The notes under the pieces were generated by a model. It had not been told where the DNA came from. It did not search any database and was given only the letters and a program-made list of their open reading frames with translations. Below are positions 1 through 51,536 of a stretch of DNA of 51,536 nucleotides, one piece after another. Position numbers and translations under genes: made by a program. How positions within the stretch are numbered: the stretch's first letter is position 1; each line of letters opens with the position of its first letter. This DNA is from Aquificota bacterium (GTDB lineage: Bacteria > Aquificota > Aquificia > Aquificales > Aquificaceae): positions 1-51,536 of the forward strand of contig JAADCR010000022.1 of the NCBI GenBank assembly GCA_013154375.1, written 5' to 3'.

Positions 1-1
1 G

Positions 2-109
2 GCGGGGGCCGACTGCGTGGTGGTCGGCTCGGGCATATTCGCGAGCGCGGACCCCGAGAGCCAGACGCGCAGGCTAAAAAGCCTTATGGAGCGCTTCAGT
101 AGCGTGTAA
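2..109 (+). CDS. rpe: Ribulose-phosphate 3-epimerase, C-terminal end only (cut by window edge)
   Basis: Only the last 35 codons are present; the reading frame is open to the window edge and stops at TAA. The visible tail has GADCVVVGSGIF followed by a short helix rich in Arg and Lys. This matches the final phosphate-binding GAD-x-x-V-x-G-S-x-I-F strand and closing helix of ribulose-phosphate 3-epimerase, the pentose-phosphate enzyme that interconverts ribulose 5-phosphate and xylulose 5-phosphate. Other ribulose-phosphate-binding TIM barrels, such as hexulose-6-phosphate synthase, end similarly, so the name is a best guess from a short fragment. The last 14 bases overlap the 3' end of the converging lptD. 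Confidence 0.65.
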   Translation, partial: AGADCVVVGSGIFASADPESQTRRLKSLMERFSSV

Positions 110-2063
110 TCGGGAGCTGAAGCTCCTCTACGAAGAAGAGGTTAAACTTAAGGTAGAGCTCCGTCGCGTACTCGTCGCGGGCGGCAAAGTAGCGACGCTT
201 GTAGTCGAGCCCGAGGCTCCAGCAGCCGCCTTTAAAGCCTAAGTAGGCGCTCCGGTAGAGCTCCTTCTGCTCGAGCCGGTCGTAACGGACCGAGAGCGAG
301 AGGGTGAACCGCTCGCCGTTAAAGCCTAAGCTACCCGTAAGCTGGTCCGCCGTTTTGTTTTTTGAGCTGTCCCTAAACTGGGCGTTGGTGACCGAGAAGC
401 TCCAAGTGCCTAAGCTTAAAGAGGCTCCCGTTACGCTGCGCGCCAGCGTCCCTACGTTAAAGTCGTATATCCCGTCTTGCCAGAGCGAGAGCCGCTCAAG
501 CGGGTAGAGCTTAACCGTAAAGTAGAGGGGCATGAGCGGTTTATTTATAACCTTCCCGTCGGTGGGAAAGGTGTAGGAGCTTAAGAAGTTGTAGCCGGTA
601 CGCAAGAAGGCCTTTAGGTAGCTCCGCTCGCCTTTAAAGAGCTCTTTAACCCAGCTTAAGGTTATCAGGTTCTCTTGGTTTACCGCGTCCTGAGGGTCGA
701 ACGCGGGCAGCTCGTAGGTGTCGGGCGAGAAGGCGTACTTAAGCTCGAAGAGGTTGTAGTCTTTAAACCCGCGGTAAGAGACGAAGGCGTACTGGGGTAC
801 GGCGTGCGTGAAGCGCCAAGTGCCCACGCTCTGGCCGGTAGCGGGGTAGAAGCGGCTTATAAGCTCGAGACGGGAGAACTGGTTTACCGGGCCCAGACGG
901 AAGTGTCTGGCCAGTACGGGCGTTAAAGCCAGACGGGGCGTGCTGCCGTCGCGGTCGGAGTAGAAGTTCGTAAAGAAGGCGTCGCCGTAAAGCTCGAAAG
1001 GTCCCAGACGGACGGGGCTTAGCAGCAAGCCCAGCTCGGGCAGAAGCTGGTAAGTAGAGGCGTTTGAGTCGTTTGTAAGGTCTCGGTAGCGGCGGGCGGT
1101 GGCGTAAAAGGTTAGCCGGCCTAAGTCGCGCGCGTAGGTTAGGTGCGTAAGCGCGTAGGGCTTGGTTCTTAGACGCGACTCGAAGAAGAAGTCTTCGTAA
1201 ACGTAAGGGTCGGAGAGAAGCTCGAGGGCCGACGAGAAGCGGCCGAGCCGCAGCTCGCCCGAGAGGACGAAGCGTCTCCGGCGGTGGAGCCCGCGGCCTT
1301 CCCACCACTCGCCCTTTAGGGGCTCTTCTTGGAAGAACGAGGCGTTAAAGAGGAGGCGGTCCGTCTCGGTAAAGAGCCGTCTAAACTCAAACGAGAGGCC
1401 GCGCGAGAAGTCGCGCCGGTAGTCGGGCGTTAGCGTAAGGTCGGCGTAAGGGGCGAGGGCTACGAAGATGGGCTGGCGGTAAATAAAGGGGCTGTAAGTG
1501 GTCGAGCCTATTACCGGAAAGAGCAGGCCGCTCCTTCTGCCCGAGAGGGGTACCGAGTAGAAGGGAAGGAAAAAGAGCGGTACGCGGAAGAACCTCAGGG
1601 TGTTGCCCACGAGCAGCGCCCGCCCTTCTTTTACGAGCCCGCGCCAGACGCAGACGTAGAGCTCTTTCCGCTCGAGCGGGCAGGTGGTGAGCACGCCGTC
1701 GTAAACTAAGAACTCTTTCTCTCCGAGCCGCTCGACTTTTTTAGCCTCGAAGTTGAGCCGCTCTATCCGGCCGCGGACGTTTATAAGAAACCCTTCGTTA
1801 GTTTTAAGGTCGAGGTAGAGGTAGCTACCGGTAACCTCGAGGCCCGTTTTGGCGTCTTTAAGGTAGACGCTCCCGCGGGCAAAGAGCTCCTCCGTGTCTT
1901 TTAGGTACTTAACCCAGTCGGCTTTTACGGCGTAGCGTCCCTTTACGAGCTCTACGCGGCCGCGCGCCTCGAGCTGGTTCTTTCTAAAGACGAGCTCGTC
2001 GGCGTAAAGCTCTAAAGCCCGGGCGGACGAGAGAAGAAGTAGGAGGGCTAAGAGCCGAGCCAC
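96..2063 (-). CDS. lptD: LPS-assembly outer-membrane protein LptD
   Basis: A 655-residue outer-membrane protein that, with LptE, would insert lipopolysaccharide into the outer leaflet. Residues 1-16 are a signal peptide ending in ARA. An OstA-like periplasmic domain follows (about 18-120), then a long beta-barrel region of alternating aromatic strands. Family marks are the Cys pair C128/C138 (TTCPLERKELYVC), RRSGLLFPVIG near the start of the barrel, and the DLTLTPDYRRD segment. The start is GTG and overlaps the upstream phosphatase gene by 16 bases, so the two are probably translationally coupled. It is shorter than the E. coli protein (about 780 residues), mostly through a smaller periplasmic part. 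Confidence in the family is high; exact barrel limits are not visible. Confidence 0.9.
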   Translation of the reverse strand: MARLLALLLLLSSARALELYADELVFRKNQLEARGRVELVKGRYAVKADWVKYLKDTEELFARGSVYLKDAKTGLEVTGSYLYLDLKTNEGFLINVRGRIERLNFEAKKVERLGEKEFLVYDGVLTTCPLERKELYVCVWRGLVKEGRALLVGNTLRFFRVPLFFLPFYSVPLSGRRSGLLFPVIGSTTYSPFIYRQPIFVALAPYADLTLTPDYRRDFSRGLSFEFRRLFTETDRLLFNASFFQEEPLKGEWWEGRGLHRRRRFVLSGELRLGRFSSALELLSDPYVYEDFFFESRLRTKPYALTHLTYARDLGRLTFYATARRYRDLTNDSNASTYQLLPELGLLLSPVRLGPFELYGDAFFTNFYSDRDGSTPRLALTPVLARHFRLGPVNQFSRLELISRFYPATGQSVGTWRFTHAVPQYAFVSYRGFKDYNLFELKYAFSPDTYELPAFDPQDAVNQENLITLSWVKELFKGERSYLKAFLRTGYNFLSSYTFPTDGKVINKPLMPLYFTVKLYPLERLSLWQDGIYDFNVGTLARSVTGASLSLGTWSFSVTNAQFRDSSKNKTADQLTGSLGFNGERFTLSLSVRYDRLEQKELYRSAYLGFKGGCWSLGLDYKRRYFAARDEYATELYLKFNLFFVEELQLPITRY

Positions 2064-2836
2064 CTTCGGAGCGCTTCTTTAAGCTCGGTAAGGGAGTTAA
2101 AGACGAAGTCGGGTCTAAAGCCGGCCCGCTCGAGCTCCTCGGGCGGGTACTTACCCGTGGTCATAAAGACGGTCTTAAGGCCCATCTCCTTAGCCCCTTT
2201 TAAGTCGGTGTAAAGGTCGTCGCTTACCATGTAGGCCTCACCCTCGGGCAGCTCTTTAAGCGCCAGCTTAAGCAGCTCGGGCTTGCCGAGGTTGGGCAGC
2301 TCCTTCTCGTAGCCCGTAGCGTAGGCGAGCATCTTAGCCCACGAGCCGGCACCGGGGAAGTACAGCCCGTCGCTGTCTTTTACCAAGCGGCTCAGGTTTA
2401 CCGGGACGAGCTCGGCCTTACTTAGGTACAGCGCACTCGTGGCCGTTTTCACCTTCTTAAAGTCTATAGTTTTGTCCTGTCCTACGACCACCGCGTCGAC
2501 GCGGTGGTCGTCTACTACCTCAAATCCTTCCTCTTTTAAGAAGCTCTTTAGCTGCTCGGTGCCTATCACGAACAGGCGCTTAAGTCCGCGGCTTTTTAGG
2601 TACTTGGGCAGGACGGCCACGGGGCTTATAAGCTCGTCCTCTTCTACGGGCAGGCCCTTCTCTTTAAGGGCGCGGGCTATAAGGCGAGGGGGGCGGGTGG
2701 AGTTGTTCGAGACTATCTTAAACGGGACGCCCTGCGACCTGAGAAAGGTTAAAAAGTCGGCCGCGTCGGGAAAGGGGTTAAGCTCTTTGTCTCTGGTAAG
2801 GACGCCGTCCATGTCGAGAAGCAGCACCACCGCCAT
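2048..2836 (-). CDS. HAD superfamily (class IIA, NagD-like) sugar or nucleotide phosphatase
   Basis: A 262-residue haloacid dehalogenase-type phosphatase. Motif I is LDMDGVL near residue 8, with nucleophile Asp and general acid Asp. Motif II is the SNNS segment near 45, motif III the Lys of LGKPEL, and motif IV is VSDDLYTD near 205. The large cap between motifs II and III marks the IIA group (NagD, AraL, 4-nitrophenyl phosphatase type). The true substrate cannot be told; relatives dephosphorylate nucleotide monophosphates, phosphoglycolate or sugar phosphates. It lies 10 bases after moxR and overlaps lptD, so it looks like the middle gene of moxR-HAD-lptD. A 28-bp perfect palindrome lies inside the gene. 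Confidence 0.88.
   Translation of the reverse strand: MAVVLLLDMDGVLTRDKELNPFPDAADFLTFLRSQGVPFKIVSNNSTRPPRLIARALKEKGLPVEEDELISPVAVLPKYLKSRGLKRLFVIGTEQLKSFLKEEGFEVVDDHRVDAVVVGQDKTIDFKKVKTATSALYLSKAELVPVNLSRLVKDSDGLYFPGAGSWAKMLAYATGYEKELPNLGKPELLKLALKELPEGEAYMVSDDLYTDLKGAKEMGLKTVFMTTGKYPPEELERAGFRPDFVFNSLTELKEALRRWLGS
2484..2511. repeat. 28-bp perfect palindrome inside the HAD phosphatase gene
   Basis: The left half reads ACGACCACCGCGTC and the right half is its exact reverse complement, meeting at a central TCGA; the first flanking bases no longer pair. On the coding strand it spells Asp-His-Arg-Val-Asp-Ala-Val-Val. A 14-bp arm without mismatch is far longer than codon constraint requires. It could be a protein site, a cruciform or RNA hairpin, or chance. 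Confidence 0.8.
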
Positions 2837-2846
2837 GGTATATATC

Positions 2847-3743
2847 TTACGGGACGGGGAGCTCTTCCAGAACCTCGCGCTTTACCTCGTTAAAGCCGGC
2901 CTCCTCGCGCAGGACCAGACGGTGCCCCAGCGTCTCGTCCAGAAAGTCCAGCAGGTCTTCGGGGACCACGAAGTCGCGGCCCCTTAGGTAGGCCAAGGCC
3001 CGGGCGTTGGCCGTAAGGTGGATGAGTGCGCGCGTAGACGGGCCTAAGACCACGGCGGGGTGTCTTCTGAGCCGGGCGCCCAGCTCGGCTGTAAAGCGGG
3101 CAAGCTCGGGCGAGACGAAGACGCGCCTAACGCGCCCGAGCTCGTTAAGTAGCTCTTCTTTACTTACGACGGGCTCGAGCTTTTTTACGCGCTCGAGGGG
3201 GTTCTCGCCGCTTATTATCTGGGCCTCTTCTTCTACGGACGGGTAGCCGAGGGATATGCGCGTAGAGAAGCGGTCGAGCTGGGCCTCGGGCAGGGGGTAA
3301 GTGCCGTGCTGCTCTAAGGGGTTCTGCGTGGCTACGACGAAGAAAGGTTCGGGGAGGGGGTAGGTCTTACCGTCGACGCTTACCTGCCTCTCGGACATGG
3401 CCTCGAGGAGGGCGCTCTGGGTTTTGGGCGTGGCGCGGTTTATCTCGTCGGCAAGCAGCACGTTGGTAAAGACGGGGCCCTCTTTAAACTCGAACTCGCG
3501 CGTTTTGGGATTAAAGACGTTAACGCCCGTAAGGTCGGAGGGCATGAGGTCACTCGTGAACTGTACGCGCTTAAACGAGAGGCCGAGCGCACGCGCCAGA
3601 GCCAGCGCGAGGGAGGTCTTTCCCGTCCCCGGGAGGTCTTCTATAAGCAGGTGCCCGCCCGAGAGGAATGTGGCGAGGGCTTTTTCTAAGGTGTCGCGCT
3701 TTACCTTTATAACGCTCTCTATAGCCTCTAAGACGCGCTCCAT
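2847..3743 (-). CDS. MoxR-type AAA+ ATPase
   Basis: A 298-residue AAA+ chaperone-like ATPase. Walker A is DLPGTGKTS near residue 38, Walker B is VLLADEINRA near 95, and sensor 1 is the ATQNP segment near 137. The C-terminal lid (about 200-290) carries the arginine-rich sensor 2 region. MoxR proteins usually work with VWA-domain and DUF58 partners to mature or activate cofactor-bearing or envelope proteins. No such partner is next to this gene, which is unusual. One base separates it from the stop of nrdA, so it is probably read from the nrdA transcript. The specific client is unknown. Confidence 0.88.
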   Translation of the reverse strand: MERVLEAIESVIKVKRDTLEKALATFLSGGHLLIEDLPGTGKTSLALALARALGLSFKRVQFTSDLMPSDLTGVNVFNPKTREFEFKEGPVFTNVLLADEINRATPKTQSALLEAMSERQVSVDGKTYPLPEPFFVVATQNPLEQHGTYPLPEAQLDRFSTRISLGYPSVEEEAQIISGENPLERVKKLEPVVSKEELLNELGRVRRVFVSPELARFTAELGARLRRHPAVVLGPSTRALIHLTANARALAYLRGRDFVVPEDLLDFLDETLGHRLVLREEAGFNEVKREVLEELPVP

Positions 3744-3744
3744 C

Positions 3745-6150
3745 TTAAACCGCGCAAGCCTCGCACTCGTCTATGTCTACTAAAGACCTGCTTCGCAGGT
3801 AGTAAACGGTTTTAAGGCCGAGCTCCCAAGCCAGCTCGTAAAGCCTCGAGAGACGCGGCCCGTCTACGGAGGCAGGGTCTATAAACAGGTTCAGGCTCTG
3901 GGCTTGGTCTATCCACTTCTGGCGGACGGCGGCGGCGCGTACGGTCCACTCTTGGTCTATCTGGTAGGCGCCTTTGTAGTGCCAGTAGAAGCGGTCCACC
4001 TCGGGCGGAACCTGCGGGAGGATGCCGCTCATGTTCTCTTCTTTGTAAAAGCGGGCAAAGACGGGGTCTACGGAGGGGGTGGCGCCTAAGATGAGTGAGG
4101 TCGAGCCGGTGGGCATGAGGGCTATAAGGTAGGCGTTCCGGAGGCCGTACCGGCGGACCTCCTCGGCCAGCTCGTCCCAAGGCAGGTGGTTGCCGTTTCC
4201 CTCGGAGTCTCTCTTCAGCTCTTCGGGCGTACGGCTGAAGAGTACGCCCTTAGACCAGTCGGAGCCCTCAAAGAGTGGGTAACGGCCGCGCTCCTTGGCA
4301 AGCTCGAGCGAGCCTTTAACCGCGTAGAAGGCTAAAAGCTCGAAGAGCTTGTCGGCAAACCTCAGGTGCTCTTCGCTCTCCCACTTTACGCCGTTTTTTA
4401 CCAAGCAGTAGTGGTAGTTTGAGACGCCTATGCCTACGGCACGGAACTTTTTGTTGGTGTACTTGGCCTCGGGGATGGCGTAGTAGTTAATCTCTATAAC
4501 GTTGTCGAGCATCCGGACGAGCTTGGGCACCACCCGCTCCATCTGCTCGCGCGTGTAAACTTTACCGAGGTTTATCGAGCCGAGGTTACAGACGGGCAGG
4601 TAGCCCGCTTCCTTCTCGTAAACTACGCGGCCCGTCTCCTCGTCGAGCCTCGGCGGCTTGTGCTTAGAAGGCGACATGACCTGTACTATCTCGTGGCAGA
4701 GGTTAGACGAGTAGACCATGCCCGCGTGCTTGTTGGGGTTTTTCCGGTTGGCCTCGTCACGGAAGAACACGTACGGCTCGCCCGTCTCGAAGGCGACCGT
4801 AAGGAGCCGCTTCCAGAGCTCGAACGCGTCTACCTCTTTTTTCGCGTACTCGGGCAGACCCTTCTCGAGCTCCTCGTACCAGCGCTCGAACTCCTCCCCG
4901 TAAAAGTCCTCGAGCCCCTTAGGCTCTACGAGCTCCGTACTACCGTCCTCTTTGACGCCCTCGTAGTAGTGGCTGCCCGGCAGCGGGCGGAGCTCTTTAT
5001 ATCCGTCGCCGTAAAGCCTCTGCGTTATAAACTGGCGGGCGTAGTAAGGGTCTATAAGCGTCCACTTTTTACGCTCCTTCAGCCGCTTCATAAACAGGTC
5101 GGGTATGGAGACGGCGGGGTGTATGTCGTGCGCTTTTTTCCGCTCGTCGCCGACGTTGGTCTTTACCTCTAAAAAGTCGAGGATATCCTTGTGCCAGATG
5201 TCTAACGTAATGGAGGCGCTCCCTTTCCGCATGCCCAGCTGGTCTACGTAAGTCATGGTGTCGTTTAAGAGCCTTACGACGGGAATAACGCCCGAGGAGG
5301 CGCCCTTAAACTTCCTTATAGGGGCACCCGTGGCCCTTACCTTCCCCAAGTACACGCCCAGCCCGCCGGCAAACTTCGATATCATACCCGCCTTTTTAAC
5401 GTTGTCGAAGATGTCGTACAGGTCGTCGTCTACCGTAAGGACGAAGCACGACGAGAGCTGCGTAAAGGGTCTGCGGGCGTTCATGAGCGTGGGCGTGGCT
5501 ACGGTGACGAGGTGCTCCGAAAGCAGGTCGTAGAACTCCTTTGCCCACTTAACGCGCTCCTCTTTCTTTTCGGGCAGGGCCAGCGTCATGGCCACGAGCA
5601 TGTACATCTCCTGCGGCAGCTCTATAACCCTGCCCTCCTCGTCGCGCACCAAGTACCGGTCGTAGAGAATCTTTATACCGGCGTAAGTAAAGTAGAGGTC
5701 GCGCTCGGGCTTTACGTAGCGTGCCAGCTCCTCAATCTCTCTCTCGTCGTAAGCCTCAAGCAGGTAAGAGCCGTATATGCCGCGCTTTACGTACTCTTTA
5801 ATAAGGCTTAAAAAGCTCTTGCGGTTGTAAGGGCGGTACTTCCCGAGGTCGTCGCGGAGCGAGTAGCCCCTCACGTGCGCCACGTCTTTGTACAGGTCGT
5901 ACAACAAGAGCCGCGCCGCGACGAAAGTCCAGTCGGGCTTCTCGGCCGAGACCTTCTCCGCGGCCGTCTTTATAAGCAGCTGCTGAATCTCTTTCGTGGT
6001 TATCCCGTCGCGGAACTGTATCTGCGCGTCGGCCTCAAGCTCCAGAGGGTCCACGCTTAAGCCCTTGCAGGCAAACCCTATGGCTATCCTTATCTTGTTT
6101 ATGTCGAGCTTCTCCTTCCTCCCGCTCCTCTTTATTACGTACATGCTCAT
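3745..6150 (-). CDS. nrdA: Ribonucleoside-diphosphate reductase, class I alpha (large) subunit
   Basis: An 801-residue catalytic subunit that would make deoxyribonucleotides with a separate radical-generating NrdB, which is not in the window. An N-terminal ATP-cone (about 1-95) suggests dATP activity control. Redox-active cysteines sit in QLSSCFVL and in PVCNLGSIN. The active-site Asn-Cys-Glu is in NLCHEI, and the [10 protein letters not shown] loop is clear. The paired tyrosines for radical transfer are in TVYYLRSR, and the C-terminal tail ends CEACAV, the CxxC that accepts electrons from thioredoxin. These fit class I rather than the cobalamin class II enzymes. Two in-frame ATGs lie two codons apart; GGTGTGAG precedes the first. 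No intein is present. Confidence 0.93.
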
Positions 6151-6246
6151 AGCTCACACCATTTTACAAAACCCGCCTCCTCGGCTCGGCCTTATCTCCG
6201 TAAGCCCGAAGAACCTCCGTCATATCCCGTTAAATTTTTTATAGCG
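6151..6246. promoter_or_regulatory. Divergent intergenic region between nrdA and polA
   Basis: Ninety-six bases hold the promoters of both genes. On the minus strand a TAAAAT hexamer lies 10 bases before a GGTGTGAG element and the nrdA start. On the plus strand a run containing TAAATT and TTTTATAG lies just before the polA ATG, with no Shine-Dalgarno sequence. I see no clear NrdR-box pair. Confidence 0.45.
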
Positions 6247-7968
6247 ATGGAGTTTACTTACGTAACGAGTAACGACGAGCTGCTCGAGGCCTGCCGAGCG
6301 CTCGAGCCGGCGCCCCTGCTCTTTATAGACGCCGAGACCACCCCCTCGGGCCTGCCGAGGCTGCTCCAGATAGCCTCCGACCGGGAGCTTTTTATCTTCG
6401 ACCTGTTTGAGCTCGAGGAGCTTACCCCGCTACGCGAGCTGATTAAGCGCAAGCCCGCGGTAGGCCACAACCTGAAGTTCGACCTTAAGGTCCTGAAGCG
6501 GCTCGGTCTCGAGCCCGCGGCGGTCTTCGACACCATGATAGGCGCCCAGCTTCTGGGCTTTAAAAAGCTCTCTTTAGCCCACCTTACGGGCGCACTGCTG
6601 GGCAAGCCGCTCGACAAAAGCCTCCAGCTCTCCGACTGGTCGGCTCCCGCGTTAAGCAGAGAGCAGCTCGAGTACGCGGCACGGGACGCTCTCGTGCTTA
6701 GAGAGCTCTTCCCGCTAATAAGAGACAGGCTTAACGCGCTTAAGGGCGTACGCGGCGAGGAGGTGCTGAAGACCGCTCCGGCCCGTCTGTTCGGGCTAAG
6801 CAGCCCGGTGGCGGTGGTGGAGATGGCGTTCGTTAAAGAGCTGGCGGAGGTGGAGCTGAGGGGCTTTCCCGTAGACGCGGCACTCGTCAACGCGCTCGAG
6901 CGCGAGCTTACGCGGGAGCTTACGAAGCGCGTCGAGGAGTTTATAAGACGCTTCCGCGTAGACCCCTTTTCGCCCAAAAAGGTGGCCCGCCTTTTAGAGG
7001 AGCGGTTTGGGATAGTGCTGCCGCGTACGGCGAAGGGTAATCCTTCTACCGACGACGCTTTTCTGCAGGAGTTTGCCCACCGCGAGCCGGTAAAGCTTCT
7101 GCTCGAGATACGGCGCGTCAAGAAGCTCCTCGAGAAGCTTAAGGAGCTTAAAGAGTACGCCGAGGACGGCCGCGTCCATCCCGAGTTTAGACAGATAGGG
7201 GCCGTTACGGGACGGATGGCCTGCGCCCGCCCGAACCTGCAGAACGTGCCTCAAGCCCTCAGGGCCGTATTTAAGGCGCCCGAGGGGCGCGTGCTCGCCG
7301 TGGCCGACTTCTCGCAGATAGAGCTCAGGATAGCCGCGGAGCTGGTAAACGAAGAGATAATGACCGAAGCCTTTAAAGAGGGTAAAGACATGCACCGGCT
7401 TACGGCCGCGCTCGTTTTAGGAAAGCCGGAAGAGGCGGTGACCGAGACGGAGCGGAAGCTCGCCAAGGCCCTGAACTTCGGCCTTATATACGGCATATCG
7501 GCTCAGAGCTTGGCCCACTACGCGCGCGCGGGCTACGGCGTAGAGCTCTCGGAAGAGGAAGCAAAGAGGATAAGGCGGAAGTTCTTTAACACCTTTAAGG
7601 CCTTCGCCCGGTGGCACGAGGAGGTAAAAGAGAAGCTAAGGCGCGAAGGTAAAGTAAAAGGGAAGACGCTTTTAGGCCGGCCGTACGAGGCCGACTCGTT
7701 TACCGACGCGGTAAACTACCCGGTACAGGGCACGGGGGCGGACCTTATTAAGCTCTCGGTGCTCGTCTTCCACGCGGCGTTAAAAAGAGAGGGGCTCGAG
7801 GGAGGGACGGTGAACTTGGTCCACGACGAGATAGTGGCCGAGGGTAGGGAAGAAGACGGGGAGCGGCTGCTCGAGCTGCTCGTGAGGTCTATGAAGCGGG
7901 CGGGAAGGATTGTGCTTAAGCGCGTGCCGGTGGAGGTAGAGGCGCGGCTGTCTAAAAGCTGGGGTTAG
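6247..7968 (+). CDS. polA: DNA polymerase I lacking the 5'-nuclease domain (3'-5' exonuclease + polymerase)
   Basis: A 573-residue family A DNA polymerase, about 350 residues shorter than E. coli Pol I because the 5'-3' nuclease domain is absent. The exonuclease domain looks active: Exo I D28/E30 (FIDAET), Exo II D79 (HNLKFD), Exo III Y143/D147 (YAARD). Polymerase motifs are A with D354 (DFSQIELR), B with K404, N410 and Y415 (KLAKALNFGLIYG), and C with H526-D527-E528 (LVHDE). The form is known from Aquificota and is related to polymerases of hot-spring viruses and apicoplasts. It would do gap filling; primer removal would need a separate FEN-like or RNase H activity. The 3' end overlaps the converging response regulator by 4 bases. 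Confidence 0.95.
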   Translation: MEFTYVTSNDELLEACRALEPAPLLFIDAETTPSGLPRLLQIASDRELFIFDLFELEELTPLRELIKRKPAVGHNLKFDLKVLKRLGLEPAAVFDTMIGAQLLGFKKLSLAHLTGALLGKPLDKSLQLSDWSAPALSREQLEYAARDALVLRELFPLIRDRLNALKGVRGEEVLKTAPARLFGLSSPVAVVEMAFVKELAEVELRGFPVDAALVNALERELTRELTKRVEEFIRRFRVDPFSPKKVARLLEERFGIVLPRTAKGNPSTDDAFLQEFAHREPVKLLLEIRRVKKLLEKLKELKEYAEDGRVHPEFRQIGAVTGRMACARPNLQNVPQALRAVFKAPEGRVLAVADFSQIELRIAAELVNEEIMTEAFKEGKDMHRLTAALVLGKPEEAVTETERKLAKALNFGLIYGISAQSLAHYARAGYGVELSEEEAKRIRRKFFNTFKAFARWHEEVKEKLRREGKVKGKTLLGRPYEADSFTDAVNYPVQGTGADLIKLSVLVFHAALKREGLEGGTVNLVHDEIVAEGREEDGERLLELLVRSMKRAGRIVLKRVPVEVEARLSKSWG

Positions 7969-8633
7969 GCCTCGAGACGGTAGCCCACGCCCCTGACGGT
8001 TTTAATAAGGTCGCGGTAAGGCCCGAGCTTGTCGCGGATGTGCTTAACGTGGACGTCGACGGCCCGCTCGCTCGTGTCGCGGCCGCTTAGCCAGAGCTGC
8101 TCGACGATGGCGCTCCGGCTTAAGGTCTTACCGAAGTTCTCAAACAGCAGCCAGAGAATCTCAAACTCGGCCGGCGTTAGGTAGACCTCCTTACCGTCTA
8201 CCCAGAGCTTCCGCTCCAGCGCGTCTATCTTTACGCCCTTTAGCTCGTAGCTGCTCGTTTTCCGCTCGCACCGCCTTAAAAGCGCCCTAACGCGCGCCAG
8301 CAGCTCTTTAAACGAGAAAGGTTTGGTAAGGTAGTCGTCCGCGCCCGCCTCGAAGCCCGCCAGCTTGTCGCGCTCGGTACTTTTAGCCGTAAGCAGCAGC
8401 ACGGGCGCGCGCGCAAAACGCGGGTGGCGCCTGAGGTACCTGAGCGCCTCGAGCCCGTCGCCGTCGCGGAGCATAAGGTCTAAGATGAAGAGGGCCTCCC
8501 GCTCGTCGCGCAGCCCCTCGTAGAACTCCTTAAGACGCTTAAAGCTTTTTACGCTGAAGCCTTCGCGCTCGAGCTGGTAAGTAAGCAGGTAAGAGAGGTC
8601 CTCGTCGTCCTCAAGCAGAACTATCCTTCTCAT
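7965..8633 (-). CDS. OmpR/PhoB-family response regulator
   Basis: A 222-residue two-component response regulator. The receiver domain (1-120) has the acidic pair near 9-10 (LEDDED), phospho-acceptor D52 (FILDLML), the switch Thr of LLLTAKS and Lys of YLTKPF. A winged-helix DNA-binding domain follows (about 125-222), with LTPAEFEILWLL and the recognition-helix region ERAVDVHVKHIRDKLG. These features are typical of PhoB/PhoP regulators. The partner kinase is most likely the divergent PAS-HisKA gene starting at 8910. An 11-bp-periodic TTAA repeat in the shared upstream region fits autoregulation by a PhoB-like protein, although the phosphate link is inference. Its start lies inside the end of a 57-residue upstream frame. 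Confidence 0.9.
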   Translation of the reverse strand: MRRIVLLEDDEDLSYLLTYQLEREGFSVKSFKRLKEFYEGLRDEREALFILDLMLRDGDGLEALRYLRRHPRFARAPVLLLTAKSTERDKLAGFEAGADDYLTKPFSFKELLARVRALLRRCERKTSSYELKGVKIDALERKLWVDGKEVYLTPAEFEILWLLFENFGKTLSRSAIVEQLWLSGRDTSERAVDVHVKHIRDKLGPYRDLIKTVRGVGYRLEA

Positions 8634-8784
8634 GGCCCTCTATAAGCACCACGTCGGCCCTGCGGAGCTCCTTACGGCCGAGCTCCTCCGGCGAGGAGAC
8701 GACCGCCACCACCTTACGGCCCTTTAAGAGCCGCCGCAGCGCCCTCTCTTTCTGTCTGCCGTTTTTTACCACCAATACTTTCAC
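8611..8784 (-). CDS. Small conserved-looking protein of unknown function upstream of the response regulator
   Basis: A 57-residue frame starting with GTG behind a strong GGAGG site (8794-8798). It begins VKVLVVKNGRQKERALRRLL, continues with KVVAVVSSPEEL and ends near ADVVLIEGHEKD. The pattern of hydrophobic strand, basic helix, strand, helix, strand resembles half of a Rossmann-like or receiver-like fold, but I recognise no family. The last 23 bases overlap the response-regulator start, so translation is probably coupled and both share a promoter. The codon pattern matches neighbouring real genes. It could be a small regulator of the two-component pair or a remnant of a longer protein. Confidence 0.6.
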   Translation of the reverse strand: MKVLVVKNGRQKERALRRLLKGRKVVAVVSSPEELGRKELRRADVVLIEGHEKDSSA

Positions 8785-8823
8785 CTTTTCCTACCTCCTT
8801 TACTCTTAAACTACCTTTTTCTC

Positions 8824-8852
8824 ATTAAGCTTCTGTTAAGCTTCTTTATAAA
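8824..8852. promoter_or_regulatory. 11-bp direct repeats (PhoB/PhoP-box-like) between regulator and kinase
   Basis: TTAAGCTTCT occurs at 8825 and again at 8836, exactly 11 bases apart, with a degenerate third copy (TATAAA) at 8847. Direct repeats with 11-bp spacing are the hallmark of PhoB/PhoP operators; in Bacillus and cyanobacteria the core is TTAACA or CTTAACCT. The site lies between the divergent regulator and kinase genes. A similar array precedes the PepSY gene at 15373. Binding by this regulator is inferred. Confidence 0.5.
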
Positions 8853-8909
8853 GATAGTGTCAAGTTTTGGGGGCGTCCACGGGCGGGGAGAAAGTATTAT
8901 TTTATACCG

Positions 8910-9845
8910 ATGCGGCGGATTCTGGACCACCTCGGGGCGGGCGTCGCGCTCTTCGACGGGGAAGGCAGGACGCTTCTGGCTAACCGGTTTATCCTCGAGC
9001 GCTTCGGCGAGCTTAAGCGCGGCAGCCCGTACTACGAGGGGCTTAAGAGTCTGGCGCTCATAAGTGCCGTCCACGACGCGTACGCCCACAAAAAGGACGG
9101 GGAGGGGAGCTTCAGCTACGGCGGCCGCTCTTACCGCTACAGGACCTTTTACGCGCCCGAGGGCGTGGGCCTGCTGGTGGAAGACGTGAGCGACCGCGAG
9201 CAGTTCGAGCGGCTTAAGGAGGAGTTTCTCTCTACGGTTAGCCACGAGCTGAAGACGCCCCTCTCGGTGCTGCTTTTAAGCTTAGAGACGCTCGAGGAGC
9301 GTCTCGAGGGTAAAGACAGGGAGCTGTTACGCCGCTCTAAGCGGCGTCTTTTAGAGCTACAAAAGCTCGTGGAAGGGGTTTACTTTTTGACGCTTAACCG
9401 GCTGCCCGAGAGAAAGCACTTCTCGGTCAGGCGGCTCGTAGAGGAGGTTCTCGAGGAGCTCTCTTCGCTTATACGGGAGAAGAAGCTTAACGTAAGGCTC
9501 GAGGGGGAGCTGGAGCTCGAAGGCGACGAGAGGGTTATGCGCTTGGCGCTGAAGAACCTGCTTGAGAACGCGGTGAAGTTTAACCGCGAGGGCGGCTCGG
9601 TGGAGGTAAAGCTCGAGCGGCGCGGCAGGCTCGGACGCGTAACGGTTAGGGACGAAGGGAGAGGGATAGAGCGCGAGCTTCTGCCCGCGGTAAAAGAGCC
9701 TTTTATTAAGGGCGAGGAGAGCGAGGGTCTGGGGCTGGGTCTGGCGCTGGCGGAGCGGGCGGTCCGCCTCCACGGCGGCCGTCTGGAGATAAAGAGCTCT
9801 CACGAAGGGACGACGGCCGAGATTACCCTCCCTTTAACTTCCTGA
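8910..9845 (+). CDS. Soluble PAS-domain sensor histidine kinase (PhoR-like core)
   Basis: A 311-residue histidine kinase with no membrane segment. It opens with a PAS-like domain (about 1-92). The HisKA dimerisation helices contain phospho-acceptor H112 ([12 protein letters not shown]). The HATPase domain has an N box ([12 protein letters not shown]), G1 (VRDEGRGIE) and G2 ([13 protein letters not shown]). The sequence resembles the cytoplasmic part of PhoR and ResE-type kinases with the transmembrane and extracytoplasmic parts missing, so the signal must be intracellular or passed on by another protein. It is transcribed away from the response regulator. A TATTAT hexamer lies 9 bases before the ATG and no close Shine-Dalgarno is visible. 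The 3' end overlaps lpxD by 23 bases on the opposite strand. Confidence 0.9.
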
Positions 9846-10800
9846 AGAGCTCGGGCAGGCGGAGTATGTAGAGGTAAATCCGCTTCCAGCGGCTCCACTC
9901 TATGGCCGGGAGGTTAGCTCCGTAGGTCTTCCCGCCCTTAAGGTCGGAGGCTACGCCCGACTTGGCCGTCACCACGGCCCCGTCGCCTATCTTAACGTGG
10001 TCCGCCACGCCCACCTGCCCGGCCAGCATGACGCGCCTGCCCGTCTCCACGCTGCCCGAGAGGCCCACCTGCGAGACGAGCAGGTTCTCGGGCCCCACTT
10101 TACAGTTGTGGCCTATCATAACGAGGTTGTCGACTTTCGTGTCGCGTCCTACGCGCGTCTCGGTAAGGAGCGCCCGGTCCACGGTGGCGTTGGCGCCTAT
10201 CTCCACCCCGTCCTCTATAACCACCACGCCCGCGTGGGGCAGCTTGACGATGCCCTCCGGACCGACGTAGTAGCCGAACCCGTCGGCGCCTATAACGGCA
10301 CCGCTGTGTATCCTGACGCGCCTACCTATAACCGTTCTCGGGTAGATGTGTACGCCGCTGAATATCACCGTCCCGTCGCCTATGGTCGTCCCGTCTCCTA
10401 TAAAGGTAAACGGGTAAATCTTAACCCCGTCGCCTATCCGGACGTTCTTTCCTACGACGACGAAGTCGCCTAAGTAGACGTCTCTGCCCAGCGTCGTGCC
10501 CTCGCCCACGACGGCGTTGGGCGAGACGCCCGTGGGGTGCTCCTCGGGGTAGAGGCGCGACAGCGCCAGCGCTAAAGCGAGCTTAACGCTCTTGACGCGG
10601 AGCGAAGGCTCGAGCTTTGTCTCGTGCTCGACCACGGGCAGGGCGCCGGCCTCTAAGGCCTTGCGCGCTTCCTCTTCGTTTCGGCAGAACACGAGCGTGT
10701 TGGGCCGGGGCTTCTCGGGCGGCGAGACGCCCTCTATCCGCTCGGGCGGTCTGCCTTTAACCTCGGCCTTTAGAAGCTCTATAAGCTCGTCAGACCTCAT
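9823..10800 (-). CDS. lpxD: UDP-3-O-(3-hydroxyacyl)glucosamine N-acyltransferase LpxD
   Basis: A 325-residue lipid A enzyme that adds the second hydroxyacyl chain to UDP-glucosamine from acyl-ACP. The N-terminal uridine-binding domain (about 1-90) precedes a left-handed beta-helix of hexapeptide repeats (about 95-290), seen as the recurring I-G-D-G-x-x-I pattern. The catalytic His is in [10 protein letters not shown], and the family segment IGADGFGY is intact. The C-terminal helical tail (about 295-325) fits ACP binding. It overlaps the end of rnr by 11 bases, so the two genes form an operon. With lptD and lpxI in the same window this supports a full lipopolysaccharide outer membrane. Confidence 0.92.
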
Positions 10801-12910
10801 GCTTTTTAATTTTCTCCACGAGACCGAACTCGACGCGGGGCGTCTCCTCGTCTACCGATAGTACTTTTACCTTAACGTGGTCGCCCAGACGGAAGACCTT
10901 GCCCGTCCTTACGCCCACGAGCCGGTGGGCCGGCTCGTCGTAGACGTACTCGTCGTCTTTAAGCGTGCTTATCCTCACGAGCCCTTCCACGAGGTTCTCC
11001 TCGAGCTCGACGAAAAAGCCGAAGGGTACCACGCCCGTAATGACGCCTATAAACTCTTCGCCAATCCGGCCTTTCATGTAGCGGGCCTTCATGTAGTCGA
11101 TGGCCTCCATCTCCGCCTCGTCGGCCAGCCGCTCGCGCTTGGACAGGTAGTTACCGGCTTCCTCTAAGTAAGCGAGCGTCTTCTCGAAGTCTAAAGGCTC
11201 GCCCTTTAGGGCTTTTTTGAGCAGCCGGTGGACGATAAGGTCGGGGTAGCGTCTTATGGGAGAGGTAAAGTGGGCGTAGTACTCGAGGGCGAGACCGAAG
11301 TGGCCCGTGTTGTGGGGGCTGTACTTGGCGCGGGCCATGGCCCTTAAGGTTAGAAACCTCACGAGGTTCTCCTCGGGACGGCCCTCGAAGTCTTCTATTA
11401 TCTTCTGGAAGAACTTGGGCGTAAACTCGTGCGGTCTTCTTACCTTGTAGCCTAAGCCCTCGAGTATCTCGAGGAGGTTCTCCACGCGCTCCTCGTCGGG
11501 CGGGTCGTGGACGCGGTAGAGGCACGGGTAGCCGAGGTGGCTGAGGTGCTGCGCCACCGTCTCGTTGGCCGCTATCATGAACTGCTCTATAATTTTGTGT
11601 GCCACGTGCCGCTCGTACGGGTATATGGCCGTCGGCTCGCCGTACTCGTCTACGATAACCTCCGCCTCGGGCAGGTCGAAGTCTATGCTCCCCATCTCCC
11701 ACCGCTTACGGCTTAGTATCCGGTAAAGGTTCTCCATAAGCCTTAACGGCTCGACCAGATGCGCGAGCTTGTTCTCCAGCGGCGGCTCGCCGACTATTAG
11801 CGCGAGCGCCTCGTTGTAAGTCAGGCGGGCCTTGCTTCTTATCACGCTCTCGTACAGGTCGTAAGCCTTCAGGTTCCCCTTCTCGTCGAAGACCATCTCG
11901 ACGGTAAAGGCGAGCTTGTCCTCGTTAGGTCTTAAGCTGCAGACGCGGGCCGAGAGCTTCTCCGGGAGCATGTGGAGCGCCCTGTCGGGAAAGTAGAAGG
12001 TAAAGCCCCGCTTGTAGGCCTCCTCGTCTAAGGCCGAGCCTTCTTTTACGTAGTAGCTAACGTCGGCTATGTGGACGAAAAGGCGGTAGTAGCCTTCGGG
12101 CGTGAGCTCTATGGCCACCGCGTCGTCAAAGTCGCGGGCCCTCTCGGGGTCTATGGTAAAGCAGAGCTGGTCCCTGAGGTCGCGCCGCCGCTGAAGCTCC
12201 TCGGGCGGTATCTCTTCGGGAATCTCTTCGGCCTCTTTAAGCACCTCTTCTGGGTAAGAGGTGGGCAGGTTGTACTTCCGTATAATGACCTCGACGGCGA
12301 TAAAGTCTTTTTTAGGGTCGCCGAGGACCTCTTTTACGCGGCCGCGCGGGGGGCTTTTTTTACTCGGGTACTGCGTAAGCTCTACCACGACCACTAAACC
12401 GTCTTCGTACCTCTCGCAGTCCTTTTTAGGAAGGAGTATCTTCAGGTGCGCGTTCTCGTCTAAGGGTTTGGCGTAACAACTTTTCTCCTCTTTTACTATC
12501 TTGGCTACGAGCTCCTTTTTGGCCCGCTTTAAAATTCTTAAGATGCGGACCTCTTTTTTACCCTTGTACTCGGTAAGACGGGCCTTCACCTCGTCGCCGT
12601 GCATAAGGCGGGTCATCTCGAAGTGGGGTATGTAAACGTCTTTCCCGCCCTCGACCTCTAAAAAGCCGAAGCCTCCCGGGTAAGCCAGCACCCTACCCGT
12701 AAGGGTCTCTTCCTTAGCAAGCTCGTACTTACCCTTAACCACCTTAACCTTCTCTTCCTTTTTGAGTTTACGGAGGACCTTCTTTAGCGTCTTACGGCCC
12801 TTCTTGTCGAGCCCTAAAAGGCTGGATATCTGGAGGAAGTGGAGGGGTTTGTTGCGCTTTTTAAGGAGGCGGAGCACCTCCTTCTCGAGGGCTTCTTTCT
12901 CACTCGTCAT
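10790..12910 (-). CDS. rnr: Ribonuclease R (RNase II/R family 3'-5' exoribonuclease)
   Basis: A 706-residue processive 3'-5' exoribonuclease. A winged-helix domain at the N-terminus (about 1-65) is followed by cold-shock OB folds. The RNB catalytic domain begins near 250 with the metal-binding aspartates in [11 protein letters not shown] and continues through [17 protein letters not shown]-terminal S1 domain (about 610-695) contains [20 protein letters not shown]. The order and the extra N-terminal helix domain match RNase R rather than RNase II. A TATATT hexamer lies 10 bases upstream of the ATG with no Shine-Dalgarno, so it is probably the leaderless first gene of rnr-lpxD. It would degrade structured RNA and mRNA decay intermediates. 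Confidence 0.93.
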
Positions 12911-12933
12911 TATAAGTAGAAATATACCTTAAT

Positions 12934-15366
12934 ATGGATAAGATGAAGCTCGTACGGCCGGGCAGAAGAACCGCCTTCGTCCACCGCGGTAAGTTTATAA
13001 CCTACGACGAGCTTTTGGGCTTCGTCGGCGCCCTTTCCGGGCGTCTGCCCTCCTCTTCGCGCGTGGCGCTGTTTGCCGAGAACCGTCCCGAGTGGGCTTA
13101 CGCGCTTTACGGTGCGTGGTTAAGAGGCTCGGCGGTGGTGCCCGTAGACTTTATGTCCAACGAGAAGGAGCTGAGCTTTATCCTTAAAGACGCCGAGCCC
13201 GAGCTTCTCGTCTGCTCTAACCAGACGCTCGAGACGGCCCGCAGAGCCGCCGAAGAGACGGGCACGCCGCTTTTAAACCTCGACGAGCTTAAGCTAACGC
13301 CCGGCAAGCCGGCCGAGCTGAGCTTCCCGCCCGAGCGGCTCGCGCTGCTGCCTTACACCTCGGGCACCACGGGCAGCCCCAAGGGCGTTATGCTGACCTT
13401 CGGTAACCTCTACTCTAACGTAAGGGCCGTCGAGAAGGTGGGCGTGGCCGGGCCCGAGGACGTTACGCTGGCGGTGCTGCCGTTTCACCACACCTACCCG
13501 CTTATGACTACGCTCCTGCTGCCGCTCTACTTAGGCGCTCAGGTGGTCTTTTTAGACGAGCTCTCGCCGCAGGACATGCTCGAGAAGATGCGGCGCTACG
13601 GCGTGACGGTTTTCGTCGGCGTGCCGCGGCTTTACGAGCTTTTAGTAAACCGGATAAAGGAGCGGATAAACGAGCGTCTGCCGGCGCGGCTGCTTTTCAA
13701 CCTCTCGAGAAAACTGAGAAACCCGTCCGTAGGGCGGAAGCTCTTTAAACCCGTCCACGAGAGCATGGGCGGTAGGCTCCGCTACATGGTAAGCGGCGGG
13801 GCTAAGCTGCCGCTCGAGGTAGCCCTCGACCTTACGGCCTTAGGCTTTACCGTCTTAGAAGGCTACGGCCTTACGGAGACCTCACCCATCGTCTCGTTCA
13901 ACCCGCCCGGCAAGGTTAAGCTCGGCTCGGTGGGACTGCCCATCGAGGGCGTCGAGGTAAAGATTAGCGACGAAGGGGAGATTTTAGTAAAAGGGCCCAA
14001 CGTCATGAAGGGCTACTGGAAGAGGCCTGACGAGACGGCCCGCGTTATAAAAGACGGCTGGCTCCACACGGGCGACCTCGGGTACTTAGACCAAGAGGGC
14101 TACCTTTACGTAACCGGCCGGAAGAAAGAGCTCATCGTCCTGCCGAGCGGTAAGAACGTCTTTCCCGAGGAGATAGAGCGCGAGCTTCTTAAGGCCGCGC
14201 CCTTTATAAAAGAGGTGGGCGTCTTCGAAAAGGGCGGCAAGCTTTACGCGCTCATATACCCCGACCTCGAGAAGGTAAAAGAGCTGGGCATCGTGAACCT
14301 ATACGAGACGCTAAAGTGGGAAGTAGTTGACCGCGTAAACCGCTCCCTGCCCGAGTGGAAGCGCCTCGCCGGCTTTAAAGTGGTAAAAACCGAGCTGCCT
14401 AAGACGCGCCTCGGCAAACTCAAACGCTACTTACTACCCTCCCTCTACGAGAAAGAAGAAGAGACGCCCTCCGGGCGTAGAGAGGAGCACCCGCTTATAG
14501 CTTTCCTCGAGAAGCTCTCGGGACGGCCCGTCTTACCCGAGCACCACCTCGAGCTCGACCTCGGGCTCGACTCGCTGGCTAAGCTCGAGCTGCTGGCGTT
14601 TTTAGACAAGAGCTTCGGCGTTAAGCTCACCGAAGAGGAGCTGGCCCGGCGGCAGACCGTAAAGGAGCTACTTGAGCTCGTAGACCGCGAGCAGACGGAG
14701 CCTACGGGCGTCTCGTGGAGGGAGATTCTCCTTCAGGGCAGTTGCGAGCTTCCGCACTACCCGCTCGTCTTCGAGGCCGGTCTGCTGGCGCTAAGGGCCT
14801 ACTTTAAGCTTTACCACCGGATGGAGGTACTGGGTCTGGAGAACCTCCCGCGGCTGCCTTTTATCCTCGCGCCTAACCACCAGAGCTACCTCGACGCCTT
14901 TGCCGTAGCCTCGGCCCTGCCTACGGAGCTGGCGCGTAACACCTACTTTATAGGCGACGAGAAGTACTTTAAAAACCCGCTTACGGCCCTCTTTGCCCGC
15001 CTCGCGCACGTCATAACCGTAAACCTAAACAGAGGACTTGCCGAGAGTCTCAAGCGGGCCGCCTGCGCCCTCAGAAGCGGCAAGGCCGTGCTCATATTCC
15101 CCGAGGGCGCCCGGACGCGCACGGGCGCGCTTATGGAGTTTAAAAAGGGCGTGGCCATACTGGCCAAGGAGCTGGGCGTGCCCGTCGTACCCGTGGGCAT
15201 AAAGGGCGGCTACGAGGCGTGGTCCGTCTACGACAAGCTGCCCAAACCCGCCAAGATAACCGTTCTCTTCGGTAAACCCCTAACGGCCGGTAAAGACGAG
15301 TCTTACGAAGCCTTTACCGAGCGCCTTAGGCGCTCGGTCTTTGAGCTTCTTTACGGAAAGACTTGA
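12934..15366 (+). CDS. Three-domain protein: acyl-activating enzyme + acyl carrier domain + 1-acylglycerol-phosphate acyltransferase
   Basis: An 810-residue multidomain lipid enzyme. Residues 1-500 form an AMP-binding ligase with P-loop YTSGTTGSPKG (141-151), GYGLTETSP (310-318), HTGDLGY and the A10 lysine K495 (TRLGKLKR). Residues about 515-585 are an acyl carrier domain with phosphopantetheine site S547 (DLGLDSL). Residues about 610-810 are a PlsC acyltransferase with catalytic H649-x4-D654 (NHQSYLD) and FPEGARTRTG (722-731). A free fatty acid could be activated, loaded on the tethered carrier and moved to a lysophospholipid or similar acceptor without release. E. coli Aas has the acyltransferase first and no such tethered carrier. 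The acceptor is unknown. A TATACC hexamer lies 5 bases before the start. Confidence 0.88.
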   Translation: MDKMKLVRPGRRTAFVHRGKFITYDELLGFVGALSGRLPSSSRVALFAENRPEWAYALYGAWLRGSAVVPVDFMSNEKELSFILKDAEPELLVCSNQTLETARRAAEETGTPLLNLDELKLTPGKPAELSFPPERLALLPYTSGTTGSPKGVMLTFGNLYSNVRAVEKVGVAGPEDVTLAVLPFHHTYPLMTTLLLPLYLGAQVVFLDELSPQDMLEKMRRYGVTVFVGVPRLYELLVNRIKERINERLPARLLFNLSRKLRNPSVGRKLFKPVHESMGGRLRYMVSGGAKLPLEVALDLTALGFTVLEGYGLTETSPIVSFNPPGKVKLGSVGLPIEGVEVKISDEGEILVKGPNVMKGYWKRPDETARVIKDGWLHTGDLGYLDQEGYLYVTGRKKELIVLPSGKNVFPEEIERELLKAAPFIKEVGVFEKGGKLYALIYPDLEKVKELGIVNLYETLKWEVVDRVNRSLPEWKRLAGFKVVKTELPKTRLGKLKRYLLPSLYEKEEETPSGRREEHPLIAFLEKLSGRPVLPEHHLELDLGLDSLAKLELLAFLDKSFGVKLTEEELARRQTVKELLELVDREQTEPTGVSWREILLQGSCELPHYPLVFEAGLLALRAYFKLYHRMEVLGLENLPRLPFILAPNHQSYLDAFAVASALPTELARNTYFIGDEKYFKNPLTALFARLAHVITVNLNRGLAESLKRAACALRSGKAVLIFPEGARTRTGALMEFKKGVAILAKELGVPVVPVGIKGGYEAWSVYDKLPKPAKITVLFGKPLTAGKDESYEAFTERLRRSVFELLYGKT

Positions 15367-15372
15367 CGGACC

Positions 15373-15408
15373 GTTAACGGGGTGTTAAATTTGTGTTAAA
15401 GTTGTTAA
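15373..15408 (+). promoter_or_regulatory. GTTAA direct repeats with 11-bp spacing (PhoB/PhoP-box-like)
   Basis: GTTAA occurs at 15373, 15384, 15395 and 15404, giving spacings of 11, 11 and 9 bases, in an otherwise T-rich non-coding stretch after the 810-residue protein. The array is in the same style as the TTAA repeats between the response regulator and its kinase, so it may be an operator of that regulator controlling the PepSY-type gene downstream. No experimental support is visible. Confidence 0.5.
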
Positions 15409-15422
15409 AAAATGAACGTGGC

Positions 15423-15494
15423 GTGAGAAAGGCCTCCTTCCTTCTGCCCCTTCTACTCTCTACCTCCCTTTTCCCTCCTTCCTTTTTGCCATGA
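15423..15494 (+). CDS. Possible 23-residue signal-peptide-like leader peptide coupled to the PepSY gene
   Basis: A GTG-started frame encodes VRKASFLLPLLLSTSLFPPS and three more residues, like a bare secretion signal. Its TGA overlaps the next gene's ATG as ATGA, the classic translational coupling arrangement. The downstream ATG has only pyrimidines before it and no Shine-Dalgarno, so coupling would explain how it is translated. The start itself lacks a clear ribosome site and may even precede the transcription start. It is therefore uncertain whether this is translated or is a decayed N-terminus. Confidence 0.35.
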   Translation: MRKASFLLPLLLSTSLFPPSFLP

Positions 15495-16822
15495 GGCGGC
15501 TTCACGCGTACGCGGGCTTTCTCGTAAGCTTCTGGCTGCTAGTTCTAACCCTTACGGGTCTGCTCTTAAACCACGAGAAGAACCTCTTTAGTCTTGACTT
15601 TCTGTGGAGGGTCGAGCTGCCGCGGTCGCTCTTCTCGGACCAAGCGTTGAAGCGTAACGGGAAGGCCGACATCACCTCGGCGGTAAAAACGCCCGCCGGT
15701 TACTTTATAGGTGCCTTTAGCGGTCTTTACGCGCCCTCGGGCCGGCGCGTCTACGAAGGGAGGGTGTTTAAGGTGGAGCTGCTAAGAAGCAGACCGAGGC
15801 CCGAGCTGCTTCTGGCCACCGACGACGGGTTAAAGCTTTACAAAGCAGGTAAAGTAGAGACGCTTGCGCTAAAAGGCAGAAAGGTTACGGCCGTATCGCT
15901 CAGCTACCCGAAGGTGCTACTCGTGGTTGACCGCCGCGACCTCTACCTGTACGACTTTAACGAAAAAAGGACGCTGTTTATCCCTACGCCCCTTAAAGCC
16001 GAGCCTACAAAAGAGGTAACGCTTAAGCGCTTCGTGCGCGACTTTCACTACGGTAGGGGTCTCCTGCCGGGCGAGAGCTCGGCACTGCTTAACGACGCGT
16101 TCTCCGTAGCCCTTCTGGTAAGCACGGTAAGCGGGTTTCTTTACTTTTTAGTTAGAAAGAGCCGCCGCAGGCGGCTTAAGCGGTTCCTCTTCCGCGTACA
16201 CGCCTCGCGCCTTCTGATTGTTACGCTGCCGTTCGTGCTCCTGCTTGCCCTTACGGGCTTGTTTATAAACAGGCCCCGGCTGTACGAGCCGCTGCTTAAA
16301 GAGAAGCTGCCCGAGCTGCTAACGCCGCCGGTCTACCGCGCGCCTTTCTACGACGTCTGGGACGCGGACCTAAGTAGCGGTACGGTAAGAATCGCCACAA
16401 GGCTGGGCCTGTACGAGCTTAAGCGCGGGCGCTGGGAGCTCGTCTACGAAGGCTTTACCTACCGTCTCCGGAGGTTCGGCGAGCGGCTCTATCTGGCAGG
16501 CATGGGCGTTCCTAACCGTCTGCTTTATAAAGGCCGGTGCTACGAGCTTCCCGGGGTGGTGAAGATGCCCGTCGACTTCGTAGTTAAAAACGGTCAAGTG
16601 GTTCCCGTAAGCCGCTCCGAGCTGCCCCTCGAGAGGGAAAAGCTCCCGCTTTACGAGTTTCTACTCTCACTCCACGACGCTACGCTAATAACGCCCGTTT
16701 TAAACGACTTAACGGGCGTCTTAACGGTTTTCCTGACGCTAAGTGCATCCTACTTCTGGCTAAAGAGAATAAAAGTAAGGTTTACCGCGAAGATGCCTCA
16801 GCCGGGAAGGAGTGAAGATTAA
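15491..16822 (+). CDS. PepSY-associated transmembrane protein
   Basis: A 443-residue inner-membrane protein of the PepSY-TM type. Hydrophobic helices lie at about 8-28, 205-228, 243-262 and 395-420. The first is preceded by RRLHAYAGF, and FHYGRGLLPGESS precedes the second, typical of the family's LH-x-x-x-G motifs. The two large loops (about 30-195 and 265-385) would lie in the periplasm and appear related to one another. Family members are linked to ferric siderophore reduction, cytochrome handling or periplasmic protease inhibition. No TonB receptor or siderophore gene is nearby, so the role is open. The PhoB-like repeat array upstream suggests control by the two-component system. Confidence 0.75.
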   Translation: MRRLHAYAGFLVSFWLLVLTLTGLLLNHEKNLFSLDFLWRVELPRSLFSDQALKRNGKADITSAVKTPAGYFIGAFSGLYAPSGRRVYEGRVFKVELLRSRPRPELLLATDDGLKLYKAGKVETLALKGRKVTAVSLSYPKVLLVVDRRDLYLYDFNEKRTLFIPTPLKAEPTKEVTLKRFVRDFHYGRGLLPGESSALLNDAFSVALLVSTVSGFLYFLVRKSRRRRLKRFLFRVHASRLLIVTLPFVLLLALTGLFINRPRLYEPLLKEKLPELLTPPVYRAPFYDVWDADLSSGTVRIATRLGLYELKRGRWELVYEGFTYRLRRFGERLYLAGMGVPNRLLYKGRCYELPGVVKMPVDFVVKNGQVVPVSRSELPLEREKLPLYEFLLSLHDATLITPVLNDLTGVLTVFLTLSASYFWLKRIKVRFTAKMPQPGRSED

Positions 16823-16889
16823 TGGTAAAGATTTAACTTTAAGTATTAAGATGTAAAGTAAGGTGGAGGGCACTTTCTGAGGGAAAAGT

Positions 16890-18086
16890 ATGACGGACAG
16901 AGTTAACGCCGTAATAGACGCTATAAAGAAAAGCAGTCTTAAACAGGTAATCCTGTACGGCCCTCCCGGAACGGGAAAGACGCATCTGGCTCAAAGAGTA
17001 GCCGAAGAACTTGTGTCAAGCACGTTAAAGTCCCCTAAGCTTTTCGAGCAGCACTGGAAAGCTTTCGTAGAGTTTCTGAGAAGAAATTATTTAAACCGGC
17101 AGTTTACAGCCAGAACGAAAAGCGGAAAAGTAAAAACGGCCAAGGTAGTTAAAGTAAACGATAAGCAAGTACGCCTTGAAATAGAGGGCGTAGCCCGGGG
17201 CGTTGGGATACGGCGCTTTAAAAAGAAAGTGGCCGAAGAGGCCGAGTACGACCCAAGTAAGTTTAAAAAAGGCGGAAGCGGAGATGTACCGGCGGAGCTT
17301 CTTATGAGCCTATTTTTGGGCCAGTTTCTTAACCATTTTGTTAAAGCAAATCTTGCCAGTTTTATCACCTTAGTTCAGTTCCACCCTTCTTACTCTTACG
17401 AGGACTTCGTGCGGGGCATACGGGCAAAAACCACAGAAGGTCAGGTAGTTTACGAGACGGTAAACAAGACCTTCGGACACGTCTGCGAACAGGCTTTAGC
17501 AAACCCCGAGAAAACCTTCGTGTTAATTGTAGACGAGATTAACCGGGCCAACCTACCGGCCGTACTCGGTGAGCTTATATACGGTCTCGAGTACAGAGGT
17601 AGACCCGTCGAGACGCCTTACGAGATAAACGGAACCTTTACGCTCGTCGTACCGGAAAACCTCGTCGTTATAGGCACCATGAACACCGCTGACCGGAGCA
17701 TAGGCTCTATAGACTACGCCGTAAGAAGACGGTTTCTGTTTTTTCCCGTACGAGCCGACAAGAAGGCTATAACGAACCAGAAAGCCCGCAGACTTTACGA
17801 ACAGGTAGTGGAAAGACTTTTCACGCCCGAGCGCCTCTCGGTAGACTTTCAAGACGCAGCTGAGGACCTAAAGGTAGGACATACCTACTTTCTAGGTACC
17901 GACGAAGAGGTAGCTTACAAGTTTACATACCAAGTAGTTCCTTTAATAGAAGAGTATCTGAAAGATGGCGTCTTTAAAAACGAAGAGGTAGTGAAGGAGG
18001 TTTTTACGGATACTTTCGGGAAGGAGGGTGAAAACTGGCACGAGCTAAGCCCCGAGACCGTACTCAAGAGCTTACGCGCCTTTTAA
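16890..18086 (+). CDS. mcrB: McrB-type GTPase/AAA+ subunit of a McrBC restriction system
   Basis: A 398-residue AAA+ motor of the McrB clade, which in E. coli hydrolyses GTP to translocate DNA and drive cleavage by McrC. Walker A is GPPGTGKT (24-31), Walker B is VLIVDEINRAN (211-221), and the clade signature MNTADRS (264-270) is exact. The conserved VQFHPSYSYEDF is at 162-173. There is no N-terminal methylcytosine-binding domain: the P-loop comes almost at once. About 130 residues separate Walker A from the conserved segment, far more than usual. The extra part includes a Lys-rich, beta-like stretch (about 70-118). GAGGG precedes the ATG. Base use is more A-rich than in its neighbours, suggesting transfer. 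Confidence 0.88.
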   Translation: MTDRVNAVIDAIKKSSLKQVILYGPPGTGKTHLAQRVAEELVSSTLKSPKLFEQHWKAFVEFLRRNYLNRQFTARTKSGKVKTAKVVKVNDKQVRLEIEGVARGVGIRRFKKKVAEEAEYDPSKFKKGGSGDVPAELLMSLFLGQFLNHFVKANLASFITLVQFHPSYSYEDFVRGIRAKTTEGQVVYETVNKTFGHVCEQALANPEKTFVLIVDEINRANLPAVLGELIYGLEYRGRPVETPYEINGTFTLVVPENLVVIGTMNTADRSIGSIDYAVRRRFLFFPVRADKKAITNQKARRLYEQVVERLFTPERLSVDFQDAAEDLKVGHTYFLGTDEEVAYKFTYQVVPLIEEYLKDGVFKNEEVVKEVFTDTFGKEGENWHELSPETVLKSLRAF

Positions 18087-18124
18087 AGAAGTTAGAAAAC
18101 CTCAGAGAGCACGAGCGCGTAAAA

Positions 18125-19270
18125 GTGAACGACGAGCTTGTAGCCGAGCTACGCAGGCTGGGCCTTTTTCCTAAAGGCCCCCTCGGTCTTCACCTGATAA
18201 CCGGAGACGACGGCTCGTTTTACCTCCGTGCCCACTACTTTATAGGCGTTTGGTGGCTTAAGGGCGGTAAGCAGTTCGTCCGCGTAAGGCCAAAATCGTT
18301 TAACGGTAAGTTCGTAAACGCCTCTAAGATGTTGTTGGAGATACTCACCGACCGCGAGGTGGCTAACGCTCCCGAGTTAAGTCAGGTATTTAAGGTAGAG
18401 CCCGACGAGCCGCTTATAAAGCTCGATGGACGGGACGAGCAGTTTCTTTTTTTTCTGCTAATTTACTACTTACGCTTGTTAAGCAAACTCGTAAAGAAGG
18501 GTCTTAAGAAAAGCTATGGCTTTATAGAGAAGGAACTAACTAGCCGTACGAAGGGCAAGCTTCTCGTCACGCCAACCTTAAGACGCTGCACTCTAAAAGG
18601 TCTCCCTTACAGGTCCGTCTGCCGTTACCCGGCTCTAACGGCAGATACGCTCGAGAACCGCATCCTTAAAGCCGCCCTTGTTTTAGCCTCCCAAAAGCTC
18701 CGGGACCTACGGGTGGCAGAAACGCTCGTTAGGTCCCTTAACCGCACTTTTGAAGCCGTATCGTTAACCCCCGTCTCAGAGACCGACTTTCTAAAGCTTA
18801 AACGCGCCCGGCTTTACCCCGAGTACGAAGAGGCCCTTAAGCTGGCCCGGCTCATTTTTTATCAGCTCGGCTACGACCCGCTTGCCAGCTCTACGGATTC
18901 CGCCATAACGGCCGTCCCGCCATATTCTATTAACTTACCCTTGCTTTTCGAGCTTTTCGTCTGGAAGAAACTAAAAGAGCGCTACCCCGGCCTCGTCCGT
19001 CGTAAGCCCCCTGCCGGCCAAGACGCGCCCGACTTTGTAGTAGAAGGCAGAGGCATAATAGACGCTAAGTACAAGTACGACGCCGAGCCTGACAGAAAAG
19101 ACGTATGCCAGCTTACGCGTTACGCAAGAAACGAAAATCTCCGTGCTTTTTTTGGCGGCGAGCCTAAGCTCTTTTTAGTCTACCCGAGCTTTAACGCCGA
19201 GACCGTAAAGCCGGTTAAGCTTTACCACGAGGTCTACCAGTGGCACCTCCCCGTCCCCTTTGTAGAATAA
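18125..19270 (+). CDS. mcrC: McrC-type nuclease subunit of a McrBC restriction system
   Basis: A 381-residue partner of the McrB motor. The N-terminal part is an all-beta/alpha stalk-like region. LPLLFELFVWKKLKE (about residue 280) and the C-terminal PD-(D/E)xK nuclease core follow: QDAPDFVVEG, then GIIDAKYKY with the D-x-K pair, then KDVCQLTRYA. The chosen start is GTG. The frame is open further upstream over the mcrB end but offers no ATG, GTG or TTG there. Thirty-eight bases separate the two genes. The stop lies only 4 bases before trpC, so the defence pair may share its transcript. It would cut DNA at modified sites if an unseen specificity determinant directs the complex. Confidence 0.85.
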   Translation: MNDELVAELRRLGLFPKGPLGLHLITGDDGSFYLRAHYFIGVWWLKGGKQFVRVRPKSFNGKFVNASKMLLEILTDREVANAPELSQVFKVEPDEPLIKLDGRDEQFLFFLLIYYLRLLSKLVKKGLKKSYGFIEKELTSRTKGKLLVTPTLRRCTLKGLPYRSVCRYPALTADTLENRILKAALVLASQKLRDLRVAETLVRSLNRTFEAVSLTPVSETDFLKLKRARLYPEYEEALKLARLIFYQLGYDPLASSTDSAITAVPPYSINLPLLFELFVWKKLKERYPGLVRRKPPAGQDAPDFVVEGRGIIDAKYKYDAEPDRKDVCQLTRYARNENLRAFFGGEPKLFLVYPSFNAETVKPVKLYHEVYQWHLPVPFVE

Positions 19271-19274
19271 ACCC

Positions 19275-20042
19275 ATGAGCTTCTTAGAGCGCGTACGCGA
19301 GCTAAAACTTAAAAGCCTAAACTTCAGTCCGGAGTACCTAAAGTTTTTAAAGCGGGAAGCTGAAAAGTGCGAGCCTAAGCCCTTCGAAGAGGCGCTTAAA
19401 GGTAAAGGAGTTAAGGTTATAGCCGAGGTTAAGAAGGCCTCGCCCTCGCTCGGTACCATTAAAGAGGTAGACCCTGCTAAACAGGCTAAGCTGTACGAGC
19501 AGGGCGGGGCGCGGGCCGTCTCGGTGCTTACCGAGAGCCGCTACTTTAACGGCTCGCTTGAGGACCTTAAGCGCGTCCGCGCCGCCGTAAGCCTGCCTGT
19601 CTTAAGAAAAGACTTTATAGTCAGCGAGCACGAGCTACTCGAGGCGCGCGCCTTCGGAGCCGACGCGGTGCTCCTTATAGTGGCCATGCTTACGCCCGAC
19701 GAGCTTAAGCACTTTATAAAAATGGCCTACGAGCTGGAGCTGACGCCTCTCGTAGAGGTCTTCTCGTTGGAAGAAGGCCTTAGGGCCTTAGAGGCGGGCG
19801 CCCGCGTTTTAGGCGTAAACAACCGCGACTTAAAAACGCTTAAGGTAGACCTCTCGGTGGGCGAGCGGCTCGTCCCGGCGCTAAAAGAGGCCGGAGCTCC
19901 CTTAGTGGTAGCCGAGAGCGGGATAGAGACGAAAGAAGACCTAAACAGACTTGCCCGAGCCGGAGCGGACGCCTTCTTAATAGGAACGGCCCTTATGAAG
20001 AGCGGCAACCCGTTAAAGAAGTTAAGAGAGCTTATACAATAG
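19275..20042 (+). CDS. trpC: Indole-3-glycerol-phosphate synthase
   Basis: A 255-residue TIM barrel of tryptophan biosynthesis that closes the indole ring. Key segments are IAEVKKASPSLG with the catalytic Lys of strand 1, VLRKDFIVSEHEL with the catalytic Lys of strand 3, LTPLVEVFSLEE, GVNNRDLKTLKVD and the phosphate-binding AESGIETKED and FLIGTALM. Length matches stand-alone trpC. It sits 4 bases after mcrC and 7 before the next gene, apart from other trp genes, as is common in Aquificota where tryptophan genes are dispersed. There is no strong Shine-Dalgarno before ATG. Confidence 0.96.
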   Translation: MSFLERVRELKLKSLNFSPEYLKFLKREAEKCEPKPFEEALKGKGVKVIAEVKKASPSLGTIKEVDPAKQAKLYEQGGARAVSVLTESRYFNGSLEDLKRVRAAVSLPVLRKDFIVSEHELLEARAFGADAVLLIVAMLTPDELKHFIKMAYELELTPLVEVFSLEEGLRALEAGARVLGVNNRDLKTLKVDLSVGERLVPALKEAGAPLVVAESGIETKEDLNRLARAGADAFLIGTALMKSGNPLKKLRELIQ

Positions 20043-20049
20043 TTCTGTC

Positions 20050-20850
20050 GTGCGCGTACTTCTCGTCGGTCTGGGCAACATGGGCCAGAAGTACCTAAGA
20101 AAGCTCCGTCAGATGGGCCTACAGCTCGTCCTCTGCGACGAAGAGCCTTCTAAAGAGCAGCTTGCCCTAAACGAGCCCTTTTACGCTTCCGTTGAGGCCG
20201 TAAGCGAGCCCGTCGATTGTGCCGTCGTAGCCGTAGACCCGGTCCACCACCCCGCCGTAGCTAAAGAGCTTCTAAAGCGCGGAGTGCGCGTCCTGCTCGA
20301 GAAGCCCCCCGCCGCCTCCTCGCGCGCCTTCCTGCCGCTCGTTAAAGAAGAAGGCCTTACCGTCTCGGAGATAGAGCTCTACTCGGTGCCCGTCCGCTCC
20401 TTCCCTCCCGTAGGCGTAAGGCGCATCTACGCCGAGCGGCTCGGCGCGGGCAGGGGGTACTTAAACCCCCTATGGGACCTCGCTTGGCACGACCTGTACG
20501 TCTTACAGCACCTGATAGGACCGGTAACGCTTAGAAGCGTTACAAAGCTTAAAGACGGGTACCTGCTTACGGGAGAGGCCGGGGGCGTACCCTTCGAGCT
20601 AAAGGTAGCGTGGGAGCACCCCGAGCCTAAGAGGTACTGGCTCGTAGAGGGCGAGAAGGAGCTCTACTTAGACTTTGCGCGCGAAGAGCTTTACGAGTCG
20701 GGAAGACTTTTAGCCAAGCGCGAAGAGGGTGACAAACTGTCGGAGATGCTTACCGAGTTTCTCGGCGGCAAGACCGTACCCGAGAGCCGGGAGCGCGCGC
20801 TTAACAACCTTATACTTTTAGAGTCTCTTGACGCTCCGCGTGGAGGATAA
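20050..20850 (+). CDS. Gfo/Idh/MocA-type NAD(P)-dependent oxidoreductase
   Basis: A 266-residue Rossmann-fold oxidoreductase starting with GTG. The dinucleotide-binding glycines are in VLLVGLGNMG (residues 3-12). The EKP motif, typical of the Gfo/Idh/MocA family for cofactor and substrate binding, is in VLLEKPPA. The C-terminal alpha/beta domain is short and contains WDLAWHDLYVL, with a candidate catalytic His. The family is about 330-380 residues, so this is a compact member. The substrate is probably a sugar or amino-acid derivative but cannot be named. The last 41 bases overlap the 3' end of the converging methyltransferase gene. Confidence 0.8.
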   Translation: MRVLLVGLGNMGQKYLRKLRQMGLQLVLCDEEPSKEQLALNEPFYASVEAVSEPVDCAVVAVDPVHHPAVAKELLKRGVRVLLEKPPAASSRAFLPLVKEEGLTVSEIELYSVPVRSFPPVGVRRIYAERLGAGRGYLNPLWDLAWHDLYVLQHLIGPVTLRSVTKLKDGYLLTGEAGGVPFELKVAWEHPEPKRYWLVEGEKELYLDFAREELYESGRLLAKREEGDKLSEMLTEFLGGKTVPESRERALNNLILLESLDAPRGG

Positions 20851-21487
20851 CGTTCTTAGGCGAGAGCACGTTCTCGTCTCTGACGGTTTTTACCTTAAAC
20901 TCGGGCCCCAAAAGGTTGGCCAGATGGAGGCACCACGCCTCGTAGAGCTTCCCTTCGTCTATTAACAAGCGGTAACGCTCGCGCGGAAACTCGCCCACGC
21001 AGCAGGGCATAAGCACCGCCGCCTTTACGTTGGGTGAGCGCTTAAAGACCTCCAGAAAGCGGACCGCGAGGTCCGTACAGAGGTGTATGCCCGCCATGAG
21101 CACCTTCGGGCCGGCCTCCCTTATAACCCGCTCGAACTCCTCGCTCATAATGTCCACCCTTTTAAACTCCACGTTCTTAAGACGCTCAAAGTGCGTCCGG
21201 TCCGCACTCTCGTCTATGTCCAGCGCTATAACCCTCGACCTCGGGTGCATGAGAGCGACAAAGGTGCTTAAAAACCCCTTCCCGCAGCCCACGTCCACCA
21301 CCGTAAACTCGGGGTCCTTTATAAGGTACCCTTTTAAACGACTCCTCACCGCGTAGGCCTCGGTTATCTCCTTCCAGAAGGTGTTTTTACGCCTCAGCTT
21401 GTGAAAAGGCTTACCCGGCTCGAACAGCTCAAAGAGCCTTAAGCTTCTGAAGGCTTGAACGTAGGCGTTGGGCTTGTACTCGCTCAT
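20810..21487 (-). CDS. SAM-dependent methyltransferase
   Basis: A 225-residue Rossmann-like methyltransferase. The SAM-binding glycine motif is VVDVGCGKGFLS near residue 64, and the acidic end of strand 2 is VIALDID near 88. The later segments GIHLCTDLAVRF and VLMPCCVGEF resemble the HLC...TD and PCC/CCH signatures of the TRM13/METTL25-like group, which modify RNA, so an RNA substrate is possible but unproven. The gene stands alone on its strand. An AT-rich stretch with TATCTT and TAATAT precedes the ATG. No catalytic assignment to a substrate can be made from sequence. Confidence 0.72.
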   Translation of the reverse strand: MSEYKPNAYVQAFRSLRLFELFEPGKPFHKLRRKNTFWKEITEAYAVRSRLKGYLIKDPEFTVVDVGCGKGFLSTFVALMHPRSRVIALDIDESADRTHFERLKNVEFKRVDIMSEEFERVIREAGPKVLMAGIHLCTDLAVRFLEVFKRSPNVKAAVLMPCCVGEFPRERYRLLIDEGKLYEAWCLHLANLLGPEFKVKTVRDENVLSPKNVILHAERQETLKV

Positions 21488-21535
21488 CAGGATATTAAGA
21501 TAAATATAACTACCTCAACGGAAAGGAGGTCTCCC

Positions 21536-22225
21536 ATGCTGTTAAACCTTGAGGTGCGTACCCAGCTTAAAGAGCTCGCCCAGAAGGAGTTTAAAGAGCC
21601 CGTTACGGTTAAGCTCTTCTCTCAGGCCATAGGGTGCGAGAGCTGCCAGACGGCCGAAGAGCTTCTAAAAGAGCTTAAAGAGGTCTTCCAGCAGGCCGTG
21701 GGCGAAGAGAAGTTTAAAGCCGAGATACTCTCCCCCTTTACCAACAGAGAAGAGGCCGAGCGCTACGGCGTGGACCGCGTCCCCACCTTCGTCATAGAAG
21801 GAGACAAAGACTACGGCATACGCTACGTAGGCCTTCCCGCAGGCCTCGAGTTTACCACGCTCGTAAACGGCATCTTCCACGTCTCGCAGAGAAAGCCCCA
21901 ACTCTCAGAAAAGACTTTAGAGCTTCTGAAGCAGATAGACGAGCCTATAGAGATATGGGTGTTCGTCACCCAGACGTGCGGCTACTGCCCTGCCGCCGCC
22001 GTCATGGCTTGGGACTTTGCTCTGGCCAGCGACTACATAACCTCCAAAGTCATAGACGCCAACGAGAACCCCGACCTTGCCCAGCAGTTTCAAGTCGTGG
22101 GCGTGCCCAAGATAGTCATAAACAAGGGCATGGCCGAGTTCGTGGGTGCCCAGCCCGAGAACGCCTTCTTAGGCTACGTCATGGCCGTTTACGAGCGGCT
22201 TAAGCAGCAGAAAGGCACTCAATGA
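21536..22225 (+). CDS. pdo: Protein disulfide oxidoreductase with two thioredoxin folds (PDO)
   Basis: A 229-residue cytoplasmic dithiol-disulfide oxidoreductase. It is built from two thioredoxin folds. The first active site is C34-E-S-C37 with cis-Pro in RVPTFVI; the second is C148-G-Y-C151 with cis-Pro in GVPKIVI. Such two-fold PDOs occur in hyperthermophilic archaea and in Aquifex and Thermus relatives, where they form and shuffle cytoplasmic protein disulfides. The ATG was chosen because AAAGGAGG lies 8 bases upstream; a frame extension 27 codons longer has no ribosome site and overlaps the divergent promoter. The stop overlaps the accD start as ATGA, so the genes are coupled. Confidence 0.9.
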   Translation: MLLNLEVRTQLKELAQKEFKEPVTVKLFSQAIGCESCQTAEELLKELKEVFQQAVGEEKFKAEILSPFTNREEAERYGVDRVPTFVIEGDKDYGIRYVGLPAGLEFTTLVNGIFHVSQRKPQLSEKTLELLKQIDEPIEIWVFVTQTCGYCPAAAVMAWDFALASDYITSKVIDANENPDLAQQFQVVGVPKIVINKGMAEFVGAQPENAFLGYVMAVYERLKQQKGTQ

Positions 22226-23058
22226 AGTTCCTCGACCGGTTTTTCAAAAAGCGCCGCGAGGAGGTCCTCTGGACCAAGTGCCCTTCGTGTAAAAGCCTTC
22301 TGTACGTACCCGACCTCGAGAAGAACCTAAAGGTGTGTCCTAACTGCGACTACCACTTCCCCCTCTCGGCCCGCGAGCGGATAAACTACACCCTCGACGA
22401 GGAGAACCCCGAGCTGCTCTTTGAAGAGGTGCTGCCCACCGACCCGCTCTCGTTTAAAGACACCAAAAGCTACAAGGACCGGCTAAAGCGCGCCCAAGAA
22501 GAGACGGACCTCACCGAGGCCATGGTGGTGGCCGAGGGCCACCTTCTGGGCCGGAAAGTCCTTCTGGCCGTTATGGACTTCAACTTTATAGGCGGGAGCA
22601 TGGGCTCGGTGGTAGGCGAGCGGTTCTTCCGCGCCTGCGAGCGGGCCGTCGAGACGAAGACCCCCCTCGTCTCCTTTGCCGCCTCGGGCGGCGCCCGCAT
22701 GCAGGAGGGGATACTCTCGCTCATGCAGATGGCCAAGACCACCTTCGGCGTCGGGCTTTTAAAGCGTTCGGGCATACCCTTTATAAGCGTCCTTACCAAC
22801 CCCACCATGGGGGGCGTCAGCGCAAGCTTCGCCTTTTTAGGCGACGTCGTTCTGGCCGAGCCGAAAGCCCTCATAGGCTTTGCCGGCCCGCGCGTTATAG
22901 AGCAGACGATTAAGCAGAAGCTGCCCGAAGGCTTCCAGACGGCGGAGTTTCTCCTCGAGAAAGGGCAGCTGGACATGGTGGTACACCGTAAGCAGATGAG
23001 AGAGACGCTGGCGCGTCTTTTAGACCAGCTTTACTACGGCGCAAGGTGTCCCGCCTGA
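22222..23058 (+). CDS. accD: Acetyl-CoA carboxylase carboxyltransferase beta subunit
   Basis: A 278-residue subunit that, with AccA, moves CO2 from carboxybiotin to acetyl-CoA to make malonyl-CoA for fatty acid synthesis. A zinc ribbon with C20, C23, C39 and C42 starts the protein. The carboxyltransferase fold follows, with conserved segments SFAASGGARMQEG, NPTMGGVSASFA and FAGPRVIEQTI. Length is normal. It is coupled to pdo upstream by an ATGA overlap and to mgtC downstream by a 13-base overlap. The other subunits are not in the window. Confidence 0.96.
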   Translation: MKFLDRFFKKRREEVLWTKCPSCKSLLYVPDLEKNLKVCPNCDYHFPLSARERINYTLDEENPELLFEEVLPTDPLSFKDTKSYKDRLKRAQEETDLTEAMVVAEGHLLGRKVLLAVMDFNFIGGSMGSVVGERFFRACERAVETKTPLVSFAASGGARMQEGILSLMQMAKTTFGVGLLKRSGIPFISVLTNPTMGGVSASFAFLGDVVLAEPKALIGFAGPRVIEQTIKQKLPEGFQTAEFLLEKGQLDMVVHRKQMRETLARLLDQLYYGARCPA

Positions 23059-23690
23059 TGGAGAGCTACCCCTTCCCGCTCTGGGAGGCCTTCTTAAGGA
23101 TAGCCTTGGCCGCGGGCGTGGGCGCACTCGTAGGGCTCGAGCGCGAGCGGCGGCGTCAGCCGGCGGGTCTAAGAACGCACGCCGTCCTCGCCGTAGGCTC
23201 GGCCGTAGTTACGCTCGTCTCGGTCTACACCGTTCACGCCTACGGCGGTCCCGGCGCCGACCCCTCGCGCATTATGGCACAGATAGTTAGCGGGATAGGC
23301 TTTTTAGGCGCGGGCGCCATACTCCGCTTCGGTACCACCGTAAAGGGCCTTACCACCGCCGCCAGCCTCTGGAGCACCGCCGGTTTAGGCATGGCCGTAG
23401 GCGTGGGCATGTACGCCACCGCCGCCTTCGCCCTCGCCGTCTTACTGGCTTTCCTGAGCTTGGTCAGCAAGATAGAGCGCGAGCTTATAAAAACCAAAGG
23501 CGCGCTGCTGGTAAAGGTAAAAACCGACGACCCGGAGGCGTTTTTAGCCTTCCTGCGCGAGCAGCTGCCCGAGGTACGGCTTAAGCGGCTATCTAAAGAA
23601 GACGGCTCCGTCGTTTTCTCTTTACCCAGAAAAGACTACGCAAAGCTCGAGGAGCTCGTCAAACGCGTAAAGGAGCTCGAGCTCCTCTAG
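23046..23690 (+). CDS. MgtC/SapB-family membrane protein
   Basis: A 214-residue inner-membrane protein. Four to five hydrophobic helices fill residues 10-140. The family hallmarks are ALVGLERERRRQPAGLRTHAVLAVG, the charged loop with G-L-E-R-E, and RIMAQIVSGIGFLGAGAIL. A soluble ACT-like domain (about 150-214) closes the protein. MgtC proteins affect magnesium and phosphate homeostasis and, in some species, F-ATPase; the transport activity itself is not established. It overlaps accD by 13 bases and converges with pth over 4 bases. Confidence 0.9.
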   Translation: MSRLMESYPFPLWEAFLRIALAAGVGALVGLERERRRQPAGLRTHAVLAVGSAVVTLVSVYTVHAYGGPGADPSRIMAQIVSGIGFLGAGAILRFGTTVKGLTTAASLWSTAGLGMAVGVGMYATAAFALAVLLAFLSLVSKIERELIKTKGALLVKVKTDDPEAFLAFLREQLPEVRLKRLSKEDGSVVFSLPRKDYAKLEELVKRVKELELL

Positions 23691-24259
23691 TCGGGCCTGT
23701 TACAGTACTCCATGGCCTCTTCGGGCGAGAGCTCGAGCGCCCGGGCTACGCAGCGGGCCGCTTTCTTAATAGCGGCTCTAAAGAGAAGCTCTTCCTCCCC
23801 CTCGGGCCTCGAGAGGACGAACTTAACTACGTCCTCCTTCTTTTTAGGCCGGCCTATACCTATCCTCACGCGCGGGAAGCCCTGCGTCCCGAGGTGCTTA
23901 ATGACCGACTCCACACCCTTGTGCCCGCCCGAGCTGCCCTTTAAGCGCATCCTCACCTGACCCGGCGGGAGGTCGAGGTCGTCGTAAACCAGAAGCAGCT
24001 CCTGAGGCTCTACTCCCAGCTCCTCGACGAGGTTCTCCACGGCCAGACCCGAGTTGTTCATGTAGGTCATGGGCTTGGCCAGATAGACCTCCCGGCCGGC
24101 TACGCGCGCTCTGTACAGGTGCGAGAGGGCTTCCTCAAAGGGCCCCTTGGCCCTTAAAAGACGGACGAGCTCGTCTACTACCTCAAAGCCCGCGTTGTGG
24201 CGCGTCCCCTCGTACTCCTTACCCGGGTTACCTAACCCTACGACCAGCTTAAGGGGCAT
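23687..24259 (-). CDS. pth: Peptidyl-tRNA hydrolase
   Basis: A 190-residue enzyme that frees tRNA from peptidyl-tRNA dropped by ribosomes. The catalytic His is H21 in EGTRHNAG, after the family start VVGLGNPG. N in MTYMNNSG, the Asp of VYDDLDLP and the GSSGGHKGVES loop complete the active-site set. Length is typical. It follows the rplY stop without a gap, the usual order in many bacteria. Confidence 0.95.
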   Translation of the reverse strand: MPLKLVVGLGNPGKEYEGTRHNAGFEVVDELVRLLRAKGPFEEALSHLYRARVAGREVYLAKPMTYMNNSGLAVENLVEELGVEPQELLLVYDDLDLPPGQVRMRLKGSSGGHKGVESVIKHLGTQGFPRVRIGIGRPKKKEDVVKFVLSRPEGEEELLFRAAIKKAARCVARALELSPEEAMEYCNRPD

Positions 24260-24865
24260 TCACGAGCTCTCTTGCGTACCCTCTTCCGTCTGCTCGGCTT
24301 GCTCCTCCTGAGGAGCCTCCTCTTCGGGCTCGTAGACGACGGCCACCGTCTCCTCGGGGTTGTCGAGAATCTTACACCCCTCAGGCGGCTTTATGTCGCG
24401 CACGTGGAGCGCCTCGCCGAGACCGAGACCGCTCACGTCTACGACAATCTTCTCGGGTATGTTGGCCGGCGGAGCCTTAATGGTAAGCGTGTGCATAACC
24501 GGCTCGAACGTACCGCCCGCTTCCACGCCCGCGGGCGTGCCCACGAACTCTATGGGCACCTCGACCTCAATCTCTTCAACGTTCGTAAGGTCGTACAGGT
24601 CTATGTGGATGGGGTTGTTACCCAGCCAGCCGAACTGGATGTCCTTAAGCTGACAGACCCTGACCTCGTCGCCGAGCTTAGCCTCTATCAGAAACGCCTC
24701 ACCGTGGGGCAGCTCCGCAAAGTCCTTTATCCTTATCCACGCGTGCCGGTTCTCCACGCCCTTACCGTAAATCTCGACCGGGAGCCAGCCCTCTCTCCTT
24801 CTCCTTTTAAGCTCGCTCTTTCTCCCCGGCTCGCGCGGGAAAAGCTCGACCTTTACGCGCTTCAT
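24260..24865 (-). CDS. rplY: Large ribosomal subunit protein bL25, general stress (CTC/TL5) form
   Basis: A 201-residue 5S-rRNA-binding protein of the long form. The N-terminal bL25 domain (about 1-90) carries basic residues for RNA contact. The C-terminal beta domain (about 95-180) and an acidic Gln/Glu-rich tail mark the CTC/TL5 type. The ATG at MKRVKVELFP was chosen because GGAGGAG sits just upstream. An 11-codon longer frame would start at TTG within the -10 region. A TATAAT -10 lies 24 bases before this ATG. It is followed directly by pth. Confidence 0.92.
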   Translation of the reverse strand: MKRVKVELFPREPGRKSELKRRRREGWLPVEIYGKGVENRHAWIRIKDFAELPHGEAFLIEAKLGDEVRVCQLKDIQFGWLGNNPIHIDLYDLTNVEEIEVEVPIEFVGTPAGVEAGGTFEPVMHTLTIKAPPANIPEKIVVDVSGLGLGEALHVRDIKPPEGCKILDNPEETVAVVYEPEEEAPQEEQAEQTEEGTQESS

Positions 24866-24889
24866 CTCTTCTCCTCCGAGAGCCTTTTT

Positions 24890-24924
24890 ATTATACAAAA
24901 AGACCGCACTCCGTGCGGTAAAAT
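24890..24924. promoter_or_regulatory. Back-to-back promoters around a 7-bp inverted repeat
   Basis: On the minus strand a perfect TATAAT (24890-24895) serves rplY. On the plus strand TAAAAT (24919-24924) lies 8 bases before the next gene's ATG. Between them ACCGCAC (24903-24909) and GTGCGGT (24913-24919) form an inverted repeat with a 3-base spacer, covering the expected -35 region of both. It may be an operator shared by the two directions. An RNA terminator role is less likely because no gene ends here. Confidence 0.5.
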
Positions 24925-24932
24925 CCTTCTAC

Positions 24933-25151
24933 ATGAAAATCCTTAAAAAGCTCTGGGGACTCCTCTCCCAGCTTCTGCTCCTTTACGGCTACTACCTCGT
25001 CTTTTTATTCTTCTTCGACACGAGCTACCGCCTCAGCTCGAGCTTCTTTCTTGCGTTTCTTTTAAGCCTGCTCGGCGTAGGCCTCGTGGCACTACTTACC
25101 GCCGCCTTCTGGTTTAAAGATAAAATACTTAGCAGGTTTAAAGATGCTTAA
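24933..25151 (+). CDS. Small two-helix membrane protein of unknown function
   Basis: A 72-residue protein with two hydrophobic segments, about 8-28 and 36-62, separated by DTSYRLSS, and basic residues at both ends, predicting both termini in the cytoplasm. I recognise no family. Its stop lies inside the start of the M16 protease gene (8-base overlap), so the two are coupled. It could help membrane targeting or assembly linked to the protease. The predicted transcript starts at or next to the ATG. Confidence 0.7.
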   Translation: MKILKKLWGLLSQLLLLYGYYLVFLFFFDTSYRLSSSFFLAFLLSLLGVGLVALLTAAFWFKDKILSRFKDA

Positions 25152-26469
25152 GCGCTTCCTTCTGGGAGTAGCCTTTATGACAACGGGTCTTTTAGCCGGG
25201 GAGCTCTTTATAAGGGAGTTTGAAAACGGGGCCAAGCTCATAGTAAAGCCCAGAACGGACACCGAGGCCGTGGCCCTGCAGGTCTGGTTCCGCGTCGGCT
25301 CGGTTTACGAGAAGTACGACGAGAAAGGGATGGCACACTTCCTCGAACACCTGCTTTTCCACCAGACCGAGAAGTACGGGCCGGGCGAGGTGGACCGCGT
25401 TATAGAGAGCTTGGGCGGCCAGATAAACGCCGGCACCTCTAAAGACTACACTTACTACCACGTCGAGATAGCCCACCCTTACTGGCGTCAGGGCGCCGAG
25501 GTGCTCTACCAGATAACCATGCGCCCCAAGATAACTAAAGAGAGCGTTGAGAAGGAGAAGGAGATAGTTATAGAAGAGATTAGGCGGGCTAAAGACAGCC
25601 CCACCTACGTTCTTTGGGAGGAGTTTGAGAAGCTCGTCTACAAGGTCTCACCCTACCGCTTCCCCGTCTTAGGCTTTGAGGAGACGGTCCGGAAGTTCAC
25701 CTTAGAGAAAGTGCTTAACTTCTACCGCTCTTACTACCAGCCTAAAAACATGGCCTTCGTGGTGGTGGGCAAGGTAAAGCCCGAAGAGGTGGAGCGGTTT
25801 TTCGCCGAGACCTTCGGTAAAGAAGAAGGCTGGCCCGTCCCTAAGGTAAAGATACCCACCGAGCCGCCTCAGAAAAGCGTAAGGTTTAAAAAGCTCGAGG
25901 ACCCGCGGCTCGAGCGCGCTTACTGGGTTATAGGCTGGCGCGTCCCTCCCGCGGGCTCGAAAGAGCACCACGCCCTTTTAGTTTTAAGCGAGCTTCTCTG
26001 CGGCGGCCGGATATCGCTCCTCTACCAGCAGATGAAGGAGAAGGGGCTCGTCTACGCCGTCTGGTGCGGCGACCTTGCCCGCCCCCGCGACAACCTGTTC
26101 GTCGTAGAGGCCACCTTCGAGCCTAAGCTTTACGACGAGGTTAAAGAGAAGCTCTTCGAGCTTCTTAACGAGCTCTACCGGTCCGTTACGGACGAGCAGG
26201 TAAAAGAGGCCGTGGAGCGGATACTCGGCTCGCGCCTCTTTGCCGAAGAGAAGGCCGAGAGCGAGGCTTTTGAGATAGGCTACGCCTACACCGTCCTTAA
26301 GGACCTCGACCTGTACCGCTTCTTCGACAAAAACCTCCGTAGGGTTAGAAAGGTAGACGTTCTGAGGCTCTTCGAGCGGTACCTTTTAGACAAGCCTTAC
26401 TCGGAGGTGCTTATGCTGCCTCAGGGCTCGAGCCGCTCGGCGTCGGACCATATCCACTCCAGCCCGTAG
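25144..26469 (+). CDS. Secreted M16-family zinc metalloprotease (pitrilysin-like)
   Basis: A 441-residue inverzincin protease. Residues 1-19 look like a signal peptide (MLKRFLLGVAFMTTGLLAG). The zinc site is H65-F-L-E68-H69, with the third ligand Glu in EKEIVIEEI, about 75 residues on. The second, non-catalytic half contains the conserved RISLLYQQMKEKGLVY that shapes the substrate chamber. It would degrade short peptides in the periplasm. The C-terminal 16 residues are coded by the 49-base region that is antisense to the rsfS end and look like a recent read-through tail. Elsewhere M16 proteins often occur as a pair; no second copy is next to this one. Confidence 0.88.
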   Translation: MLKRFLLGVAFMTTGLLAGELFIREFENGAKLIVKPRTDTEAVALQVWFRVGSVYEKYDEKGMAHFLEHLLFHQTEKYGPGEVDRVIESLGGQINAGTSKDYTYYHVEIAHPYWRQGAEVLYQITMRPKITKESVEKEKEIVIEEIRRAKDSPTYVLWEEFEKLVYKVSPYRFPVLGFEETVRKFTLEKVLNFYRSYYQPKNMAFVVVGKVKPEEVERFFAETFGKEEGWPVPKVKIPTEPPQKSVRFKKLEDPRLERAYWVIGWRVPPAGSKEHHALLVLSELLCGGRISLLYQQMKEKGLVYAVWCGDLARPRDNLFVVEATFEPKLYDEVKEKLFELLNELYRSVTDEQVKEAVERILGSRLFAEEKAESEAFEIGYAYTVLKDLDLYRFFDKNLRRVRKVDVLRLFERYLLDKPYSEVLMLPQGSSRSASDHIHSSP

Positions 26470-26750
26470 TACTCGCGCGTCTCGGGCGTAAAGACGTGGA
26501 CTATCGTGTCGCCGAGGTCGAGGAGTATCCAGTGGCCGTAGTCTTTACCCTCCACGTGGTCTATCCCGTAGCCGGCCTCGGGCAGCTTCTCCTCGAGGTG
26601 CTCGGCCACGGCGCGGGCGTGTACCGGCGTGTCGGCCGAGGCTATAACGAAGTAGTCGGCCAAGTTCGTAAGGGGAGAGACGTCTAAAAAGACGAGGTCC
26701 TTAGCCTTTTTCTCCTCCAGCAGCTCCTTAATCTTCCTCAGCTTGTCCAT
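26421..26750 (-). CDS. rsfS: Ribosome silencing factor RsfS
   Basis: A 109-residue protein of the RsfS/Iojap family. RsfS binds ribosomal protein uL14 and blocks subunit joining when nutrients are low. The conserved segments are NLADYFVIASADT, GKDYGHWILLDLGDTIVHVF and TREYYGLEWIW, at normal spacing. Its start overlaps the end of bamD by 13 bases and its last 49 bases overlap the M16 protease gene on the other strand. Confidence 0.94.
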   Translation of the reverse strand: MDKLRKIKELLEEKKAKDLVFLDVSPLTNLADYFVIASADTPVHARAVAEHLEEKLPEAGYGIDHVEGKDYGHWILLDLGDTIVHVFTPETREYYGLEWIWSDAERLEP

Positions 26751-27664
26751 TTTGCCTTTAATTTTAACAGCTTGCGGTAGTACTCGTTCTCGCCGAAGAC
26801 CTCTTTGTAGCGCTTAAGCGCCTCAAGCGCTTCTCTGCGCGCCTTTTCAGCAATCTCTTCCCACCGCTTAACCTCCGATAGGAGGAACTTTATCCGGTTC
26901 TTTATAGCGCGGCGCTCCTCCTCCGAGCGGACCTCTTTCAGCTTCTTTCTCGCCTCGTTTATAAGCTCCTCGAGCTTCTCGCGCTCGAGCTTAACCTGCT
27001 TAGGCGTCTCGAAGAGGTTCTTTATGTACCGGTAGGTAAGCTCTTCTTCGTTAAAGTACTCCGGGAAGTTAAGAAGCACCTCTCTGTAGCGGACGGCGGC
27101 GTTGTAAGGGTAGCCGTACTCTTCGTAAAAGCGGGCCACGTAGTACTCGTGGAGCGCGAGCTTCCGCTTAGCCTCTTCTACAATCTCCCGTACCTTAGGG
27201 GCGTACCTGCTGTCGGGGTAGAGGCGCAGAAACTCCTCGGCCTTCTTTATCGCCTTTACCGTGTAAGTCTGGTCGCGGTAGGGGTCGGGCGCTACTTTCA
27301 CCAAACTGTCTATAAGGATAAAGAAGACCTCTTCGGCCTCCTTACCGCCGGGGTAAGTGGCCAGAAAGTCCTCCGCGTAGACGGCCGCGTTTACGTAGTC
27401 TTTGTCCAAGTAGGCCGACTTTACCAGCAGGTACTTGGCCTTTCTAATCTCTTCGGGCGTAAGGTGCTCAACGTAGGCGAGCGCCTTCTCGAAGTTGGCC
27501 AGCGCGTCGCCGTAGTCGCCCTCCCGGTAGTTTTTAAGCGCCTCGGCGTAAAACTCCCGGGCGTAGCTTTTCCTGCGCTCCTCGGGCTTAGGCGAGCAGG
27601 CGAGCGTAACCGTCAGTAAGGCTCCGAGGGCAAGAGCTCGTAGTAGTTGGGGTTTTCGTGCCAT
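26738..27664 (-). CDS. bamD: Outer-membrane assembly lipoprotein BamD
   Basis: A 308-residue lipoprotein. The signal and lipobox are at 1-23 (ALLTVTLAC, lipidated Cys 23). Tetratricopeptide-like helical repeats follow: REFYAEALKNYREGDYGDAL, then repeats through about 200. A long charged coiled-coil tail (about 215-308) extends beyond the usual ~245 residues of BamD. It would anchor BamA in the outer-membrane protein insertion complex. The start codon lies 52 bases inside rng. No later ATG, GTG or TTG keeps the signal peptide, so the overlap is likely real. Confidence 0.82.
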   Translation of the reverse strand: MARKPQLLRALALGALLTVTLACSPKPEERRKSYAREFYAEALKNYREGDYGDALANFEKALAYVEHLTPEEIRKAKYLLVKSAYLDKDYVNAAVYAEDFLATYPGGKEAEEVFFILIDSLVKVAPDPYRDQTYTVKAIKKAEEFLRLYPDSRYAPKVREIVEEAKRKLALHEYYVARFYEEYGYPYNAAVRYREVLLNFPEYFNEEELTYRYIKNLFETPKQVKLEREKLEELINEARKKLKEVRSEEERRAIKNRIKFLLSEVKRWEEIAEKARREALEALKRYKEVFGENEYYRKLLKLKAKWTS

Positions 27665-29013
27665 ACCTCTTTTATACTAACCCACGGCTCGAGCTTTTTC
27701 TCCCTAACGAGCTTTCTAACCGCCTCGACCAGACGGGGGTGGACGCGCAGCTCCAGCTTGGTGCCCTTAAACGAGTCGAGCTCCTGCTCTATAAAGTAAA
27801 GAACGAGCTCTTTGCTTTTTATAAGTCCTAGGCCGCGGCAGGCCGGACACTCCTCGCTCAGCTCCCTTAAGGCGCTCTGCTCTTCTTTCCTTCTGGTCAT
27901 CTCGAGCAGGTTAAGCTTAGAAAGTTCGTAAATCTTTACTCGCACGCCCTCGCGCTCGAAAATGCGCTTAGACTCCTCGAGCAGCTTCCTCCTGTGCTCC
28001 TCGTTTCTCACGTCTATAAGGTCGACCACTATTATCCCGCCGAGGTTCCTAAACCTTATCTGGCGCGCAACCTCTTGTAAGGCTTTAAGGTTCGTCCTTA
28101 GGGCGTTCTCCTCGAGCGAGTCGCCGCAGCCTTCCCCGCTGTTTACGTCTATAACCACCATGGCTTCCGTCTCCTCTATAACTAGGAATCCTCCCCCGCT
28201 TAGCCAGACGTAGCGCGAGAACAGCCGGTCTATTAAGTTTTTAAGCGTGTGGCGGCCGAGCACCTTGTCTAAGTTCCTCGAGAAGCGGAGCTTACCGCTG
28301 AGCTCGCTCCCGAACGCCTCGGCCAAGCCCTTCCAGACCTCCGGGTCGTCTACCACCACCTCCTTTATCTGGCCCCAGTAGTCGCGCACCACGCGCGCCC
28401 ACAGCGGCAGCTCGCGCCAGAGCAGCCCTTTTTTAACCTTCTTGGCGCGCTCTTTTATCTCCTCCCACAGACGCCGCAGCTGCGAAAGCTCGTCTAAAAG
28501 CTCGTCCTCTTTAGCCTTAACGGCCGACGAGCGGACTATAACCCCCTCGTTCTCTTTTAGCACCTTCTCGAGAAGCTCTTTTAGCTTCTTAGCAAAGGGT
28601 AGGTCCCTTATCCTGCCGCTGACGCCGAGCTTTCTGGCGGTGGGGAAGTACACGAGGTACTTACCGGGCAAGCTTATGCGGCAGCTCAGCCTCGGGCCTT
28701 TCGTGAGGGTCTTTTTACGCTTAAGCTGGACGATAACCTCGTCGCCCTCTTTCAGGGCGTTACACTCGGGCTTTTTCTGGAGAAGCGCCTCGTCCTCGAG
28801 ACCGACGTCTACGAAGTAGCCGTTAAGGCTGTTGCAGCGCCGTTTAACGACGCCTTTAAAGACGGAGTTTATGGGCGGCTCCCCGTTCTCCCGCTCGGAC
28901 TTAAGCTCGACCACCTCCTCCCCTAAAGTTATAACGCTTATAACTAAGCCGTTTCTCCGGCTGATAAAGACGTCTACGTCTGCGAGCACGATAAGATATT
29001 TTAACTGTCCCAT
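27613..29013 (-). CDS. rng: Ribonuclease G/E-family endoribonuclease
   Basis: A 466-residue RNase G-type enzyme for rRNA maturation and mRNA decay. An S1-like domain (residues about 20-120, with GVVKRRCNSLNGYFVDVG) precedes the RNase H-like and DNase I-like catalytic core. Metal ligands are in VVIDVNSG and IIVVDLIDVRNEEHR. The zinc-link motif CPACRGLG near residue 415 matches the C-P-x-C link of the tetramer. The ATG at 29013 was chosen because the longer open frame runs antisense through lpxI and is not protein-like; a GTG 8 codons later is also possible. Both lack a Shine-Dalgarno. The start codon interlocks with that of divergent lpxI in a CCATGG. Confidence 0.85.
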   Translation of the reverse strand: MGQLKYLIVLADVDVFISRRNGLVISVITLGEEVVELKSERENGEPPINSVFKGVVKRRCNSLNGYFVDVGLEDEALLQKKPECNALKEGDEVIVQLKRKKTLTKGPRLSCRISLPGKYLVYFPTARKLGVSGRIRDLPFAKKLKELLEKVLKENEGVIVRSSAVKAKEDELLDELSQLRRLWEEIKERAKKVKKGLLWRELPLWARVVRDYWGQIKEVVVDDPEVWKGLAEAFGSELSGKLRFSRNLDKVLGRHTLKNLIDRLFSRYVWLSGGGFLVIEETEAMVVIDVNSGEGCGDSLEENALRTNLKALQEVARQIRFRNLGGIIVVDLIDVRNEEHRRKLLEESKRIFEREGVRVKIYELSKLNLLEMTRRKEEQSALRELSEECPACRGLGLIKSKELVLYFIEQELDSFKGTKLELRVHPRLVEAVRKLVREKKLEPWVSIKEVWHENPNYYELLPSEPY

Positions 29014-29791
29014 GGGAAAGATTGGGCTTATAGCGGGTGCGGGCGAGCTCCCGCGTGCCTTCGTCGAGGGTGCGGCCAGAAAGGGTAGAGAGGTCCTCGT
29101 CGTCGGCGTGGAGGGCATCTCGGAAGGCGACCTTACGGTGCCTCTGGGACGCGTGGGCAAGCTTATAAAGCTGCTTAAGAAGGAAGGCGTTAAGGAGCTC
29201 GTGCTTCTGGGTAAGTTCGAGCCGCGCCTCGTTTACGCCTCCCCGCGCTCGCTCGACCTTACGGGCCTGCTTCTGTACCGGCGGCTCCGTCGTAAAAACC
29301 CCGAAGGGGTCGTTAAAACCTTTATGGAGTTTATGCAAGAGAGGGGCTTTACCTTTATAGACCCGACGCCTTACCTTAAGGAGCTGCTCGCACCTAAAGG
29401 GCTCGTTGCGGGGCCCGAGCCTCCGGAAGAGGTTTTAAAAGACGGGCTTACGGGCTTTAAGGTAGCTAAGGAGCTGGCCTCGCTCGACGTCGGCCAGACG
29501 GTGGTGGTTAAAGAAGGGGCGGTGGTGGCCGTCGAGGCCATGGAGGGTACGCAAGAGACGATAAGACGGGCTGCGCGGCTCGCCGGAGAGGGCTTCTCGG
29601 TGGTAAAGGCGGCCCGCAGGCTTCAAGACATGCGCGTGGACGTGCCCACCGTAGGGCCCGAGACGCTTAAGGCCGTAAAGGAGGGCGGCGGCAGAGCCCT
29701 CTTTTTAGAGGCGGAGAAGGTATTTATCCTTAAGCCGGAAGAGGTTAAGAGGATGGCCGAGGCGTGGGGCGTTACCGTCTGGGGGCTGTAG
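29012..29791 (+). CDS. lpxI: UDP-2,3-diacylglucosamine pyrophosphatase LpxI
   Basis: A 259-residue lipid A enzyme of the LpxI type (DUF1009), which hydrolyses UDP-2,3-diacylglucosamine to lipid X by attack on the beta phosphate, replacing LpxH. Characteristic segments are GLIAGAGELPRAFV at the start, LVLLGKFEPRLVYA, and the later VVVKEGAVVAVEAMEGT and RVDVPTVGPETL. The ATG was chosen because homology begins at MGKIGLIAGAG. A TATTTT hexamer lies 9 bases upstream and no Shine-Dalgarno, suggesting a leaderless message. coaE follows after 1 base. Confidence 0.92.
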   Translation: MGKIGLIAGAGELPRAFVEGAARKGREVLVVGVEGISEGDLTVPLGRVGKLIKLLKKEGVKELVLLGKFEPRLVYASPRSLDLTGLLLYRRLRRKNPEGVVKTFMEFMQERGFTFIDPTPYLKELLAPKGLVAGPEPPEEVLKDGLTGFKVAKELASLDVGQTVVVKEGAVVAVEAMEGTQETIRRAARLAGEGFSVVKAARRLQDMRVDVPTVGPETLKAVKEGGGRALFLEAEKVFILKPEEVKRMAEAWGVTVWGL

Positions 29792-29792
29792 C

Positions 29793-30377
29793 GTGGGCAG
29801 GCTCGTGGGCCTTACGGGTAACATAGGCAGCGGTAAGTCCACCGTGGGTAAGCTGCTAAAAAAGAGGGGCTTTACCGTGCTGGACGCGGACGGGCTTATC
29901 CACGAGCTGTACGAGACGCGTCTTAAGGACGAGCTTAAGCGTCTGTTCGGTCCTTGGGTATTTAAAGAGGGGAGGCTGGACCGTAAGGCGCTGGCACGCG
30001 TAGTTTTTAACGACGAGGAGAAGCTCAGGGCTTTAGAGAGGCTGGCGCACTCGGCGCTCTACGAAGAGGTGGAGAGAAGGCTGAAGGAGCTGCCGCCGGA
30101 CGAGCCGCTCGTGCTGGAGGCGGCACTTATCTTTGAGAAAGGCAGCCGGGACCGCTACGAGGCGGTGGTTACCGTCTACGCGCCTTTTGTACTCTGTAAA
30201 GAGCGGGCCCTAAAAAGGGGCATGAGCGAGGAGGAGTTTTTAAAGCGGTGGCGGCTCCAGCTGCCTCCCGAGGACAAGGCGCGGATGGCCGACTTTATAG
30301 TATTTAACGACGAGGGGCCGGAGAAGCTCGAGCGGGAAGTAGACAGACTGGCCTCCTTCCTTAAAGGTGACCTTTGA
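29793..30377 (+). CDS. coaE: Dephospho-CoA kinase
   Basis: A 194-residue P-loop kinase that performs the last step of coenzyme A synthesis. The P-loop is LTGNIGSGKST (7-17), the substrate Asp lies in VLDADGLIHEL, and the lid/CoA region contains LEAALIFEKG. The start is GTG, 1 base after the lpxI stop, so the two genes form an operon. The last 17 bases overlap the converging ydcF-like gene. Length is normal for the family. Confidence 0.94.
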   Translation: MGRLVGLTGNIGSGKSTVGKLLKKRGFTVLDADGLIHELYETRLKDELKRLFGPWVFKEGRLDRKALARVVFNDEEKLRALERLAHSALYEEVERRLKELPPDEPLVLEAALIFEKGSRDRYEAVVTVYAPFVLCKERALKRGMSEEEFLKRWRLQLPPEDKARMADFIVFNDEGPEKLEREVDRLASFLKGDL

Positions 30378-31083
30378 GTTTGTAAAAGAGGCGGGCTAAG
30401 TGCTCCCTCAGGGCCGCGGAGCTGTCGTAGAGAACCGAGTACTTGGGGAAGAGGCTGAAGAGGTTGTAGCGGCCCTCGAGGCGGAAGTCCGTCGGGTAGG
30501 GCAGCACCTCCAGACCAGCCTTGCGGAAGAGCCTCTCAGCCCGTCCCATGTGGAAAGCCGAGGTTACCAAGTAGACGCGTCTGCATCCGAGCTTCTCGCA
30601 GAGCCGGCGGACGAAAAGGGCGTTCTCGTAAGTGTCGCGGCTCTTTACGTCGGCGTAAAGGAGACTCTCGTCCACGCCGAAGGCCTTAAGCAGCTGGCGC
30701 ATCCTCTCGGCCTCGGGCAGCTTGGTAAAGGGGGCTCCGCCCGATAGGATGACGGGCAGGCCCGTCTCGCGGTGGAGCAGGAAAGCCGTCACGAGCCGCC
30801 GGTAGGAAGAGGGCTTTAGGTAGCCGTTGTTGTAAACGCCTCCGCCGAGGACCACGATGGCTTGGGCGTTGCCGTAGACGGGCTTCCGGTAGGGTGCCTC
30901 GAGCGGGTAGAAGAGCAGGTCCTTAAACGGCTCTATGGAGAGCAGGTACAGAAGAAGGCCGAAAAGGAGGGCGCTCCGACGGACGAGCCCGCGCGTAAAG
31001 AGCGCCAGCAGGAGAAAGCCCAGTATAAAAAGCCCCGGCGGTAGGAGCGCGTAAGAGGCGAGCTTTTTTAAAAAGAAGCTCAT
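30361..31083 (-). CDS. YdcF/ElyC-like DUF218 membrane protein
   Basis: A 240-residue envelope protein. Two N-terminal hydrophobic helices (about 12-30 and 36-53) are followed by a DUF218 domain with AIVVLGGGVYNNG, VILSGGAPF, SRDTYENAL and VTSAFHMGRAERLF. ElyC-type members support peptidoglycan or enterobacterial common antigen assembly, so a cell-envelope role is likely. It overlaps exbD by 4 bases and is the last gene of the long minus-strand run from era. Confidence 0.85.
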   Translation of the reverse strand: MSFFLKKLASYALLPPGLFILGFLLLALFTRGLVRRSALLFGLLLYLLSIEPFKDLLFYPLEAPYRKPVYGNAQAIVVLGGGVYNNGYLKPSSYRRLVTAFLLHRETGLPVILSGGAPFTKLPEAERMRQLLKAFGVDESLLYADVKSRDTYENALFVRRLCEKLGCRRVYLVTSAFHMGRAERLFRKAGLEVLPYPTDFRLEGRYNLFSLFPKYSVLYDSSAALREHLARLFYKLKGHL

Positions 31084-31481
31084 CGTTTCTTTCTGACGGC
31101 TATAACGAGGTGCTCCACGCCGGCCCGCTTGGCAAGGTCCATAACTTCTACTACTCTACCGTGGTAAACCCGCTCGTCGGCCTCGAGCACGAGGTACTCG
31201 GGCCGCTCGCGCCGTAAAAGCTCGTAAAGCTCTTCTTCTTTTACGGGCTTACCTTTAAACAGGAGCTTACCCTCGGCCGTTAGGGTTACCTTAAGGGCCG
31301 TAAGACGGGCCGTCTCGCCGCTCTCGGCTTTGGGCAGCTTTACGCCTATAAAGGTCTCGGGTGAGCGGAAGGCCAGCACCGCCAGAAACAGAAAGACGGC
31401 CAGCAGCGTGTCCACGAGCGGGACCACGTCTATGTAAGTCCGCTCTTCTTCTTTAAAGCGTACGCGCCTCCTTAGGTTCAT
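31080..31481 (-). CDS. exbD: ExbD/TolR-family proton-channel subunit
   Basis: A 133-residue protein with one N-terminal membrane helix (about 20-40) carrying the essential Asp in IDVVPLVDTLLAVFLFL, and a periplasmic TolR/ExbD domain with EGKLLFKGKPVKEEEL and LVLEADERVYHGRVVEVMDLAK. With ExbB it would use proton flow to power a periplasm-spanning partner. It starts 3 bases after exbB. No TonB or TolA gene is adjacent, so the energised partner is unknown. Confidence 0.9.
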   Translation of the reverse strand: MNLRRRVRFKEEERTYIDVVPLVDTLLAVFLFLAVLAFRSPETFIGVKLPKAESGETARLTALKVTLTAEGKLLFKGKPVKEEELYELLRRERPEYLVLEADERVYHGRVVEVMDLAKRAGVEHLVIAVRKKR

Positions 31482-31484
31482 CTT

Positions 31485-32099
31485 CTACTCCAACAGGTTT
31501 ACGAGCTCGGTGGCCTCCTCGCTCAGCCGGTCGAGAATGTGGTTCCCCACGGCCCTAAAGACCCAGTAGGCCAACAGCGAGGGTATGGCCACCGCCAGAC
31601 CCGTGGCCGCGGCCACGAGCGCCTCGCTTATGCCTTTAGCCAGCAGCTGCGTAGCCTGCTCTTCGAGCGAGAAGGCGAAGGCGGAGAAGACCTTTATAAG
31701 CCCGGTTATGGTGCCGAAGAGGCCCAGCAGGGGAGCCACGGAGGCTATCGTGGACAGGATTATAAGGTTCTTCTCTACTTTGGGCACCATGGGCCCCAGC
31801 TCGCCCTCCATAAGCTGGAGCAGGTACCCTTTCTCTTTCTTGCCCGAGAGGTACTCCTTAAGAACCACGGCTAAGGCTCTTAGAAACGGGTGCCGGCCTA
31901 TGCTGGCTATCTTGTACGCACCTTCGTAGTCGCCGCGCTTAAGCAGGTACTTTATCTCGTTTAGGTTCGGCGGGAGGAAGTTCTTAAGCCGGAGGGCAAA
32001 GGCGCGCTCTATAATTACGGCCCAAGAGACGACGGAGAGAAACAGGAGGGGGTACATCACCACCCCTCCCTTCTCCACCCACGAGAGCAGGAGGTCCAT
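31485..32099 (-). CDS. exbB: ExbB/TolQ/MotA-family proton-channel subunit
   Basis: A 204-residue inner-membrane protein with three helices: about 14-32, 105-135 and 150-175. The conserved pore regions are SVAPLLGLFGTITGLIKVF and GISEALVAAATGLAVAIPSLLAYW, with the Thr residues that line the proton path. It pairs with the adjacent exbD. The upstream gene is a large TPR protein ending 2 bases before it, an arrangement suggesting that the channel works with that periplasmic repeat protein. TolQ and ExbB cannot be told apart here. Confidence 0.92.
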   Translation of the reverse strand: MDLLLSWVEKGGVVMYPLLFLSVVSWAVIIERAFALRLKNFLPPNLNEIKYLLKRGDYEGAYKIASIGRHPFLRALAVVLKEYLSGKKEKGYLLQLMEGELGPMVPKVEKNLIILSTIASVAPLLGLFGTITGLIKVFSAFAFSLEEQATQLLAKGISEALVAAATGLAVAIPSLLAYWVFRAVGNHILDRLSEEATELVNLLE

Positions 32100-32101
32100 A
32101 A

Positions 32102-34651
32102 CTACACCTCACAAGGCGGAAGCTCTCTCTTTAATTTTAAGACCTTTTCCTCCTCCCACGGCTCGAGCGTAAGACCTTCGAGTTTCTTAAGAACGCACGA
32201 GGCGTCCTTACGGGCCCCGAGCTTAAGAAGAAGCTCCACCGCCGTAAAGACGGCCCGCTTGTAAAACGGGAGAGACCTCTCTTCCGAGTAGACTACCTCG
32301 AGCAGGTACTCAAGGGCTTTTTTGTCGTCCTTACCCGCGTAGTAGTTGCCCAGCAGGTAAGCGGCCTTAAGCGCCACCTCGGGCCGCTTGGACGCGTAAG
32401 CTATCTTAAGGTACTTGAGCTTTCCCGTCTTCTCGTAAAGCTTGAGCGCCAGCTCCTTAAGCTCTTCGTCCTCGGGGTTCTGCTCGTAAAGGCGGTTAAA
32501 GAGACGCTCCGCGTCTTTTACCCTCCCGAGCCTTAAGTAAAGCTCTACGGCCTTAAGCGCTTCTTTAAAGCCCCGTCTCTCGAGCAGGCGGGCGAGCTTG
32601 AGCTCGTTACCCGTCTCGCGGTAGAACCTCGTTAGCTGCTCAAAGGCTTCTTTTCTTACGCTTGCGTCTTTAGACCTTAAAAGTCTAAGGAGAATCTTCT
32701 CTCTCTCTTGAGGGTTCTGCGTCACCTGCGCCAGCAGCAGCAAGGCCCGCTCGCGGTACTCGGGGTCGTTTACGAGCTTCCTGAGCACTATCTCGGCCTC
32801 GAGCGTCCGCCCCTCTTTAGCGTACAGCTCGGCGAGCTTGAGCTTAAGCTCGGGAAGAAGCGGGCTGTCGGGATTCGTCCGCTCGAACTCCCTTATAAAC
32901 CGCTCGAGGTCTTTCGTCGGCTCCTCGGCCTGTATCTGCGCTAAGGCCACGAGCGCCTCGCGCGCCTCTTTGGAGCCCGCCGCTTTCTCTACGACGGTCC
33001 GGTAGAGCACGCGGGCCTGCTCTTTTTTACCCATGTTGTAGTACGCGTCGGCGAGCTTAAGCGTGGCCTTTATCCCGAGCTTCTCGTGGCTCGTCAGCTT
33101 ACTAAACAGCTCCGCCGCCTTCTCGTACCTACCCTCTACGAAGTAGCTGAGCCCTTCTAAGTACAACTCCTCGGGCGTCTCGCGGAAAAGGAACTTCCGT
33201 GCCAGCGCCGGCTTACCCATGGCCAGCGCCGCCCGGGCCTTAAGCAGCCTTGCCTCTAAGCTATCGTCGTCTTTTAACAGCTCGAGCACCTGCTCGTACT
33301 TGCGGGCGTTAAAGAGCGCCACGGCCTTGTAGTACGGCTCGTCGAAGTAGTTAACCGCCTCCTCCCAGCGGCCCTTTTTAAAGAGGTACCAGCCGTAGTA
33401 CTCCTTGTACAGCTGCGGGTACTTCTGGGCCACCTCCTCGAGCAGCTTCAGAAACTCCTCCTCGCGGTTTAGCGCGTAGAGCACCTCTAGAAGCGTACGG
33501 TAGTAAGCCGCGTTCTTACGCTCCACCCGTTTTAGAAGCTCGTACGCCTTCTCGAGCTTACCCAGCTTTAGCGCCGCGTAGGCCGCGTAAAGGTAACTCC
33601 CGGCCTTCTCAAAGTACCTTAAAGCCCTCTCGTAGTCGCCCTCGTTGTAAGCCTTAACGCCCGCGTAGTGGAGTACCCACTTCTCGCCCGTCTTCTGGTA
33701 CACGTAAGGCGCCAGCTCGGGCCGCTTAACGACTATTAGCGTGTAGAGGTTCCGCGCTAGCTCCTCGTTAACCGTCTCAAGCAGGAGCGCAAGGTCCAGC
33801 GCTCGCTCCTCGTTTCCCTGCTTAAGCTCTATAAGCGCGAGGTAGTAAAGCACCACGTCGCGGTAGGGCAGAAGGGCGTCCTTGTACTTTTCTAAAATCT
33901 TTTTAGCCTCGTCGAGCCTGCCCGCGTAGTAGAGCGCGAGCGCCCGCCTTATCTCCGTGCTCGCCCGGTAGTGTAAGTTCACCCGTCCTTCCGAGAAGTC
34001 TTCTACGTAGCGGCAGTACTTTTTAAAGGTGTAGCGGTTGCACCTGAGCCGCTCGGACGGCACGACCCCCTCTTTAGCTATCCGGTAGACCTTTCTCCAG
34101 AGGGCGGGCTCTTGGGCCGGGTAAGGCTCGCGGTAGAGCTGGAAGTAGAGCGCGTAAAAGCTCTCACAGGCCGGCTCGCGGTAGATGCTCGGCTCCTGAC
34201 AGGCCCGCCTAAACAGCTCCAGCGCGTCCTCCTTTTTACCTTTCTTGTAGTAAACGAGACCGAGCAGGTACTTACCCGCCTTCGCGTAAGGCCCTTCTAA
34301 GGCTACGAGACTCTTAAGCTTCTCTTCGGCCGTAAAGTAGTTTCCTTTTCTGTAAGCTAAGACCGCTTCGCGGTAAAGGTTTAGCTCCTTAGGCGCGCCG
34401 CAGCCGCCCTCTTTAGGCACGAACAGCTCCGCCTCTTCGAGCTCCTTAGGCGGCTCCAAGAGCTTGGCAAGGAGCTTCCGCTCCTCGGGGTAGCGGACGC
34501 GGTAGGAGAGCTTCTCGGGCGGGTTAAAAGGGGGCTTCTCGAGCCTGACGAGGTCTTTAACCTCGACTTTAAGCGTCAGCTGCTCTTCCAGCTCCCGGGC
34601 GGTTGAGAGCAGGGCGAGAAACAAACTAAAGAGCCCGATGAGCTTCCACAT
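32102..34651 (-). CDS. Large secreted tetratricopeptide-repeat protein
   Basis: An 849-residue protein with a signal peptide (residues 1-18, ending STA) and at least fifteen helical repeats. Examples are YRKGNYFTAEEKLKSLVAL, ALYYAGRLDEAKKILEKY, AYNEGDYERALRYFEKAG and LEGLSYFVEGRYEKAAELF, each following the G-x-Y-x-x-A TPR pattern. Cys occurs as C43-type GGCGAP near the start and in two later clusters, possibly disulfide-bonded. It lies between a histidine phosphatase and exbB-exbD, so a periplasmic scaffold linked to the proton-driven channel is plausible. Outer-membrane association is possible. The first 26 bases overlap the phosphatase gene. Confidence 0.78.
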   Translation of the reverse strand: MWKLIGLFSLFLALLSTARELEEQLTLKVEVKDLVRLEKPPFNPPEKLSYRVRYPEERKLLAKLLEPPKELEEAELFVPKEGGCGAPKELNLYREAVLAYRKGNYFTAEEKLKSLVALEGPYAKAGKYLLGLVYYKKGKKEDALELFRRACQEPSIYREPACESFYALYFQLYREPYPAQEPALWRKVYRIAKEGVVPSERLRCNRYTFKKYCRYVEDFSEGRVNLHYRASTEIRRALALYYAGRLDEAKKILEKYKDALLPYRDVVLYYLALIELKQGNEERALDLALLLETVNEELARNLYTLIVVKRPELAPYVYQKTGEKWVLHYAGVKAYNEGDYERALRYFEKAGSYLYAAYAALKLGKLEKAYELLKRVERKNAAYYRTLLEVLYALNREEEFLKLLEEVAQKYPQLYKEYYGWYLFKKGRWEEAVNYFDEPYYKAVALFNARKYEQVLELLKDDDSLEARLLKARAALAMGKPALARKFLFRETPEELYLEGLSYFVEGRYEKAAELFSKLTSHEKLGIKATLKLADAYYNMGKKEQARVLYRTVVEKAAGSKEAREALVALAQIQAEEPTKDLERFIREFERTNPDSPLLPELKLKLAELYAKEGRTLEAEIVLRKLVNDPEYRERALLLLAQVTQNPQEREKILLRLLRSKDASVRKEAFEQLTRFYRETGNELKLARLLERRGFKEALKAVELYLRLGRVKDAERLFNRLYEQNPEDEELKELALKLYEKTGKLKYLKIAYASKRPEVALKAAYLLGNYYAGKDDKKALEYLLEVVYSEERSLPFYKRAVFTAVELLLKLGARKDASCVLKKLEGLTLEPWEEEKVLKLKRELPPCEV

Positions 34652-35264
34652 AGAGCTCTCCTAAGTGACACGTAAGGTTAAGCTTGTGAAGAACGTTCCT
34701 CCCTTCACTGTCTAAGTATAGCACCGAGTAAGAGGCGTTGTCGCAGCCGAAGCTCCAGAACTTAGAGAGGTCTATCCCGAGAGCCGAGCAGTAGAGACAC
34801 CTTATGGGCACGGTGTGCGAGACGGCGGCCACCGTCCGGCCTTCGTACCTGCTTCTAACGTCGTTTAAAAAGTCCGTTACGCGCTTAAAAACCTCCTTAA
34901 GGCTCTCCCCGCCCGGAAAGACTACGCGGTGTGGCTCCTTTAGCCACGCCTCGAACTGCTCGGGATACTTTTTTTTAACCTCTTCCACCAGCAGGCCCGA
35001 CCACTCCCCGTGGTCTATCTCGCGGAGCCGCTCGTCCACTATGGGCTCGAGCCCGAGCTCCTCGCCCACGATGCGGGCCGTCTCGTACGTCCGCTTCAGC
35101 GGTGAGGTGAACAGGACGGATATGCCTTCGTCCTTAAGCGCTTGGGCCAGAAGGCGGGCCTGACGGACGCCGCGCTCGGTCAGGCCCGGGTCCAGCAGGC
35201 CCTGATACCTACCTACGGGGTTCCACTCGCTCTCGGCGTGCCTGATAATAAAGAGCCTCAGCAT
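34626..35264 (-). CDS. Histidine-phosphatase-superfamily phosphatase (phosphoserine phosphatase PspA-like)
   Basis: A 212-residue cofactor-independent phosphatase. Phospho-His is in RHAESEWN (residues 8-15), the second basic site in FTSPLKRTYETA, the acid in REIDHGEWSG, and the second catalytic His in AVSHTVPIRCL. In Hydrogenobacter, also Aquificota, a metal-free phosphoserine phosphatase for serine synthesis belongs to this family, which makes that role likely. Phosphoglycerate mutase or alpha-ribazole phosphatase are alternatives. It is 4 bases after htpX and overlaps the TPR gene. Confidence 0.78.
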   Translation of the reverse strand: MLRLFIIRHAESEWNPVGRYQGLLDPGLTERGVRQARLLAQALKDEGISVLFTSPLKRTYETARIVGEELGLEPIVDERLREIDHGEWSGLLVEEVKKKYPEQFEAWLKEPHRVVFPGGESLKEVFKRVTDFLNDVRSRYEGRTVAAVSHTVPIRCLYCSALGIDLSKFWSFGCDNASYSVLYLDSEGRNVLHKLNLTCHLGELYVEAHRAL

Positions 35265-35268
35265 CCGG

Positions 35269-36150
35269 TTAGATTATACACTCCTTACCCATCTCCCGAG
35301 CCAGCTTACAGAGCCGCTCTATCCGCTTCTCGGTAGGCGGGTGCGTAGAGAGCAGCTCTAAAAGCCCTTCGCCCTTAAGCGGGTTCTCTATAAACAGGTG
35401 AGCCGTGCCCGGGTTTACGGGAGCGGGTATCTTCGTCACGTACTCGTGAATCTTTTTAAGCGCCCGGGCCAGCGCCTCGGGACAGCCGCATATCTTAGCC
35501 CCCGTCTCGTCGGCGAGATACTCGCGGGCGCGCGATATGGCCAGCTGGATGATGGTGGCGATAATGGGCACGAGCACTATCATAAGCACGGCGCTCACAA
35601 CCTCGAGAATGCCGCCGCCCTCCTCTTCCTCGTCGCGGTTAAACCCGCCGAAGAAGAGCGCCCACTGGGCCATGTTGGCCAAAAAGCCTATGGCGCCGGC
35701 GATGGTGGCGGCTATGGAGGCTACGAGTACGTCGCGGTTTTTTATGTGTGCCAGCTCGTGAGCCAGCACGCCCTTGAGCTCCTCGCGGTCCAGAAGCTCG
35801 AGTATGCCGCGCGTCACGCCCACGGCCGCGTGCCCGGGCCCCCTACCCGTGGCAAAAGCGTTAGGCTGCTCCATGGGGACCAAGTATATAGGAGGCTTGG
35901 GCATGTTAGCCCTCTGGGCCAGCTCGGCTACCATGTCGTGCAGCCACGGGGCCTCCTCGTAGGGTATCTCGCGCGCCCCGTACATAGAGAGCACTATCTT
36001 GTCCGAGAACCAATAGCTTATAAAGTTCATTATCCCGGCGAAAATCAAGCCTACGAGCATCCCCGCCGTCCCGCCGATAAGACCGCCGAGGGCCATAAGC
36101 AGGCCCGTAAGCACGCCTAAGAGCAACACCGTTCTTATAGTCCAGCTCAT
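35269..36150 (-). CDS. htpX: HtpX membrane zinc metalloprotease
   Basis: A 293-residue M48B heat-shock protease that degrades damaged membrane proteins. Two N-terminal helices (about 10-50), then the zinc site H131-E-L-A-H135 in GVLAHELAHIKNRD, another hydrophobic pair (about 145-210), and the third ligand Glu in SRAREYLADETGA. The ATG chosen has GGAGGTGAG upstream; a longer frame of 19 more codons reads across the promoter and was rejected. A clear sigma-70-type promoter lies just before it. Length matches E. coli HtpX. Confidence 0.94.
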   Translation of the reverse strand: MSWTIRTVLLLGVLTGLLMALGGLIGGTAGMLVGLIFAGIMNFISYWFSDKIVLSMYGAREIPYEEAPWLHDMVAELAQRANMPKPPIYLVPMEQPNAFATGRGPGHAAVGVTRGILELLDREELKGVLAHELAHIKNRDVLVASIAATIAGAIGFLANMAQWALFFGGFNRDEEEEGGGILEVVSAVLMIVLVPIIATIIQLAISRAREYLADETGAKICGCPEALARALKKIHEYVTKIPAPVNPGTAHLFIENPLKGEGLLELLSTHPPTEKRIERLCKLAREMGKECII

Positions 36151-36178
36151 GCGCTCACCTCCGTAAAGTTTGGTCTTT

Positions 36179-36207
36179 AAAATATCAAAGAGGCTTCCGT
36201 CCGTCAA
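36179..36207 (-). promoter_or_regulatory. Sigma-70-type promoter of htpX
   Basis: On the minus strand TTGACG (36202-36207) is followed after exactly 17 bases by TATTTT (36179-36184). The htpX ATG with its GGAGGTGAG ribosome site lies about 28 bases further. It separates htpX from era and may add independent or stress-induced expression within the run. Confidence 0.65.
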
Positions 36208-36216
36208 CGGAAACGG

Positions 36217-37122
36217 TTATAGGCTGTAGCCGAACATCCTCACGTACTCGGGTCTCCGCCGCCAGTCGGGCACCACTTTTACCCAGAGCTCGAGGTAGAC
36301 GGGCCGCCCGAGCATAAGCTCAAGCTCCTCGCGGGCACGCTTCCCGATTTCTTTAAGCCGCTGCCCGCGCTTCCCGATAATTATCGGCTTTAAGTTCTCC
36401 CGGTCTACGATAATCTCGCCCTTTATGACGAGCATGTCGGGGTTAGCGTCGCCTTTCTTTATCTCGTCTATCTTTACGGCTATAGAGGTGGGCACCTCCT
36501 CGCGCGTAAGCATCATAGCCTTCTCCCTCACCACCTCCGCCGCCAGAAGCCTTAGCGGGAGGTCCGTTATCATGTCCTCGGGAAAGAGCGGCTCGCCCTC
36601 GGGCAGATACTTAAGAATCGTCTTTACAAGCTCGTCCAGATTAGCGCCCTTTAGGGCGCTGACGGGTACAATCTCTTTAAGCTCGGGGTGCTTTTTGTGA
36701 ATCTCTTCTATAAGCGGTAAGACGTTCTTAGCCGGCCCTATCTTGTCTATCTTGTTTATGACGACTATGACGGGCTTGTTAAGCGGCTTTATATAGTTCT
36801 GGTATATCTCTTCGTCTCTGGGACGCCACCCTTCGGTGGCGTCTATCATAAACAGAATTACGTCCGCCTCCTCGAGCGACTGCTTAGCCGTCTCAATCAT
36901 GCTTCTGCCTAACACGTCGGACTTTTTGGGGGCGTATATGCCCGGCGTGTCTAAAAAGATTATCTGGGCCTCGTCGGGTACGTTTTTAACGCCGAGGACG
37001 CGCATGCGCGTCGTCCCGGCCTTGGGCGATATAATCGAGACCTTAGTACCGAGCAGGTTGTTAAGCAGCGTCGACTTACCCACGTTGGGCTTACCTACGA
37101 TGGCCACGTATCCTACCTTCAA
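36217..37122 (-). CDS. era: GTPase Era
   Basis: A 301-residue GTPase for 16S rRNA maturation and small-subunit assembly. G1 is GKPNVGKST (10-18), G3 DTPG, G4 NKID (about 122), G5 VSALKG. A C-terminal KH domain (about 205-285) holds the RNA-binding GKRGQRLKEIGKRA. The start is TTG (read as Met-Lys-Val-Gly), with TAGGAGG 6 bases before it. It is the first gene of the minus-strand run toward exbD, and its 5' end faces a plus-strand operon. Confidence 0.95.
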   Translation of the reverse strand: MKVGYVAIVGKPNVGKSTLLNNLLGTKVSIISPKAGTTRMRVLGVKNVPDEAQIIFLDTPGIYAPKKSDVLGRSMIETAKQSLEEADVILFMIDATEGWRPRDEEIYQNYIKPLNKPVIVVINKIDKIGPAKNVLPLIEEIHKKHPELKEIVPVSALKGANLDELVKTILKYLPEGEPLFPEDMITDLPLRLLAAEVVREKAMMLTREEVPTSIAVKIDEIKKGDANPDMLVIKGEIIVDRENLKPIIIGKRGQRLKEIGKRAREELELMLGRPVYLELWVKVVPDWRRRPEYVRMFGYSL

Positions 37123-37149
37123 GGGAAAACCTCCTAAAATAAAATTTAC

Positions 37150-37356
37150 ATGGAAAAAGTGGGCGTTCTCGTGCTTGACTTAGAAGGCACCACGCGTGAG
37201 ATTACCGAGAAGCTCAACGAAGCGCTCGAGGGCATATACGCCGAAGGTAACGAGGTTATAGACGTAAAGGTCACCTACGCTAAAGAGCACGGCCTTGACG
37301 GCTTCGTTATCGTCTACACGGTGCTTTACCGCGGACGCGAGCTGCCCGAAGAATGA
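37150..37356 (+). CDS. Small protein of unknown function (possibly Cse60-like)
   Basis: A 68-residue acidic protein: MEKVGVLVLDLEGTTREITE, a helix, then NEVIDVKVTYAKE and a final strand GFVIVYTVLYRGRELPEE. The strand-helix-strand-strand pattern with VIDVK in the middle resembles the short Cse60/DUF2758 proteins, but similarity is weak. It is the first gene of an operon with a 4-base overlap to the DUF167 gene. TAAAAT 9 bases before the ATG and no Shine-Dalgarno suggest a leaderless start. Function unknown. Confidence 0.65.
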   Translation: MEKVGVLVLDLEGTTREITEKLNEALEGIYAEGNEVIDVKVTYAKEHGLDGFVIVYTVLYRGRELPEE

Positions 37357-37574
37357 TAATTAAGGTAAAGGTTAAGCCCCGCTCCAAAAGCGAGAGCGTT
37401 AAAAAGCTCGGCGAAGGGCTTTACGAGGTCCGCGTAAAGGCACCGCCCGAGAAGGGTAAAGCCAACGAGCGGCTTCTCGAGCTTCTCTCTAAACACTTAG
37501 GCGTTCCCAGAAGCGCGTTAAAAATACTAAAGGGCCTTACCTCCAAGGAGAAGCTTATAAAGGTAGAGCTATGA
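37353..37574 (+). CDS. DUF167/YggU-family protein
   Basis: A 73-residue protein with the family pattern: IKVKVKPRSKSESV, YEVRVKAPPEKGKANERLLELLS, and a closing GLTSKEKLIKVEL. Members have a small alpha/beta fold and no settled function; YggU is often next to proline biosynthesis or membrane genes. It overlaps both neighbours by 4 bases (ATGA), so translation is coupled along the operon. Confidence 0.92.
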   Translation: MIIKVKVKPRSKSESVKKLGEGLYEVRVKAPPEKGKANERLLELLSKHLGVPRSALKILKGLTSKEKLIKVEL

Positions 37575-38851
37575 GGGTCTTTCTGCTCGGGATGGAGGGG
37601 CCTTTAGAAGAGCTCGTGGAGGAGCTCTCTTCTTACGCGGACGAGCTCGTGCTCGTGGGCGAAGGGGTGAAACCGTTAGAGAGAGAGGGGGTTAAAGTAG
37701 TAAACGCGCCCGTTACGGACCTCTCATTCTGGCGCCGGACGGAGCTCTCGCCCGACGACGCGGTTGTCTTACTCCTAACTCCCGAGGAAGCTCTCGACCT
37801 TACGGGCTACCTCAGAAAGGTCTACGGCTTTAAGGGTCTCGTAGCGGTCGTTACGGACCGTAAGGTAAACGAGAAGCCCTTCAGGGAGCTGGGTGCGGAG
37901 GTTATAAGCCTGCCCGCGCTTATAAACGCCCTGCTTAAGAGCTTGATAAAGGGTAAGGGGCTGGTTAAGTACGCTATAGGGGTGGGGCTGTTAAAGGGGG
38001 AGCTGGCGGAGGTGCTCGTTACCGAGAGCTCTCCGGCGGCGGGCCTAAGGGTGAAAGACCTAAGACAGAGGGGAGCGCGCATATGCCTTCTGTACCGCGG
38101 GGAGGAGGTCGTGCTGCCGAGGCCCCAGACGCGGATAGAGGTCTCGGACCGCCTTCTTATTACGGGCAGGCCCGAGGCGGTGGAGCTTATGGTCCGCACT
38201 ATTACGGAAGGAAGCCCGAACTTCCCGCTCGAGTGGGGCAGCACGGGCAGCTACTGCCGCGTAGAGACGCAAGAGAAGGAGTTTCTTTACGTAAAGAACA
38301 AGCTTAAGGTTAGAGAGTGGGTAGAGAGCTGCCGTCCCGAAGGAGAGGAGCTGGGCGTAGCGGTTTTCGGCGTCAAGAGCGAGGGCTTTTTAGGCAACGA
38401 CTACCTCAAGACGGCCTTCCGGGAGCTTACGGTCCCGTCGCTATTTCTGCAAGGCACGCACCCGTACGAGAGCATACTTCTCTCGGCTAACACGGACGTT
38501 CTGTTCTCGGTCCTACCCGACGCTATAGACTTTACGCGGACCGTAGGCGGGAAGCTTTACGTCCTTCTCGTTACCAAGCCCGGGCCCATGGAGGACGAAG
38601 AGGAGCGGAAGCTAAAAGAAGAGCTAAAAAGCTTCGTAAAGCGGGCAAAGCGGACGGGCCTGCCCGAGGTTACGCTCGTGTTCCGCGAGGGTAACCCGGT
38701 AAGGGAGACGGTAAAGCTGGCCCGGGAAGGCTTTAACGCCCTCATAGTAGGATATACGGTAGGTAAGACGGGCTCGCTCCTGTTTCCTTACGCGCCCTAC
38801 CTTATAGCCAAGTCCTCGCCCGTTACGCTTCTTCTAATCCCGGCCTCTTAG
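37571..38851 (+). CDS. TrkA-type regulator with universal-stress-like C-terminus
   Basis: A 426-residue cytoplasmic protein. Residues 1-125 resemble an RCK/TrkA-N Rossmann domain, though the usual G-x-G-x-x-G is degenerate (FLLGMEGPLEE), so NAD binding is doubtful. About 140-210 is a TrkA-C domain (AGLRVKDLRQRGARICLLYRG split over its strands, ending DRLLITG). The last 160 residues look like a USP/Rossmann-like domain, with FVKRAKRTGLPEVTLVFREG and a final PVTLLLIP. The next gene is a cation/proton antiporter, so it probably gates that transporter. The operon context and domain order support this; the ligand is unknown. Confidence 0.75.
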   Translation: MRVFLLGMEGPLEELVEELSSYADELVLVGEGVKPLEREGVKVVNAPVTDLSFWRRTELSPDDAVVLLLTPEEALDLTGYLRKVYGFKGLVAVVTDRKVNEKPFRELGAEVISLPALINALLKSLIKGKGLVKYAIGVGLLKGELAEVLVTESSPAAGLRVKDLRQRGARICLLYRGEEVVLPRPQTRIEVSDRLLITGRPEAVELMVRTITEGSPNFPLEWGSTGSYCRVETQEKEFLYVKNKLKVREWVESCRPEGEELGVAVFGVKSEGFLGNDYLKTAFRELTVPSLFLQGTHPYESILLSANTDVLFSVLPDAIDFTRTVGGKLYVLLVTKPGPMEDEEERKLKEELKSFVKRAKRTGLPEVTLVFREGNPVRETVKLAREGFNALIVGYTVGKTGSLLFPYAPYLIAKSSPVTLLLIPAS

Positions 38852-38861
38852 GAGGAAGCGT

Positions 38862-39980
38862 TTGGAGAGCGGCACGCTGCTGTTCGTCTTCTTCGGCTTT
38901 GCCCTCGTCGCGCCCTTTCTCGCCAACGCCCTCAGGATGCCCGTCCCGGTAGGAGAGCTGCTTTTAGGTCTGCTTATAGGCTCGCTGCTTACCGGCGAGC
39001 TGCCCGCGGGTCTGTCGTTTCTGGCCCATCTGGGCTTTCTGCTTCTTATGTTTATGGCAGGGCTGGAGGTCGACTTTAACCTCCTTAGCAGAACGCCCCC
39101 TAAGGCTCTTGCCGTTTACTTCCTTTACGCCGCAGGCGTTCCTTCCTCGGGCGTTCTCGTGGCTATACTGCTGGGCCTTACGGCCGTGGAGGGTCTGCTT
39201 CTCTCGTTCGTCTCGGTGGGTCTGCTGCTGGCGGTCTTAAAAGAGTTAAAGCTCCCGGCCTCGTTTACGCAGCGCGTGCTCGTGATAGGGGCGGTGGGCG
39301 AGGTGCTTAGTTTGTTCGTTCTCTCTTACCTTCACGCGCTTAAAAAGGGCTCGGCGCTTGAGGAGCTTCTTAAGCTCTCCTTCTTCTTCGCGGGCTTCTT
39401 CTTCGTCTTTTACGCGGTAAAGACGCTTCTCTGGTGGTTTCCCGAGACGCTGACCGTCTTCGTAAAGGACGAAGACAGGGAGGCGCTCGGGATAAGGCTC
39501 AGCCTCTTTTTAGCCTTTGCGGGTGCTTTCGCGGCCCGGAGCGCGGGCATAGAGGACGCCTTAGGGGCCTTTCTGGCGGGCGTGGTGGTCTCGTACTTCG
39601 TAAGGAAGAAAAAGCCGCTCGAGGAAGCGCTCTCGGCGGTAGGGTACGGCTTTCTGGTGCCGCTATTTTTCCTAAAGACGGGTCTGGAGCTTAAGTTAAG
39701 CAGCTTGGGTCTTAAGCTCCTTTTAGAGGTTCTGCTGCTCGCGGCCGCGGCGCTTCTGGCGCGTCTGCTGCCGGCCTTTCTACTTCTACCCGCGGGCTTT
39801 ACGCCCGCCGAGCTATACCGTCTGGCGCTGCTTCTCTCGTTCCCTTTCACGCTTCAGGTGGTCGGGACGGAGCTGGCGCACGCGGCGGGCCTTCTCGACG
39901 ACGCTCAGGCCCTCCGGCTGTACCTAACGGCCCTCTTTAGCTCCCTCTTCTTCCCGTGGCTCGCGAAAGCGCTTAAGTAG
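38862..39980 (+). CDS. CPA2-family cation/proton antiporter (KefB/Nha-like)
   Basis: A 372-residue membrane protein with about 11-12 hydrophobic helices and the CPA2 fold. Family marks are MPVPVGELLLGLLIGSLL in helix 2, FMAGLEVDFN after helix 3 and AGIEDALGAFLAGVVVS with the ion-site Asp of helix 6. FLKTGLELKL lies late in the protein. It would exchange K+ or Na+ for protons. The start is TTG with AGGAGGAAG just before it, 10 bases after the TrkA-type gene that lacks its own channel. It has no C-terminal RCK domain, consistent with the regulator being a separate protein. It converges on the Argonaute gene with a 2-base gap. Confidence 0.88.
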   Translation: MESGTLLFVFFGFALVAPFLANALRMPVPVGELLLGLLIGSLLTGELPAGLSFLAHLGFLLLMFMAGLEVDFNLLSRTPPKALAVYFLYAAGVPSSGVLVAILLGLTAVEGLLLSFVSVGLLLAVLKELKLPASFTQRVLVIGAVGEVLSLFVLSYLHALKKGSALEELLKLSFFFAGFFFVFYAVKTLLWWFPETLTVFVKDEDREALGIRLSLFLAFAGAFAARSAGIEDALGAFLAGVVVSYFVRKKKPLEEALSAVGYGFLVPLFFLKTGLELKLSSLGLKLLLEVLLLAAAALLARLLPAFLLLPAGFTPAELYRLALLLSFPFTLQVVGTELAHAAGLLDDAQALRLYLTALFSSLFFPWLAKALK

Positions 39981-39982
39981 CC

Positions 39983-41677
39983 CTAAAGCCAGAAAGGCAC
40001 GTCCCCCGAAGGGAGCTCCCTTAAAAGCTCTCTAAAAAAGCCCGCCCTTTTAAGCGTCACGGGCATGGACGGCGGGAGCGACAGCAGCGTAAGAGATAGT
40101 AGAAAAGAGGCGTGGCGACTAAGCGGGAGCGTGCCGCGGCGTCGGCGGACCAGAAGAGGAGCGGCCCTATCGGAGACCGATAGGAGAAACCCGTCGGGCT
40201 TAAGCTCGTAAAAGGCTCCCTTTGAGCTTTTTACGGAGAAAAAGACGCCCTTAACGGGCGTAATCTCTAAAACCTCCGTCTCTACCGGCAAGCCCGCCAG
40301 CTGCTTCAGCTCCTCGTCCTCGAGCTGCCCGTCGGCGTGAAAGACCACCCTACCCTTAACCCCGTTAAGCAGCGGCTCGAGCTCTTTAAGCTCCTCGGCC
40401 AGACGGTAGCCCAGAAAGGCCCCCTTAGCCGAGAAGAGCTTAACGAGGTACGGCTTCCTACCTTCAATCCCGACAAAGAGCTCCGCCTCTAAAGGCTCTT
40501 TTAGCAGAAACGGGTGGCTACCCGTCTTTAAAAGGCTCTGCGCATAGACCGAGAGAAGCACCTTTAAGAAGTTCTTACTCTTCAGACTGTCGGTAAGCAC
40601 CACCTGAGAGGGTTTGCCGCGCTTAAGACAGCTGCGCTTTATAAACTCGTAAAGCGTCTTACTCCGCTCCACCGGCGGGTTAAACGGCTCCAGAAAGGCC
40701 AGCAGCAGCTCCTCGTCAAAGCTCTCAAGCAGCGGACTTAAAGCCCGACGCGCCTCCGGGCGCGTCTCCGCCTTTACCACCGTAGGACCGTTTACCTTAA
40801 GCCTTACGCCCTTGGCGTAAAAGAAGCCTTTAAGGCGGCGCAGAAAAAGCCGGTCGTGCATAAGCGCCTTGGACGACTGGACCACCGCCACCGCCCTTAC
40901 GGAAAGCTCTTTCTTTTTTAGAAACGGCTTACCCCTAACGAGAAGCGCCTCGGGCGCTAACGAGCTTCTGCCCGAAGCGTCTACCAGCCTTCGGGCGTAG
41001 CTCACGCGGACGCGCACGGGCTCCTCTTTACTTATGCTCCAGCCGTAGTGCTTAAGGACGGACGCGTAAAAGCTCCTTAAGCTCTTTACGAGCTTAAAAG
41101 AGGGTCTGCCGGCGGAGCCGAGCAGCTCGTACGCGGACCACGCGTCTAAAAGCTTGCCCGAGGTGAGCTTAACCCCCTCCGGACCGGCCTGCTCGGCGTA
41201 GTAAAGCTGCCCGTCTTCTACGTTTAAGACCCAGCCGTTTCTAACCGGCTCTTGTGCAACGGGCTTACGCCTCACCACCAGACTCCGGACCGAGAGCACG
41301 AGGCGCTCCCCTAAAAAGCGCTCCTCGGGCAGAAAGTAAAGCAGACGCTCCCGGTCTATCCTCCTCCGCCTCTTTAACAGAAAACGCTTTCTAAGCCCGA
41401 GGGCTCTTACAAAGGAGTAAAACAGCGTCGGCAGCTCCTCCGCCGTAGGGGCGGTAAGCTCGGGCGCGAGCTTTTTTAGCGGGTGGCCGTCTTTAAAGAG
41501 GTACTCCTCTTCCACCTCGCCCAGCAGGTAGAGCCGTCCGTTACGGAAGAAAAAGGGAAGAGACAGACGCGACAGCACCTCCTCGGGCCCGGGAAGCTCT
41601 ACGAGCGGCTCGTAGACGGTAAAAAGGGTAGGCCGGAAGGTAACGCGGTAAAGGTTTGTAAGGAGCGCCCTTCCCAC
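39983..41677 (-). CDS. ago: Prokaryotic Argonaute of the Aquifex type, catalytic site degenerate
   Basis: A 564-residue Argonaute-like protein. The start (residues 1-20) holds NLYRVTFRP, as in Aquifex aeolicus Ago as I recall it. Further matches are YGWSISKEE (211-219), GKPFLKKKELSV (249-260), LYEFIKRSCLKRGKPSQVVL (342-361), LLKTGSHP and FVGIE (401-405). The MID pocket for the guide 5' phosphate is complete: Y343, K347, Q358, K384, at the spacings of AfPiwi. PIWI catalytic positions are E405 (for Asp), D449 (FHADG) and G546 (for Asp). The PAZ region (about 135-195) is shorter than in the 706-residue Aquifex protein. It ends in hydrophobic PFWL, typical of Ago C-termini. Likely guide-binding but not cutting. 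The start is GTG behind a TATAAT; no effector gene is next to it. Confidence 0.88.
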   Translation of the reverse strand: MGRALLTNLYRVTFRPTLFTVYEPLVELPGPEEVLSRLSLPFFFRNGRLYLLGEVEEEYLFKDGHPLKKLAPELTAPTAEELPTLFYSFVRALGLRKRFLLKRRRRIDRERLLYFLPEERFLGERLVLSVRSLVVRRKPVAQEPVRNGWVLNVEDGQLYYAEQAGPEGVKLTSGKLLDAWSAYELLGSAGRPSFKLVKSLRSFYASVLKHYGWSISKEEPVRVRVSYARRLVDASGRSSLAPEALLVRGKPFLKKKELSVRAVAVVQSSKALMHDRLFLRRLKGFFYAKGVRLKVNGPTVVKAETRPEARRALSPLLESFDEELLLAFLEPFNPPVERSKTLYEFIKRSCLKRGKPSQVVLTDSLKSKNFLKVLLSVYAQSLLKTGSHPFLLKEPLEAELFVGIEGRKPYLVKLFSAKGAFLGYRLAEELKELEPLLNGVKGRVVFHADGQLEDEELKQLAGLPVETEVLEITPVKGVFFSVKSSKGAFYELKPDGFLLSVSDRAAPLLVRRRRGTLPLSRHASFLLSLTLLSLPPSMPVTLKRAGFFRELLRELPSGDVPFWL

Positions 41678-41685
41678 CGCTTCAG

Positions 41686-41695
41686 ATTATAGAAT
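41686..41695. promoter_or_regulatory. Overlapping -10 elements of divergent ago and arsA
   Basis: The minus-strand TATAAT (41686-41691) lies 8 bases before the ago GTG. The plus-strand TAGAAT (41690-41695) lies 9 bases before the arsA ATG. The two hexamers share 2 bases, so one RNA polymerase would block the other. Neither gene has a Shine-Dalgarno sequence, and the whole intergenic space is only 27 bases. Confidence 0.6.
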
Positions 41696-41704
41696 AGAGT
41701 TTTT

Positions 41705-42901
41705 ATGAGGATTATACTCTTCTCGGGGAAAGGGGGCGTAGGTAAGACCACCGTATCGGCCGCAACGGCCTGTAAGCTGGCCGACGAGGGGAAGAAGGTT
41801 ATCGTAGTCTCGCTCGACCCGGCACACTCGCTTATGGACGCGTTCGACGTGCCCGAGGAGCAGAGGGTTAAGGCCCGCGGCCTGCCTATAAAGGTAGACG
41901 AGAACCTCGAGATTCAGGAGCTGGACATACAGGAGGAGGTGGAGCGCTACTGGGGCGAGGTGTACCGGTTTATAGAGCTGCTTTTTAACACCACGGGCCT
42001 GCACGAGATACTGGCCGACGAGCTTGCCATACTGCCGGGCATGGAGGAGATAACGAGTCTGCTTTACGTAAACAAGTACTACAACGAGGGTAAGCACGAC
42101 GTTCTCATCCTTGACCTCCCGCCCACGGGTGAGAGCATAAGGTTCGTCTCCATGCCCATAGTCCTCAAGTGGTACATGAAGAAGATTTTTAAAACTGAGC
42201 GTCTTATAATGCGGATGGCCCGTCCCACGGTAGGCCGGATGACGGACGTCCCGCTGCCGGACGAGGAGTACTTTAAGGCTCTCGAGACCTTCTACGAACG
42301 GCTAAAGGGCGTAGACGAGGTTCTCGTTAACCCTGAGCTTACGTCCGTACGCATCGTAGCCAACCCCGAGAAGATGGTACTTAAAGAGAGCCAGCGGGCC
42401 TTTCTCTACTTCTCGCTCTTCGGCGTTAACGTAGACGCGGTTATCGTAAACAAGGTCCTGCCCGAAGAGGAGCTAAAGCGCGAGAGCTGCCCGTTTTTAA
42501 GGAGGTGGCTCGAGCTTCAGAAAAAGTACGTAAAAGAGATAGAGGAGTACTTCTCGCCCGTGCCTGTGTTTAAGGTACCCCTTATGGAAGAAGAGGTGGT
42601 CGGTAAGGAGAAGCTTAAAGCCTTTGCCGAGCTTATATACGGCGACAGACCCCCCGACGCGGTCTTTCACAAGGAGCTGCCTTACAAGATAGAGCCGGCC
42701 GACGGCGGGTACGTTATAAAGATAAAGGCTCCCGGCGTTAAAAAGGAGGGCCTCTCGCTGGCCAAGGGCGAGGACGAGATAGTGGTGAGGGTGGGCAACT
42801 TTAAGACGCACGTGCTGCTTCCTAAAAAGCTCCGTCAGCTCGAGCCGGAGAAGGCAAAAGTGGAAGACGGCTGGATACTTATCTACTTAAAGGAGCGGTA
42901 A
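41705..42901 (+). CDS. ArsA/Get3-family ATPase with C-terminal HSP20-like domain
   Basis: A 398-residue deviant-Walker ATPase. The P-loop is FSGKGGVGKTT (6-16), switch I is LDPAHSL, and switch II lies in LDLPPTGESIRF. Residues 1-300 form one ArsA/Get3 half; the last ~90 residues form a beta-rich HSP20/alpha-crystallin-like domain, VIKIKAPGVKKEGLSLAKGE, as in the ArsA_HSP20 group. The protein has one ATPase half, so it would act as a dimer. Such bacterial members are not proven arsenite pumps; targeting of membrane or metal-binding clients is possible. No arsB or arsR is nearby. The flavodoxin gene follows after 10 bases. Confidence 0.88.
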   Translation: MRIILFSGKGGVGKTTVSAATACKLADEGKKVIVVSLDPAHSLMDAFDVPEEQRVKARGLPIKVDENLEIQELDIQEEVERYWGEVYRFIELLFNTTGLHEILADELAILPGMEEITSLLYVNKYYNEGKHDVLILDLPPTGESIRFVSMPIVLKWYMKKIFKTERLIMRMARPTVGRMTDVPLPDEEYFKALETFYERLKGVDEVLVNPELTSVRIVANPEKMVLKESQRAFLYFSLFGVNVDAVIVNKVLPEEELKRESCPFLRRWLELQKKYVKEIEEYFSPVPVFKVPLMEEEVVGKEKLKAFAELIYGDRPPDAVFHKELPYKIEPADGGYVIKIKAPGVKKEGLSLAKGEDEIVVRVGNFKTHVLLPKKLRQLEPEKAKVEDGWILIYLKER

Positions 42902-42911
42902 AATCTAACCT

Positions 42912-43469
42912 ATGGGTAAGGTACTCGTCCTGTACGACACGAAGACGGGAAACACCTCCAAGATGGCCCGTCTGGTGGCCGAGGGGGCGAAAAGCGTAGA
43001 GGGGACGGAGGTAAGGCTTAAGCACGTAGACGAGGCTAGAAAGGAAGACGTGCTCTGGGCCGACGGGCTGGCGGTGGGTACGCCCACGCACATGGGCATG
43101 CTCTCGTGGAAGCTTAAACGCTTTTTCGACGAAGAGCTTATAGACCTCTGGGGAAGGATAGACGGTAAGATAGGCTGCGCCTTCTCGTCCTCCGGCGGCT
43201 GGGGCGGCGGTAACGAGATAGCGTGCGCCTCGGTGCTTACGGTGCTTGTGAACTTCGGCTTTCTCGTTTTCGGCGTTACGGACTACGTGGGCAAGAAGTT
43301 TACGCTCCACTACGGAGCCGTAGTAGCGGGTGAGCCGAGAAGCGAAGAAGAGCAAGAAGCGTGCCGGAGGCTGGGCCGCAGGCTCGCCGAGTGGGTAGCG
43401 GTTTTCGTAGACGGTAAGAAGGAGCTTTTAGAGCGGATAAGAAACGACGAGAGCCGTTTCGTCGACTGA
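42912..43469 (+). CDS. Flavodoxin-like NAD(P)H:quinone-type protein (WrbA-like)
   Basis: A 185-residue flavodoxin fold. The FMN phosphate loop is LYDTKTGNTSKMA (8-20), the isoalloxazine loop is GTPTHMG (about 57-63), and the second FMN loop is FSSSGGWGGGNE. These match WrbA-type and flavodoxin-like proteins rather than small electron-transfer flavodoxins. A TAAAAT hexamer overlaps the arsA stop, 7 bases before the ATG, so it may have its own leaderless promoter. It sits between the ArsA-like ATPase and an aminotransferase; a redox role linked to either is unproven. Confidence 0.82.
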   Translation: MGKVLVLYDTKTGNTSKMARLVAEGAKSVEGTEVRLKHVDEARKEDVLWADGLAVGTPTHMGMLSWKLKRFFDEELIDLWGRIDGKIGCAFSSSGGWGGGNEIACASVLTVLVNFGFLVFGVTDYVGKKFTLHYGAVVAGEPRSEEEQEACRRLGRRLAEWVAVFVDGKKELLERIRNDESRFVD

Positions 43470-43478
43470 GGGCAGGAG

Positions 43479-44723
43479 ATGATAAACGACCCTATGGACT
43501 GGGCCTTCCCGAGGATAAAGCGTCTGCCGCCTTACGTCTTCTCTATAGTTAACGAGCTTAAGTACAAGCTCCGCCGTCAGGGCGAGGACATCGTAGACCT
43601 CGGGATGGGAAACCCCAACGTCCCGCCGGCAAAGCACATTATAGACAAGCTCTGCGAGGTGGCCCAGAGGCCCAACGTCCACGGCTACTCCGCCTCTAAA
43701 GGCATCCCGCGCTTAAGAAAAGCCATATGCGACTTTTACGAGCGGCGCTTCGGCGTTAAGCTCGACCCCGAGCGCGAGGCGATACTTACCATAGGCGCTA
43801 AAGAGGGCTACTCGCACCTTATACTGGCCATGACCTCGCCCGGCGATACGGTCATCGTCCCTAACCCAACGTACCCCATTCACTACTACGCGCCCATAAT
43901 AGCCGGCGGCGAGGTCCACTCGGTACCCTTAAGCGTGGAAGAGGAGAACTACCAAGAGAGCTTTTTAAGAAGGCTCTACGAGATAGTTAAAACAGCCATG
44001 CCTAAACCTAAGGCCGTGGTGGTCAGCTTCCCGCACAACCCCACCACCGCCACGGTGGAGCTCGACTTTTTTAAAGAGCTCGTCCGGTTCGCCCGCGAGC
44101 AGGGCCTCTGGGTCATCCACGACTTTGCTTACGCGGACATAGCCTTTGACGGGTACGAGCCGCCCTCTATACTGCAGGTGCCGGGCGCTAAGGAGGTGGC
44201 GGTAGAGATTTACTCTATGTCTAAGGGCTTCTCCATGGCCGGGTGGCGCGTGGCCTTCGTGGTAGGCAACGAGCTGCTTATAAAGAATCTGGCCCACCTT
44301 AAGAGCTACCTCGACTACGGCGTCTTTACGCCCATACAGGTGGCCTCTATAGTGGCGCTCGAGGGGCCTTACGAGGTGGTCCGCGAGACGGCAAAGGTTT
44401 ACGAGCGGCGCCGTAACATCCTCGTAGACGGGCTTAACAAGCTCGGCTGGCCGGTAAAGAAGCCTAAGGCCACCATGTTCGTCTGGGCCAAGATACCCGA
44501 GTGGGTAAAGATGGGCTCGCTCGAGTTTGCCATGTTTCTGCTTAAAGAGGCGAAGGTGGCGGTGGCACCGGGGGTGGGCTTCGGCCAGTACGGGGAGGGC
44601 TACGTCCGGTTTGCGCTCGTGGAGAACGAGCAGCGCATAAGGCAGGCCGTTAGGGGGATAAGGCGGGCCTTTAGGAAGCTCCAGCGGGAGGTCAGGAGGC
44701 TTGAGCCCGAGAGAAGTTCTTAA
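43479..44723 (+). CDS. Class I PLP-dependent aminotransferase (alanine transaminase AlaC-like)
   Basis: A 414-residue fold-type I aminotransferase. [12 protein letters not shown] at the start, [34 protein letters not shown], and the PLP-binding Lys in [13 protein letters not shown] match the AlaC group, which makes alanine from pyruvate and glutamate. LL-diaminopimelate aminotransferase is a close alternative. GGAG directly abuts the first ATG, too close for a ribosome site. An ATG five codons later (43494) begins right at MDWAFPRIK and may be the real start. The small CC protein gene begins inside its 3' end. Confidence 0.88.
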
Positions 44724-44943
44724 GGAGTTTTACCGGCTTAAGATAGGCAGCGGCTTTTTAAGGGAAGCCCGCGAGCTGGAGGAGTTTTTTACGTTCCTGC
44801 TTCTGGCCGAGTTTTTCGGCCTCAGCGCGCCTTACAAGCTTCTCTTTGCCGAGCTTACGCCCGAGCTTTTAGAGGCGTTCCACGCTTGGCACCGGCGGGC
44901 CGGCTTTAAAACCAGCCCGCTCGAGTACCTGCCCTGCTGTTAA
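44701..44943 (+). CDS. Small protein ending in Cys-Cys (resembles cory-CC-star proteins)
   Basis: An 80-residue protein, starting at TTG inside the last 23 bases of the aminotransferase. The core [20 protein letters not shown] and the tail [21 protein letters not shown] (split by the Trp-His pair) end at the stop with two cysteines. From memory this matches a family NCBI calls cory-CC-star, found near ArsA-family ATPases. The context of an ArsA-like gene three positions upstream agrees. The paired terminal cysteines suggest metal, arsenite or thiol chemistry, but no function is established. AGGAGG is only 1 base before the TTG, so the start is uncertain. Confidence 0.62.
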
Positions 44944-45698
44944 CGGATAAGCTCGTCGAGCACCTTCTCGTCGCTCGGCAGACCCGTAATGACCTTACCC
45001 GTCATGCCCACGATAGTAGGCGTAGAGCTTACGCCCATCTGAGAGAGCTCTTTTACGTTCCGCTCTATCTTCTTGCGCCCTTCCTCGCAGAGGTTCTCGG
45101 GCTTAAAGTCTTTGTGGACGTACTCGTAGCCTTTTTTAGAGCAGACGATGTCTACGGCCTTGTCGAAGGCCTCGGGGTGCATGGGCAGCGGGAAGAAGAT
45201 GTGTCGTATCTCTACGCCGCGCTTTTTAGCCCACTCTTTTAAGATGGGCTCGGTTTTGCGGCAGAACGGGCAGTCGGGGTCGGATATAAAGTAGACGTAC
45301 TTTTTAGCGCCTTCGTTAAACTTCAGGTCCGTAAGCTCTTCGAGCTTTTTAAGCTCTTTCTCGGTGACGCGGGCGTACTTGTTGGCCAGCTCCCTCGAGA
45401 CGTTTACCTGACGACGGACGTCTATAACGTGTCCAGAGATGAGGTAGTTTAGCTTCGGGTCCATGTAGAGGACGAAGGTGTTAAAGCCTTTTTTAAGAAC
45501 CACGGCGCAGAGGTTGAGGTCTTTAAGCGGCTCTACGCTTACGACCTGCCAGCCTTCGCCCACTAAGGGCTTAAGCTTCTCTTGAAAGGCCAGCTTAGAA
45601 GGGCACGAAGGCGCTTGCGCCTTCGTCTCTTTCTTCTCTTCTCCTTTACAAGCTACCAGCCACGAGAGGGCGAGCGCTAAGATAACGCCTCTCTTCAT
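44940..45698 (-). CDS. DsbC/DsbG-like thioredoxin-fold lipoprotein
   Basis: A 252-residue periplasmic disulfide isomerase-like lipoprotein. The lipobox is SWLVAC (Cys 17), followed by a Lys/Glu-rich linker. A DsbC_N-like region (about 35-95) precedes a thioredoxin fold with CPFC in SDPDCPFCRK and cis-Pro in GVSSTPTIVG. DsbC homologues are usually soluble dimers; the lipid anchor is notable. It would correct disulfides or keep cytochrome and other exported cysteines reduced. TAAGGAGG precedes the ATG; the start overlaps the stop of the next gene upstream by 4 bases. A long hairpin lies in the linker-coding region. Confidence 0.86.
   Translation of the reverse strand: MKRGVILALALSWLVACKGEEKKETKAQAPSCPSKLAFQEKLKPLVGEGWQVVSVEPLKDLNLCAVVLKKGFNTFVLYMDPKLNYLISGHVIDVRRQVNVSRELANKYARVTEKELKKLEELTDLKFNEGAKKYVYFISDPDCPFCRKTEPILKEWAKKRGVEIRHIFFPLPMHPEAFDKAVDIVCSKKGYEYVHKDFKPENLCEEGRKKIERNVKELSQMGVSSTPTIVGMTGKVITGLPSDEKVLDELIR
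45605..45626. repeat. 10-bp inverted repeat in the linker of the DsbC-like gene
   Basis: ACGAAGGCGC and its exact complement GCGCCTTCGT are separated by TT only. On the coding strand it spells Thr-Lys-Ala-Gln-Ala-Pro-Ser in the lipoprotein linker. The plus strand continues with a C/T-rich run, so an antisense terminator is conceivable; chance is also possible. Confidence 0.55.
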
Positions 45699-45973
45699 GC
45701 CTTACCTCCTTTTACTCTCTCTTTAAGGTATAGATAAGCGCGGCGGACGGCAAACAGAAAGAGTATCGCCAGCAGAGCCTCGAGGGCTATAAGCAGGCCT
45801 CCCAGAAAGGGGTGCCGCTCGTACAGCTCTAAGGTCTTCTGTAGCAGCCAGACGTACGTAAGAAGGCCCAGAAGGGTAAGAACGAAGGCGCCCAGCGTGA
45901 GGGCGAAAAGGGGAGCTAAGAGAAACCTGAGAAGCTGGAGAAAGAAGCGCGAGAGGATAAGGCGGAGCCACAT
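45695..45973 (-). CDS. Small two-helix membrane protein of unknown function
   Basis: A 92-residue protein with hydrophobic helices at about 18-45 and 55-75 and basic ends (YLYLKERVKGGKA), so both termini are likely cytoplasmic. No family is recognised. It starts where leuA ends (1 base shared) and ends 4 bases into the DsbC-like gene, so it belongs to the leuA transcript. A role in export of the neighbouring lipoprotein is possible but speculative. Confidence 0.68.
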   Translation of the reverse strand: MWLRLILSRFFLQLLRFLLAPLFALTLGAFVLTLLGLLTYVWLLQKTLELYERHPFLGGLLIALEALLAILFLFAVRRAYLYLKERVKGGKA

Positions 45974-47535
45974 TAAACGGTCCCTTCCTCCCTTACGCGC
46001 TTGCGCTGGAGTATGTACTCTTTTCTTACTATAGCCCTGTTGAGGGCGTCGGTAAAGGCTTTCACGGAGGCTTTTATGATGTCGGTGTCTACGCCCCTGC
46101 CGGAGGCTTTAACGCCGTCGAGCTCTAAAACGACGCGGGCCTCAGCTTGGGCGTCGGTGTTAGGCGTGAGGGCCTTTATGGAGTAGTCGAGGAGTCTCGG
46201 CTCGAGGGCGAGGGCCTTCTGGATGGCCTTTATGGTAGCGTCCACGGGGCCGTTGCCCGTGGCGGTAGCTTCGCGCTCTTGGCCTTTAAAAAGAAGTTTT
46301 ACGGTGGCGGTGGGTATGAGGTTGTCGCCGCTCTGGACCTGAAAGTGGAGCACCTTTACCGGCTCGTGGTCCTGAACCTGAACGAACTCTTGGTAGACGA
46401 GTGCCTCGAGGTCCTCGTCGTAGACCTCCTTCTTCCTGTCGGCGAGCTCTTTAAACCGCTCAAACAGCCTGTCGAGCTCTTCTTTGGTGAAGGTAAAGCC
46501 GAGCTCCTCGAGACGCTTTTTCAGCGCGTGCCGTCCGCTGTGCTTACCCAGCACTATCCTGCTCATGGGGAAGCCCACGTCTTCGGGGTTCATTATCTCG
46601 TAAGTAAGGCGGTGGCTGAGAACGCCGTGCTGGTGTATGCCGCTCTCGTGGGCGAAGGCGTTGTCGCCTACTATGGCCTTGTTGGGCTGGACGAAGCTGC
46701 CCGTAATTCTACACAGGAGCCGGGAGGTTTTGTAGAGCTCTCTCGTGTTTACGCCGGTGTAAAGGCCGCCGAAGTAGTCGCGCCTTACCTTAAGCGCCAT
46801 GACCACCTCTTCGAGCGCGGCGTTGCCCGCCCGCTCGCCTATCCCGTTTACGGTACACTCGACCTGACGGGCGCCGTGCTTAACGGCCGTCAGCGAGTTG
46901 GCGGTGGCTAGGCCGAGGTCGTCGTGGCAGTGGACGCTTAAAACCACCTTGTCCACGTTAGGGACGTTGTTGAGGATGTCCTCTATAAGCTTCCCGAACT
47001 CCTCGGGTACGGCGTAGCCCACCGTGTCGGGTATGTTGATAACGGTGGCCCCGCTCTTTATGGCCGTCTCTATAGCCTTGTAGAGAAACTCCCGCTCGCT
47101 GCGCGTCGCGTCCTCGCACGAGAACTCCACGTCGTCGGTAAAGTTCCGGGCGAAAGAGACGGCCTTTTTTATCCGCTCGAGAACCTCCTCGGGGCTCATC
47201 CTTAGCTTGTAGCGCATGTGTATGGGCGAGGTGGCTATAAAGGTGTGTATCCGCCTCCTCTCGGCCGGCTCTAAGGCTTTAGCCGCCGTCTCTATGTCGC
47301 TCTCGAGCGCACGGGCAAGCGAGCATATTACGGGCCCTTTTACCTCGCTCGCTATCCGTCTTACGGCCTCAAAGTCACCCCTCGAGGCCGCCGCAAAGCC
47401 CGCCTCTATGACGTCCACGCCGAGGCGTGCCAGCTGGTGGGCCATCTGGAGCTTCTCTTCCGTCGTCATGGAGAAGCCGGGCGCCTGCTCACCGTCTCTA
47501 AGCGTCGTGTCGAAGATGTAGACGCGCTCGCCCAT
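45973..47535 (-). CDS. leuA: 2-Isopropylmalate synthase
   Basis: A 520-residue enzyme that condenses acetyl-CoA and 2-oxoisovalerate, the first committed step of leucine synthesis. The catalytic TIM barrel (about 1-280) starts with FDTTLRDGEQAPGFS, and metal ligands lie in SVHCHDDLGLA. The swivel follows in TVNGIGERAGNA. A C-terminal regulatory domain (about 390-510) would bind leucine, seen in SIKALTPNTDAQAEA. Length is typical of the long, leucine-inhibited form. GGAGGTAGAG precedes the ATG. Its promoter overlaps a Fur-like inverted repeat. leuC, leuD and leuB are not in the window. Confidence 0.95.
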   Translation of the reverse strand: MGERVYIFDTTLRDGEQAPGFSMTTEEKLQMAHQLARLGVDVIEAGFAAASRGDFEAVRRIASEVKGPVICSLARALESDIETAAKALEPAERRRIHTFIATSPIHMRYKLRMSPEEVLERIKKAVSFARNFTDDVEFSCEDATRSEREFLYKAIETAIKSGATVINIPDTVGYAVPEEFGKLIEDILNNVPNVDKVVLSVHCHDDLGLATANSLTAVKHGARQVECTVNGIGERAGNAALEEVVMALKVRRDYFGGLYTGVNTRELYKTSRLLCRITGSFVQPNKAIVGDNAFAHESGIHQHGVLSHRLTYEIMNPEDVGFPMSRIVLGKHSGRHALKKRLEELGFTFTKEELDRLFERFKELADRKKEVYDEDLEALVYQEFVQVQDHEPVKVLHFQVQSGDNLIPTATVKLLFKGQEREATATGNGPVDATIKAIQKALALEPRLLDYSIKALTPNTDAQAEARVVLELDGVKASGRGVDTDIIKASVKAFTDALNRAIVRKEYILQRKRVREEGTV

Positions 47536-47552
47536 CTCTACCTCCGTCTAAT

Positions 47553-47583
47553 TGAAAATAATTCTCAGATAAAAGTAGTTCAA
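47553..47583 (-). promoter_or_regulatory. leuA promoter overlapping a Fur-like 7-1-7 inverted repeat
   Basis: On the minus strand TTGAAC (47578-47583) is followed after 17 bases by TATTTT (47555-47560). Covering this -10 is TGAGAAT-T-ATTTTCA (47553-47567), which differs from the Fur 7-1-7 consensus TGATAAT-n-ATTATCA at one position in each arm. It could make leuA responsive to iron through Fur or a relative. Binding is inferred only. Confidence 0.55.
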
Positions 47584-47585
47584 GT

Positions 47586-48056
47586 TTAGGCCTCGAGCCC
47601 GGCCAGACGCTTGCTCAGGTACTTTTTGTAAGGGTTGCAGCTCTCGACGAAGTCTTTAAGCGTTTTGTTGGCGCCCTGAGGCTGCTCGAGGGCCTTAAGG
47701 GCCTCTTTTACCCTCTTCTCGTTCTCGGGCGTGGGGTTTTTCTTGTAGACGTTAGAGGCGGCCTCGAACTCCTTAAGGGCTTTTTTTAACGGGAGAGCCT
47801 GCTCGAGGGCCTGCTCGGCCTCTTTTACGGTCTCCTCGGCCCGCGCTTTCACCTCCTGAGAGAGGTTTTTAGCCGAGCCGAGGGCCTGCTTAAGCTCCTC
47901 GAGCTTAGCGGCGAGCTTGTTCTGCGTCTTTAAAAAGAGGCCTACGCTGGCGCAGAGGTCCTTCCCCTGCTCGAAGGCCTTAGCGTAGTAGCCTTTAAGC
48001 GCCTGCGTGAGGTTTTTAACGTCGTTGGCGAGTACCTTTACTTTCCCTTCCGTCAT
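47586..48056 (-). CDS. Coiled-coil protein of unknown function
   Basis: A 156-residue, mostly helical and charged protein without signal or membrane segment. Heptad-like repeats cover about 45-100 ([34 protein letters not shown]). Two single cysteines occur ([10 protein letters not shown] and [10 protein letters not shown]). Lys and Glu alternate strongly, as in thermophile structural proteins. No family recognised. GGGAGGTAGAG precedes the ATG, and a TATAAT-like element lies upstream in the region shared with divergent lepB. Confidence 0.65.
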
Positions 48057-48104
48057 TCTCTACCTCCCGGAAGCGGTGCGTAAGTAGTTTATTATAAGGA
48101 TAAT

Positions 48105-48872
48105 ATGCGGAAACAGCTCGTAGAGCTTGCCCTCGTGCTCCTTTTAGTACTTCTGGTACGCGAGTATCTGGCTCAGGCCTACAACATACCTTCCGCTTCC
48201 ATGGAGCCGACGCTCCTTATAGGCGACTTTATCTTAGTCAACAAGCTCCTCTACCGGCTCTCCGAGCCCATGCGCGGGGACATGGTGGTCTTTAAGTACC
48301 CGCTTAACCCGCGCGTGGACTTTATAAAGCGGATAGTGGCTAAGGGCGGGGACTTGGTGGAGTTTAAGGAGCTCGAGGGGCCCGACGGGGTTAAGGTCTA
48401 CGAGCTGTGGGTTAACGGCGAGCCGTTTAAGCTCAGCTACAAGGGCGTAAAGAAGATTACGAAAGGAGAGTGTTACGCTTACGAGGAGGCGCTTAAGCGC
48501 GAGGACGGGAAGGTAATCCGTCACGAGGTGTGCTTCTCTAAAAAGAGGCAGAAGATGGCGGGCGTGTCGTTCGACGCGCTCGAGCTCTGTCTCGAGGAGT
48601 CGGAGAGCGGGTTTTACTGTAAGAAGTTTATAGTGCCCGAGGGGCACTACTTCGTCATGGGAGACAACCGCGACAACAGCGAGGACAGCCGCTTCTGGGG
48701 CTTCGTCCCGCGGGAGAACGTGGTAGGTAAAGCCTTCGTTATATACTTCTCCGGTAAAGTGCCGCCCATAAGCTCTCCCGCGGAGGTCTCCCCTTTAGTG
48801 GTTATAAGGCAGATAGTTTACGCGCTGCTACACCCGCGCCCGTCACGCATAGGCAGACCCCTCATTTACTGA
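48105..48872 (+). CDS. lepB: Signal peptidase I
   Basis: A 255-residue S26 peptidase that removes signal peptides. One N-terminal membrane helix (about 6-24) precedes the catalytic Ser S32 (IPSASMEPTL) and Lys K75 (VDFIKRIVAKGG). Box E is MGDNRDNSEDSRFWG near 185. The periplasmic insert between boxes D and E, with YKGVKKITKGECY and several cysteines, is of moderate length. AAGGA precedes the ATG and a TATAAG hexamer overlaps this region. Its last 11 bases overlap the converging bioB. Confidence 0.94.
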   Translation: MRKQLVELALVLLLVLLVREYLAQAYNIPSASMEPTLLIGDFILVNKLLYRLSEPMRGDMVVFKYPLNPRVDFIKRIVAKGGDLVEFKELEGPDGVKVYELWVNGEPFKLSYKGVKKITKGECYAYEEALKREDGKVIRHEVCFSKKRQKMAGVSFDALELCLEESESGFYCKKFIVPEGHYFVMGDNRDNSEDSRFWGFVPRENVVGKAFVIYFSGKVPPISSPAEVSPLVVIRQIVYALLHPRPSRIGRPLIY

Positions 48873-49842
48873 GCTTTAGGTCTTTAAGAAGCTGGTAGTC
48901 TTTACGGACGTCGCGTCCTGCGCGCGTTAGGTACCCGCCTACCATAAGGGCGTTTACCATGAGGACGGCCATGCCGTGAAAGTCGCGTAAGGTCTTCTCC
49001 CGGCCGCCGCAGAGCCGGAGCGTTGCGGTAGGGAGGGCAAAGCGGAAGGCGGCTATAACTTTAAGCGCCTCGAGCGGCTCGACGCCGGGGGCGTTCTCGA
49101 GGGGCGTACCTTCTATGGGCATGAGGAAGTTAAGAGGTACCGAAGGTACCTCCAGCTCGCGGAGCGTTAGCGCCAGCTCGGCCCTCTCTTCGTTACTCTC
49201 TCCCATGCCGAAGATGCCGCCGCTGCAGACCTCCAGACCGGCCTCTTTTACGCGCTTTACCGTCTCGTAGCGCTCCTCCCACCGGTGCGTGCTTACTATC
49301 TTAGGGAAGAACGAGCGCGCGCTCTCGAGGTTGTGGTTTATCCGCTCCACGCCCGCCGTCTTAAGCCGTCTAAGGCTCTCCGCGTCGAGCGTACCGGCCG
49401 AGACGCAGACGCGCAGCTGCGGCATCTCCCGCTTAATCTTTTCTACGGCCCGGCTTATCTGCTCCACCTCTTCTTTAGAGGCTTGTTTACCGCTTAATAC
49501 GACGCAGTAGCGCTCGGCTCCCATCTGGACCGCCCGGCGCGCGCCTTCGATAAGCTCGTGCTCGGGCACGAGGCCGTAAACGGTTACGGGTGCTTTGTAG
49601 TGTTTAGACTGGGCGCAGAAGGCGCAGTCTTCTTCGCAAGCGCCGCTTTTGGCGTTAATTATCGAGCAGAACTCTAAGGCGTTGCCGAAGAAGCGCCTCT
49701 TTACGCGGTGGGCCAGATAAACCGCCAGCGGTACGAGCTCGTCTTCGAGGTTCAGAACCGTCAGAAGCTCGTCTTTAGTAAGCGGCTCGTTTCTTAAAGC
49801 TTTATCGGCTAAAGCGAAGAGCTTCTCTTCGACGGGCAGCAT
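48862..49842 (-). CDS. bioB: Biotin synthase
   Basis: A 326-residue radical-SAM enzyme that inserts sulfur into dethiobiotin. The [4Fe-4S] motif is C-x3-C-x2-C in GACEEDCAFCAQSKHY. Later cysteines in VCVSAGTL and EVCSGGIFGMGES bind the [2Fe-2S] cluster, with the Arg ligand in LRLCGGREKTLRD. Length and order are normal. TAAGGAGGTAA precedes the ATG. It lies 12 bases after secD and is probably on the same transcript. Other bio genes are absent here. Confidence 0.95.
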   Translation of the reverse strand: MLPVEEKLFALADKALRNEPLTKDELLTVLNLEDELVPLAVYLAHRVKRRFFGNALEFCSIINAKSGACEEDCAFCAQSKHYKAPVTVYGLVPEHELIEGARRAVQMGAERYCVVLSGKQASKEEVEQISRAVEKIKREMPQLRVCVSAGTLDAESLRRLKTAGVERINHNLESARSFFPKIVSTHRWEERYETVKRVKEAGLEVCSGGIFGMGESNEERAELALTLRELEVPSVPLNFLMPIEGTPLENAPGVEPLEALKVIAAFRFALPTATLRLCGGREKTLRDFHGMAVLMVNALMVGGYLTRAGRDVRKDYQLLKDLKLSK

Positions 49843-49854
49843 GCGTTTACCTCC

Positions 49855-51348
49855 TTAAATTTTGAGCGCGTTTAGCTTGTAAAGAAGCTCTAAAAAGACG
49901 CGCGCGTAGTAGACGTTGGAGATAAAGCTCGCGAGCGTGCCGAGGGCGAGCGTGGTGGCGAAGCCCTTAACCGGCCCGCTGCCGAACTGGAAGAGTATAA
50001 CCGAGGCTACTAAGAGCGTCACGTGCGTGTCCCAGACGGCCGGAAGGGTTCGCTTAAAGCCCAGCTCTATGGCCTTGGCGAGCGTGTTACCTAAACGGAG
50101 CTCCTCCTTTACGCGCTCGAATATAAGCACGTTTGAGTCCACGGCTATGCCCATGTTTAGGATTATCCCGGCTATGCCGGGGAGCGTAAGCGTGGCGCCC
50201 AGCAGCCCCATGGAGGCCAGAAGGAGTAAGACGTTTAAGAGTATAGAGAGGTTAGCCGTGAGGCCGGCGGTTTTGTAGCGGGCTATTAGCAGAAGCGCCA
50301 GAAGCACCGAGGCTAAAATGCCGGCTTTTACGCCCTGCTCGATGGCGTCGCGGCCCAGCGAGGGGCCTACTACGCGCTCTTGGAGGAACTTTAAAGGTGC
50401 CGGGAGCGAGCCGGTGCGGAGTATGAGCGCGAGGTCTTCGGCCTCTTGGCTGGTAAAGCCGCCGGTTATCTGTCCGCGGTCGGATATCCTACTCCTTATT
50501 ACGGGTGCCGAGACGACTTTGTCTTCGAGCACTATGGCCAGCCGCCGGCCTACGTTTTTCTCGGTAAACTCGCCGAAGCGCTCCGCCGCCTCGGCTTTCA
50601 GCTCGAAGTTAACCGCGGGCTGGCCCAGCTCGTCTACGCCTACGTAAGCCGTTTTTAGGTCCGAGCCGGTGACCACGGGAAGCTTCTCGAGGAGGAACCA
50701 CTCGGTGCCGTCGCGGGAGGGGAGTATCTCCGTCTCGGGCGTTTTAAGCTTCTCGAGCTCTTCCCTCGAGGCGGAAGAGGCCACCACGAGCCTGAGCTCA
50801 AGCGAGGCGGTGCTCCCTATAATTTTTTTCGCCCGCTCGACGTCGAGAAAGCCCGGAAGCTCTACTATTATGCGGTACTTACCGGCCCGGCTTACCACGG
50901 GCTGCGTCACGCCGAGCTTGTCTATCCGGTCGCGTATGACCTCTATGCTCTGGCGGACTATGGCGTCCTTTAGCTCTTCTAGGTAACTCTCTCTAAACGC
51001 GACCCGCAGGGTCGCGTCTTTTACCTCTACCTTTACGGGAAACCTCTTCTCAAGCTCTTTAGCCAGCTTTAGCGCGTCTTCTCCGCTTAAGAGCTCCACC
51101 ACCACGGACTTATCGTCGGCGTAAACTTCTAAAAAGGGTACCTTCTGCTCTTTTAGAAGCTCCTTTATCCGTCGGGCGAGGCTCTCGTACTCGCGCTTAA
51201 ACGCCACCGAGAAGTCGGGCTCGAGGACGAACTCTATCCCTCCTTTAAGGTCGAGGCCGAGGTTAACCGGGTGTTTTACGAGCGCGTAAACCGAGAGGAG
51301 CGTAAGGAGAAGCAGACCCAAAAGGTGGAGCTTCAGGTGTTTTCTCAT
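49855..51348 (-). CDS. secD: Protein translocase subunit SecD
   Basis: A 497-residue inner-membrane protein that helps SecYEG draw proteins outward using the proton gradient. An N-terminal helix (about 8-26) precedes the family motif GLDLKGGIEFVLEPD. A large periplasmic P1 region (about 30-320) follows, then five helices to the end, with GIAVDSNVLIFERVKEEL and the conserved Asp that couples protons. secF is not downstream: bioB follows instead, which is unusual because secD and secF are usually adjacent. Confidence 0.94.
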   Translation of the reverse strand: MRKHLKLHLLGLLLLTLLSVYALVKHPVNLGLDLKGGIEFVLEPDFSVAFKREYESLARRIKELLKEQKVPFLEVYADDKSVVVELLSGEDALKLAKELEKRFPVKVEVKDATLRVAFRESYLEELKDAIVRQSIEVIRDRIDKLGVTQPVVSRAGKYRIIVELPGFLDVERAKKIIGSTASLELRLVVASSASREELEKLKTPETEILPSRDGTEWFLLEKLPVVTGSDLKTAYVGVDELGQPAVNFELKAEAAERFGEFTEKNVGRRLAIVLEDKVVSAPVIRSRISDRGQITGGFTSQEAEDLALILRTGSLPAPLKFLQERVVGPSLGRDAIEQGVKAGILASVLLALLLIARYKTAGLTANLSILLNVLLLLASMGLLGATLTLPGIAGIILNMGIAVDSNVLIFERVKEELRLGNTLAKAIELGFKRTLPAVWDTHVTLLVASVILFQFGSGPVKGFATTLALGTLASFISNVYYARVFLELLYKLNALKI

Positions 51349-51359
51349 ACTTAGCTATA

Positions 51360-51536
51360 TTAACGGAGGCGCGGGTGCATGGGCATCCGCTCGAGCTTCT
51401 CGTAGCCTTCGGGGAGCTTTAGTATCTCTTCGGGTATGGGGCCTTTTTTTACGGAGGTTACCTCGGTAAAGGGGGTGAGGTTCATAAAGCGCTGCTCGGT
51501 TCTTATAACGCCGCCGTACTTTTTTCTGAGCTCTTC
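51360..51536 (-). CDS. C-terminal part of an unknown protein (cut by window edge)
   Basis: The last 58 codons before TAA are present. They read EELRKKYGGVIRTEQRFMNL, then TPFTEVTSVKKGPIPEEIL and KLPEGYEKLERMPMHPRLR. The KLPEGYEKL ending resembles C-termini of small exported DUF4412-type proteins, in which an LPEGY-like segment closes the fold, but the fragment is too short to be sure. It ends 11 bases before the secD start and may lead that transcript. Confidence 0.5.
   Translation of the reverse strand, partial: EELRKKYGGVIRTEQRFMNLTPFTEVTSVKKGPIPEEILKLPEGYEKLERMPMHPRLR

Follow-up and report, generated by a model that had tools for sequence, protein, structure and literature searches.

The McrBC pair and its surroundings

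Two genes of the McrBC type lie side by side on the forward strand of the window, the whole 51,536-nucleotide stretch of DNA that was analysed, as read from its list of open reading frames (Table 1). The upstream neighbour of mcrB is a PepSY TM gene that ends 67 bp before the ATG, and trpC follows the pair at a distance of 4 bp. In the stretches compared from four genus mates, trpC does not have the window's other genes alongside. The GC minimum of the window coincides with mcrB (0.479 at 16800-18000 vs a mean of 0.572, sd 0.026, in 1197-bp windows), which fits an arrival from elsewhere.

Table 1. Positions of the McrBC genes and their features in the window
Feature	Position	Strand	Evidence or remark
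mcrB-like AAA+ GTPase gene	16890..18086	+	ORF of 398 aa, lacking an N-terminal reader domain
Walker A GPPGTGKT, residues 24-31	16959..16982	+	sequence; invariant but for the T/S position in 11 aligned rows
130-residue interval, Walker A to VQFHPSYSYEDF	16983..17372	+	E. coli McrB chain: about 25 by alignment
Inserted module between AAA+ alpha1 and beta2, residues 42-158	17013..17363	+	predicted structure
Four predicted beta strands of the insert, residues 71-106	17100..17207	+	predicted structure
VQFHPSYSYEDF, McrB motif after beta2, from residue 162	17373..17408	+	sequence and alignment
Walker B VLIVDEINRAN, residues 211-221 (VLIVDEIN 211-218)	17520..17552	+	sequence and alignment
NTAD, NxxD McrB GTPase signature, residues 265-268 (MNTAD 264-268)	17682..17693	+	sequence, alignment
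mcrC-like gene	18125..19270	+	PF10117 4.3e-24; listed start GTG 18125
McrC nuclease centre D...DAK (D303, D313, K315)	19031..19069	+	invariant in three aligned McrCs

The product of the first gene matches AAA_5 in Pfam at 1.5e-16, McrB chains of the PDB at 6.1e-37 and the PRK11331 McrB model at 3.5e-35, the last being under the model's own cut-off. Walker A, Walker B and the NxxD signature are all present, in line with the original prediction that the GTPase signatures are intact. Together with the AAA+ fold seen in the predicted model, they place the protein in the NxxD branch of the McrB/McrC family, a clade whose definition is taken from excerpts of PMC11090510. CoCoNuT proteins carry NxD instead of NxxD, and the MNTAD of the window McrB is NxxD. 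An AlphaFold2 model of the whole protein was obtained with a mean pLDDT of 82.6 (alignment of 11 rows), and its predicted core superposes on 6ut4 (Z 20.8, rmsd 3.3, 268 residues, 36% identity) and on 6ut6 (Z 20.4, rmsd 3.1, 246 residues).

The adjacent McrC has a PD-(D/E)xK nuclease centre. Its frame is open upstream of the listed start as far as 18032, and the translated stretch resembles in alignment the McrC N-termini of two relatives, L002 and L003. This suggests that the true start lies upstream of GTG 18125, perhaps at CTG 18035, where it would overlap the end of mcrB.

McrBC systems form a large group of modification-dependent defences, and their targets are mostly read from N-terminal domains. 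The window McrB has no dedicated N-terminal specificity domain of the kind found in canonical Type IV McrBC. The motor starts at the P-loop, as had been noted earlier: 23 residues precede Walker A from the ATG and 26 with the open frame, which leaves no room for such a domain. From stop to stop the frame measures 401 aa, with just three codons ahead of the ATG. A reader hidden in another frame or encoded next door was considered and ruled out by the 67-bp upstream gap, the 401-aa frame, the flanking genes and the profiles described below. The original prediction would have been undermined by a separate specificity gene beside the pair; none adjoins it.

Among 136 genomes of the phylum, seven, counting the window's own, have a match at 1e-20. 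The closest two others are L002 (574 aa, same genus) and L003 (558 aa, same order), about 50% identical to the window McrB. In each, about 210 residues precede Walker A and an insert lies at the same site (intervals of 119 and 109 residues). The insert site is thus occupied with or without an N-terminal part. A profile of the N-terminal reader family of relatives (A6, 15 rows) had no match in the window's own genome (G000, 89.6% complete), and matched in the control genomes of both relatives (G003 and G041). The reader domain common to the closest relatives is absent from the window McrB. We call it a reader by its place and by known McrB N-termini, the typing test not being the basis of the name. 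Assignment of this family as EVE/YTH-like was suggested and not adopted, the EVE value of 0.065 for L003 being below the cut-off, and the 15-row profile found no significant chain in the PDB. Family searches with positive control genomes found in G000 no EVE domain, no N6/N4 methyltransferase family and no cytosine-5 methyltransferase family. The lack of these two kinds of methyltransferase fits a modification-dependent (Type IV-like) target. The genome has one McrB, and no full-length McrB elsewhere.

The insert of the window McrB

The original prediction described about 130 residues between Walker A and VQFHPSYSYEDF, Lys-rich and beta-like at residues 70-118. The interval measures 130, the predicted strands fall within the beta-like part, and the Lys-rich character is borne out: the insert (119 residues, 43-161) has 20.2% K+R and a net charge of +13, vs -6 for the remainder of the protein. 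It is the most basic of 11 such inserts (the others range from -3 to +6), a rank of 1 in 11 being weak statistics. E. coli McrB does not have an interval of this size.

Structure prediction, which had been proposed along with these claims, goes beyond standard AAA+ elements: the window McrB is predicted to be an ordinary McrB AAA+ core in which alpha1 and beta2 are separated by an additional alpha/beta module. The predicted elements of this module are a helix (49-67), strands at 71-75, 81-89, 93-98 and 101-106, a second helix (107-117) and a long helix (134-158). Confidence is middling, with block means of 57-84 in the whole-protein model and a mean pLDDT of 67.9 when the insert is modelled alone.

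Searches with the insert gave no Pfam family at E up to 5, nothing significant in PHROGs (best 0.058), and in the PDB by sequence HuD alone, at E 1. Foldseek on the insert alone returned nothing at or below 0.001, with Hfq, pyruvate carboxylase and a designed SH3 barrel in the top rows, and VIA gave a best Z of 3.8. The weak rows of the two programs include Hfq, designed SH3 barrels, Tudor and Spindlin. At most, the insert core may be called small-beta-barrel-like by its predicted structure, with no family assigned. Peptide patterns, three of them from the insert, found no close relatives of it in genome_contigs or viral_contigs, and none were found in plasmids or phages.

Ten other inserts of 95-126 residues occupy the alpha1-beta2 site (L002, L003, L016, L017, L019, L023, L029, L039, L063 and L069). 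Against their profile, the window insert scores 2.9 bits, with 41 of 999 shuffles as good, whereas each of the ten, left out in turn, scores 16.5-84.4 bits against the rest, with 0 of 300 shuffles as good in every case. A model of L002, L003 and L016 only raises the window insert to 4.6 bits (18 of 999 shuffles as good). It matches none of the three module profiles (reader, beta and alpha), and its placement in the beta class is by site, length and predicted secondary structure only. Between the window and L002, 17 of 98 insert positions are identical and 146 of 238 core positions; between L002 and L003, the figures are 39 of 93 and 172 of 237. Such fast evolution is not obligatory for inserts, since those of L019 and L063 keep 69 of 116 positions identical. 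As judged from these comparisons, the window insert would be either a strongly diverged member of the beta class or another module at the same place.

Exchange of modules among McrB relatives

For a census of the site, one genome per species was used, and the best 80 of 569 relatives from genome_contigs were taken by motif patterns; they were chosen by likeness to the window McrB and are not a random sample. The counted set is 80 rows, including the window and further loci, after removal of motif-incomplete rows and copies. Dropped were L005-L009, L014, L038, L056, L078 and L090 (motifs incomplete by the first pattern), L015 (no FH motif found) and the copies L001, L010-L013 and L022. Under a looser pattern, L038 has an interval of 17 residues and no insert. 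Loci on viral contigs are mostly without a row.

Three interval classes emerged: 11 rows of a beta110 class (106-137 residues), 21 of an alpha250 class (241-253) and 48 with 62 residues or fewer. The search for other McrBs with an insert at this site, likewise proposed at the outset, therefore yields 32 of the 80 census rows, window included. In thirty of these 32, Walker A is preceded by 140 residues or more; only the window (26) and L065 (28) fall short. L065 was set aside as a second reader-less copy: no start codon (ATG, GTG or TTG) is listed ahead of its Walker A, and it may be a broken gene.

In a tree of the core, with the variable intervals omitted, L002 and L003 group with the window in a starred set (97/88), and addition of L016 gives another (99/98). 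Within this set of four, only the window copy is missing the N-terminal part, and that of L016 is of another kind than that of L002 and L003. The simplest reading, which the tree does not force, is loss of the N-terminal part on the window branch. The end branch of the window McrB is 0.46, vs 0.15 for L002 and L003.

The insert classes are scattered over the tree, with seven changes for beta110 and eight for alpha250, of which starred branches force at least five and at least six. L017 (beta110) and L094 (alpha250), for instance, are sisters (96/97). In addition, a single-linkage cluster of 35 related N-termini spans all states (18 alpha250, 12 none, 5 beta110). From this cluster and the scattered classes, it follows that variation at the internal site is largely independent of that at the N-terminus. 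In this family, the alpha1-beta2 position is an exchange site, at which unrelated modules are swapped between close motors like cassettes.

The exchanged modules and the N-terminal ones share a pool at least in part, as became clear when the reader-family, beta-insert and alpha-insert profiles were run over 95 McrB-like proteins. The alpha profile matches 21 proteins at the alpha1-beta2 site, all its own members. It also matches residues 33-222 at the N-terminus of L127, before Walker A, at 8e-30 (tblastn 9e-9). L127 is an Acaryochloris plasmid McrB (1748-3760) with a different, 150-residue insert at alpha1-beta2, and there mcrC precedes mcrB. The reader profile matches 37 N-termini of the 95 proteins and, in four viral-contig proteins, a part inside the AAA+ core: L103 (residues 406-533, 4.8e-11), L110 (243-381, 8.2e-10), L108 (636-739, 2.7e-6) and L111 (638-686, 5e-4), all numbered along the open frame. 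In L103 and L110, the match sits between the FH motif and Walker B. The FH pattern missed L108 and L111, in which coordinates place the match between the two Walker motifs, after a readable FHQSMSYEEF. The beta profile matches only the alpha1-beta2 site of its own ten members. McrBs thus place N-terminal-type modules within the core, a movement proven directly in the case of the alpha and reader families but not of the window's insert. Searches of viral contigs returned none of the other insert families, those of phages no alpha250 module and those of plasmids no beta module. A winged-helix look of the L096, L127 and L128 inserts was dismissed as an impression only, to which Pfam gave no support.

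How the window pair might reach its target

McrB forms a GTP-bound ring, McrC stimulates the GTPase and cuts, and it is normally the N-terminal domain on which loading of the ring onto target DNA depends (excerpts of PMC7680126, PMC6344862 and PMC3874153). In the window pair, the motor and nuclease motifs that these activities call for are intact. With the N-terminal part gone and no substitute among the neighbours, the internal basic module would be the best remaining candidate for contact with DNA, and target recognition is a plausible candidate role for it. We tentatively propose, with a confidence a little short of even, that this pair of the NxxD branch has lost its reader and relies on the basic internal module to take over DNA contact for ring loading. 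The window lineage would have lost the fused reader and kept the motor; the diverged, positively charged internal module would now make the DNA contact; this contact would allow the McrB ring to be loaded onto its target DNA; and McrC-stimulated GTP turnover would then drive cutting by McrC. A wider form of the proposal is more doubtful, namely that McrB has three interchangeable recognition sockets (N-terminus, alpha1-beta2 loop, and the stretch from FH motif to Walker B), and that in the window lineage the N-terminal one is empty and recognition has moved wholly to the basic alpha1-beta2 module inside the AAA+ core.

The original prediction had suggested that the insert may be the recognition element in place of the missing domain. 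As a stand-in for the reader, it is weakened by the large majority of insert rows that have a long N-terminal part; reader and insert occur together in relatives, so the site normally acts beside a reader. The in-core reader domains also use another site, between FH motif and Walker B. The idea of a recognition module inside the AAA+ core has, in turn, gained from the cassette exchange at the site and from the movement of modules between N-terminal and internal positions.

The same coexistence (30 of the 32 insert rows) and the lack of a significant match to a known binding fold would suit an insert that is a structural or oligomer-contact element and does not take part in recognition, for instance one that keeps the ring stable or docks McrC or the N-terminal domain. 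For a plain structural part, neither the repeated exchange of unrelated modules between close motors nor the occurrence of one module family at the N-terminal position as well would be expected, and we regard this explanation as quite improbable. A reader acting in trans, that is, a short McrB with a separate specificity protein encoded elsewhere or unassembled, as may hold for LlaI and BsuM, is also unlikely. Precedents are the short McrBs LlaIB (337 aa) and BsuMIB (343 aa) of three-ORF cassettes (excerpts of PMC1459862), in which the third ORF presumably sets specificity. Comparable cases among our loci are L064, a 306-aa McrB without insert that has an overlapping upstream gene, and L096, a short McrB on a viral contig with a LAGLIDADG-like gene upstream and a methyltransferase-like gene downstream (the latter name being our own reading). 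The genome of the window is just 89.6% complete, and a trans reader could be missed. Against it stand the identity of the close neighbours, PepSY TM and trpC, and the empty reader-profile and EVE searches in that genome, with both profile controls found.

The module might, finally, be decaying or repurposed, the reader lost and the pair either heading for loss or acting as an McrB-S-like regulator. The N-terminal loss that parsimony places on the window branch and the longer end branch, which also fits relaxed constraint, would agree with this, as would the GC minimum at mcrB and the precedent of E. coli McrB-S (excerpts of PMC3874153). However, both ORFs and every checked catalytic motif are intact, the genome has no other full-length McrB to regulate, and McrC has not changed much faster than between sisters (0.406 and 0.417 for the window vs the sisters, 0.459 for L002 vs L003), with no jump like the insert's. 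We consider decay or repurposing rather unlikely. Should any of these alternatives hold, the locus would be an ordinary McrBC pair that lost its reader.

Comparison with known systems helps to place the pair. Thermococcus gammatolerans McrB (6ut3-6ut8) is similar in its AAA+ core fold, NxxD signature and paired McrC. Unlike the window McrB, it has an N-terminal YTH-fold 6mA reader (excerpts of PMC7680126), a short spacing from Walker A to the FH motif, and extra residues between FH motif and Walker B. E. coli McrBC shares motor and nuclease with the window pair. Its McrB-S has no N-terminal domain and still forms rings (excerpts of PMC6344862 and PMC3874153), and interferes with full-length McrB via McrC complexes unable to bind DNA (excerpts of PMC3874153). 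McrB-S arises as an additional product from the gene for full-length McrB, whereas the 401-aa frame of the window allows no longer product. LlaIB and BsuMIB are likewise short McrBs without N-terminal domain (excerpts of PMC1459862); they come from three-ORF cassettes, whereas the window has two genes, no third ORF beside them and a genome without the two major methyltransferase families.

Short McrB subunits (McrB-S, LlaIB and BsuMIB) are therefore already known, as are McrB insertions as likely specificity domains: Bell et al. 2024 (PMC11090510) state that insertions are frequent in McrB GTPase domains and likely encode such domains. In the Type I-A CoCoNuT, the insert sits between Walker B and NxD according to excerpts of that paper, which neither place nor name an alpha1-beta2 insert or a reader-less copy. 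The excerpted McrBC literature was found to describe neither the alpha1-beta2 site nor an exchange of cassettes at it, nor a reader-less copy consisting of two genes. Were internal cassettes to set targets too, many McrBs would have a second specificity part overlooked by annotation. A reader-less copy like the window's would then be a clean test system, and the question would bear on how DNA reaches the McrB ring.

Four further loci merit mention in their own right. On the viral contig of L096 (728-4775), the short McrB has 8 residues before Walker A in its ORF and is accompanied by an McrC. The LAGLIDADG-like match of its upstream gene is below the Pfam cut-off, and the downstream gene resembles a DNA methyltransferase. 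The locus may be a restriction-modification cassette whose specificity protein is homing-endonuclease-like. L064 (1013-2589) is deltaproteobacterial, and its McrB has no N-terminal domain; the overlapping upstream gene (219 aa, no Pfam match) is possibly a separate specificity subunit. Beside the McrB-like matches of L130 (3642-4934) and L131 (3638-4939), the genes in the McrC position are annotated 'guanosine 5'-monophosphate oxidoreductase' and '3-isopropylmalate dehydrogenase' and are probably misnamed McrC.
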